Part shown: piece after piece, positions 1 through 29,333 of the stretch
Layout: every line of letters starts with the position of its first letter
Numbering within the stretch: the first letter of the stretch is position 1
Virus record (IMG/VR): IMGVR_UViG_3300032116_000987
Span: 1-29,333 of that record
Reading direction: 5' to 3' (one strand)
Origin: a virus
DNA length: 29,333 nt
The notes under the pieces: generated by a model
The model's database searches: none
What the model was told of the DNA's origin: nothing
What the model saw: only the letters and a program-made list of their open reading frames with translations
Translations under genes and position numbers: made by a program

Positions 1-324
1 ATAGTCACATTCACAGCTACTCATCCAAAATGGTCATTTGCTAAAATAGATGAAAAAGGATTAGTAACTGAAGTAGCTGAAAAGAACCCAATATCAGATA
101 TAGCAACAGTAGGTTATTATTATTGGAAACATGGTTCTGATTTTGTTAAATATGCTGAAGAGATGATTAAAGAAGATATTCGTGTAAATAATGAGTTTTA
201 TGTTTGCCCTGTATTTAATCAGGCTATTAAAGATTGTAAACAAATTAGAACATTTAATGTTAAAGGAATGTGGGGATTAGGAACCCCAGAAGATTTAAAA
301 AATTACTTAGAAAATTATAAATAA
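1..324 (+). CDS. Sugar nucleotidyltransferase, C-terminal part (cut by window edge)
   Basis: Open reading frame running in from the window start for 107 residues to TAA at 322-324. The phrases FAKIDEKGLVTEVAEKNPIS, then VGYYYWKHGSDFV, and later FYVCPVFNQAI and GMWGLGTPEDLKNYLE have the order of the C-terminal half of NTP_transferase-family sugar-1-phosphate nucleotidyltransferases (acceptor-side sheet and the terminal G-TPEDL helix). Such enzymes make the NDP-sugars used by glycosyltransferases, which matches the downstream cluster. The N-terminal nucleotide-binding GxGxR region lies outside the window, so substrate cannot be judged. It ends 3 nt before the next gene, consistent with one operon. 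Confidence 0.72.
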   Translation: MVTFTATHPKWSFAKIDEKGLVTEVAEKNPISDIATVGYYYWKHGSDFVKYAEEMIKEDIRVNNEFYVCPVFNQAIKDCKQIRTFNVKGMWGLGTPEDLKNYLENYK

Positions 325-327
325 ATT

Positions 328-897
328 ATGGCTCATAAAGAACAAATCAATTACGTTAATAAAATTAAATCAACTTTTCCTGATTATTTTACTAACAAAA
401 AAGTTTTAGGAATAGGTACATTTAATGTATGCGGTACAGAAGATGTATACTTTGAAAATTGTGATTACTCAGGATTAGATTTAGGTCCAGGACCTGGAGT
501 AGATATAGTATGTCCTGCTCAAGATTATGATGCTCCTGATAATACATTTGATGTTATTATATCATGTGAGTGTTTTGAGCATAATCCATATTATAAAGAA
601 ACAATCCAAAACGCAGTTAGGATGCTTAAACCTAATGGTATGCTTTTATTTACATGCGCTACAACTGGGAGACCAGTTCATGGAGTAAAATCATTAGAAG
701 AAGAAAGTAAAGAAAAATTTCCTAATTGGAAAACAATGCCTAATGTATCTCGTGAAAATTGGGATAATGAATATTATAAAAATTTAACTGAAGAAGATAT
801 TAGAGAATGTATAGACATTGATGCTAATTTTAAAGAGTATGAGTTTGAAATAGAAACAAACCATTGTGATTTATTCTTTTACGGATTTAAAAAATAA
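328..897 (+). CDS. Class I SAM-dependent methyltransferase (Methyltransf_11-like)
   Basis: 189 residues. A Rossmann-type methyltransferase core is visible: a loop at VLGIGTFNVCG (26-36) in the position of motif I, an acidic residue at the end of strand 2 (GLDLG, D51), then DNTFDVIISCECFEH (71-85, motif IV and following) and MLKPNGMLLFTC (99-110, motif VI). The glycine-rich loop is less canonical than the usual GxGxG. It sits between a nucleotidyltransferase end and glycosyltransferases with 3-nt gaps, so a role in methylating a glycan or sugar is the natural inference. Substrate is unknown. No DNA-methyltransferase motif (DPPY/NPPF) is seen. Confidence 0.72.
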   Translation: MAHKEQINYVNKIKSTFPDYFTNKKVLGIGTFNVCGTEDVYFENCDYSGLDLGPGPGVDIVCPAQDYDAPDNTFDVIISCECFEHNPYYKETIQNAVRMLKPNGMLLFTCATTGRPVHGVKSLEEESKEKFPNWKTMPNVSRENWDNEYYKNLTEEDIRECIDIDANFKEYEFEIETNHCDLFFYGFKK

Positions 898-900
898 AAT

Positions 901-1518
901 ATGATATCAGTTATTATACCTACACTATGGAAATCTGAAGGATTTATAGATAGATTAGCTCAAATTTCTAACAATGAATTAGTGGGAGAAATTATTTTAA
1001 TTGATAATGCTCCTCAGGATATAGATATATCTCATATACCTAAATTAAATCATATTAAAGAGCCTGAAAATATCTTTGTCACCCCAGCTTGGAATAAAGG
1101 AGTATCATTAGCTAAATATGATAAATTATTAATTGTCAATGATGATGTTGAAACAGATTGGAATGTTATTAATTTAGCTTACCCATATATAACAGAAGAT
1201 AGAGGAATTATTGGTGCCGGGAATAAATGTTGGGATAATCCTCAAGGTGAATTTAGAGTTGAAGAGTTTGGTAGTCTAATGGCTTGTTATGCTTGTTTAT
1301 TTTTTATACATAAAAATTCTTACATACCAATTCCTCATGAATTAAAAATACATTATGGGGACAATTGGTTATTTGACAAAATTAAACAAACTGGTAAAAA
1401 TAATTACGCTATTGAAGGATGGGTTATGGGTGGTGAGTCAGAACAAACAAGTGGGTTAGAAATATTTAATGAAAGAAAAAATATAGATGCTGATGTATAT
1501 CGTAAATTAATTAGTTAA
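901..1518 (+). CDS. Glycosyltransferase, GT-A fold (family 2-like)
   Basis: 205 residues. The N-terminus ISVIIPTLWKSEGFIDRL is a typical GT2 first strand and helix. EIILIDNAPQD is the second strand, PAWNKGVSLAKYDKLLIVNDDV (62-83) contains the conserved WNKG segment and a DDV in place of the metal/nucleotide-binding DxD. The protein is shorter than many GT2 enzymes and has no membrane segment, so it is probably a soluble cytoplasmic transferase acting during infection. Part of the glyco-operon, 3 nt after the methyltransferase. Donor and acceptor cannot be told from sequence. Confidence 0.72.
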   Translation: MISVIIPTLWKSEGFIDRLAQISNNELVGEIILIDNAPQDIDISHIPKLNHIKEPENIFVTPAWNKGVSLAKYDKLLIVNDDVETDWNVINLAYPYITEDRGIIGAGNKCWDNPQGEFRVEEFGSLMACYACLFFIHKNSYIPIPHELKIHYGDNWLFDKIKQTGKNNYAIEGWVMGGESEQTSGLEIFNERKNIDADVYRKLIS

Positions 1519-1519
1519 T

Positions 1520-2380
1520 ATGAACACTTGTATATTTACTACTCATACTACTTTAGATTTAAAACATGCTGATTATAGTTTAAGAGCATTATTATCACTT
1601 CAAACTAATGATATAGTATGGAATAATTTTATCATATATAATACTCATGAACATGAGTTATCAAATGATGATATTATTGAATTAATTAAAAAGTATGACA
1701 TTAAAAATTATATTGAAAATATTCTAATATTCCCTTATGATCCTGAGGTTAATAAAAAGAATTTACTCCAGGACATAAGGAATTGGTTTGATATAGGATT
1801 ATCTTTAGAATTACAAAATATACCTGGTAAAATACTTTGGTTAAAATCAGATTATTGTGTCTCAAATAATTTTAATAAAATATTTTTAGAACATAACACT
1901 CCTAAATGTATGTGGTCACTCCCAACATTGGGAGCAAAACAAAAAATTAGCTATGATCAAATTCTAACTAAATTAAATCTACTAAAATTTACCCCATCAG
2001 ATTTTGAAACATATTATAGAGGTGGAGATAATTATAATAATGATTTACCCAATGAAGAAATATCTCCTAATGGAGAAATGGATTACCATCCATCTATAAA
2101 TTATGTTTCTCATAATTATATCCATGATTTTAACTTACATGTTATATCTAATGATATTTTAGAGTTAGGTAGAGAAATAGCTTATCATCCTCAAGTATTT
2201 GATATGAATTCAACTTGGGGTGGACCACATAATTTATTCTTTGGCTTAAAACAAAGTGGAGTACACTTTAGTGGTGAGTATAGAGCTTATGGTGTTCATA
2301 TGTTTCATGAGATTATTTCTGAAAATAGATTGGAAGACCGAGGAGATGATCGTAAATTACATATTGGGGAAAAATATTAA
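1520..2380 (+). CDS. Probable glycosyltransferase-like protein
   Basis: 286 residues, 1 nt after the previous stop. The first strand (CIFTTHTTLDLKHADYSLRA), a helix with SLRALLSLQT, and ILWLKSDYCVSNNF (105-118), where KSDYCV occupies the usual DxD place, suggest a GT-A-like fold. The rest, including the histidine-rich C-terminal third (YHPQVFDMN, GVHMFHEI), is not familiar. The call depends partly on its position inside a run of transferases, so I keep confidence moderate. No signal peptide or membrane segment. Confidence 0.5.
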   Translation: MNTCIFTTHTTLDLKHADYSLRALLSLQTNDIVWNNFIIYNTHEHELSNDDIIELIKKYDIKNYIENILIFPYDPEVNKKNLLQDIRNWFDIGLSLELQNIPGKILWLKSDYCVSNNFNKIFLEHNTPKCMWSLPTLGAKQKISYDQILTKLNLLKFTPSDFETYYRGGDNYNNDLPNEEISPNGEMDYHPSINYVSHNYIHDFNLHVISNDILELGREIAYHPQVFDMNSTWGGPHNLFFGLKQSGVHFSGEYRAYGVHMFHEIISENRLEDRGDDRKLHIGEKY

Positions 2381-2382
2381 TT

Positions 2383-2820
2383 ATGAAACTAATATCACAT
2401 AGAGGAAATCTAATTGGTCCTAATTCTGAAAGAGAAAACTCTCCTTCATATCTTCAAGAAGCATTAGATAATGGATTTGATGTAGAAGTTGATTTATGGT
2501 TTATAGAAGATAAATTATATCTAGGTCATGATGAACCTCAGTATTTAATAAGTCACTCTTGGTTAACTCAATTTCTTTATAGACTATGGGTACACTGTAA
2601 GAATCCAGAAGCTATAGTTTATTTACAAGAAAATTATCCTCAAATAAATTACTTTTGGCACCAGGAAGATACATTAACTCTGACTTCAAAGAAATACATA
2701 TGGGTTTACCCAGGTAAACAACCTATTAAAGATAGTATAGCAGTTATGCCTGAGATACATAATGATGATATCTCTCAATGTTTAGGAATTTGTAGTGATT
2801 ATATTCAAAATTATAAGTAA
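2383..2820 (+). CDS. Miniature GDPD-like phosphodiesterase
   Basis: 145 residues. The first 52 residues carry the ordered catalytic motifs of glycerophosphodiester phosphodiesterases: SHRG (H6, R7), ENS (E18, N19), VEVDLW (E35, D37) and GHDEP (H49, D50). In the family these bind the divalent metal and act as acid/base on glycerophosphodiesters. Typical GDPD domains are about 240-300 residues with a full TIM barrel, so this one has roughly half a barrel after the active-site strands; it may dimerise or have a different substrate. Lying among glycosyltransferases, it could cleave or transfer a phosphodiester-linked group on a surface polymer (inference). Its stop codon overlaps the next start by 1 nt. 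Confidence 0.68.
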   Translation: MKLISHRGNLIGPNSERENSPSYLQEALDNGFDVEVDLWFIEDKLYLGHDEPQYLISHSWLTQFLYRLWVHCKNPEAIVYLQENYPQINYFWHQEDTLTLTSKKYIWVYPGKQPIKDSIAVMPEIHNDDISQCLGICSDYIQNYK

Positions 2821-3533
2821 TGAAAATAGCTATTTGTGTAAGTGGTCAAGCGAGGAATTTTAAACAAAGTTATAATAGTTTAAAGACACATTTATTAGAC
2901 AAATATGACTGTGATGTGTATTTCCATACTTGGAAAACTCCTCATTTTGAATCAACTAATTTTGGATTTGGAAATACTCAATATACGTTAACAGATAATG
3001 ATTATAATGATCTTATTCAATTATATAAACCTAAAAATTATATTATAGAAAAACCTATAGTATTTGATGCTAGTGGAATTAAATGTCCTATTTGGAGACA
3101 ACCTCTAAATAATAGTTTAAGTATGTTCTACTCAATATATAAATCAATTCAATTAGTTGAAGGAGAATATGATTATATTGTTAGAACAAGATTTGATATA
3201 GATTACTCTAAATTTAATTTGGAGTTACCTCAAGAAGGTATTACATTACCAGAATGGAATACTGATATTAGAGTTAAAGACAGAGGATACTATGATGTAT
3301 TCGCAATAGGCAAACAACAAGACATGACAACATACTCAGAAGTATTTTCAAATGTTATATCATATGTTACAGATGATGTTGATTTCTTTCACTCATTATT
3401 TGGTGGATGGCCAGGACAAGACTCTCCACTTAGAAATGAATATTTACTAAAATGGCATTTAGTAAAAAACAGTATTAAAGTAAAAACAATTCCTACATTA
3501 GAGGAAAAATCAGATGTGGGTTTAATTAGGTAG
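2820..3533 (+). CDS. Glycosyltransferase-like protein
   Basis: 237 residues, start overlapping the previous TAA. It opens with MKIAICVSGQARNFKQSYNS and DKYDCDVYFHTW, a start shared with a widespread group of uncharacterised viral and bacterial glycosyltransferase-like proteins. A later YDYIVRTRFDIDYS (117-130) provides the DxD (D126, D128) expected of a metal-dependent transferase with R-T-R before it. Soluble. I am fairly sure of the family type but not of any donor sugar. Confidence 0.55.
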   Translation: MKIAICVSGQARNFKQSYNSLKTHLLDKYDCDVYFHTWKTPHFESTNFGFGNTQYTLTDNDYNDLIQLYKPKNYIIEKPIVFDASGIKCPIWRQPLNNSLSMFYSIYKSIQLVEGEYDYIVRTRFDIDYSKFNLELPQEGITLPEWNTDIRVKDRGYYDVFAIGKQQDMTTYSEVFSNVISYVTDDVDFFHSLFGGWPGQDSPLRNEYLLKWHLVKNSIKVKTIPTLEEKSDVGLIR

Positions 3534-3534
3534 T

Positions 3535-4446
3535 ATGAAAGGAGTTATAACTATATTTGCTTTACCTCAAGAATTAGAGGATTTAGCTTTAACATTATAT
3601 AATTTAAAAAGAAATTCCATTTATCTTGATACTACAGTTAAATACAAAGTAGAAATTACTATGTGTTTATCTGATAAATTAACTAATTGGGATGAATCTA
3701 AATTACCTAAAGATTATATTAAAGAAAGAACTGAAGAATTAGTCACTAAATTTTTAGATTGGTGTGAGTGGACTTTACTTTGGGGTGATGAAAATATATT
3801 AGGGTGTGTATCTCAAAGAAGATATAGTTTAAATAATAATTTAGATGCTGACTTTTTTATATGGTTAGATTGTGATTTTATATTTAAGGACACTACCTTA
3901 AGTTATATGACTCAAGCTTATCAAACTGTAAAAGAAGAAAATATTGATTTATTTATACTTACTCCTCAATTTGTAAAACAGTGGGATAACACTTGGGATG
4001 TAATTGTTAATAAATCATTTTTAAATTATCCATTAGATTATGAATTAGTAGCAGATGTTTATAAAGATACATTACCTGATATAGGAGATGTAGAAGTAAA
4101 ATCAATACCTACATTTAAATTTGCTGGGGGGTGGTTCACTTTAATATCTAAAGATCTTCTAATTAAAACAGGGGTACCTGAGTCATTAGGACATTATGGT
4201 TTAGAAGATACATATATTATTGAGTGTTGTAATATATTAAGACAAAAAGGTAAGAGTGTGTTTCAATTTATATTAGAAAATCATATAATAGGAGAAAGTT
4301 ATACTCATCGTCCTAATGAAACTATTAAAAAATACATATCAAGTATAAGTAAAAAAGATGAGTTCACTAGAATAGCTCATTTAAATTTCCCAATTGAAAT
4401 AAATAAATTTTATGAAAGAAGTAACAGTAGTATTAACAGCCTGTAA
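3535..4446 (+). CDS. GT-A type glycosyltransferase
   Basis: 303 residues. FFIWLDCDFIFKD (107-119) is a clear DxD motif (D112, D114) at the end of a hydrophobic strand. AGGWFTLISKDLL and GHYGLEDTYIIE follow, matching the acceptor-loop and ED motif of GT2-like enzymes. A preceding RRYSLNNNLDADFF segment has the N-x-G/D-like approach helix. The last 35 nt overlap the next gene in another frame; the overlapped residues (EINKFYERSNSSINSL) are low-complexity and probably not essential. Confidence 0.65.
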   Translation: MKGVITIFALPQELEDLALTLYNLKRNSIYLDTTVKYKVEITMCLSDKLTNWDESKLPKDYIKERTEELVTKFLDWCEWTLLWGDENILGCVSQRRYSLNNNLDADFFIWLDCDFIFKDTTLSYMTQAYQTVKEENIDLFILTPQFVKQWDNTWDVIVNKSFLNYPLDYELVADVYKDTLPDIGDVEVKSIPTFKFAGGWFTLISKDLLIKTGVPESLGHYGLEDTYIIECCNILRQKGKSVFQFILENHIIGESYTHRPNETIKKYISSISKKDEFTRIAHLNFPIEINKFYERSNSSINSL

Positions 4447-5101
4447 TAGAGCTGATTTGTTAGAAAAAACTTTAGATAGTTTTTTTGAAATGAATACATA
4501 TCCTTTAAAACGTTTTATTATTATAGATGATGGAATGAATTTTGGATGTAATGATTTTGTTAAAGAAAAATATGAATTTCCTATAGAACTCATTTATAAT
4601 GACCCTAAATTATATCAAATTAAATCTATAGATTATGCTTATTCATTAGTAGATACAGAATATATCTTTCATATGGAAGAAGATTGGTTATTTTTGAAAA
4701 AAGGATTTATTGAAGACTCAATGAAAGTTTTAGAAGCCGATGATAATATTTTACAAGTATGGCTTAGAGGTATAGATGACACTACTGCTCCTCACCCTTG
4801 GAAACCAGATGTGTATGAAGTAGATGGATTAAAATGTGTATTGTTAGAGTACACAGGTATATGGAATGGTTTTAGTCTAAACCCAGGATTAAAAAGACTT
4901 AGTGATTGGAAGAAATTACCTAATGGTTATAATGGATGTGAAAGGATTACTCCTGAAGAACAAAGCGGTGGTGTTACTTTAGAATGTGACATATCAGTAG
5001 AGTATGCTAAACAAGGAATGATTGCTATGAGATTCTTAGAAACATATATTACTCATATAGGTTGGGATAGACATATAATAGATGGAATAAATGGAAAATA
5101 A
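4412..5101 (+). CDS. Glycosyltransferase family 2-like protein
   Basis: 229 residues. KEVTVVLTACNRADLLEKTL is a textbook GT2 first strand and helix. RFIIIDDGMNFG is strand two with the usual DDG, and EYIFHMEEDWLF (83-94) holds an EED where DxD sits. The ATG at 4412 lies 35 nt inside the upstream gene; it is kept because the GT2 first strand begins right at it. The C-terminus overlaps the next start by 11 nt, so translation of three consecutive transferases is coupled. Confidence 0.7.
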   Translation: MKEVTVVLTACNRADLLEKTLDSFFEMNTYPLKRFIIIDDGMNFGCNDFVKEKYEFPIELIYNDPKLYQIKSIDYAYSLVDTEYIFHMEEDWLFLKKGFIEDSMKVLEADDNILQVWLRGIDDTTAPHPWKPDVYEVDGLKCVLLEYTGIWNGFSLNPGLKRLSDWKKLPNGYNGCERITPEEQSGGVTLECDISVEYAKQGMIAMRFLETYITHIGWDRHIIDGINGK

Positions 5102-6266
5102 TATACCCAAATTTACATTTTGTATTACTTCAAAGAATAATTTGAGATATCTTAAACATGCTGTTTTTTATATAAAAGAAAACTCATCTAGAGAACATGA
5201 TATATTAGTATTCATAGATGCTGATAGTGACGGAACTGAGAACTGGTGTAAAGATAACAACATAAAATATATCAAAAATCAATCAGATAAATTATTTGGT
5301 ATAGGTAATGCTTATAATTTATTAGTCAAAGAATCTCAAACTGATTTTAATGTTATATATCATGCTGATATGATAATGGGAAAGGGATTTGATGTGGCGT
5401 TATACTCTAAATGGAAACCTAAAACAGTAGTATCCGCTACCAGAATAGAACCACCACTGCATCCTTCAGATCCATCTAAAATTGTTTTAGATTTTGGATT
5501 ATGGCCTGAGTTAGATATAGTTGATGGTTTTAAATTAAAGGAGTTTAATGAATTTGTAGATAAAAATAAAAAAGATATTGTAACAAATGGTATATTTGCT
5601 CCTTGGTTAATACATAAAGATGATTTCAATGATGTTAATGGTCATGATCCTATTATGAAATCACACAGTGAGGATAGAGACTTATTTAATAGATTTTTAT
5701 TAAATGGATATGATTTAATCCAAAGTTGGGAAGCGTTAGTTTATCATTTAACATGCAGGGGAGGACAATTTGAACATGCCTCTAAAACTAAAGATTTAAA
5801 TTTTAAATCAAATGATTGGAATATATTAGCCCATAACCAGACTAGAGAATTTATTCGTAAGTGGGGTACGCCTCCAAAATACAATGAATATCAATTTCCA
5901 ATTGTATCATCAAAATATGATATTGGTTTTATAGTTAAAAATTGTAACCAACAATTATTAGAAGTTTTAGAACCATGGTGTTCAACTATTTATGTAGATT
6001 GTGATTATAAACAATATATCGAAAAAGAACAATTAAACACATCATTTAATCTTTATAATCATATTAGACCTTATGATAATGAAAAACAAAATGAAATATT
6101 AGTATCATTTGATATTACTCAATTAAACCAACAAAATTTCCAAATAATCCAACAACTACCAGACATAATTAAAGACAATGGTGAGATAGGTTCATTTGAA
6201 TTAGATATATTTAAAATAGATATCATCCAAATGAATGAATATCAAAACACCCTTATTAAAATATAG
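5091..6266 (+). CDS. Large glycosyltransferase, GT2-like with extra C-terminal domain
   Basis: 391 residues. Residues 1-250 form a GT2-like core: FTFCITSKNNLRYLKHAV, LVFIDADSDGTENWC, a helix with GIGNAYNLL, VIYHADMIMGKGF (HAD, 91-93) and later HSEDRDLFNRFLLNGYD, the ED motif. Residues 270-391 start a new unit (YDIGFIVKNCNQQLLEVLEPW) with strand-turn pattern that I do not recognise; it resembles the C-terminal unit of other viral transferases only loosely. This is the last gene of the glyco-operon; its end is overlapped by the 5' arm of a terminator. Confidence 0.65.
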   Translation: MENNIPKFTFCITSKNNLRYLKHAVFYIKENSSREHDILVFIDADSDGTENWCKDNNIKYIKNQSDKLFGIGNAYNLLVKESQTDFNVIYHADMIMGKGFDVALYSKWKPKTVVSATRIEPPLHPSDPSKIVLDFGLWPELDIVDGFKLKEFNEFVDKNKKDIVTNGIFAPWLIHKDDFNDVNGHDPIMKSHSEDRDLFNRFLLNGYDLIQSWEALVYHLTCRGGQFEHASKTKDLNFKSNDWNILAHNQTREFIRKWGTPPKYNEYQFPIVSSKYDIGFIVKNCNQQLLEVLEPWCSTIYVDCDYKQYIEKEQLNTSFNLYNHIRPYDNEKQNEILVSFDITQLNQQNFQIIQQLPDIIKDNGEIGSFELDIFKIDIIQMNEYQNTLIKI

Positions 6267-6290
6267 TTTGGTGTTTATTTATTTTTTTAT
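6245..6290 (+). terminator. Terminator of glyco-operon, overlapping a promoter
   Basis: AAACACC (6245-6251) pairs with GGTGTTT (6270-6276) around an 18-nt loop and is followed by a T-rich run to 6290. The 5' arm is inside the last codons of the glycosyltransferase gene, and the 3' arm begins on the G of the promoter -33 TTTG. The long loop makes it weaker than the others in this window. Confidence 0.45.
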
Positions 6291-6298
6291 TATATTTA
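6267..6298 (+). promoter_or_regulatory. Promoter P1 (TTTG-N20-TATATTTA)
   Basis: TTTG at 6267-6270, 20-nt spacer, TATATTTA at 6291-6298. Start codon of the next gene is 15 nt further. Matches the Bacteroidota -33/-7 architecture and the other sites in this window. Confidence 0.75.
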
Positions 6299-6313
6299 GT
6301 TAAAATTAAGGTT

Positions 6314-6496
6314 ATGGAATTTGAATATAAGACATATTGTTTCTACTCACATATGGATTCAAATGCTGAGTCATTAGGTATATGTGAAGCCGGAACAATA
6401 GGTATAGCTACTATTCACTTTGCTTCTACAAAACGAATGGAAATAAAAGACTTTCTAAAAATATACTCAGTAAAGGAGAAAGATGAATCTAAATAA
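6314..6496 (+). CDS. Hypothetical protein, 60 aa
   Basis: First gene after promoter P1, start context TAAGGTTATGG, the favoured start context here. The protein (EFEYKTYCFYSHMDSNAESL, then GTIGIATIHFASTKRMEIKD) is a small mixed alpha/beta polypeptide with two cysteines and no motif I recognise. It overlaps the next gene by 14 nt, suggesting coupled translation. Confidence 0.6.
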   Translation: MEFEYKTYCFYSHMDSNAESLGICEAGTIGIATIHFASTKRMEIKDFLKIYSVKEKDESK

Positions 6497-6887
6497 TTTT
6501 GGAAATAAACTTAGGTTAAATAAAAGCGCTAAGAGTAAAGAAAATGAAGTAAAACAAAACTTCATAAATATTATTACTCAATTAGAAGCATGTTGGATAA
6601 GAACTAATTTCTTACATACTAAACTCAATGTTGACTTTTGGAATTATGAAGAACATTTTTACCATATCATTGAAGATCTGATCTACTCTCAATATGAGAG
6701 TTGGAAAGCAGATCTTATTTTCTGGTACGTATATGATAGAAAAGATGTGGAAGGTAATATTTTAGCTTTAGAAATAACTGAAGGTGATAAATCTCCTAAA
6801 AAATATAAGTTAAAAACACCTGAAGAACTCTGGAAATTAATTGAGAAAATAGATAAAATAGAAAATAAAGGAAAAAAAGATGAGTAG
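6483..6887 (+). CDS. Hypothetical protein, 134 aa
   Basis: Starts within the end of the preceding gene after a purine-rich AAAGGAGAAAG stretch, one of the few Shine-Dalgarno-like sequences in the window. It is rich in aromatic residues (ACWIRTNFLHTKLNVDFWNY, LIFWYVYDR) and ends with a charged helix. Context is a run of small presumably regulatory genes. No family recognised; the central EEHFYHIIEDLIYSQYESW looks like an amphipathic helix. Confidence 0.65.
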   Translation: MNLNNFGNKLRLNKSAKSKENEVKQNFINIITQLEACWIRTNFLHTKLNVDFWNYEEHFYHIIEDLIYSQYESWKADLIFWYVYDRKDVEGNILALEITEGDKSPKKYKLKTPEELWKLIEKIDKIENKGKKDE

Positions 6888-7209
6888 AAAATGTATTACT
6901 TGTGGTGTGGAAATTGATCCGAGACGTATCAAAATTTTACCTCAAACTCAAACTTGCACTCAACACTCAACAGCCGAAAAGAAAGTAGCTGTAACTGTTC
7001 AGATGGGTGAAGGTGATCATACCTGGATTGAGACATACGCTGTTGAGAGAGAGGATTATGATAAAATGATGGAGTTTGAAAAAAATTATAAAAAACAAAA
7101 TGATTTAAAAGATAAACCATCTATGAAATCAACTGATGAGGATGATATTATTCCTACTATTGATGATTTTGATGTAGATGAAGAAGATGAAATTGAAGAA
7201 GAAGAATAA
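6880..7209 (+). CDS. DksA/TraR-like zinc-finger protein with acidic tail
   Basis: 109 residues. The N-terminus has KCITCGVEIDPRRIKILPQT followed by QTCTQHS, closely resembling the C4 zinc finger of DksA/TraR proteins (CxxCG..I...R...P.T..C..C), except that the fourth ligand is His (C5, C8, C26, H29). Missing is the long coiled coil of full DksA; instead there is a middle segment and a strongly acidic C-terminus (IDDFDVDEEDEIEEEE). DksA-family proteins act on RNA polymerase; here a nucleic-acid or polymerase-binding role is only an inference. Overlaps both neighbours (8 nt and 1 nt). Confidence 0.55.
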   Translation: MSRKCITCGVEIDPRRIKILPQTQTCTQHSTAEKKVAVTVQMGEGDHTWIETYAVEREDYDKMMEFEKNYKKQNDLKDKPSMKSTDEDDIIPTIDDFDVDEEDEIEEEE

Positions 7210-7850
7210 TGGCTAAAGCAAAACCATTAACAAAAGAAATGATCCTTAGCGCAATGGATAAAACAAAATCTGTTCGCGCTGCGGCTCGTTATTTAAATTG
7301 TTCTTATGTACATCTTAAACAATATATGAAGTTGTACAAGGATGAGAATGGAGTATCTTTATTTGACTCACATAAAAACCAGTCAGGTAAAGGTATTCCT
7401 AAATTTTTATCAGCGTCTCATTACAATAAAAAAGACCCAGCTATACTTGATATTATAGAAGGTAGAGTAGATGCCTCTCATTTCAACCCACAGAAGTTAA
7501 AGTATAGAATGATAACAGAGGGTTATTTGAAGGAAGAATGCTCTAATTGTGGATTCCATGAACGACGAGTTTCTGATTATAAAGTCCCACTTATCATGCA
7601 CTTCAAGGATGGCAACAAACAGCATTATAATTTAGGTAATGTTGAAATGCTTTGTTATAACTGTTATTACTTAATGGTAGGGGATGTATTTGATAATAAA
7701 CAACTTGAGGGATTAGAAGATCATAAACCAACTTATGGTAGTCAAGTAGATTGGGAATTAGATGAGTACACTAAACAAAGATTAATAGAATTAGGATTAG
7801 ACAAACCTGAACCAACAGATGATGGTTCAGAGTTTATTAGTAGACTTTAG
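7209..7850 (+). CDS. HTH plus degenerate HNH-type zinc protein
   Basis: 213 residues. Residues 20-45 (SVRAAARYLNCSYVHLKQYM) read as a helix-turn-helix. Residues 108-155 carry an HNH-like arrangement: EECSNCGF (C111, C114), LIMHFKDGNKQHYNLGNVEML (H131, D134, N136, N144) and CYNCYYL (C149, C152). In active HNH nucleases the pattern is HHxDGN...N...LCxNCH; here the last His is Tyr (CYY), so cleavage may be lost and the fold kept for DNA binding. It follows the zinc-finger gene with a 1-nt overlap. A homing endonuclease is less likely given its co-directional position inside an operon. Confidence 0.6.
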   Translation: MAKAKPLTKEMILSAMDKTKSVRAAARYLNCSYVHLKQYMKLYKDENGVSLFDSHKNQSGKGIPKFLSASHYNKKDPAILDIIEGRVDASHFNPQKLKYRMITEGYLKEECSNCGFHERRVSDYKVPLIMHFKDGNKQHYNLGNVEMLCYNCYYLMVGDVFDNKQLEGLEDHKPTYGSQVDWELDEYTKQRLIELGLDKPEPTDDGSEFISRL

Positions 7851-7869
7851 ATAATATTTATCAGTGAGT

Positions 7870-8025
7870 ATGAAAAAGCAAAAGCATAAAGAGATTGAAA
7901 CTGATTATGAGACTATTAAGTCTAAACATCTTGAAAAGTTAGCAGATCAGATTCTTAAAAATGATGAGAAGATGAATCAACTCAAAGGAAAAAATATTAA
8001 TCCGGATTTCTTAAATTTATTTTAA
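7870..8025 (+). CDS. Small charged helical protein, 51 aa
   Basis: ATG 7870 to TAA 8023-8025, overlooked by length cut-offs. Protein begins MKKQKHKEIETDYETIKSKH and ends NINPDFLNLF; almost entirely charged helix, suitable for a coiled coil or polymerase-binding tail. It lies 18 nt after an ATATTTATCA motif (see the candidate second promoter class). The 8027 gene starts 1 nt after its stop, which supports it being translated. Confidence 0.55.
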   Translation: MKKQKHKEIETDYETIKSKHLEKLADQILKNDEKMNQLKGKNINPDFLNLF

Positions 8026-8026
8026 T

Positions 8027-8386
8027 ATGGCTATTGAATTTACATTAAATAACAGTGACGAGTTCCAAGCGATGGTTGATAGGAGAGATTTTTCAATAGC
8101 ACAAGCAGTTGTAGAAACAATATTAGCTAACTTAAATACTCGTAAACAGCATATTCATGTATTAACAATTAATTGTTTAGATGAAGGTGAAGCTTATGAC
8201 ATTACATTAGAAAGAAAACATTTTGTAGACACATTACAGGAAAATCTGAAATACTATGTAGAAAATGAAAAGTATGAAGATTGTACTAAAATAGTAGAAG
8301 CAATTAACACCCTAAAAGAAAAACAAACACACACGAAAAATGGCAAAAACAAAACAAACATCAGCAACAAAGATGTACTCTCCTAA
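8027..8386 (+). CDS. Hypothetical protein, 119 aa
   Basis: Begins MAIEFTLNNSDEFQAMVD and contains a helix-rich middle (FVDTLQENLKYYVENEKYED). No family recognised. Its last 15 or so residues (NGKNKTNISNKDVLS) are encoded by the same DNA as the start of the next gene in another frame, and are low-complexity; the native end may once have been earlier. Soluble, no signal sequence. Confidence 0.6.
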   Translation: MAIEFTLNNSDEFQAMVDRRDFSIAQAVVETILANLNTRKQHIHVLTINCLDEGEAYDITLERKHFVDTLQENLKYYVENEKYEDCTKIVEAINTLKEKQTHTKNGKNKTNISNKDVLS

Positions 8387-8486
8387 ACCGAGAAGAAAGA
8401 GACCAGGAGTACATAGTAAGAAAAAAACATCAAAAATGAAAACAAGTAAGCATTATAAAAAAGCTTACCGCGGACAAGGAAAATAA
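8340..8486 (+). CDS. Very basic 48-aa protein
   Basis: ATG 8340 to TAA 8484-8486, overlapping the preceding gene by 47 nt in a different frame. The protein has YSPKPRRKRPGVHSKKKTSK near its middle and ends KKAYRGQGK; about 40 percent of residues are Lys or Arg. Small basic proteins with a PKPR..RPGVHSK-like core recur in phage genomes as unnamed ORFs. Nucleic-acid binding is inferred from charge alone. Confidence 0.6.
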   Translation: MAKTKQTSATKMYSPKPRRKRPGVHSKKKTSKMKTSKHYKKAYRGQGK

Positions 8487-8502
8487 ATTAAATAAAATAG
8501 TT

Positions 8503-8649
8503 ATGAGTAAAAACACTAATCTACAACGTTATGAATGTTTAAAGTCTTATATTCAAGTTTTGGAAGGTAAACGTAAGAAAAAAGAAATTACCAAGTTACG
8601 AAACGAAAAGACATATACTACCAAAAACGCTTATAAACGTGAGTATTAA
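8503..8649 (+). CDS. Small basic hypothetical protein, 48 aa
   Basis: ATG 8503 (context AATAGTTATGAG, typical for this window) to TAA 8647-8649. Protein MSKNTNLQRYECLKSYIQVL, then a KRKKKEITKLRNEK helix and NAYKREY. Charged, one cysteine, no known domain. Its end overlaps the next gene by 11 nt. Confidence 0.5.
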   Translation: MSKNTNLQRYECLKSYIQVLEGKRKKKEITKLRNEKTYTTKNAYKREY

Positions 8650-8794
8650 GAATTATTTAGATGATATCCCCGACAAGGATTTAATCGCGTTAATTGAAGA
8701 TGACTGGGACAATATTCGAGATTTCTGCATATTGTTTACCCTAGATATGCAATTAATTGAACAGGAGCGACCACCCCAGAACCTCCCTAACTAA
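8639..8794 (+). CDS. Small acidic hypothetical protein, 51 aa
   Basis: GTG at 8639 to TAA 8792-8794, reading SIKNYLDDIPDKDLIALIE, then DDWDNIRDFCILFTLDMQL. Acidic, alpha-helical, opposite in charge to the two basic proteins just upstream, so a partner role is conceivable but unproved. GTG starts overlapping the upstream gene are also used at 18782. It ends 3 nt before the promoter/terminator element. Confidence 0.5.
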   Translation: MSIKNYLDDIPDKDLIALIEDDWDNIRDFCILFTLDMQLIEQERPPQNLPN

Positions 8795-8797
8795 AAG

Positions 8798-8829
8798 TTT
8801 GGCCTTCGGGCCATTCTTTATTATATTTA
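8798..8829 (+). promoter_or_regulatory. Promoter P2 (TTTG-N20-TATATTTA)
   Basis: TTTG 8798-8801, TATATTTA 8822-8829, 20-nt spacer; the next ATG is at 8846 with AAGGTTATGG context. Confidence 0.82.
8800..8821 (+). terminator. cUUCGg hairpin terminator inside promoter P2
   Basis: TGGCC (8800-8804), TTCG loop (8805-8808), GGCCA (8809-8813), then TTCTTTAT. A five-pair stem closed by the very stable C(UUCG)G tetraloop with a T-rich tail. It fills the spacer of promoter P2. Confidence 0.7.
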
Positions 8830-8845
8830 GATCACAATTAAGGTT

Positions 8846-9139
8846 ATGGAAAAACAAATATATCATGTTCAATCGTCATTAAGACCAGCAATTATTGAAT
8901 TAGATAAAGGAACATTTGTAGTGCCCGCTTGGGTTGAAGTACCTAAAGGTACCACTTTAGATCAGATTATTTGGGATAATAAAATTGAAATTAAACCTAA
9001 TCCAGACCTTATTAAAGTAACAGGTTCATCAGGAGATGTTTATACTATTCAAAAGATAGGTAATAAATACAGATGTAGTTGTCCTGGTTATTTTAGAGCT
9101 AAAGATAAAATTTGTAAACACATAAAACAATTAAAATAA
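8846..9139 (+). CDS. SWIM zinc-finger protein
   Basis: 97 residues. The C-terminus has GNKYRCSCPGYFRAKDKICK followed by HIKQL, giving C77-x-C79-x10-C90-x-H92, the CxCxnCxH signature of SWIM zinc fingers (found in DNA-binding and recombination-linked proteins). In front are a proline-rich strand unit (FVVPAWVEVPKG) and VYTIQK leading into the finger, as in other SWIM domains. A stand-alone SWIM protein of this size is unusual; DNA or protein binding is inferred. First gene of the operon from P2. Confidence 0.72.
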   Translation: MEKQIYHVQSSLRPAIIELDKGTFVVPAWVEVPKGTTLDQIIWDNKIEIKPNPDLIKVTGSSGDVYTIQKIGNKYRCSCPGYFRAKDKICKHIKQLK

Positions 9140-9144
9140 AGGTT

Positions 9145-9396
9145 ATGAGTAAAAAAGTAGGAAAAATCACCAACACATGGAAGAAAGCACTTCAATCAAT
9201 CAAAGCTAAAGACACTGAGAGTGCTATTGAACAATTAGATACTTGTTTACTTATCTTAGCTAAAGCAACTGAAGAAGGTCTTGACATGATAGACAATTTA
9301 AGAGTTGATCTTTGGAAAATGAGAGTATGGGTTAAGATTGAAGACTTAGTAGGATTACCTGAATATGATAACGCTTATGAAAGACAAGAAATCTAA
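9145..9396 (+). CDS. Hypothetical helical protein, 83 aa
   Basis: Starts after TAAAGGTTATG. Two long helices: WKKALQSIKAKDTESAIEQL and then LDTCLLILAKATEEGLDMID, a helix-turn-helix-repeat look reminiscent of a TPR-like hairpin. No catalytic motif. Overlaps the next gene by 20 nt. Confidence 0.55.
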   Translation: MSKKVGKITNTWKKALQSIKAKDTESAIEQLDTCLLILAKATEEGLDMIDNLRVDLWKMRVWVKIEDLVGLPEYDNAYERQEI

Positions 9397-9583
9397 ATTT
9401 AAAATAGAACAAGAGCCTCAGTTCATAGTATTAAATGATCAATGTCAGGCATTTATTGGATTTAAAAAAGGTGAAGCTATATTTTCTGATGATTTAGATC
9501 TAGCAAAACCACTTTATAATGATAACCAAGTAGCTACACTCAGAGTATACACTTATGGTAAATTAGAAAAAGAATATATATGA
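9377..9583 (+). CDS. Hypothetical protein, 68 aa
   Basis: I use ATG 9377 (CTTATGAAAGA, a typical A-rich start) rather than the earlier in-frame ATG at 9365, which would only add residues MITL. The protein is mostly strand (KIEQEPQFIVLNDQCQAFIG, then FKKGEAIFSDDLD, ATLRVYTYG). No family recognised. Shares a 4-nt ATGA overlap with the membrane protein that follows. Confidence 0.5.
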   Translation: MKDKKSKFKIEQEPQFIVLNDQCQAFIGFKKGEAIFSDDLDLAKPLYNDNQVATLRVYTYGKLEKEYI

Positions 9584-9918
9584 ATTTAGTATACGGAATA
9601 TTAGTTGGCATTATAGCTCAAGTGATAGCTTTTTACCAATTACAGGGAAGATTTAAATATGATTTTCTTAGAGACAATCAGTGGTTCGCTGTTTTATTAG
9701 GTATTCCTATTTCATATTTGTTTATGACTTCTGTCACATTTATGGTGGAACATTTTGAAGGACAACTTTGGCCCTCTCGGTTAATAGGTTTTGCTATTGG
9801 GACAGCTATTTATACATTTATGTCAATACTTTGGTTCAATGAGCCAATAACTGCTAAAACAACTATTTGTTTGATATTAAGTTTTATTATATTATTAATT
9901 CAATTATTTTGGAAATAA
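9580..9918 (+). CDS. Four-helix integral membrane protein, 112 aa
   Basis: Hydrophobic segments at about 3-20, 37-57, 68-88 and 94-111 give four transmembrane helices with short loops, one containing QGRFKYDFLRDNQWF. Size and topology resemble small multidrug-resistance/EamA half-transporters and holin-like proteins, but no signature of either is present. It is not next to the lysis genes at 16861-19334, which argues against being the main holin. Function unknown. Confidence 0.6.
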   Translation: MNLVYGILVGIIAQVIAFYQLQGRFKYDFLRDNQWFAVLLGIPISYLFMTSVTFMVEHFEGQLWPSRLIGFAIGTAIYTFMSILWFNEPITAKTTICLILSFIILLIQLFWK

Positions 9919-9919
9919 C

Positions 9920-10228
9920 ATGGCTGAGAAAAAAGGTTTAACAGTTAAAATGATTTATGATTTTCCAACCCAAAAAGCAACTGAAATATTTGAAGATGGG
10001 TTTGGGTGGTTTAGGGTAACTTGTAATCGTTTTAGAAGTTATAATGGGCCTAGAAGAATATGTTATTGGAATGAAGACGGTTCACCTAACCACCAAGAAT
10101 ACAATGGCCCAGTTTATTATTTTGAAACTAATAAAGTATATACAGGCAAAGATAAAGGTTATATTTACCCACATAATTACAATTATAAACCAAGAGCAAG
10201 AAGAGGAGAAGAACATTTAATTAAGTGA
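9920..10228 (+). CDS. Hypothetical basic aromatic-rich protein, 102 aa
   Basis: Rich in Tyr, Arg and Trp (GFGWFRVTCNRFRSYNGPRR, CYWNEDGSPNHQEYNGP, YIYPHNYNYKPRARRGEE). Looks like a small beta-rich protein; no motif recognised. Ends in a GTGA that can start the next gene. Confidence 0.5.
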   Translation: MAEKKGLTVKMIYDFPTQKATEIFEDGFGWFRVTCNRFRSYNGPRRICYWNEDGSPNHQEYNGPVYYFETNKVYTGKDKGYIYPHNYNYKPRARRGEEHLIK

Positions 10229-10470
10229 TATGTATTGATATGCCTGTATCTAAAATATCAAAAATTTATTTATTTCATGTTCGTAAAGTAATTAGTGTCC
10301 TTAGTTCTATTGAAAATGAAGAACAACTATACTCAGGGAAAAATATAATTGATAATTTTGTTAGGTATTGGAGATTTAAAGGAGTTGGAGTAAAAACTAT
10401 TAGAAATAGTTTGGCGATGTTTAATAGTATTTATAACTTTAAAAAGAGAATTTTTCAAAATTATGACTAA
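10225..10470 (+). CDS. Hypothetical protein, 81 aa
   Basis: Two starts are possible: GTG at 10225, overlapping the upstream TGA as at 18782, or ATG at 10240. The body is helical and basic (SKIYLFHVRKVISVLSSIEN, RYWRFKGVGVKTIRNSLAMF). No family recognised. Overlaps the next small gene by 8 nt. Confidence 0.45.
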   Translation: MICIDMPVSKISKIYLFHVRKVISVLSSIENEEQLYSGKNIIDNFVRYWRFKGVGVKTIRNSLAMFNSIYNFKKRIFQNYD

Positions 10471-10636
10471 CGAAGAGCGCATTGAAGAAATAATGTATCA
10501 AGCACACGCAGCTGGTGATGTAGATAAATTACATGAAATGGTAAAAAATTTACAAATGCGTAATACAGATAAGAGTAAACGACTAATTGATTTTTATGAA
10601 TTAGCTCATTTCACTCTTAAAACAGATAGAATGTAA
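10463..10636 (+). CDS. Small helical protein, 57 aa
   Basis: ATG 10463 to TAA 10634-10636, missed by length filters. Reads MTNEERIEEIMYQAHAAGDV, then DKLHEMVKNLQM, ending LAHFTLKTDRM. Alanine- and charge-rich helices with no known motif. Translation is likely coupled to the preceding gene by the overlapping stop. Confidence 0.55.
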   Translation: MTNEERIEEIMYQAHAAGDVDKLHEMVKNLQMRNTDKSKRLIDFYELAHFTLKTDRM

Positions 10637-10653
10637 ATAAAAAATAAATAAAT

Positions 10654-10980
10654 ATGTTAACAACAATTATCACAGTTATCTTAGTAGTGGGGTTATTTGC
10701 CGCATTAGGTTTTACTACCAATCGAATTGGTTCATTAGAAGATGAAATTGATTTATTACACGACTCAATTAATACTCTTCACCAAGAAAAAGAAATGATT
10801 GACGCTACACGCCAGTTACTTAGAAATGAAGTAACAGTGTTGAAAGCTCAAATCAGAGCAATGGAAAGCAGATCAATGCATGCTATTGTTGATGTTCCTA
10901 AAACTGAGGAAGCTAAACCTAAAAAGAAAAAATATTTTAAGAAAAAATCGGCTCCCAAAATGTCGGCTGACAAGAAGTAA
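10654..10980 (+). CDS. Membrane-anchored coiled-coil protein with basic tail
   Basis: 108 residues. A transmembrane helix at 3-20 (TTIITVILVVGLFAALGF), a coiled coil of about 25-72 (IGSLEDEIDLLHDSINTLHQ onward) and a lysine-rich C-terminus (KPKKKKYFKKKSAPKMSADK). With N-in or N-out topology not determinable, it could be an inner-membrane spanin-type component or an anchor for a nucleic acid or virion protein. It is the last gene before a strong terminator. Confidence 0.6.
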   Translation: MLTTIITVILVVGLFAALGFTTNRIGSLEDEIDLLHDSINTLHQEKEMIDATRQLLRNEVTVLKAQIRAMESRSMHAIVDVPKTEEAKPKKKKYFKKKSAPKMSADKK

Positions 10981-10997
10981 TTAAAACTTTTTTCAAT

Positions 10998-11027
10998 AGA
11001 GGCTTGGAAATCCAAGCCTCTTTTTTT
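10998..11027 (+). terminator. Strong intrinsic terminator carrying the next promoter's -33 box
   Basis: AGAGGCTTGG (10998-11007), loop AAAT, CCAAGCCTCT (11012-11021) and seven T (11021-11027). Ten perfect pairs; the CTTG inside the 5' arm (11003-11006) is the -33 of the next promoter. The best terminator in the window. Confidence 0.85.
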
Positions 11028-11034
11028 ATATTTA
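11003..11034 (+). promoter_or_regulatory. Promoter P3 (CTTG-N20-TATATTTA)
   Basis: CTTG 11003-11006, spacer 11007-11026 (20 nt, mostly hairpin), TATATTTA 11027-11034. Next ATG at 11053 with the AAACACATG context. Confidence 0.7.
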
Positions 11035-11052
11035 TAGTATAATATAAAACAC

Positions 11053-11190
11053 ATGGAAAATAATAATCAACTAAATGGTTTATCATTACGACACGTCGCT
11101 CAAATAGTGAGACGTAGAATGATACAGAAGGCAAAACCTTCAGGTAAGGTATATAATAGAAAAAAATATAAACATGGTAACGAGGAATGA
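11053..11190 (+). CDS. Small basic protein, 45 aa
   Basis: ATG 11053 to TGA 11188-11190. Reads NQLNGLSLRHVAQIVRRRMI then QKAKPSGKVYNRKKYK. Arg/Lys-rich, with one helix that could contact DNA. The start lies 18 nt after promoter P3, so it is the first gene of that operon. Overlaps the next gene by 17 nt. Confidence 0.6.
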   Translation: MENNNQLNGLSLRHVAQIVRRRMIQKAKPSGKVYNRKKYKHGNEE

Positions 11191-11407
11191 TGTACTTACT
11201 CTTAATGGTACACCTTATGTTATAAGACGTAGAGTGTGGTTTGGTAGATTTGTAGATAACTTAAATGGAGGTCAAATAAGAAATGATCTTATTGAGTTAT
11301 GGAAAGAATATACTGAATCAGATCAAGTGTATCAAGAAGGAGAAGCAATATTCTTTTTACAAGAAATTAAAGAACCAGAATGGGAGGAAATACAATGCGA
11401 AAATTAA
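11174..11407 (+). CDS. Hypothetical protein, 77 aa
   Basis: Begins MVTRNDVLTLNGTPYVIRRR and ends FLQEIKEPEWEEIQCEN. The first half is strand-rich and basic, the rest acidic. The pattern of a short beta-barrel (LNGTPYVIRRRVWFGRFVD) is suggestive of an SH3-like fold but too short to claim. Coupled to both neighbours by overlaps. Confidence 0.55.
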   Translation: MVTRNDVLTLNGTPYVIRRRVWFGRFVDNLNGGQIRNDLIELWKEYTESDQVYQEGEAIFFLQEIKEPEWEEIQCEN

Positions 11408-11574
11408 TTTTATTTTTAATTGTGGTAGTTTTAGCTTCATGCTCAACTCCACAACATGGTTATAATTACAAACGTCATAGTAATAGACAACAAACCATGT
11501 ATAAACAAACCAAACGAGTTAATAAAGGTAGAAACCAACTCCAACATCAGTGTTCACCTAAAAAACATAGATAA
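11395..11574 (+). CDS. Small lipoprotein, 59 aa
   Basis: The start is taken at ATG 11395 (after GGAGGAAATACA, a rare good Shine-Dalgarno) so that the signal peptide MRKLILFLIVVVLASCS is N-terminal; an earlier in-frame ATG at 11380 would only prepend MGGNT. LASC at 13-16 is a lipobox, predicting a lipid-anchored Cys16 and a mature basic 44-residue peptide (QTKRVNKGRN). It has the size and design of outer-membrane spanin (Rz1-like) lipoproteins but has no proline-rich tail and lies far from the lysis genes. Confidence 0.65.
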   Translation: MRKLILFLIVVVLASCSTPQHGYNYKRHSNRQQTMYKQTKRVNKGRNQLQHQCSPKKHR

Positions 11575-12146
11575 TGACTAGTAGAAAAAATAGATACTTT
11601 GACAGAGAAGACCAATTCAGAAGTATTGTTTTAAGTAATGATATTGATAATGAATCAGTTGAAGAAGTCATTCAGTTTATATTAGATGCTAATGAGTATG
11701 ATGATGAGCAAGAATCTGCTATTAAAGAGTTTGAACGTAAACCAATTAAGTTAGTTGTTAATAGTTTTGGGGGTGTAATTTATGATGGTTTTGCTTTAGT
11801 AAGTGTAATTAAAACCTCAAAAACACCAATCCATACCTATTGTTATGGTTACGCTATGTCAATGGGGTTACCAATATTTGCTGCTGGGTGGAATCGAATT
11901 GCTAGTAAATATGCTACATTTATGTATCATGAGGCTTTAAATAGTTATCCTCAATTTGATAAATTGTCTATTATTAAAGATGATTTAGATGAATGTAATC
12001 GTATAATGAAACAATATGATGAGATTTTACTATTAAACTCAACAGTGTCTCAAAAACAATTAGACGATGTTAAAAAATCAAGACGTGATTGGTACTTTAC
12101 AGCTGAGGAAGCATTAAAATATGGGATTGTTGATGAAATTATATAA
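11574..12146 (+). CDS. ClpP-like serine protease (head-maturation protease type)
   Basis: 190 residues, almost the length of bacterial ClpP. All landmarks are in place: NSFGGVIYDGF (63-73, oxyanion strand), YGYAMSMG with nucleophile Ser96, FMYHEAL with His119, and RRDWYFTAEEALKYGIVDEI with Asp172, nearly the same spacing as the E. coli ClpP triad. Phages use ClpP-fold peptidases for prohead maturation, but no capsid gene is visible nearby, and no ClpX/ATPase partner either. An alternative is degradation or processing of host proteins. Starts at the overlapping TAATG of the lipoprotein gene. Confidence 0.8.
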   Translation: MTSRKNRYFDREDQFRSIVLSNDIDNESVEEVIQFILDANEYDDEQESAIKEFERKPIKLVVNSFGGVIYDGFALVSVIKTSKTPIHTYCYGYAMSMGLPIFAAGWNRIASKYATFMYHEALNSYPQFDKLSIIKDDLDECNRIMKQYDEILLLNSTVSQKQLDDVKKSRRDWYFTAEEALKYGIVDEII

Positions 12147-12216
12147 TTGGTGGAGACAATTTGTTAAACGACACATAATTGACAAATGCCCACCAGAATT
12201 GGACGATTTGTTCTAA
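12133..12216 (+). CDS. Possible 27-aa peptide
   Basis: ATG 12133 within the end of the ClpP-like gene, reading MKLYNWWRQFVKRHIIDKCP to a TAA at 12214-12216, 4 nt before the promoter. Amphipathic and basic at first. The frame fills the gap exactly, but so short an ORF is weak evidence. Confidence 0.3.
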   Translation: MKLYNWWRQFVKRHIIDKCPPELDDLF

Positions 12217-12220
12217 AAAG

Positions 12221-12252
12221 TTTGGCCTCCGGGCCATTCTTTATTATATTTA
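12221..12252 (+). promoter_or_regulatory. Promoter P4, predicts a leaderless mRNA
   Basis: TTTG 12221-12224, TATATTTA 12245-12252, 20-nt spacer. The start codon at 12259 is only 6 nt beyond the -7 box, where transcription itself should begin. Confidence 0.78.
12223..12243 (+). terminator. UCCG-loop hairpin terminator inside promoter P4
   Basis: TGGCC (12223-12227), TCCG loop, GGCCA (12232-12236), then TTCTTTA. The UCCG loop belongs to the stable UNCG class. Confidence 0.68.
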
Positions 12253-12258
12253 ATCATT

Positions 12259-12912
12259 ATGAAAATAGAATTAAATAAAGATCAAGGTTTATGGTTCACA
12301 AGTGATACTCACTATAACCACACCAACATATGTAGAGCAACTACACGTTGGACAGATGCTGATAGTGTGACTCGTGACTTTCCATCATTAGAGAAAATGA
12401 ATGAGACTTTAATAACTAATATTAATAAGTATGTTAAACAGGACGATATTTTAATTCACTTAGGTGATTGGTCATTTGGTGGTTTTGAGAGTATTAAAGA
12501 GTTTAGAGATAGAATTGTATGTCAAAATATACATTTAGTTCTCGGAAACCATGACCATCATATTCAAAATAATAGAGATGATGTTCAATCACTATTCAGT
12601 TCAGTTAACCAATATCTAGACTTAGATGTTAGATGGTGGGTTGCTGGTAAAATAAAAGAACGCGCTCGTTTTATTTGTATGCACTATCCAATTGCGAGTT
12701 GGAATGGAATGAATGATGGAGCAATTCATCTACACGGACACGTCCACTTACCCAAACATCTAAGAATGGCAGCAGGTAAAGCAATGGATGTAGGAGTAGA
12801 TGGAAATGATTTGGAGCCAATTGAAATGGATGATATATTAATTAAAATGGTATCTAGACCAATCGCTAAACTATCATTACCAAAAGATCATCACGAAAAA
12901 AGATTAATATGA
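12259..12912 (+). CDS. Calcineurin-like metallophosphoesterase 1
   Basis: 217 residues. The metal-binding motifs of the metallophosphoesterase superfamily are all present: DTHYNH (D16, H18), LGDWSFGG (D70), GNHDH (N97, H98), CMHYP (H142) and LHGHVH (160-163). It resembles the phage/bacterial group of small phosphoesterases with a DTHxxH...GH.H pattern, some of which hydrolyse cyclic nucleotides or RNA phosphates. There is no earlier or nearby later start before the first motif. The C-terminus overlaps the next gene by 4 nt, so the two enzymes are co-translated. Confidence 0.82.
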   Translation: MKIELNKDQGLWFTSDTHYNHTNICRATTRWTDADSVTRDFPSLEKMNETLITNINKYVKQDDILIHLGDWSFGGFESIKEFRDRIVCQNIHLVLGNHDHHIQNNRDDVQSLFSSVNQYLDLDVRWWVAGKIKERARFICMHYPIASWNGMNDGAIHLHGHVHLPKHLRMAAGKAMDVGVDGNDLEPIEMDDILIKMVSRPIAKLSLPKDHHEKRLI

Positions 12913-13631
12913 AAACAATAGTATTAGGAGATACACACGGACGTAGTATCTGGAAAGAAATAGTATCCCAAGAAAAAGCAGACCGAGTTATCTTTATTGG
13001 AGATTACTTTGATAGCTTTGACATTGAACCAGTTGTACAACAACATAATTTTAAAGAGATTATTGAGTTTAAAGAGAAGGGTGAGTGTGAAGTTATTTTA
13101 CTAATCGGTAATCATGATTTCCATTATCTACCAATGGGTGAAACATACTCAGGATATAAACATGGAGTGATGCCTGCTAATAGACAACTATTAGAAGATA
13201 ATAAACATCACCTACAAATGTGTTATCAACTTGATAATATCTTATTTACTCATGCTGGTATTGGTCATGATTGGTTAGTGGATCAAAACCGATATGAGTC
13301 AGGAGTAGACCCAGGTACCATAGCTGATTTTGTAAATGCTATTTGGGACTATCAACCATTAAGATTTACATTTTATGGTTTGGACCCATATGGTGATTCA
13401 AAAACACAAACACCAATTTGGATTAGACCTTCTAGTTTAATATCTGGTAATAGAAATACATTCTTAAAAACAGATTATATTCAAGTAGTAGGACATACTA
13501 AAGTAAGAAAAATTGATATTGAAGGTAAAGCAACTGGAGGTAGATATTATTTTATTGATACATTTGATGATTCAAGTCAGTTTTTGATTTATGAAAATGG
13601 AGAATTTAAAGTAGGAGAGTTAAATGCTTGA
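12909..13631 (+). CDS. Calcineurin-like metallophosphoesterase 2 (PPP-like)
   Basis: 240 residues. GDTHGR (D8, H10), IGDYFDSFD (31-39), LIGNHDFHYL (66-75), THAGIG (114-119) and VVGHTKV near residue 196 are the ordered motifs of PPP-type protein phosphatases and the related ApaH branch. Unlike the upstream copy it has GDYFD, so these are members of different subfamilies and not a recent duplication. Substrate (phosphoprotein, diadenosine polyphosphate or nucleic-acid end) is unknown. Coupled to the next gene by an 8-nt overlap. Confidence 0.8.
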   Translation: MKTIVLGDTHGRSIWKEIVSQEKADRVIFIGDYFDSFDIEPVVQQHNFKEIIEFKEKGECEVILLIGNHDFHYLPMGETYSGYKHGVMPANRQLLEDNKHHLQMCYQLDNILFTHAGIGHDWLVDQNRYESGVDPGTIADFVNAIWDYQPLRFTFYGLDPYGDSKTQTPIWIRPSSLISGNRNTFLKTDYIQVVGHTKVRKIDIEGKATGGRYYFIDTFDDSSQFLIYENGEFKVGELNA

Positions 13632-13821
13632 GTTTAAAAACCCAATACCAGTAATAGTAGAAGGTAAAGAAGGTTATGCTTTATATGTAACTAATAGTGG
13701 AACATGGGAAAATGACATTTGGTGTGTAGTCCATTGTGATGGAGGTATAGTTAGACATTATCGCTCAGACCAAATTAAAATTCATGAAAATGGAACATTT
13801 GATATTAAGAAATGGAATTAA
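13624..13821 (+). CDS. Hypothetical beta-rich protein, 65 aa
   Basis: Starts inside the end of the phosphatase gene. Sequence is strand-rich (PVIVEGKEGYALYVTNSGTW, DIWCVVHCDGGIVRHYRSDQ), with the appearance of a small SH3-like barrel. No catalytic motif. Probably an accessory factor; unknown. Confidence 0.55.
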   Translation: MLEFKNPIPVIVEGKEGYALYVTNSGTWENDIWCVVHCDGGIVRHYRSDQIKIHENGTFDIKKWN

Positions 13822-14267
13822 TAACAACTTACATTTGTAAAAAAGGAGACATAGGTGTTCACGATAATATGTTTGGTGGCACCATTATGTCCTTAATTGA
13901 TGACGCAGCTGCATCTTACACCGCCCAAATCTGTGATACACAACGAGTTGTTACTTTAAAGATTGATGAATTGATTTTTAAGAAACCAGTTAAAGTAGGT
14001 AACATATTAAAAATATATGGTGAAGTAGTTGATTTTGGAAACACATCAATAACCATTTATGTTGAAGTAAGAAAACATAATGTTTATACAGGTGCTCAAG
14101 AAACAGTGACTCATACTAAAATCATATTTGTTCGAATAGATGATGATGGTAAACCACTTCCTATTCATCAATATGTAAAAGATAGGTACTGGGAACGAAG
14201 AAAAGAATTTGGAAAGGGATTACTTAGCGCTGAGGAAAAAAACAATAATATTTATAATAAAAAATAA
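13812..14267 (+). CDS. YciA-like acyl-CoA thioesterase (hotdog fold)
   Basis: 151 residues. Alignment by eye to YciA/BFIT-type acyl-CoA thioesterases is good: HDNMFGGTIMSLIDDAAAS (17-35, long hotdog helix starting at FGG), VTLKIDELIFKKPVKVGNIL (47-66), YGEVVDFGNTSITIYVEVRK and TKIIFVRIDDDGK. These enzymes hydrolyse acyl-CoA to free acid and CoA. The first motif has DNMFGG where bacterial enzymes have NANGDIFGG, and D30/D31 lie on the helix where the catalytic Asp is expected. A host-derived metabolic gene carried by the phage is the inference; membrane-lipid remodelling at lysis is one guess. Last residues (NNNIYNKK) are low-complexity. Confidence 0.75.
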   Translation: MELITTYICKKGDIGVHDNMFGGTIMSLIDDAAASYTAQICDTQRVVTLKIDELIFKKPVKVGNILKIYGEVVDFGNTSITIYVEVRKHNVYTGAQETVTHTKIIFVRIDDDGKPLPIHQYVKDRYWERRKEFGKGLLSAEEKNNNIYNKK

Positions 14268-14271
14268 AACT

Positions 14272-14739
14272 ATGGCATTTAATATCTATAAGTGGAGACG
14301 TGATCAATTGTTGGTTGAGAGTAGTATTCATCCTGATCCAAAAGATTTAACAACTAATCCTGAGGCTGACTTAAAAAAATATCGTAAAGATGTTTTACAA
14401 CAACTTTTAAAAGATCTAGAAAACAATCCTGAAGCGGTTAAGGTCATAAAGGGAAAAATGGAGGCTATTAATGAAGATGAAGGTAAAATCACAGTTAAAT
14501 CAATTCAACTTTCTGATTTAAAAGATGGTGATAAGTTACCTACTAATATTGGAATGGGTACATTCACTAAAAATCCTATCACAACTGAAGAAGAATTAGA
14601 AGAATGGAGAGAATCATTTTTTGATAGATATGGAGATATTGAATTAGTAAGAGGTAATTTAGGATACCAAGCATCCTCTAAACACCCCGCCAATGTACAG
14701 GCTCAAGCGGATTTTGATAAATACGCTAGAAGAAGATAA
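14272..14739 (+). CDS. Hypothetical phage protein, 155 aa
   Basis: Start at ATG 14272 rather than an earlier in-frame ATG at 14209, which would overlap the thioesterase gene with an unlikely basic N-terminus. MAFNIYKWRRDQLLVE leads into a helix-rich protein with an acidic middle (KYRKDVLQQLLKDLENNPEA) and C-terminal EELEEWRESFFDRYGDIELV. I know of similar start sequences in other phage ORFs but not of a function. Ends 4 nt before a terminator stem. Confidence 0.6.
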   Translation: MAFNIYKWRRDQLLVESSIHPDPKDLTTNPEADLKKYRKDVLQQLLKDLENNPEAVKVIKGKMEAINEDEGKITVKSIQLSDLKDGDKLPTNIGMGTFTKNPITTEEELEEWRESFFDRYGDIELVRGNLGYQASSKHPANVQAQADFDKYARRR

Positions 14740-14743
14740 AAAT

Positions 14744-14767
14744 AAATAGGCCTTAGGGCCTATTTTT
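14744..14767 (+). terminator. Intrinsic terminator with degenerate promoter remnant
   Basis: AAATAGGCC (14744-14752), loop TTAG, GGCCTATTT (14757-14765), nine pairs with a T tail. A -7-like TATATTAG sits at 14770-14777, 20 nt after ATAG (14746-14749), where the other elements have TTTG: the hairpin was kept and the -33 lost, so promoter activity is doubtful. Confidence 0.75.
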
Positions 14768-14793
14768 ATTATATTAGAATATAAATAAAAGTT

Positions 14794-15189
14794 ATGAAAA
14801 AATTATTAACAACTCTGTTATTATCATTATCACTGTTATCAACACTTGCTCAAGATATAGCATATGCTAGAGCAACTACTTTAAATGTAGGAGTCAAAAA
14901 CAATTGGACTGGGGAATTTGAATGGGCTGGGCCTCAAGTAATTGATGGCGTCACCATAAAAATTGAACCAGCATCTATATCTATTAACTCACAAACACCT
15001 CAGTATTACACAATTTATTCTGACTCTGAAGAAGTTGAAGTAGAAGGATCAGCTGTATATTGGTATGCGTATGATTTAAAAGGTCAACGATGTAGACTTT
15101 ATTTAATAGAGAATGAAGTAGGAGATGATTTTCTTGCTATTGAGTACAATGACTTTGCATGGATTTATAATTTAATAAGTATAAAATAA
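14794..15189 (+). CDS. Secreted/periplasmic protein, 131 aa
   Basis: N-terminal signal peptide MKKLLTTLLLSLSLLSTLAQ with cleavage likely after TLA (residue 19). The mature 110 residues are beta-rich and acidic (GEFEWAGPQVIDGVTIKIEP, QTPQYYTIYSDSEEVEVEGS). No lipobox Cys. Could act in the periplasm on the envelope or as a surface protein; function unknown. First gene after the terminator at 14744. Confidence 0.6.
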   Translation: MKKLLTTLLLSLSLLSTLAQDIAYARATTLNVGVKNNWTGEFEWAGPQVIDGVTIKIEPASISINSQTPQYYTIYSDSEEVEVEGSAVYWYAYDLKGQRCRLYLIENEVGDDFLAIEYNDFAWIYNLISIK

Positions 15190-15190
15190 T

Positions 15191-15439
15191 ATGGCTGAAT
15201 TTAGCAAACAATGGGTCGAGAAAAATGTCTCGGAAATGGGGTGGGATTTTGATATTGATAAAGTAGTATCAGAATTACCTAAAAGTACAATGGTTCCTTA
15301 TATTTGTGAAGGATTTGGGTTTATCGCTATTGGAAAAGACGAAAATGAAAACATTCACTTAGCAATGCCTACAGGTAACTATAGTGATGAAGGCACAGAA
15401 GTAGAATGGAAAACAATGGAGGAGGTAATTAATGGATAA
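15191..15439 (+). CDS. Hypothetical protein, 82 aa
   Basis: MAEFSKQWVEKNVSEMGWDF start, then a mixed alpha/beta body (YICEGFGFIAIGKDENENIH). Acidic, soluble. No domain recognised. One nt after the previous stop, overlapping the next by 8 nt. Confidence 0.5.
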   Translation: MAEFSKQWVEKNVSEMGWDFDIDKVVSELPKSTMVPYICEGFGFIAIGKDENENIHLAMPTGNYSDEGTEVEWKTMEEVING

Positions 15440-15662
15440 TAATGAATTAATGTCATTATACGACTACTTAGGCAAACCGGCTGGGAATGATTTAGGTAAA
15501 CAAGTATATCTTGCTGCTTGTTATAAAGATATAAAAGTAGGAATGAGAGAAATATCTAACCCAAAATATACAGGTAATGTAATGTTGTATCCTAAATCGT
15601 TTTTGGAAGAATATTTCAAGCCTAAAAACAATACACAACCTAAAGAAAATTTACCGTTTTAA
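15432..15662 (+). CDS. Hypothetical protein, 76 aa
   Basis: MDNNELMSLYDYLGKPAGND, then LGKQVYLAACYKDIKVGM and YPKSFLEEYF. The pattern of a small helix plus GKxV strand recurs in short phage ORFs, but I can assign no role. It has a Shine-Dalgarno-like GGAGG 8 nt before the ATG. Confidence 0.5.
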   Translation: MDNNELMSLYDYLGKPAGNDLGKQVYLAACYKDIKVGMREISNPKYTGNVMLYPKSFLEEYFKPKNNTQPKENLPF

Positions 15663-15683
15663 GTGAACTTTTCATGGATAAAG

Positions 15684-15715
15684 TTTGGCCTATGGGTCAT
15701 TCTTTGTTATATTTA
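15684..15715 (+). promoter_or_regulatory. Promoter P5 (TTTG-N20-TATATTTA)
   Basis: TTTG 15684-15687, TATATTTA 15708-15715, 20-nt spacer. The next ATG is at 15741 (AGAGTTATGAG). Confidence 0.78.
15686..15706 (+). terminator. Hairpin with G-U pair inside promoter P5
   Basis: TGGCC (15686-15690), TATG loop, GGTCA (15695-15699), then TTCTTTG. The C-to-T change in the 3' arm keeps pairing through G-U, unlike the UUCG/UCCG copies. Confidence 0.58.
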
Positions 15716-15740
15716 GGTATAATAAAAAATAATAAGAGTT

Positions 15741-16067
15741 ATGAGCAAATCAGTATCACTTTCAGGTAATCAAGAATTACAATTCGTTACAGACAGTTGG
15801 GACAAAACAGTTACAGTTTACTTATTTGATACAATAAGTGACACACGAGTAACATTAACTGAGTTCTCAAATGGTAGATGGAATTCAAAATCAGTTTCTC
15901 ATTTAGATAAATTTATTGAGTTAATTAAAGTTAACCCTAAAATTAAAATCGCGATGAAAAAAGCATTTGGGGAATTAAAAACTGAAACACCAGTTAATAC
16001 ATTTCAAACTACTTTGAGTTGTTTTAAACGTCGTGTTATTATCAAAATTAAAAAATTAATAAAATGA
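15741..16067 (+). CDS. Hypothetical basic protein, 108 aa
   Basis: Strand-rich N-terminus (QELQFVTDSWDKTVTVYLFD, ISDTRVTLTEFSNGRWNSKS) and a basic helix and tail (KKAFGELK, CFKRRVIIKIKKLIK). No domain recognised. First gene from promoter P5 and coupled by ATGA to the caspase-like gene. Confidence 0.5.
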   Translation: MSKSVSLSGNQELQFVTDSWDKTVTVYLFDTISDTRVTLTEFSNGRWNSKSVSHLDKFIELIKVNPKIKIAMKKAFGELKTETPVNTFQTTLSCFKRRVIIKIKKLIK

Positions 16068-16609
16068 AAACATTAGTAATACATCCATCAGATTACTCAA
16101 CTGATTTCCTAAAACCCATTTATGAAGGTATAGAAGATAAAACAGTTATTACTCAAGATAAAACTAGAGATGAGATAATTGAGTTAATTGAGAGTCATGA
16201 TAGAGTAATGATGATGGGTCATGGATCACCATCAGGTTTATTTGGGATTGGTTTTAATCGATTATTTGTAATTGATAACGGGTTAGTTGAGCATTTGAAT
16301 AAAAAAGACAATAATGTTTTTATTTGGTGTAACGCAGATCGATTTGTAAATAGATTTGGATTAAAAGGTTTCTATACAGGAATGTTTATTAGTGAAGTAG
16401 GAGAAGCATATTACTGTGGGTTACCTAACATACCTCAAAATGTTGTTGACGAGTCTAATAATCAATTTGCTAATTGGGTAGGTGAACTATTTACCAGTAA
16501 AAAACCACTTAATGAAGTATATTCTGATATTGTAGACTCATATGGTAAGTTAGCGAATAAGAATATAGTAGCTAAATATAATCATGAACGTTTATACTTT
16601 GCCAACTAA
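16064..16609 (+). CDS. Caspase/CHAT-fold-like putative cysteine protease
   Basis: 181 residues. A Rossmann-like first strand (MKTLVIHPSDYSTDFL) is followed by DRVMMMGHGSPSGLFG with His53 in a strand-terminal GHGS, then FVIDNGLVEHL and, after a strand, NVFIWCNADRFV with Cys89. This order (hydrophobic strand-HG, then hydrophobic strand-C) is that of caspase-fold peptidases (C14, CHAT). A small C-x-A/D pocket and GEAYYCGLPNIPQ follow. His-to-Cys distance (36 residues) is shorter than in classical caspases. No recognisable prodomain. Could process phage or host proteins; activity is inference. Confidence 0.5.
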   Translation: MKTLVIHPSDYSTDFLKPIYEGIEDKTVITQDKTRDEIIELIESHDRVMMMGHGSPSGLFGIGFNRLFVIDNGLVEHLNKKDNNVFIWCNADRFVNRFGLKGFYTGMFISEVGEAYYCGLPNIPQNVVDESNNQFANWVGELFTSKKPLNEVYSDIVDSYGKLANKNIVAKYNHERLYFAN

Positions 16610-16830
16610 TGAAATTATCTGAAGTAACTATTTACCCTAGAGCTTACATTGTGACTGGTATTAAAGAAAATATGGCTAGTGAGCGAATTATTGGAATGGG
16701 AATTGAAGTAGGTAAAGAAATAAAATTATGTGGTCGTAATAAAGATTTATTAATTGTTGCTATAGGTAATAAATTAGCTGCTACTATAACTGAGATTGAA
16801 GCTGATCAAATTCTGATTGAATCGAGATAA
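16609..16830 (+). CDS. FeoA-like SH3-fold protein
   Basis: 73 residues, matching the FeoA domain pattern: LSEVTIYPRAYIVTGI, then ERIIGMGIEVGKEIKL (RL..LGi..G..i), and LLIVAIGNKLAATITEIEAD (i.v....iaLr..ea..I.v), ending QILIESR. FeoA domains occur free in the ferrous-iron system Feo and fused to DtxR regulators. No FeoB here; a phage-carried orphan FeoA is unusual. Start overlaps the previous stop by 1 nt. Confidence 0.6.
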   Translation: MKLSEVTIYPRAYIVTGIKENMASERIIGMGIEVGKEIKLCGRNKDLLIVAIGNKLAATITEIEADQILIESR

Positions 16831-16860
16831 GGTTTATGATATTTATTATCAAAAACACTT

Positions 16861-17682
16861 ATGTTATTAAAAAACGGATCAAAAGGAGAAGAAGTAAAAC
16901 AACTTCAAACACTATTAGGTTTAGGAGCTGATGGCAGTTTCGGACCAATGACTGAAGCTAAAGTTAAAGAATGGCAAGCTAAAAATGGATTAGTAGCAGA
17001 TGGTATTGTAGGAGATAATACATGGAGTAAAATGTTTGGAGCAACAGCTCCAACTCCTGTTGTAACAACTCTTCCTCCTAGCTCATTTAAATTAGATGCT
17101 TTAAAAGGACATATCCCTGATGCTGTATTAGCTCAAATACCTGAGACAGCCGCTAAATTTAATATTACTACTCCACTACGTTTAGCTCATTTCTTAGCAC
17201 AATGTGGACATGAGTCAGGTGGATTCAAATCAATAAGCGAAAACTTAAACTACTCAGTTGATGGTTTGAAGAGAATATTTGGAAAATATTTCCCTGGTGA
17301 CTTAGCTGCCTCATATGCTCGTCAACCTGAGAAAATCGCATCTCGTGTTTACGGTTCAAGAATGGGTAATGGTGATGAATCAACAGGTGAAGGATATAAG
17401 TATCGTGGACGTGGTTATATTCAATTAACTGGAAAATCTAATTATACTGGTTTTGCTAAATTTATAGGTGAGGATACAGTTGCTAACCCTGATTTAGTTG
17501 CTACTAAATACCCATTAGCATCAGCAGCGTTTTTCTTCGATTCAAACAAATTATGGTCAATATGTGATAAAGGAGCTGATGAAGCAACTGTCACTGCGGT
17601 TACTAAACGAGTTAACGGCGGTACAATTGGTTTACCTGATCGTTTAAAACACTTTAATGAGTACTATAATTTACTTAAATAA
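16861..17682 (+). CDS. Endolysin: PG-binding domain plus GH19 (chitinase-like) lysozyme
   Basis: 273 residues. Residues 1-60 are a PG_binding_1 domain (GSKGEEVKQLQTLLGLGADG, GIVGDNTWSKMFG). A Thr/Pro linker at 61-75 leads to a GH19 domain: LAHFLAQCGHESGGF (108-122) with catalytic Glu118, FKSISENLNYS with a second acid Glu127, and the family signature YRGRGYIQLTGKSNY (181-195). It hydrolyses the glycan strand of peptidoglycan. No signal peptide, so export needs a holin. Start ATG 16861 follows a GATATTTATTATC motif (16839). Confidence 0.88.
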   Translation: MLLKNGSKGEEVKQLQTLLGLGADGSFGPMTEAKVKEWQAKNGLVADGIVGDNTWSKMFGATAPTPVVTTLPPSSFKLDALKGHIPDAVLAQIPETAAKFNITTPLRLAHFLAQCGHESGGFKSISENLNYSVDGLKRIFGKYFPGDLAASYARQPEKIASRVYGSRMGNGDESTGEGYKYRGRGYIQLTGKSNYTGFAKFIGEDTVANPDLVATKYPLASAAFFFDSNKLWSICDKGADEATVTAVTKRVNGGTIGLPDRLKHFNEYYNLLK

Positions 17683-17689
17683 AATAAAG

Positions 17690-18301
17690 ATGACTGAGGC
17701 GATTTGGGTAGCACTGATTGGGGGCGTTATTGGACCCATAGTAGTATTATCTCTTAAATGGTGGTTTGATAACAAATTTAAGAAGAAGAAAAGTGATATG
17801 GTGACTGAGGCTCTTGAAGTAGGAGCTTTAGTATCAAGTAAATTAGACTCAATTAAAGAAGAATATGACGCTGACCGAGTATGGGTTAGTCAATTTCATA
17901 ACGGGGGTCATTTTTATCCAACAGGTAAGAGTATAGCTAAATTCTCTATATTCTATGAGACAGTATCAGCAAATGCTCCTTCACTTCAATTAACATTAAA
18001 GAATATACCTGTTGCTTTATTTTCTAGAAGTTTTAATAAATTATTAGATGATGATTCAATCCATATCTATGATTTTAAAGATGAAACTACTTCAACATTT
18101 GGTTTAAAATACTTTGCTGAAGAATACAAAACCAAATCTCAGTACTTATATGCTATTAAAAACTTTGAAGGACGATTCATAGCTATCTTAGGTATTGATT
18201 ATACAGGTAGAAAACATAAGTTAACTCATGAACAAGATGAGGAGTTATTAAGAGTAGCCACTTCATTAGGTGGTGTTTTAGCTAATCATTTAAAAATTTA
18301 A
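17690..18301 (+). CDS. Membrane-anchored GAF-like domain protein
   Basis: 203 residues using ATG 17690, 7 nt after the endolysin stop; an in-frame start at 17657 would lie inside the endolysin gene. Residues 5-25 are one transmembrane segment (VALIGGVIGPIVVLSLKWWF) followed by KKKK. The rest (RVWVSQFHNGGHFYPTGKS, LYAIKNFEGRFIAILGIDYT, a C-terminal helix) has the strand order and small-ligand pocket of GAF domains. Its place between endolysin and holin-like genes suggests a part in lysis timing or sensing, but this is inference. Confidence 0.55.
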   Translation: MTEAIWVALIGGVIGPIVVLSLKWWFDNKFKKKKSDMVTEALEVGALVSSKLDSIKEEYDADRVWVSQFHNGGHFYPTGKSIAKFSIFYETVSANAPSLQLTLKNIPVALFSRSFNKLLDDDSIHIYDFKDETTSTFGLKYFAEEYKTKSQYLYAIKNFEGRFIAILGIDYTGRKHKLTHEQDEELLRVATSLGGVLANHLKI

Positions 18302-18306
18302 CACAC

Positions 18307-18498
18307 ATGACAAATATTTTATTAGAAGCAAACCAATTTGGAATATTCGAACAGTTAGTTAACTACGGAGCGTTAGGTTTAGTAGTATTAGCATTAGGCG
18401 CTGTTGGATGGTATATGTTCAAGCGTAATATGGCTGAAAAAGATGCTATGCAAGCTAAAATCAATGAACTTGAAAAAGAATTAAGAGATAGAAAATGA
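18307..18498 (+). CDS. Holin-like small membrane protein A
   Basis: 63 residues: one transmembrane helix (YGALGLVVLALGAVGWYMFK) between a short N-terminus and an amphipathic charged helix (AQAKINELEKELRDRK-like tail). Its closest relative in the window is the following gene: 27 of 49 aligned residues are identical from FGIF onward. Position after the endolysin and size fit a holin or BhlA-type lysis protein. Start ATG 18307 at ACACATGAC. Confidence 0.58.
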   Translation: MTNILLEANQFGIFEQLVNYGALGLVVLALGAVGWYMFKRNMAEKDAMQAKINELEKELRDRK

Positions 18499-18785
18499 AC
18501 CAATTAATTATATTTCTACAAGCCACTCCATCATTTGGGGTATTTGAGACATTAACCCAATATGGTGCATTAGGTGTTATTGTACTTGGGTTAGGTGCTG
18601 TTTTATGGTATATGTTAAAACGTCAATTGAAAGCTGAAGATGATCTGAAAAAGAAAGTAGATGATCTTCAAAAAGAACTTAATGACTATATTAAAACCGA
18701 TACTAGTAAAATTCAGAGTTCATTAGACAATAATACTCAAGCACTTAAAGATTTAAGAGAAATTATTTTATTAAGTAAGAAGTGA
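18495..18785 (+). CDS. Holin-like small membrane protein B, tandem paralogue of A
   Basis: 96 residues, start ATG 18495 overlapping the A stop (ATGA). Transmembrane helix YGALGVIVLGLGAVLWYMLK and a longer coiled-coil tail (KAEDDLKKKVDDLQKELNDY onward) than copy A. The pair may be holin and antiholin or a hetero-oligomer; the sequence cannot decide. Overlaps the next gene at GTGA. Confidence 0.58.
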   Translation: MNQLIIFLQATPSFGVFETLTQYGALGVIVLGLGAVLWYMLKRQLKAEDDLKKKVDDLQKELNDYIKTDTSKIQSSLDNNTQALKDLREIILLSKK

Positions 18786-19096
18786 AAAAAAGATTAGCTT
18801 TATATGGTATTTTATTATTGGTTGTAGCATTTGTTATAGCTGATGTATTCATGGCTGGGGATGGTCATATTACTGTTGTTGAGGAAAATGTTTCATTAGT
18901 GAAAGAAAACCAAATATTAACAGACCAAAACCAAATCCTATCTTCTGAAAACCAGAAATTAGATTCTGCTAACCAACAACTAACAGAACAAGTTTCAACG
19001 TTAACAGAGCAGGTATCAACCTATGAAAAAAAACTTAATACTCCTCCTGCTGTTCGTCCTAAGTCTACTTGGAACCTTGAGGTCCCAACCAACTAA
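18782..19096 (+). CDS. Rz-like inner-membrane spanin candidate
   Basis: 104 residues, GTG start at 18782 overlapping the upstream TGA. N-terminal membrane anchor (LALYGILLLVVAFVIADVF) then a long coiled coil of about 32-85 (VSLVKENQILTDQNQILSSE onward) and a proline-containing end (PPAVRPKSTWN). This is the design of i-spanins. The next gene starts inside this one, in another frame, as in lambda Rz/Rz1. Confidence 0.55.
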   Translation: MKKRLALYGILLLVVAFVIADVFMAGDGHITVVEENVSLVKENQILTDQNQILSSENQKLDSANQQLTEQVSTLTEQVSTYEKKLNTPPAVRPKSTWNLEVPTN

Positions 19097-19334
19097 TAAG
19101 TATCCTTATACTACAATTGATGATGATGGCAAAACACCAGTAGTTGTAATGACTATTGATCAAGCGAATGCTATTAATAGAAAATTCAAAGAATTACAAT
19201 TAGAATACTCTAATTTAGAAATAGAACACATTATTCTAAAACAAATAACAGAACAACAAGGTGATACTATAGTACAACAACTATATATAATTCGAGAACA
19301 ACGAAAAAAATTACTACTTGTCCCAGAAAAATAA
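19023..19334 (+). CDS. Nested exported partner, Rz1-like candidate without lipobox
   Basis: 103 residues starting 74 nt before the end of the upstream gene. Signal peptide KKNLILLLLFVLSLLGTLRS, then a periplasmic-type coiled segment (RKFKELQLEYSNLEIEHIIL). No cysteine is present in the signal region, so it is not a lipoprotein as canonical Rz1 is. Terminates 7 nt before promoter P6. An alternative is an unrelated exported lysis accessory. Confidence 0.5.
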   Translation: MKKNLILLLLFVLSLLGTLRSQPTNKYPYTTIDDDGKTPVVVMTIDQANAINRKFKELQLEYSNLEIEHIILKQITEQQGDTIVQQLYIIREQRKKLLLVPEK

Positions 19335-19341
19335 TAAAATG

Positions 19342-19373
19342 TTTGGCCTCCGGGCCATTTTTTATTATATTTA
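19342..19373 (+). promoter_or_regulatory. Promoter P6, predicts a leaderless ligase mRNA
   Basis: TTTG 19342-19345, TATATTTA 19366-19373, 20-nt spacer. ATG at 19378 is only 4 nt after the -7 box. Confidence 0.78.
19344..19365 (+). terminator. UCCG hairpin terminator of the lysis operon inside promoter P6
   Basis: TGGCC (19344-19348), TCCG loop, GGCCA (19353-19357), then six T (19358-19363). Confidence 0.72.
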
Positions 19374-19377
19374 AGAC

Positions 19378-20472
19378 ATGAAATTAAGTACATTATATAA
19401 ACGCGCCGTTAACGGTAAAGTAAATGAATGGACAGTTGAAATTGAGAACAACTGTTTCAGAACAATATCAGGTTATACAGATGGAGTTAAGACAACTTCT
19501 GAATGGACTTGTTGCTCAGGTAAAAATATAGGTAAGAAAAACGAAACCACACCCGAACAACAAGCATTAGCTGAAGCTCAAGCAATGTGGACTAAAAAAT
19601 TAGAATTAGGTAGTTATGAATCAATAAAAGATATTGATACACCTAAATTCTTCAACCCAATGTTAGCTCATAAGTTTGAAGATTATAAAGATAAAATTAC
19701 ATACCCAGTTTATAGTCAACCTAAATTAGATGGTATTAGATGTATTGTTAGAGCAGATGGTATGTGGAGCAGAAATGGTAAGAAAATTATCTCAGCACCT
19801 CATATTTTTGAATCATTAAAACCATTATTTGAATCTAATCCTGATTTAATATTTGATGGTGAGTTATATGCTGATAAGTTTGCAAATGACTTTAACGCTA
19901 TTTGTTCATTGGTTAAGAAAACTAAACCAACAAGTAATGATTTAGCTAAAAGTAAAGAATCAATTCAATATCACATTTATGATTTGCCTAGTTGTAGTGG
20001 TACATTTACTAAACGTTATAGAACGTTATCTGATTTAAATTTACCTGAGTGTTGTGTTTGTGTTAAAACTGATCAAATTGATAATATAAATGATTTGTTA
20101 GCTTATTATGAAGACTACACTATGGAAGGTTATGAGGGTCAAATGATTCGTTTGGATAAAGAATATGAATCAAAACGTTCTAAATCACTTCTTAAACATA
20201 AATCGTTTATTGATGAAGAATATATTATATTAGATGTAGTTGAAGGTGAAGGTAATAAAACTGGAATGGTAGGTTCATTTATATTTAAGAGTAAGACAGG
20301 ACATATATTTAATTCATCACCTAAATTTAATTGGGAGGAATGTAAGGCTATGTGGAACAATAAAAATGAATTAATTGGTAAATCAGCTACAGTTAAGTAC
20401 TTTAACTTAACACCAGATGGTGTTCCAAGATTTCCATATGTAATTAAAATTGATAGAGAGAGTTACGAATGA
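19378..20472 (+). CDS. ATP-dependent DNA ligase with N-terminal WGR-like domain
   Basis: 364 residues. Catalytic domain: adenylation motif QPKLDGIR with Lys116, SRNGKKI (131-137, motif Ia), FDGELY (159-164, motif III), EGYEGQMIR (250-258, motif IV), LLKHKSF (271-277, motif V) and an OB-fold end. It joins nicked DNA during phage replication and repair. Residues 1-80 (WTVEIENNCFRTISGYTDGV, GKNIGKKNETTPEQQALAEA) resemble a WGR-type nucleic-acid-binding unit, seen fused to some phage ligases. ATG 19378 is the only plausible start; there is no other Met before it reaches the N-terminal unit. Coupled to the next gene by ATGA. Confidence 0.88.
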   Translation: MKLSTLYKRAVNGKVNEWTVEIENNCFRTISGYTDGVKTTSEWTCCSGKNIGKKNETTPEQQALAEAQAMWTKKLELGSYESIKDIDTPKFFNPMLAHKFEDYKDKITYPVYSQPKLDGIRCIVRADGMWSRNGKKIISAPHIFESLKPLFESNPDLIFDGELYADKFANDFNAICSLVKKTKPTSNDLAKSKESIQYHIYDLPSCSGTFTKRYRTLSDLNLPECCVCVKTDQIDNINDLLAYYEDYTMEGYEGQMIRLDKEYESKRSKSLLKHKSFIDEEYIILDVVEGEGNKTGMVGSFIFKSKTGHIFNSSPKFNWEECKAMWNNKNELIGKSATVKYFNLTPDGVPRFPYVIKIDRESYE

Positions 20473-20696
20473 AAAAGTGTTTTGACTGTAAACGAACATA
20501 CCCATTATTTATGTTCACTAGAAACCCCAGACCATACCAACGACCTGAGCACCAGGGCAAGAATTTAGTATGTAGACATTGTACTTATAAACGTTGGAGT
20601 GAGAATATGTTTGCTTGGGTAGTTAATTCAAGTAACAAATTTGAACGAATTGAATTTAAGTCAAAATGGGAAATATTTAAAAAATTATTTTTATGA
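20469..20696 (+). CDS. Small CxxC zinc-binding protein, 75 aa
   Basis: C4 C7 in MKKCFDCKRTYPLFMFTRNP and a second pair in LVCRHCTYKRW, so a four-cysteine zinc ribbon is likely. Several short phage ORFs share this layout of a KKC..C-P-L-x-F start. Function unknown; DNA- or protein-binding. Basic C-terminus (FKSKWEIFKKLFL). Confidence 0.62.
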   Translation: MKKCFDCKRTYPLFMFTRNPRPYQRPEHQGKNLVCRHCTYKRWSENMFAWVVNSSNKFERIEFKSKWEIFKKLFL

Positions 20697-20821
20697 TACC
20701 AGCAGCAATTATTTCATTTACACTAGCACTTATTTTAGCAGTGTTTATGGTTCGAGGAATAAATTATATGGAAAAAAATCATCCTGATTATAAAGGAGAG
20801 GATTTATTTGATGAAGAATAA
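20693..20821 (+). CDS. Small membrane protein, 42 aa
   Basis: ATG 20693 overlapping the previous TGA, TAA at 20819-20821. Single transmembrane helix IPAAIISFTLALILAVFMV, then RGINYMEKNHPDYKG and an acidic end. Too short for ordinary gene filters; coupled start supports it. Confidence 0.6.
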   Translation: MIPAAIISFTLALILAVFMVRGINYMEKNHPDYKGEDLFDEE

Positions 20822-20836
20822 ACCATATTTATCAAT

Positions 20837-21118
20837 ATGGAAAAAGAAACTAAAGTAAGTAGTTATGGCGACACATTCTTAAGTAAGCTTAAAGAACAGT
20901 CATTTACAATCATTATTTTGGTTGGTATAATGTATTATCAAAATACTCTATTCAATAAACAAATGGATGAGTATAGACAAATGATACAAGAAAAAGAAGA
21001 GTTAGTATTAAAACTAACTGATGAGGAACGTACTCGATTAGTTAAACGTGAAGAATATTTAATTAGTCAACGTGATGAGTTTTTAGAAGATTTAAAAGCA
21101 AGAGCAAATAAAGAATAA
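20837..21118 (+). CDS. Membrane-anchored coiled-coil protein, 93 aa
   Basis: A single transmembrane stretch (FTIIILVGIMYYQNTLF, 23-39) and a long charged coiled coil with two QMIQEKEELVLKLTDEERTR-type heptads. Layout is like BhlA/UviB-type phage membrane proteins and spanins. Preceded at 20825 by CATATTTATCAATATG. Confidence 0.55.
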   Translation: MEKETKVSSYGDTFLSKLKEQSFTIIILVGIMYYQNTLFNKQMDEYRQMIQEKEELVLKLTDEERTRLVKREEYLISQRDEFLEDLKARANKE

Positions 21119-21150
21119 ATTGGCAATTTAAATAAAAGTTATTATATTAT
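21119..21150 (+). promoter_or_regulatory. Weak promoter candidate (ATTG-N20-TATATTAT)
   Basis: ATTG 21119-21122, TATATTAT 21143-21150, 20-nt spacer and ATG at 21155 after AGTTATG. Both boxes deviate from the other promoters and no hairpin is present. Confidence 0.4.
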
Positions 21151-21154
21151 AGTT

Positions 21155-22222
21155 ATGAGCAAATTAAATACACTTAAAAAACAACATCCCGATTTAGATA
21201 TTAGTTTTATTGATGCGTTGTCAATGTGTTATAAGACTAAGTATGTTGAAATGATTATTAATATCACTAAACATAGATGGGAAAAAGAAGAAGATACTAG
21301 AGAGGGAAGCATATATGAATTCACAGATATGGGATTCTCTGAGGAAAAAGCTAAAGATATACTTAATGGTAAAACATGGGTTGCTCAAAAATTCATGTAT
21401 GCTAATTTAAGTGAAACTCCATATCGTCATTTTAGAACAATAAATAAATTTGTTGATCTTAATGAGCGTGGTTTGATTGTTAATAAGGATGTGACATCAT
21501 ATAAAACAACAGAGGAAATGGAAGCACAAATTGCTTTAGCTGAACTTAAATCTGTAAATAAAGAGTTAGAGAAATTTATTTTAAAACTTCATGAGGATGA
21601 TGAATGGTTAATTATAAAACCACTTACATATGAATCATCTAAAAAATATGGAGCTGGAACTAGATGGTGTACAGCTGCTGAAAGTGACCAATACCAATTT
21701 TATGGATACACAGGTCGAGGTAATCTCATGTATATAATGAATAAACATACAGGTTACAAAGTAGCAGCGTTTAATAATTTAAGTAAAGATCATTCTCGTG
21801 AGTTATCATTTTGGGCAGCTGATGATACTCGAATTGACTCAATTGAAATAGAAGCCCCATCTGAAATAATGGACATTATTATTACTGATTTGAGGAATTG
21901 TAAACAAAGTAATTATAATCTAGCATCAGATGAGATTAAAAAGATTTATGATGAGGGAATGAATGGAGATAAAAAGGAAATATCTAGCAGTCTTAGAACA
22001 TTAGGTGAGTTAATGGGAAGAATAAATACAACACAACCTGCAATGCGATATGAAATATCAGAGACTGGTGAATATATAACTGAAGAACAATTAAATAATA
22101 TGTGGGGAGTCACAACTACAAGTTTAACTACTACAGATGCATCCCCAATCCAACAAGCACCAGAAGGTACAGAAATAATTAACCATTGGACAAACCTAGA
22201 GCAAAATGACCAACAAGGATAA
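21155..22222 (+). CDS. Hypothetical protein with GTRWCTA motif, 355 aa
   Basis: 355 residues; first half helical (LNTLKKQHPDLDISFIDAL, TWVAQKFMYANLSETPYRHF), then ESSKKYGAGTRWCTAAESDQ (161-180) with the tryptophan-cysteine signature and a beta segment GNLMYIMNKHTGYKVAAFN. The G(T/K)RWCT..(N)xFxxY..(G)xLY pattern is found in phage and bacterial proteins without a known role, loosely like the C-V-x-Y turn of PcfJ-type domains. The C-terminal third is low complexity. No membrane segment. Confidence 0.55.
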   Translation: MSKLNTLKKQHPDLDISFIDALSMCYKTKYVEMIINITKHRWEKEEDTREGSIYEFTDMGFSEEKAKDILNGKTWVAQKFMYANLSETPYRHFRTINKFVDLNERGLIVNKDVTSYKTTEEMEAQIALAELKSVNKELEKFILKLHEDDEWLIIKPLTYESSKKYGAGTRWCTAAESDQYQFYGYTGRGNLMYIMNKHTGYKVAAFNNLSKDHSRELSFWAADDTRIDSIEIEAPSEIMDIIITDLRNCKQSNYNLASDEIKKIYDEGMNGDKKEISSSLRTLGELMGRINTTQPAMRYEISETGEYITEEQLNNMWGVTTTSLTTTDASPIQQAPEGTEIINHWTNLEQNDQQG

Positions 22223-22496
22223 AATTTGGAAAACAGATAACCCAGATATACCAGGAAGTTATATCTGTAGAATGGATAATGGTTACATTAAAATGTGTTA
22301 TTGGGATGGAGAAGAGTGGGGTGATATGTGGAGAGATGGTTTAGATGGAGAAGTATCACGTTGGATGGAAATACCATATGATGAAGAGGAAGTAAATTGC
22401 GCCTATGATGAAACATGGGAAGAGGAAGATTGGACAGATTGGGATGACGAAGAGAATTTTAAAACGTTTAATGAAGCACCTTATGGAGATGACTAA
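22206..22496 (+). CDS. Tryptophan-rich acidic protein, 96 aa
   Basis: Overlaps the previous gene by 17 nt. Very acidic and Trp-rich (CYWDGEEWGDMWRDGLDGEV, then WEEEDWTDWDDEENF). The WDG..W..m...L.G.V..W pattern is seen in small phage proteins of unknown function and could mimic nucleic acid (inference from charge). Confidence 0.55.
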   Translation: MTNKDKIWKTDNPDIPGSYICRMDNGYIKMCYWDGEEWGDMWRDGLDGEVSRWMEIPYDEEEVNCAYDETWEEEDWTDWDDEENFKTFNEAPYGDD

Positions 22497-22710
22497 AACA
22501 CCTATTCAAAAAATTAAAACAGCTTATTATATTATGAGTGAATCACAGTTTCATCATTGGTTAGCTACTAATTTAAAGGAATTAGAACAAGATGAAATGA
22601 AAGTAGTACATGAATGTATTAAATGTGGTAGTGAGTTGGTTCAAAATGAAAAAGGTAGGTGGGTAAATAAACATGATCCTGACACCTTTTATGAAAATAA
22701 TTATAAATAA
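22489..22710 (+). CDS. Small zinc-ribbon-like protein
   Basis: ATG 22489 overlaps the upstream stop; ATG 22534, in frame and preceded by an A/T-rich leader, is an alternative that would give 58 residues. The reliable part has ECIKCGSELVQNEKGRW, a single CxxC, plus QFHHWLATNLKELEQDEMKV. The first 15 residues of the longer form could be just leader. Ends 2 nt before the terminator/promoter. Confidence 0.48.
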   Translation: MTKTPIQKIKTAYYIMSESQFHHWLATNLKELEQDEMKVVHECIKCGSELVQNEKGRWVNKHDPDTFYENNYK

Positions 22711-22712
22711 AG

Positions 22713-22744
22713 TTTGGCCTTCGGGCCATTTTTTATTATATTTA
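22713..22744 (+). promoter_or_regulatory. Promoter P7 (TTTG-N20-TATATTTA)
   Basis: TTTG 22713-22716, TATATTTA 22737-22744, 20-nt spacer. Serves the RNA-repair cassette. Confidence 0.8.
22715..22736 (+). terminator. cUUCGg hairpin terminator inside promoter P7
   Basis: TGGCC (22715-22719), TTCG loop, GGCCA (22724-22728), then six T (22729-22734). Confidence 0.72.
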
Positions 22745-22762
22745 AGTATTATGAAAACAGTT

Positions 22763-23368
22763 ATGATAAACAATTTCGACCATATAAGAAATTTATTAAA
22801 GTTTGAGAAAGATTATTTCTACTTTATTCAGATTATTCAACGTAAGAAAGAAAATCCTGAATTAGGTTCTAATAACAGAGTCATTCGTTCATATAATATC
22901 TCTAGTTTAGAGAAATTTGATAAGAATAAAGATGAAATTATCACATTGTGTGAAACATTTAATGCTAGAGCTTATATTCATTTAAATAGAAGAAAATGGA
23001 GTAAAATTGCTTTAGAGTGTTTGAGACATAACGCTGAACTGATTGCAAATGAGCAATATGATGGTATCAAATCTAGTTTTGAAACTATTATTGGACGTAA
23101 CAATTGTGAACCAAGAGAAAGTAAAACATGGATCATTGATATTGATATGAATGATTTGGAGGTTGTAAATAAAATTGAACGTATCATTAATAGCATAGAA
23201 CCTATAGATAGAACTGTAACCAAGCTAATGTATACTATTCCTACTAAGAATGGATTTCATATGATCACTAGACCATTCAATAGAGCTGAATTTGCTAAGT
23301 ACATGCAACTACAAGGTGATGTGCCTGATATTCATACTGATAATCCAACAATACTATACACAATATGA
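22763..23368 (+). CDS. Primase-like (AEP superfamily) protein of the RNA-repair cassette
   Basis: 201 residues from ATG 22763, chosen over ATG 22751 because 22763 has the favoured AGTTATG context and an 18-nt leader. The C-terminal part has WIIDIDMND (D126, D128) and TKNGFHMITRPF (H166), the hhDhD and sxH order of archaeo-eukaryotic primase active sites, then DNPTILYTI. The N-terminal half (IRNLLKFEKDYFYFIQIIQR, NARAYIHLNRRKWSKIALEC) recurs in unnamed phage proteins. A third acidic residue of the AEP triad is less clear. It is coupled to the kinase by ATGA. Confidence 0.55.
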   Translation: MINNFDHIRNLLKFEKDYFYFIQIIQRKKENPELGSNNRVIRSYNISSLEKFDKNKDEIITLCETFNARAYIHLNRRKWSKIALECLRHNAELIANEQYDGIKSSFETIIGRNNCEPRESKTWIIDIDMNDLEVVNKIERIINSIEPIDRTVTKLMYTIPTKNGFHMITRPFNRAEFAKYMQLQGDVPDIHTDNPTILYTI

Positions 23369-23766
23369 AAACATTAATATTATTAAGAGGATTACCTGGT
23401 GCAGGTAAGTCAACATTAGCAAAGATGTTAGTTGGGGATAAAGATTACCGACACAAAGAGGCTGATATGTTTTTCGTCGACGGTGAGGGTAATTACAAGT
23501 TTAAACCATCAAAAATTAAAGATGCGCATGCTTGGTGTCAAGAGGAGGTGGATTTTCTAATGAGATATGAGCACTCACCAGTGGTAGTGTCAAATACATT
23601 CACACAAGAATGGGAAATGAATACCTACTATGAGTTAGCTAAGAAGTATGGTTACCAAGTACATTCTGTTATTGTAGAGAATAGACATAACGGAGAAAAT
23701 ATGCATGGATGTCCGGTTGATAAGATTGAACAGATGGAGGATCGTTTTGAAATAAAACTTTATTAA
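23365..23766 (+). CDS. P-loop kinase (polynucleotide-kinase-like)
   Basis: 133 residues. LILLRGLPGAGKSTLAKML holds a Walker A motif (G9-T17). A D-rich substrate loop (HKEADMFFVDGEG), VVVSNTFTQEWEMNTYYELA and later VIVENRHNGENMHGCPVDKI have the order of N4BP2/polynucleotide-kinase-like P-loop proteins. Immediately before an RNA ligase, a 5'-end-kinase role in RNA repair is the natural inference. No separate 3'-phosphatase domain is visible; the two metallophosphoesterases at 12259-13631 could supply one but lie elsewhere. Confidence 0.75.
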   Translation: MKTLILLRGLPGAGKSTLAKMLVGDKDYRHKEADMFFVDGEGNYKFKPSKIKDAHAWCQEEVDFLMRYEHSPVVVSNTFTQEWEMNTYYELAKKYGYQVHSVIVENRHNGENMHGCPVDKIEQMEDRFEIKLY

Positions 23767-23767
23767 G

Positions 23768-24931
23768 ATGGAAAATAATAACTCAGTGTGCTACGTAGCA
23801 CGCATAAACGAAATTAAAGAAATACCAGGAGCAGATAATATCGAACAAGGTGTTATCGGAGGATGGAATTGTATTATCAAGAAAGGAGAATACAAAGTAG
23901 ATGATTTAGTTGTAGTAGCAACTACAGACGCAGTCATTCCTCAAGAACTATCAGATGCAATGAACGTAACTAATTACTTGCGTAAAGGTCAACGTGTGCG
24001 TACTGTTAAGTTAAGAGGAGTGTATTCTGAATGTTTGATTATACCTTTAAGATATGCTCGTCAATCTGCTAATTACACTAAATTGGAGTGGAATGAAGGT
24101 AAGGACATGATGGAATTGTTAGGTATCTTCAAATATGAACCACCTGCAGTTCAAGTACAATTGTCTTCAGGTCGTAAGATCAAGTACCACCAAAACCCAA
24201 ACTTCACAGTGTACCATAAGTTTCCTAACTTGAAGAACGTAGCTGGAATGTTTACTGAAGAGAACTATGTTCAAATTACTCGTAAGTTACATGGTACAAA
24301 TGCTCGTTATGGTATTGTTAAGAAACGTAAGTTATCATTTTGGGATAAAGTTAAGAAATTCTTACGATTAGCTGATGAGTGGATTGAGTATGAATATGTT
24401 TATGGTTCACATAACGTTGAGAAAGGTTCTGATACACAAGGTTTCTATTCAACTGACGTTTGGAGAGAAGTAGCTGATAAGTATCAAATCAAAGAGAAGT
24501 TATGGGCGTTTGTTAAGAAGCATACTCCAACTGAAGTTGGAAGTGGAGTAGTAGTGTATGGTGAGATATATGGGCCTGGTATTCAAAAGAACTATGACTA
24601 TGGATTGAAAGAGTTAGAGTTTGCTGGGTTTGATATTGTATGGAATGGTAAGTATTTGTCTACTGAAGGAACTTATCTTACAATGATTGGTAAACCTACT
24701 AACTTTATTGGTGGTGTTGATTTACCTCACGTACCTGTTTTATACAATGGGAATTGGTCTCAAGAAATTCAAGACCAGTTTACATTCAACAACTTCATTG
24801 ATGGAACTAAAGTACCACATGAAGGTATTGTAATCAAGCATGTGAGTGGAGAAAGAGAGAAAGTAGCTAAAGTAATCAATCCTGATTATTTGATCTACGG
24901 AGAGAAGCATGATGTAGGAGATTCGCACTAA
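23768..24931 (+). CDS. RNA ligase, Rnl5/DraRnl-like
   Basis: 387 residues. An N-terminal OB-like domain (1-115: VARINEIKEIPGADNIEQGV, KKGEYKVDDLVVVATTDAVI, RTVKLRGVYSECLIIPL) precedes a ligase core with the nucleophile in ITRKLHGTN (Lys173), VYGEIYG (E266), EGIVIKH (352-358) and AKVINPDYL (Lys368). This architecture is that of Deinococcus RNA ligase and relatives. It seals RNA ends, for example after host nuclease cuts tRNA in anti-phage defence. Codons look slightly less AT-rich than in neighbours. Next is a terminator. Confidence 0.85.
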   Translation: MENNNSVCYVARINEIKEIPGADNIEQGVIGGWNCIIKKGEYKVDDLVVVATTDAVIPQELSDAMNVTNYLRKGQRVRTVKLRGVYSECLIIPLRYARQSANYTKLEWNEGKDMMELLGIFKYEPPAVQVQLSSGRKIKYHQNPNFTVYHKFPNLKNVAGMFTEENYVQITRKLHGTNARYGIVKKRKLSFWDKVKKFLRLADEWIEYEYVYGSHNVEKGSDTQGFYSTDVWREVADKYQIKEKLWAFVKKHTPTEVGSGVVVYGEIYGPGIQKNYDYGLKELEFAGFDIVWNGKYLSTEGTYLTMIGKPTNFIGGVDLPHVPVLYNGNWSQEIQDQFTFNNFIDGTKVPHEGIVIKHVSGEREKVAKVINPDYLIYGEKHDVGDSH

Positions 24932-24933
24932 AG

Positions 24934-24965
24934 TTTGGCCTTCGGGCCTTACTTTATTATATTTA
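24934..24965 (+). promoter_or_regulatory. Promoter P8 (TTTG-N20-TATATTTA)
   Basis: TTTG 24934-24937, TATATTTA 24958-24965, 20-nt spacer. Next ATG 24982 after AAAGGTTATGA. Confidence 0.8.
24937..24956 (+). terminator. UUCG hairpin inside promoter P8
   Basis: GGCC (24937-24940), TTCG, GGCC (24945-24948), then TTACTTT. The flanking A of other copies is T here, shortening the stem to four pairs, and the T tail is broken. Confidence 0.6.
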
Positions 24966-24981
24966 AGTATAAATAAAGGTT

Positions 24982-25101
24982 ATGAAAAATAAAATAAATG
25001 ACAAAGCAGTAGAACTAATAGTAGGAGTCGCTGCTGTAATAGGAGTAATGACAATTACACTCTCAGCAATTGGGATGATTGTTAAATTAATCTTTGGATA
25101 A
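24982..25101 (+). CDS. Small membrane protein, 39 aa
   Basis: ATG 24982 to TAA 25099-25101. Reads MKNKINDKAVELIVGVAAVI then GVMTITLSAIGMIVKLIFG: one transmembrane helix with G-x3-G spacing. It directly follows a promoter with the standard start context, so it is likely real despite its size. Confidence 0.6.
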   Translation: MKNKINDKAVELIVGVAAVIGVMTITLSAIGMIVKLIFG

Positions 25102-25114
25102 TAAAACAACAATA

Positions 25115-25420
25115 ATGGCTATAAGAACATACATAAGAGTAACATATGTAGCAGTATCAGAATGGGGTAAGCCAATAATAACTGCTCATACACAAGAGGA
25201 CCTTAAAGCAGGATTGGATGAGTACTATGGGATAGGAACAGACCCAAAAGCAAAATACCTTGACTGGACTCCGTACGATAGTAAGTACCCAGATGATTTT
25301 GAAGGAACATATAGATACGAAGTAGATGATTTTAATGGAGGTTTAGAGTTAGAAACAGTTAAAGTATATGGTGTAGAATTTTATCCAACAACAAGATATG
25401 AAGTGGAAGACGGCATTTAA
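25115..25420 (+). CDS. Hypothetical beta-rich protein, 101 aa
   Basis: ATG 25115 is used rather than a TTG further upstream at 25094 inside the previous gene. MAIRTYIRVTYVAVSEWGKP, ITAHTQEDLKAGLDEYYGIG, acidic C-terminus (RYEVEDGI). No family recognised. Overlaps the next gene by 23 nt. Confidence 0.55.
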   Translation: MAIRTYIRVTYVAVSEWGKPIITAHTQEDLKAGLDEYYGIGTDPKAKYLDWTPYDSKYPDDFEGTYRYEVDDFNGGLELETVKVYGVEFYPTTRYEVEDGI

Positions 25421-25574
25421 AGAAGCAATACTACAACCAATTAAAATAATCTGGAATAGTATATTTGATAATGATGCTCACAAAATAGTGAGTAGACAAG
25501 GATTAATCGAGTTAATGAAACACGATGAGGAGGCAGGCTTATATGATATAGATTTTAAAGATAAAAAAAAATGA
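25398..25574 (+). CDS. Small protein, 58 aa
   Basis: ATG 25398 inside the end of the previous gene, TGA 25572-25574. Reads MKWKTAFKEAILQPIKIIWN, then VSRQGLIELMKHDEEAGLYD. Helical with a basic N-terminus and acidic tail. ATGA overlap to the next gene supports translation. Confidence 0.55.
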   Translation: MKWKTAFKEAILQPIKIIWNSIFDNDAHKIVSRQGLIELMKHDEEAGLYDIDFKDKKK

Positions 25575-25822
25575 AAACTAAAACAGTAGAACGTCTAATT
25601 AACGAGACACCAGAGCATGTCAAACAACAAGTTAGTGAGTATGCTGATAATGTAGTTCAAAACAACGCATCAATGTGTATATATGCACTACCTAATTATG
25701 TTGGTGCGTACTGTTTAGGAGGTAAGAATGGGTTTTGTATTTCATTTGAAAAAAAGCCTAACTGGTTTCATCGTACAATGATGAGAGTATGTTTGGGATG
25801 GATATGGACAGATAATAAATAA
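25571..25822 (+). CDS. Hypothetical protein, 83 aa
   Basis: MKTKTVERLINETPEHVKQQ, a helix, followed by a Cys/Trp/Phe-rich second half (YALPNYVGAYCLGGKNGFCI, RVCLGWIWTDNK). Three or four cysteines but no clear metal-binding spacing. No function assigned. Confidence 0.55.
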   Translation: MKTKTVERLINETPEHVKQQVSEYADNVVQNNASMCIYALPNYVGAYCLGGKNGFCISFEKKPNWFHRTMMRVCLGWIWTDNK

Positions 25823-25825
25823 ATT

Positions 25826-26161
25826 ATGATAAAAAAGACTCTTATAATCACGGGTTGGATGGTAGTTATGTTTTCACTTATTGGTTTAGGTGTAAAAACA
25901 ATTCTAACCCATAGTAAAAAAACACCACCACCACTACCTATTCCAATTAAAGAACAACCAATTGAAACAGAAGAGGATAGTTTAATAGAACAATTATACC
26001 CAATTAGTGTGATTGAAGTAAATAAATCAACTTATAAAGGATATAAGTGGGAAGTAACAGCTGAAAATGGAGTAGTATATCAAACTAATAATAAACCTAA
26101 AATTGGTGACCCAGCTTTTTATATTGGAGATGACAGTGAAACATTATATTGGACAAAATAA
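25826..26161 (+). CDS. Membrane-anchored protein, 111 aa
   Basis: Transmembrane anchor at 4-27 (TLIITGWMVVMFSLIGLGVK), then a proline stretch (TPPPLPIPIKEQPIETEEDS) and a beta-rich domain (YKGYKWEVTAENGVVYQTNN). The proline linker suggests the C-terminal part is held across the periplasm. Function unknown. Confidence 0.58.
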   Translation: MIKKTLIITGWMVVMFSLIGLGVKTILTHSKKTPPPLPIPIKEQPIETEEDSLIEQLYPISVIEVNKSTYKGYKWEVTAENGVVYQTNNKPKIGDPAFYIGDDSETLYWTK

Positions 26162-26164
26162 AAT

Positions 26165-26446
26165 ATGAAAATAAACATTAGAATGACTGAGACATACACA
26201 ACGTATGTTATTAGAGACTCATTTACAATTGACACTGATGATTACCCTGAATTGGAGGGTATGAGTGAAATAGAAATGATGAAATATATTCATGAAAACA
26301 GTGAGAATATAGAACATAAAGAATGGGAACAATCATTATGGGACGCTGCAAGTGAAATGGATGTATTAAGAGACAAAATAACAGACGACGTGAGTGAGTT
26401 TCATGTTGAAGCGTTAGTAGATGGACACCCAATAAAAATAAAATGA
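26165..26446 (+). CDS. Hypothetical acidic protein, 93 aa
   Basis: Strand-rich N-terminus (INIRMTETYTTYVIRDSFTI), acidic helix (YPELEGMSEIEMMKYIHENS) and a C-terminal strand (EFHVEALVDGHPIKIK). No family recognised. Shares an ATGA overlap with the next gene. Confidence 0.55.
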   Translation: MKINIRMTETYTTYVIRDSFTIDTDDYPELEGMSEIEMMKYIHENSENIEHKEWEQSLWDAASEMDVLRDKITDDVSEFHVEALVDGHPIKIK

Positions 26447-26610
26447 TGAAACTTGAAATAATACTGAATACACTTGACTACAAAAAATGGTGGTTTGACT
26501 TAGGAATATCATTTGTTGATACCAAGTATGCTGTTAACTATAAATATGTTTTAACAATAGGTCTAACATTCCTTAGCATTCATATTAGAATGGGGAGAAA
26601 AAATAAATAA
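26443..26610 (+). CDS. Small protein, 55 aa
   Basis: ATG 26443 (or 26446) to TAA 26608-26610. MMKLEIILNTLDYKKWWFDL, then VNYKYVLTIGLTFLSIHIRM, so one hydrophobic stretch near the C-terminus that may be membrane-associated. Ends GRKNK. Overlapping start supports it. Confidence 0.55.
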   Translation: MMKLEIILNTLDYKKWWFDLGISFVDTKYAVNYKYVLTIGLTFLSIHIRMGRKNK

Positions 26611-26612
26611 CT

Positions 26613-26924
26613 ATGAAAAATAAACAAACTGCGGTTGAATGGTTAGCTGAACAATTAGTGCCAAAGGCTATGCTTACCTATGATGCTATAACTTATAATG
26701 CTATTCAACAAGCCAAGCAAATGGAAAAAGAACAAATCATAGGGGCATACGATAGAGAGGTGATAGACGGTATCCAAAATTGGTTTGTTGGGAATGGAAG
26801 ACATTACTATGAACTCCATTATGAGGGAAAAAGTGGAATAAGAGAATATAATAATTCAGGGGAAACAAGTAGGGAGAACAAACGTACGATGGACGAAAAT
26901 TATTCATTCGAGGACGGAGTATAA
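26613..26924 (+). CDS. Hypothetical phage protein, 103 aa, tail invaded by repeat
   Basis: MKNKQTAVEWLAEQLVPKAM and IQQAKQMEKEQIIGAYDREV fit a common layout of small phage and Bacteroides proteins (T-A-V-E-W-L then an AK.mEKEQI helix). The C-terminal segment NNSGETSRENKRT is encoded by a copy of the G-rich repeat, AGTAGGGAGAACA at 26868, so the protein tail seems to have been altered by the repeat array. Function unknown. Confidence 0.6.
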   Translation: MKNKQTAVEWLAEQLVPKAMLTYDAITYNAIQQAKQMEKEQIIGAYDREVIDGIQNWFVGNGRHYYELHYEGKSGIREYNNSGETSRENKRTMDENYSFEDGV

Positions 26925-26926
26925 TA

Positions 26927-27013
26927 ATGAAACTATTAACGGTGTTGATAATAATATGGTTTCTGTCTCGTAGGGGGAACAGGTTAGGGAGAACAGGTAG
27001 GGGAATAGGGTAG
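26927..27013 (+). pseudogene. 28-codon frame running into the repeat array
   Basis: ATG 26927 to TAG 27011-27013. Starts hydrophobic (KLLTVLIIIWFLS) then becomes RGNRLGRTGRG because it reads through repeats. May be a gene whose end was replaced by repeat sequence, or a chance frame. Low confidence. Confidence 0.2.
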
Positions 27014-27129
27014 GCAAAACGGGTAGAGAGATCAAGTAGGGGGAACAGGCAAGTGTGACAAACCAAGGTGCAAGGGTGACTAACATATCCAAATATAAGT
27101 ATATATAAGATGGGTATGTGACAAGTGTA

Positions 27130-27158
27130 GGGGTAATGGGTAGGGGAAAGAGGCAGGG
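27130..27158 (+). other. Possible G-quadruplex
   Basis: GGGG (27130), GGG (27138), GGGG (27143), GGG (27156), with loops of 4, 2 and 9 nt. The last loop is long, so folding is plausible but not assured. Confidence 0.35.
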
Positions 27159-27222
27159 ATATGTACCCCCTCCCCCACACAAAGCCAAACCTTTTCGTCG
27201 AAAAAGTATATATTTTTTTATT

Positions 27223-27238
27223 CCCCCCGCAAGGGGGG
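27223..27238 (+). other. CCCCCC-GCAA-GGGGGG hairpin
   Basis: Six G-C pairs closed by a GNRA-type GCAA tetraloop. Neither strand has a following T run, so it is not an ordinary terminator; a T run precedes it on the plus strand. Confidence 0.5.
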
Positions 27239-27252
27239 CGTAGGGGGATCAA

Positions 27253-27288
27253 GAGGGGGAACCCCCTCCCCCCAAGGGGCTTGGCCCC
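27253..27288 (+). other. Two consecutive GC hairpins before promoter P9
   Basis: GAGGGG/CCCCTC with a GAAC loop (27253-27268) is followed by GGGGC-TTG-GCCCC (27276-27288), whose loop is part of the CTTG -33 box. No poly-T follows at once. Confidence 0.55.
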
Positions 27289-27311
27289 CGCGGGCTTTGA
27301 TGTTATATTTA
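27280..27311 (+). promoter_or_regulatory. Promoter P9, GATGT subclass (CTTG-N20-TATATTTA)
   Basis: CTTG 27280-27283, TATATTTA 27304-27311, 20-nt spacer ending GATGT. Next ATG at 27329 after AAGCACATGG. Confidence 0.7.
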
Positions 27312-27328
27312 GCCATAATTAAAAGCAC

Positions 27329-27643
27329 ATGGAAACAAAAACAGGAAAAAGGGGTAGGCCAAAAGGGACAGGCAAAAAGGATAAAATTGAAAAAGTAATT
27401 TCAGTGGCCCCAATGGAGGCTAAAAAAAGAGGAAGAAAAAAATTAGAAAAAATTAAGGTTGCCCCTGTAGAGGTAGCACTGGATGGTGAGGTAGAAGGAA
27501 CAGCGGTGGAGAAGTTAAAAGTGTTCTCACTCCAGGTCCAGAAGATGAATGACATCTTGGACCACGAGCCCTACAGGATGGATATGCGCCAGAAGAGGAC
27601 CGAGGTCATAGCGCGCATGTGTTACTTGATAGAAACGCTATAG
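27329..27643 (+). CDS. AT-hook DNA-binding protein
   Basis: 104 residues. KRGRPKGTGKK (7-17) is an AT-hook: RGRP core plus flanking basics; a second basic hook-like block KKRGRKKLEK follows near 32. AT-hooks bind the minor groove of AT-rich DNA. C-terminal part (KVFSLQVQKMNDILDHEPYR) is helical. Codons are richer in G/C-ending choices than most genes here, suggesting a different history. The gene's TAG lies inside a perfect palindrome (27634-27647). Confidence 0.68.
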   Translation: METKTGKRGRPKGTGKKDKIEKVISVAPMEAKKRGRKKLEKIKVAPVEVALDGEVEGTAVEKLKVFSLQVQKMNDILDHEPYRMDMRQKRTEVIARMCYLIETL

Positions 27644-27647
27644 CGTT
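27634..27647. repeat. Perfect 14-nt palindrome over the stop codon
   Basis: AACGCTATAGCGTT, containing the stop codon of the AT-hook gene. Possible operator or dimer binding site, or cruciform. Confidence 0.5.
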
Positions 27648-27662
27648 GAGGTAAATGCACTA

Positions 27663-27693
27663 CTAGGCGTCGCGCGGCACCTGCGGCGCCTAG
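27663..27693 (+). other. GC-rich imperfect hairpin
   Basis: CTAGGCG (27663-27669) pairs with CGCCTAG (27687-27693), extended by CGC/GCG after a mismatch. No T tail, so probably not a simple terminator. Confidence 0.5.
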
Positions 27694-27747
27694 GGAGAGC
27701 AAGTAGGGAAAACCAGTAGGAAGATCGGGTAGGAGGATCGGGTAGGG
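27690..27747 (+). repeat. Degenerate G-rich tandem repeat array 2
   Basis: Several units of the same family as array 1: AAGTAGGGAAAACC, AGTAGGAAGATCGG, GTAGGAGGATCGG, GTAGGGCTTGG. The array runs directly into the -33 box of the next promoter. Confidence 0.62.
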
Positions 27748-27779
27748 CTTGGCCTAGGGGGAAAGGGATGTTATATTCA
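27748..27779 (+). promoter_or_regulatory. Promoter P10, GATGT subclass (CTTG-N20-TATATTCA)
   Basis: CTTG 27748-27751, TATATTCA 27772-27779, 20-nt spacer ending GATGT. Next ATG 27800 after AAACACATATG. Confidence 0.66.
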
Positions 27780-27799
27780 GGTAAATAAAATAAACACAT

Positions 27800-28252
27800 A
27801 TGACACTAGAAGAATTAAAAAAAGCGGTTGCTAAGAAAATCATGTTGAAAAAGAACGCATGGACAGACACCTATAAAGATAGGGAGCCTACCGAATTTGA
27901 AAGACGTACCTTCAAAGAATACGCCGAGATCATTGATAGGGAGATCAAGGATATGATTCCTGAGGATGAGCGCCTATCAATTTGTTTGACTGGGTGCGCC
28001 GAGGAAGGTATTTCCCACTACGACATTGAACACTCACTCATTGAGGTATTTAAGCCAGGTGAGGGAGTGCAGTACGACAGTGAGAGTGGGCAGTTTTGGA
28101 TGTACGTTAAGTCTTCACTAGTGCAGAAGGTGTTGAGGCACATTGACTATCACTTCCCAGGTGGGATAAAGTTACATGTAACTCCAAATGCTTACTCTGA
28201 TAATCCATGGTTCCAGAACTGGAATCAAGCAGAGATGTTCTTAAATAGATAA
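27800..28252 (+). CDS. Hypothetical protein, 150 aa
   Basis: TLEELKKAVAKKIMLKKNAW, then a helix around EFERRTFKEYAEIIDREIKD and a beta part (GEGVQYDSESGQFWMYVKSS, HVTPNAYSDNPWFQNW). More balanced codons than the neighbours. No domain recognised. Ends 11 nt before a terminator stem. Confidence 0.6.
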   Translation: MTLEELKKAVAKKIMLKKNAWTDTYKDREPTEFERRTFKEYAEIIDREIKDMIPEDERLSICLTGCAEEGISHYDIEHSLIEVFKPGEGVQYDSESGQFWMYVKSSLVQKVLRHIDYHFPGGIKLHVTPNAYSDNPWFQNWNQAEMFLNR

Positions 28253-28263
28253 AGACAGTGGTG

Positions 28264-28288
28264 GGCGCCGTGGCGCCTGCTCTTTTTT
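28264..28288 (+). terminator. Intrinsic terminator after the 27800 gene
   Basis: GGCGC (28264-28268), CGTG loop, GCGCC (28273-28277), then TGCTC and six T. Stands alone without a fused promoter. Confidence 0.75.
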
Positions 28289-28421
28289 CTAGTACGGGGT
28301 GCAGTCTATCTATCCGCTGGCCTTGATCAATTGAGCTCAATTAATACTAACTTCAGTGATTTTCGCCACCTGGGCAATGTGTCGTGTTCGAAATTGAATT
28401 CTATTATAAATATATAGGGGA
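28289..28421. other. Gene-free 133-nt interval with palindromes
   Basis: No ORF of note. TTGATCAA (28323-28330) abuts AATTGAGCTCAATT (28329-28342), a perfect 14-nt palindrome, a plausible operator. The rest holds nothing I recognise. Confidence 0.45.
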
Positions 28422-28440
28422 GTAACCTTTGTTACCTTTT
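28422..28440 (+). terminator. Small hairpin before promoter P11
   Basis: GTAAC (28422-28426), CTTT loop, GTTAC (28431-28435), then CTTTT. Stem is only five pairs and the tail short. Confidence 0.4.
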
Positions 28441-28441
28441 G

Positions 28442-28473
28442 TTTGGCTTCACGAACAATTGATGTTATATTCA
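28442..28473 (+). promoter_or_regulatory. Promoter P11, GATGT subclass (TTTG-N20-TATATTCA)
   Basis: TTTG 28442-28445, TATATTCA 28466-28473, 20-nt spacer. GTTTG and CGAAC (28441-28445, 28452-28456) can pair across the spacer with one G-U pair. Confidence 0.76.
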
Positions 28474-28497
28474 GGTATAATTAAAAATTAAAAACAC

Positions 28498-28695
28498 ATG
28501 ACAGTACAAGAATTAATCGACCAATTAACAGAGTTAAAAGAACAAGGTCACGGTAACATGGAATTAGTATTATCAGTTACTGATCACACAGATTGGGAGT
28601 ATAACTTTGATTTCCCAGGATTTGATATTGGGAACGTGTTTGATGATGATTTTGATGATTTAACAGATTATGGGGTGTGTGAGGTGAGTATTTAA
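28498..28695 (+). CDS. Small acidic protein, 65 aa
   Basis: MTVQELIDQLTELKEQGHGN, then ELVLSVTDHTDWEYNFDFPG and an Asp-rich end (FDDDFDDLTDYGVC). The TVxELIxxL start is common in phage and bacterial small proteins. Start follows AAACACATG. Function unknown. Confidence 0.6.
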   Translation: MTVQELIDQLTELKEQGHGNMELVLSVTDHTDWEYNFDFPGFDIGNVFDDDFDDLTDYGVCEVSI

Positions 28696-28712
28696 ACTCC
28701 CCTACCACTTTG

Positions 28713-28744
28713 TTTGGCTCTGCCGAACATGGATGTTATATTCA
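28713..28744 (+). promoter_or_regulatory. Promoter P12 with hairpin over -33 (TTTG-N20-TATATTCA)
   Basis: TTTG 28713-28716, TATATTCA 28737-28744. GTTTGGC (28712-28718), TCT loop and GCCGAAC (28722-28728) form a seven-pair stem including one G-U pair; no T tail. Confidence 0.76.
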
Positions 28745-28766
28745 GACATAATTAAAACACATAAAA

Positions 28767-28976
28767 ATGAAAAGATTAGAAAAATTTGTAGAAGAGAATT
28801 TTGAGAGATTCTCACAGTTAGAAGAGGATGAAGTGTATGAGTTAGATGCTCATTACTTAGAAGATGAGATTGTTAATCATTTAAAAGATAATGGCCAATT
28901 CGATTATAAAGGAATTGCCGTTTATTATGTAGGTGATAGTGATGAGGTGTGGGTTGAAAATTTTAATATAGATTAA
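28767..28976 (+). CDS. Small acidic protein, 69 aa
   Basis: MKRLEKFVEENFERFSQLEE, then YLEDEIVNHLKDNGQFDYKG and YYVGDSDEVWVENFNID. Strongly acidic; nothing recognised. First gene from promoter P12. Confidence 0.58.
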   Translation: MKRLEKFVEENFERFSQLEEDEVYELDAHYLEDEIVNHLKDNGQFDYKGIAVYYVGDSDEVWVENFNID

Positions 28977-28979
28977 GCA

Positions 28980-29168
28980 ATGAGTGTACAAGAACAAATT
29001 AAGAAGATTGAGGAGCGCTTAGAGTTTCTCAAGACAGACAGAACAGTTTGGACTAGTGCCTTTGCTGGGCCTAAAGGTTATACACCATATAACCATGGGC
29101 CGTACTTTAGAAAATTAGAGCGGAAACGTTTAAATGCTAAATTAAAACGATTAATGAAACAGATTTAA
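28980..29168 (+). CDS. Small coiled-coil protein, 62 aa
   Basis: MSVQEQIKKIEERLEFLKTD, then a loop (SAFAGPKGYTPYNHGPYF) and a basic helix RKLERKRLNAKLKRLMKQI. Helix-loop-helix coiled coil; function unknown. Follows the preceding gene by 3 nt. Confidence 0.58.
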   Translation: MSVQEQIKKIEERLEFLKTDRTVWTSAFAGPKGYTPYNHGPYFRKLERKRLNAKLKRLMKQI

Positions 29169-29175
29169 CCTCTTG

Positions 29176-29207
29176 TTTGGCCTAGTGGGTCAGGGATGTT
29201 ATATTTA
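29176..29207 (+). promoter_or_regulatory. Promoter P13, GATGT subclass (TTTG-N20-TATATTTA)
   Basis: TTTG 29176-29179, TATATTTA 29200-29207, 20-nt spacer ending GATGT. TGGCC (29178-29182) and GGTCA (29188-29192) can pair with one G-U pair. Confidence 0.76.
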
Positions 29208-29231
29208 GTTCATAATAAAAAACACACACAA

Positions 29232-29333
29232 ATGAAAAATTTAGTAATTGAAAAAAGAGGTAAAGGTCGCCCAAAAAAGAACCAAGTAGCTGCTGCGGTA
29301 GCGTTCGATCCAAAATCAGTTCAAATATTTAAA
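29232..29333 (+). CDS. AT-hook-like protein, N-terminal part (cut by window edge)
   Basis: ATG 29232 open for 34 codons to the window end. IEKRGKGRPKKNQVAAAVAF contains a GRPKK core with flanking basics, like the AT-hook of the 27329 gene, so a second minor-groove-binding protein seems likely. The start follows AACACACACAAATG. The rest is outside. Confidence 0.5.
   Translation, partial: MKNLVIEKRGKGRPKKNQVAAAVAFDPKSVQIFK

Follow-up and report, generated by a model that had tools for sequence, protein, structure and literature searches.

What does an AEP-like protein, with a primase-polymerase fold, do in a phage transcription unit whose other two genes encode a kinase and an RNA ligase? The question arose from a 29,333-nt stretch of viral DNA (IMG/VR record IMGVR_UViG_3300032116_000987, positions 1 to 29,333), the whole of which is referred to here as the window. 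The reading that we favor, with a probability of about 0.6, is that the three enzymes form an RNA end-repair module expressed as one transcription unit, in which the AEP-like protein adds nucleotides to 3′ ends before sealing.

Organization of the three-gene cassette

A sequence-only reading of the window had placed three open reading frames on one strand at nt 22763-24931, driven by one promoter and with ATGA coupling between the first two genes, and the features listed in Table 1 agree with it on all of these points. The AEP gene likely starts at nt 22763, since its homologues open with M[IV][ND]N; the ORF extends open upstream to nt 22673, and an in-frame ATG at nt 22751 is a possible alternative start. 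The AEP and kinase genes overlap as ATGA at nt 23365-23368 and the kinase/ligase junction is TAA-G-ATG, with a gap of 1 nt, so that the three genes are tightly coupled. Their dN/dS values of 0.08-0.16, reflecting purifying selection, indicate that they are real and constrained genes.

Table 1. Features of the cassette and its flanks in the window
Feature	Position (nt)	Strand	Basis
Hairpin terminator of preceding unit (AAGTTTGGCCTTCGGGCC)	22710-22727	+	Exact copy at 24931; folding z -3.2
Promoter-like TTTATTATATTTAAGTAT ahead of cassette	22732-22749	+	Exact copy at 24953
AEP-like (primase-polymerase fold) protein, 201 aa	22763..23368	+	Motifs, AlphaFold model, PHROG 14949
P-loop kinase, 133 aa, AAA_33 / N4BP2-like	23365..23766	+	PF13671, Walker A GLPGAGKST
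RNA ligase, Rnl5-like, 387 aa	23768..24931	+	PF21189 + PF09414, invariant motifs
Hairpin terminator closing cassette	24931-24948	+	Copy of 22710 element
Promoter of next unit, TTTATTATATTTAAGTAT	24953-24970	+	Exact copy of 22732 element

Two identical composite elements, at nt 22710 and 24931, enclose exactly the AEP, kinase and ligase genes, by which a single promoter is well supported. In each element, a GGCC-TTCG-GGCC hairpin and its T run precede TTATTATATTTAAGTAT, which lies directly 5′ of a start codon. Across the window, the hairpin occurred in six copies with up to 3 mismatches (0.02 expected) and TTTATTATATTTAAGTAT gave 11 matches at the same threshold (1.6 expected). Repeated units of a hairpin terminator followed by a promoter-like sequence thus seem to split the window into transcription units. 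Looser copies with both halves, one of them weaker at some sites, were located at nt 8818, 12241, 15704 and 19362, and related elements at nt 6287 and 14766. Upstream of the cassette, nt 21155-22222 encode a protein of 355 aa belonging to PHROG 17056, which has no function assigned there. No tRNA genes were found in the window.

The first protein has a predicted AEP fold

The protein encoded by the first gene is a member of PHROG 14949, a family listed as "unknown function", and no name for it was obtained from Pfam or NCBIfam. Three motifs, hhhDhD/E, sxH and hD/E, define the AEP superfamily according to PMC5862659. In an alignment of 45 non-identical homologues, D126 and D128 of motif I (WIIDID) and both residues of motif II (G164-x-H166) were present in 45/45 sequences, while position 189 of motif III was D or E in 42/45 (D189 in the window protein) and A, N or V in the other three.

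The AlphaFold model of the protein had a pLDDT of 96. After residue-level realignment (VIA-align), RepB’ primase ranked first (Z 8.2, 126 residues, model residues 3-201), followed by the full-length matches S-2L PrimPol (Z 7.1), PriS (6.3) and LigD PolDom (6.2); nearly all non-AEP structures covered just short pieces or sub-domains of the model. A separate model of a homologue of about 45% identity again placed RepB’ first (Z 7.6), and the same homologue matched a PHROG "DNA primase" profile over motifs I-II (E 5e-4). No primase was found in sequence searches of the PDB with the protein alone or with the 45-row profile, and a Foldseek search of the PDB with the model yielded nothing at E ≤ 0.001. 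The top Foldseek rows, Lrp/AsnC regulators and eIF4E, were put down to chance given their TM values of 0.2-0.3 and an rmsd of roughly 10 or higher; a DNA_primase_S match of one family member (E 0.046) was not used as evidence. The cassette's first protein is predicted to have an AEP fold, with the Z of 8.2 being modest. The sequence-only reading had called it AEP-like and had set beforehand that a predicted structure lacking this fold would refute it; both models and the near-invariant motifs sustain the assignment.

Members of the family are encoded by phages of Bacteroidota, crAss-like phages, Lak megaphages and Campylobacter phages. No fusion to a ligase or a kinase was seen among the AEP ORFs of the collected loci, as judged by length, and the longer versions in loci L117 and L118 contained no Pfam domain.

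The kinase and the RNA ligase

The second protein matches PF13671 (AAA_33; E 6e-12), its Walker A motif is invariant among homologues, and it is predicted from sequence to be a 5′-OH polynucleotide kinase, presumably of an N4BP2-like type by our reading of the conserved pattern. It had been likened to T4 Pnkp, which holds for the P-loop kinase but not for the C-terminal HAD 3′-phosphatase domain: the protein consists of the kinase domain only and, being short and N4BP2-like, is not a T4 Pnkp. No 3′-phosphatase is encoded in the three-gene unit. In contrast, the kinase partners in four other loci (L084, L013, L036 and L104) contain an HAD_PNKP domain and are true kinase-HAD phosphatases. A separate observation concerns PHROG 8238, a family of 737 positions annotated as "RNA ligase", in which positions 1-109 match the window kinase and 191-248 a phosphoesterase of the neighboring type; this pattern suggests that PHROG 8238 is a kinase-phosphatase-ligase fusion.

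The third protein contains an N-terminal OB fold (PF21189, E 2e-16) and a nucleotidyltransferase domain (PF09414, E 5e-17), both above cut-off, and its best PDB matches were the Naegleria RNA ligase chains 5cot and 6vt3. The adenylation motifs K173LHG (KxxG), E266, E352-G and K368 were invariant in 12 homologues. These domains and motifs fit the earlier designation as an Rnl5-type ligase, but the score against TIGR02306, the DRB0094/Rnl5 equivalog, was 105 bits and thus below the cut-off of 151.15, so the protein is called Rnl5-like here rather than an Rnl5 equivalog. In locus L035 (nt 3572-6004), as well as in L037, the RNA-ligase gene next to the AEP gene looks broken by a split intein; in L035 an intein-like CLSEETELITEDG.. 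start terminates the N half, ..NNFYANGVLVHN|C opens the C half, and a free ORF of 322 aa lies between the halves.

RNA-repair genes adjoin AEP genes in diverse phages

The gene company of the family was surveyed in 80 loci from viral contigs, mostly fragments, and 8 loci from GenBank phages, all with an AEP homologue and together forming 56 groups at 70% identity. Within 6 kb of the AEP gene, RNA ligase was the commonest neighbor (19/56 groups), followed by a calcineurin-like phosphoesterase (14 groups) and two kinase clusters (7 groups each); rarer neighbors were a T4-Rnl1-like ligase (4), a CCA-type nucleotidyltransferase (4) and CYTH proteins (3). A kinase, a ligase or both were located within 3.5 kb in 21/56 groups, with both in 11, and neither was found within this distance in the other 35. 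Against a null in which AEP genes were placed at random in the whole records (56 non-redundant; p-values optimistic owing to related records), RNA ligase lay within 3 kb in 14 of the 28 ligase-bearing records (null 2.8, p ≤ 5e-5) and 10 of the 26 kinase-bearing records had their kinase gene within 1 kb (null 1.1, p ≤ 5e-5). The DNA-ligase control showed no excess within 1 kb (1/16 versus null 0.7) and a mild regional enrichment at 3-5 kb (p about 0.04). The co-occurrence of the AEP gene with kinase and ligase genes in relatives, distant ones included, on which the sequence-only reading depended, thus exceeded both the null and the control.

The arrangements varied. Gene orders included Rnl-AEP-Pnkp with 4-nt overlaps at both joints (L084), Rnl-AEP-kinase-phosphoesterase with 4-nt overlaps (L063), Rnl5-AEP-Rnl1 (L035), phosphoesterase-kinase-AEP-Rnl1 (L075) and CCA-transferase-AEP (L087 and L119); in phage phi17:2 (L009) the AEP gene, gp033, is followed by a CCA-type transferase gene, a CYTH gene lies near the AEP gene in L081, and a Pnkp and two phosphoesterases are encoded nearby in L104. 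Among PDB proteins, the Pnkp of L084 matched T4 PNK and Pnkp1 of the Pnkp1-Rnl-Hen1 RNA-repair complex. The varied order and partner types indicate that the association arose repeatedly, and on the AEP tree, in which many branches are weak, the presence of kinase or ligase required at least 15 changes. An independent collection of genome assemblies yielded 16 further AEP loci, and ligase, Pnkp, phosphoesterase or CCA-transferase genes were again present in several of them (L104, L114, L116, L117 and L119).

The mild enrichment of DNA ligase at 3-5 kb is what would be expected if these genes clustered only because phages park accessory genes together in a hot spot. This explanation is very unlikely, since no DNA-ligase excess was seen at close range, the AEP gene overlaps a ligase or kinase gene by 4 nt in several lineages, and the unit in the window contains exactly the AEP, kinase and ligase genes.

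The same control bears on whether the three enzymes mend DNA ends or nicks rather than RNA, with fill-in as in LigD, phosphorylation and sealing. LigD PolDom is indeed among the structural matches of the AEP model, and both DNA and RNA are substrates of T4-type kinases. However, the cassette ligase falls in RNA-ligase families, the window has its own, separate DNA ligase gene (nt 19378-20472), linkage of DNA ligase to AEP was at null level within 1 kb, and the CCA-transferase, Rnl1 and CYTH neighbors point to RNA, all of which makes a DNA-repair role improbable.

A replicative role of the AEP-like protein is likewise unlikely in general. That it is the phage's replication DNA primase, lying beside RNA-repair genes by happenstance, would fit the predicted fold and the use of AEP-type primases by many phages (PMC5862659), and in more than half of the 56 records, many of them fragments, no second primase was recognized. 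Yet at least 21/56 records encode a separate DnaG-like or Prim-Pol primase. Because the DnaG zinc domain was detected in just 10 records and Prim-Pol in just 2, a phage DnaG profile was built; 18 records were counted as DnaG-like by this profile, one more by the zinc domain and 2 by Prim-Pol (PF09250). In phi17:2 the Prim-Pol gene, gp016, is close to the DNA polymerase gene, whereas the AEP gene adjoins the CCA-type transferase gene, and in four other records (G028, G030, G033 and G039) a separate primase coexists with an AEP gene inside an RNA-repair cluster. Moreover, the AEP-like protein carries no helicase, zinc or PriCT domain, and its neighbors are RNA-repair rather than replication genes. 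We therefore give the replicative explanation little credence.

If the AEP-like protein were an RNA nucleotidyltransferase serving a different purpose, for example tailing, 5′-end marking or upkeep of the 3′-CCA of phage tRNAs, with the kinase and ligase involved only indirectly, this would be in keeping with the CCA-type transferases adjoining AEP in L009, L087 and L119 and with the CYTH gene in L081. The commonest AEP partners are, however, ligases, phosphoesterases and kinases and not transferases, and we consider such a role quite improbable.

Comparison with known repair systems

Like T4 Pnkp/Rnl1, the cassette pairs a phage kinase with an ATP-dependent RNA ligase, but its kinase is short and without phosphatase and its ligase is Rnl5-like instead of Rnl1. 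We know of no polymerase partner in T4 tRNA repair as described. Bacterial LigD, composed of a PolDom AEP, a ligase and a phosphoesterase, resembles the cassette in coupling AEP fill-in to end healing and ligation; LigD is, however, a fusion for DNA break repair, whereas the cassette encodes separate proteins including a member of an RNA-ligase family.

In jumbo phages, the nucleotidyltransferases of RNA repair are RlaP, the CCA-adding enzyme and Thg1 (PMC7824862), and AEP is not named in that paper's RNA-repair section. Gene neighborhoods of Thg1, PNK and ligase have also been described (PMC2904730). As with the cassette protein, these nucleotidyltransferases are encoded with an RNA ligase and a PNK and are proposed to restore nucleotides prior to sealing; they are of Pol-beta or Thg1 type, whereas the cassette protein is set apart by its AEP motifs and AEP-like model.

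A close precedent is the proposal by Burroughs and Aravind, cited in PMC5862659, that proteins with a predicted role in RNA repair, mostly from kinetoplastids, contain AEP domains. Both cases tie a divergent AEP to predicted RNA repair, but the AEPs of that proposal are domains of multidomain proteins, while the phage protein of 200 aa stands alone beside kinase and ligase genes. The earlier statement that the combination was not a known phage system is in line with the searchable literature, in which no description of a primase-fold enzyme in phage RNA repair was found, although the original 2016 paper of Burroughs and Aravind may mention the family. AEP in predicted RNA repair is known, mainly from kinetoplastids, and the stand-alone phage family appears to be new.

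Proposed mechanism of RNA end repair

According to PMC7824862, the syntax of phage RNA repair comprises a ligase, enzymes that modify the ends and a nucleotidyltransferase to replace the bases that were lost, and the AEP loci display the same recurrent linkage of ligase, end modifier and nucleotidyltransferase classes. Taken together with the AEP domains of predicted RNA repair, this leads us to read the phage protein as the AEP-type counterpart of the nucleotidyltransferase. The RNAs mended by the module would most likely be, for example, tRNAs cut by the host in self-defence. What follows on catalysis by the AEP-like protein, on its RNA substrate, on how the steps are ordered and on the anti-defence role is inferred. 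Host RNases, such as anticodon nucleases, would break tRNA or other RNA to leave a 5′-OH and a 3′ end that may be short of one or more nucleotides. The kinase would then phosphorylate the 5′-OH, the AEP-like enzyme would add the missing ribonucleotide(s) at the 3′-OH, templated by the folded RNA or untemplated, and the Rnl5-like ligase would adenylate the 5′-phosphate and then seal. A 3′ phosphate would be cleared in relatives by a calcineurin-like or HAD phosphatase; in the window phage, its removal would have to come from outside the three-gene unit.

RloC, reported in 2008, excises the wobble nucleotide of tRNA, a lesion proposed to defy repair by Pnkp/Rnl, and its reversal by phages was left open in that paper (PMC2610378). 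An attack of this type may be what makes an AEP necessary, and a polymerase encoded together with a kinase and a ligase is a concrete candidate for such reversal. That PHROG 14949, as a widespread stand-alone phage AEP family, is a gap-filling RNA polymerase restoring nucleotides excised by RloC-like anticodon nucleases is a tentative and somewhat doubtful proposal. If true, tRNA breaks that are otherwise irreparable would become sealable, PHROG 14949 would gain a function, and primase-fold enzymes would extend to phage RNA repair. The cassette could also provide a set of tools for RNA end repair.

Other genes and members of the AEP family

Outside Bacteroidota phages, an AEP family member is encoded by Campylobacter phage CP21 (CP21_052, nt 30990-31730), with no annotated RNA-repair gene adjoining. 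In phi17:2, gp031 (L009, nt 7358-8509), annotated as "polymerase" and located directly downstream of the CCA-type transferase gene, possesses WGR and PARP catalytic domains. By sequence resemblance, NAMPT-like and PRPP-synthetase-like genes are located no more than 5 kb from the AEP gene in three loci (L040, L068 and L088) and may form a NAD-salvage pair.
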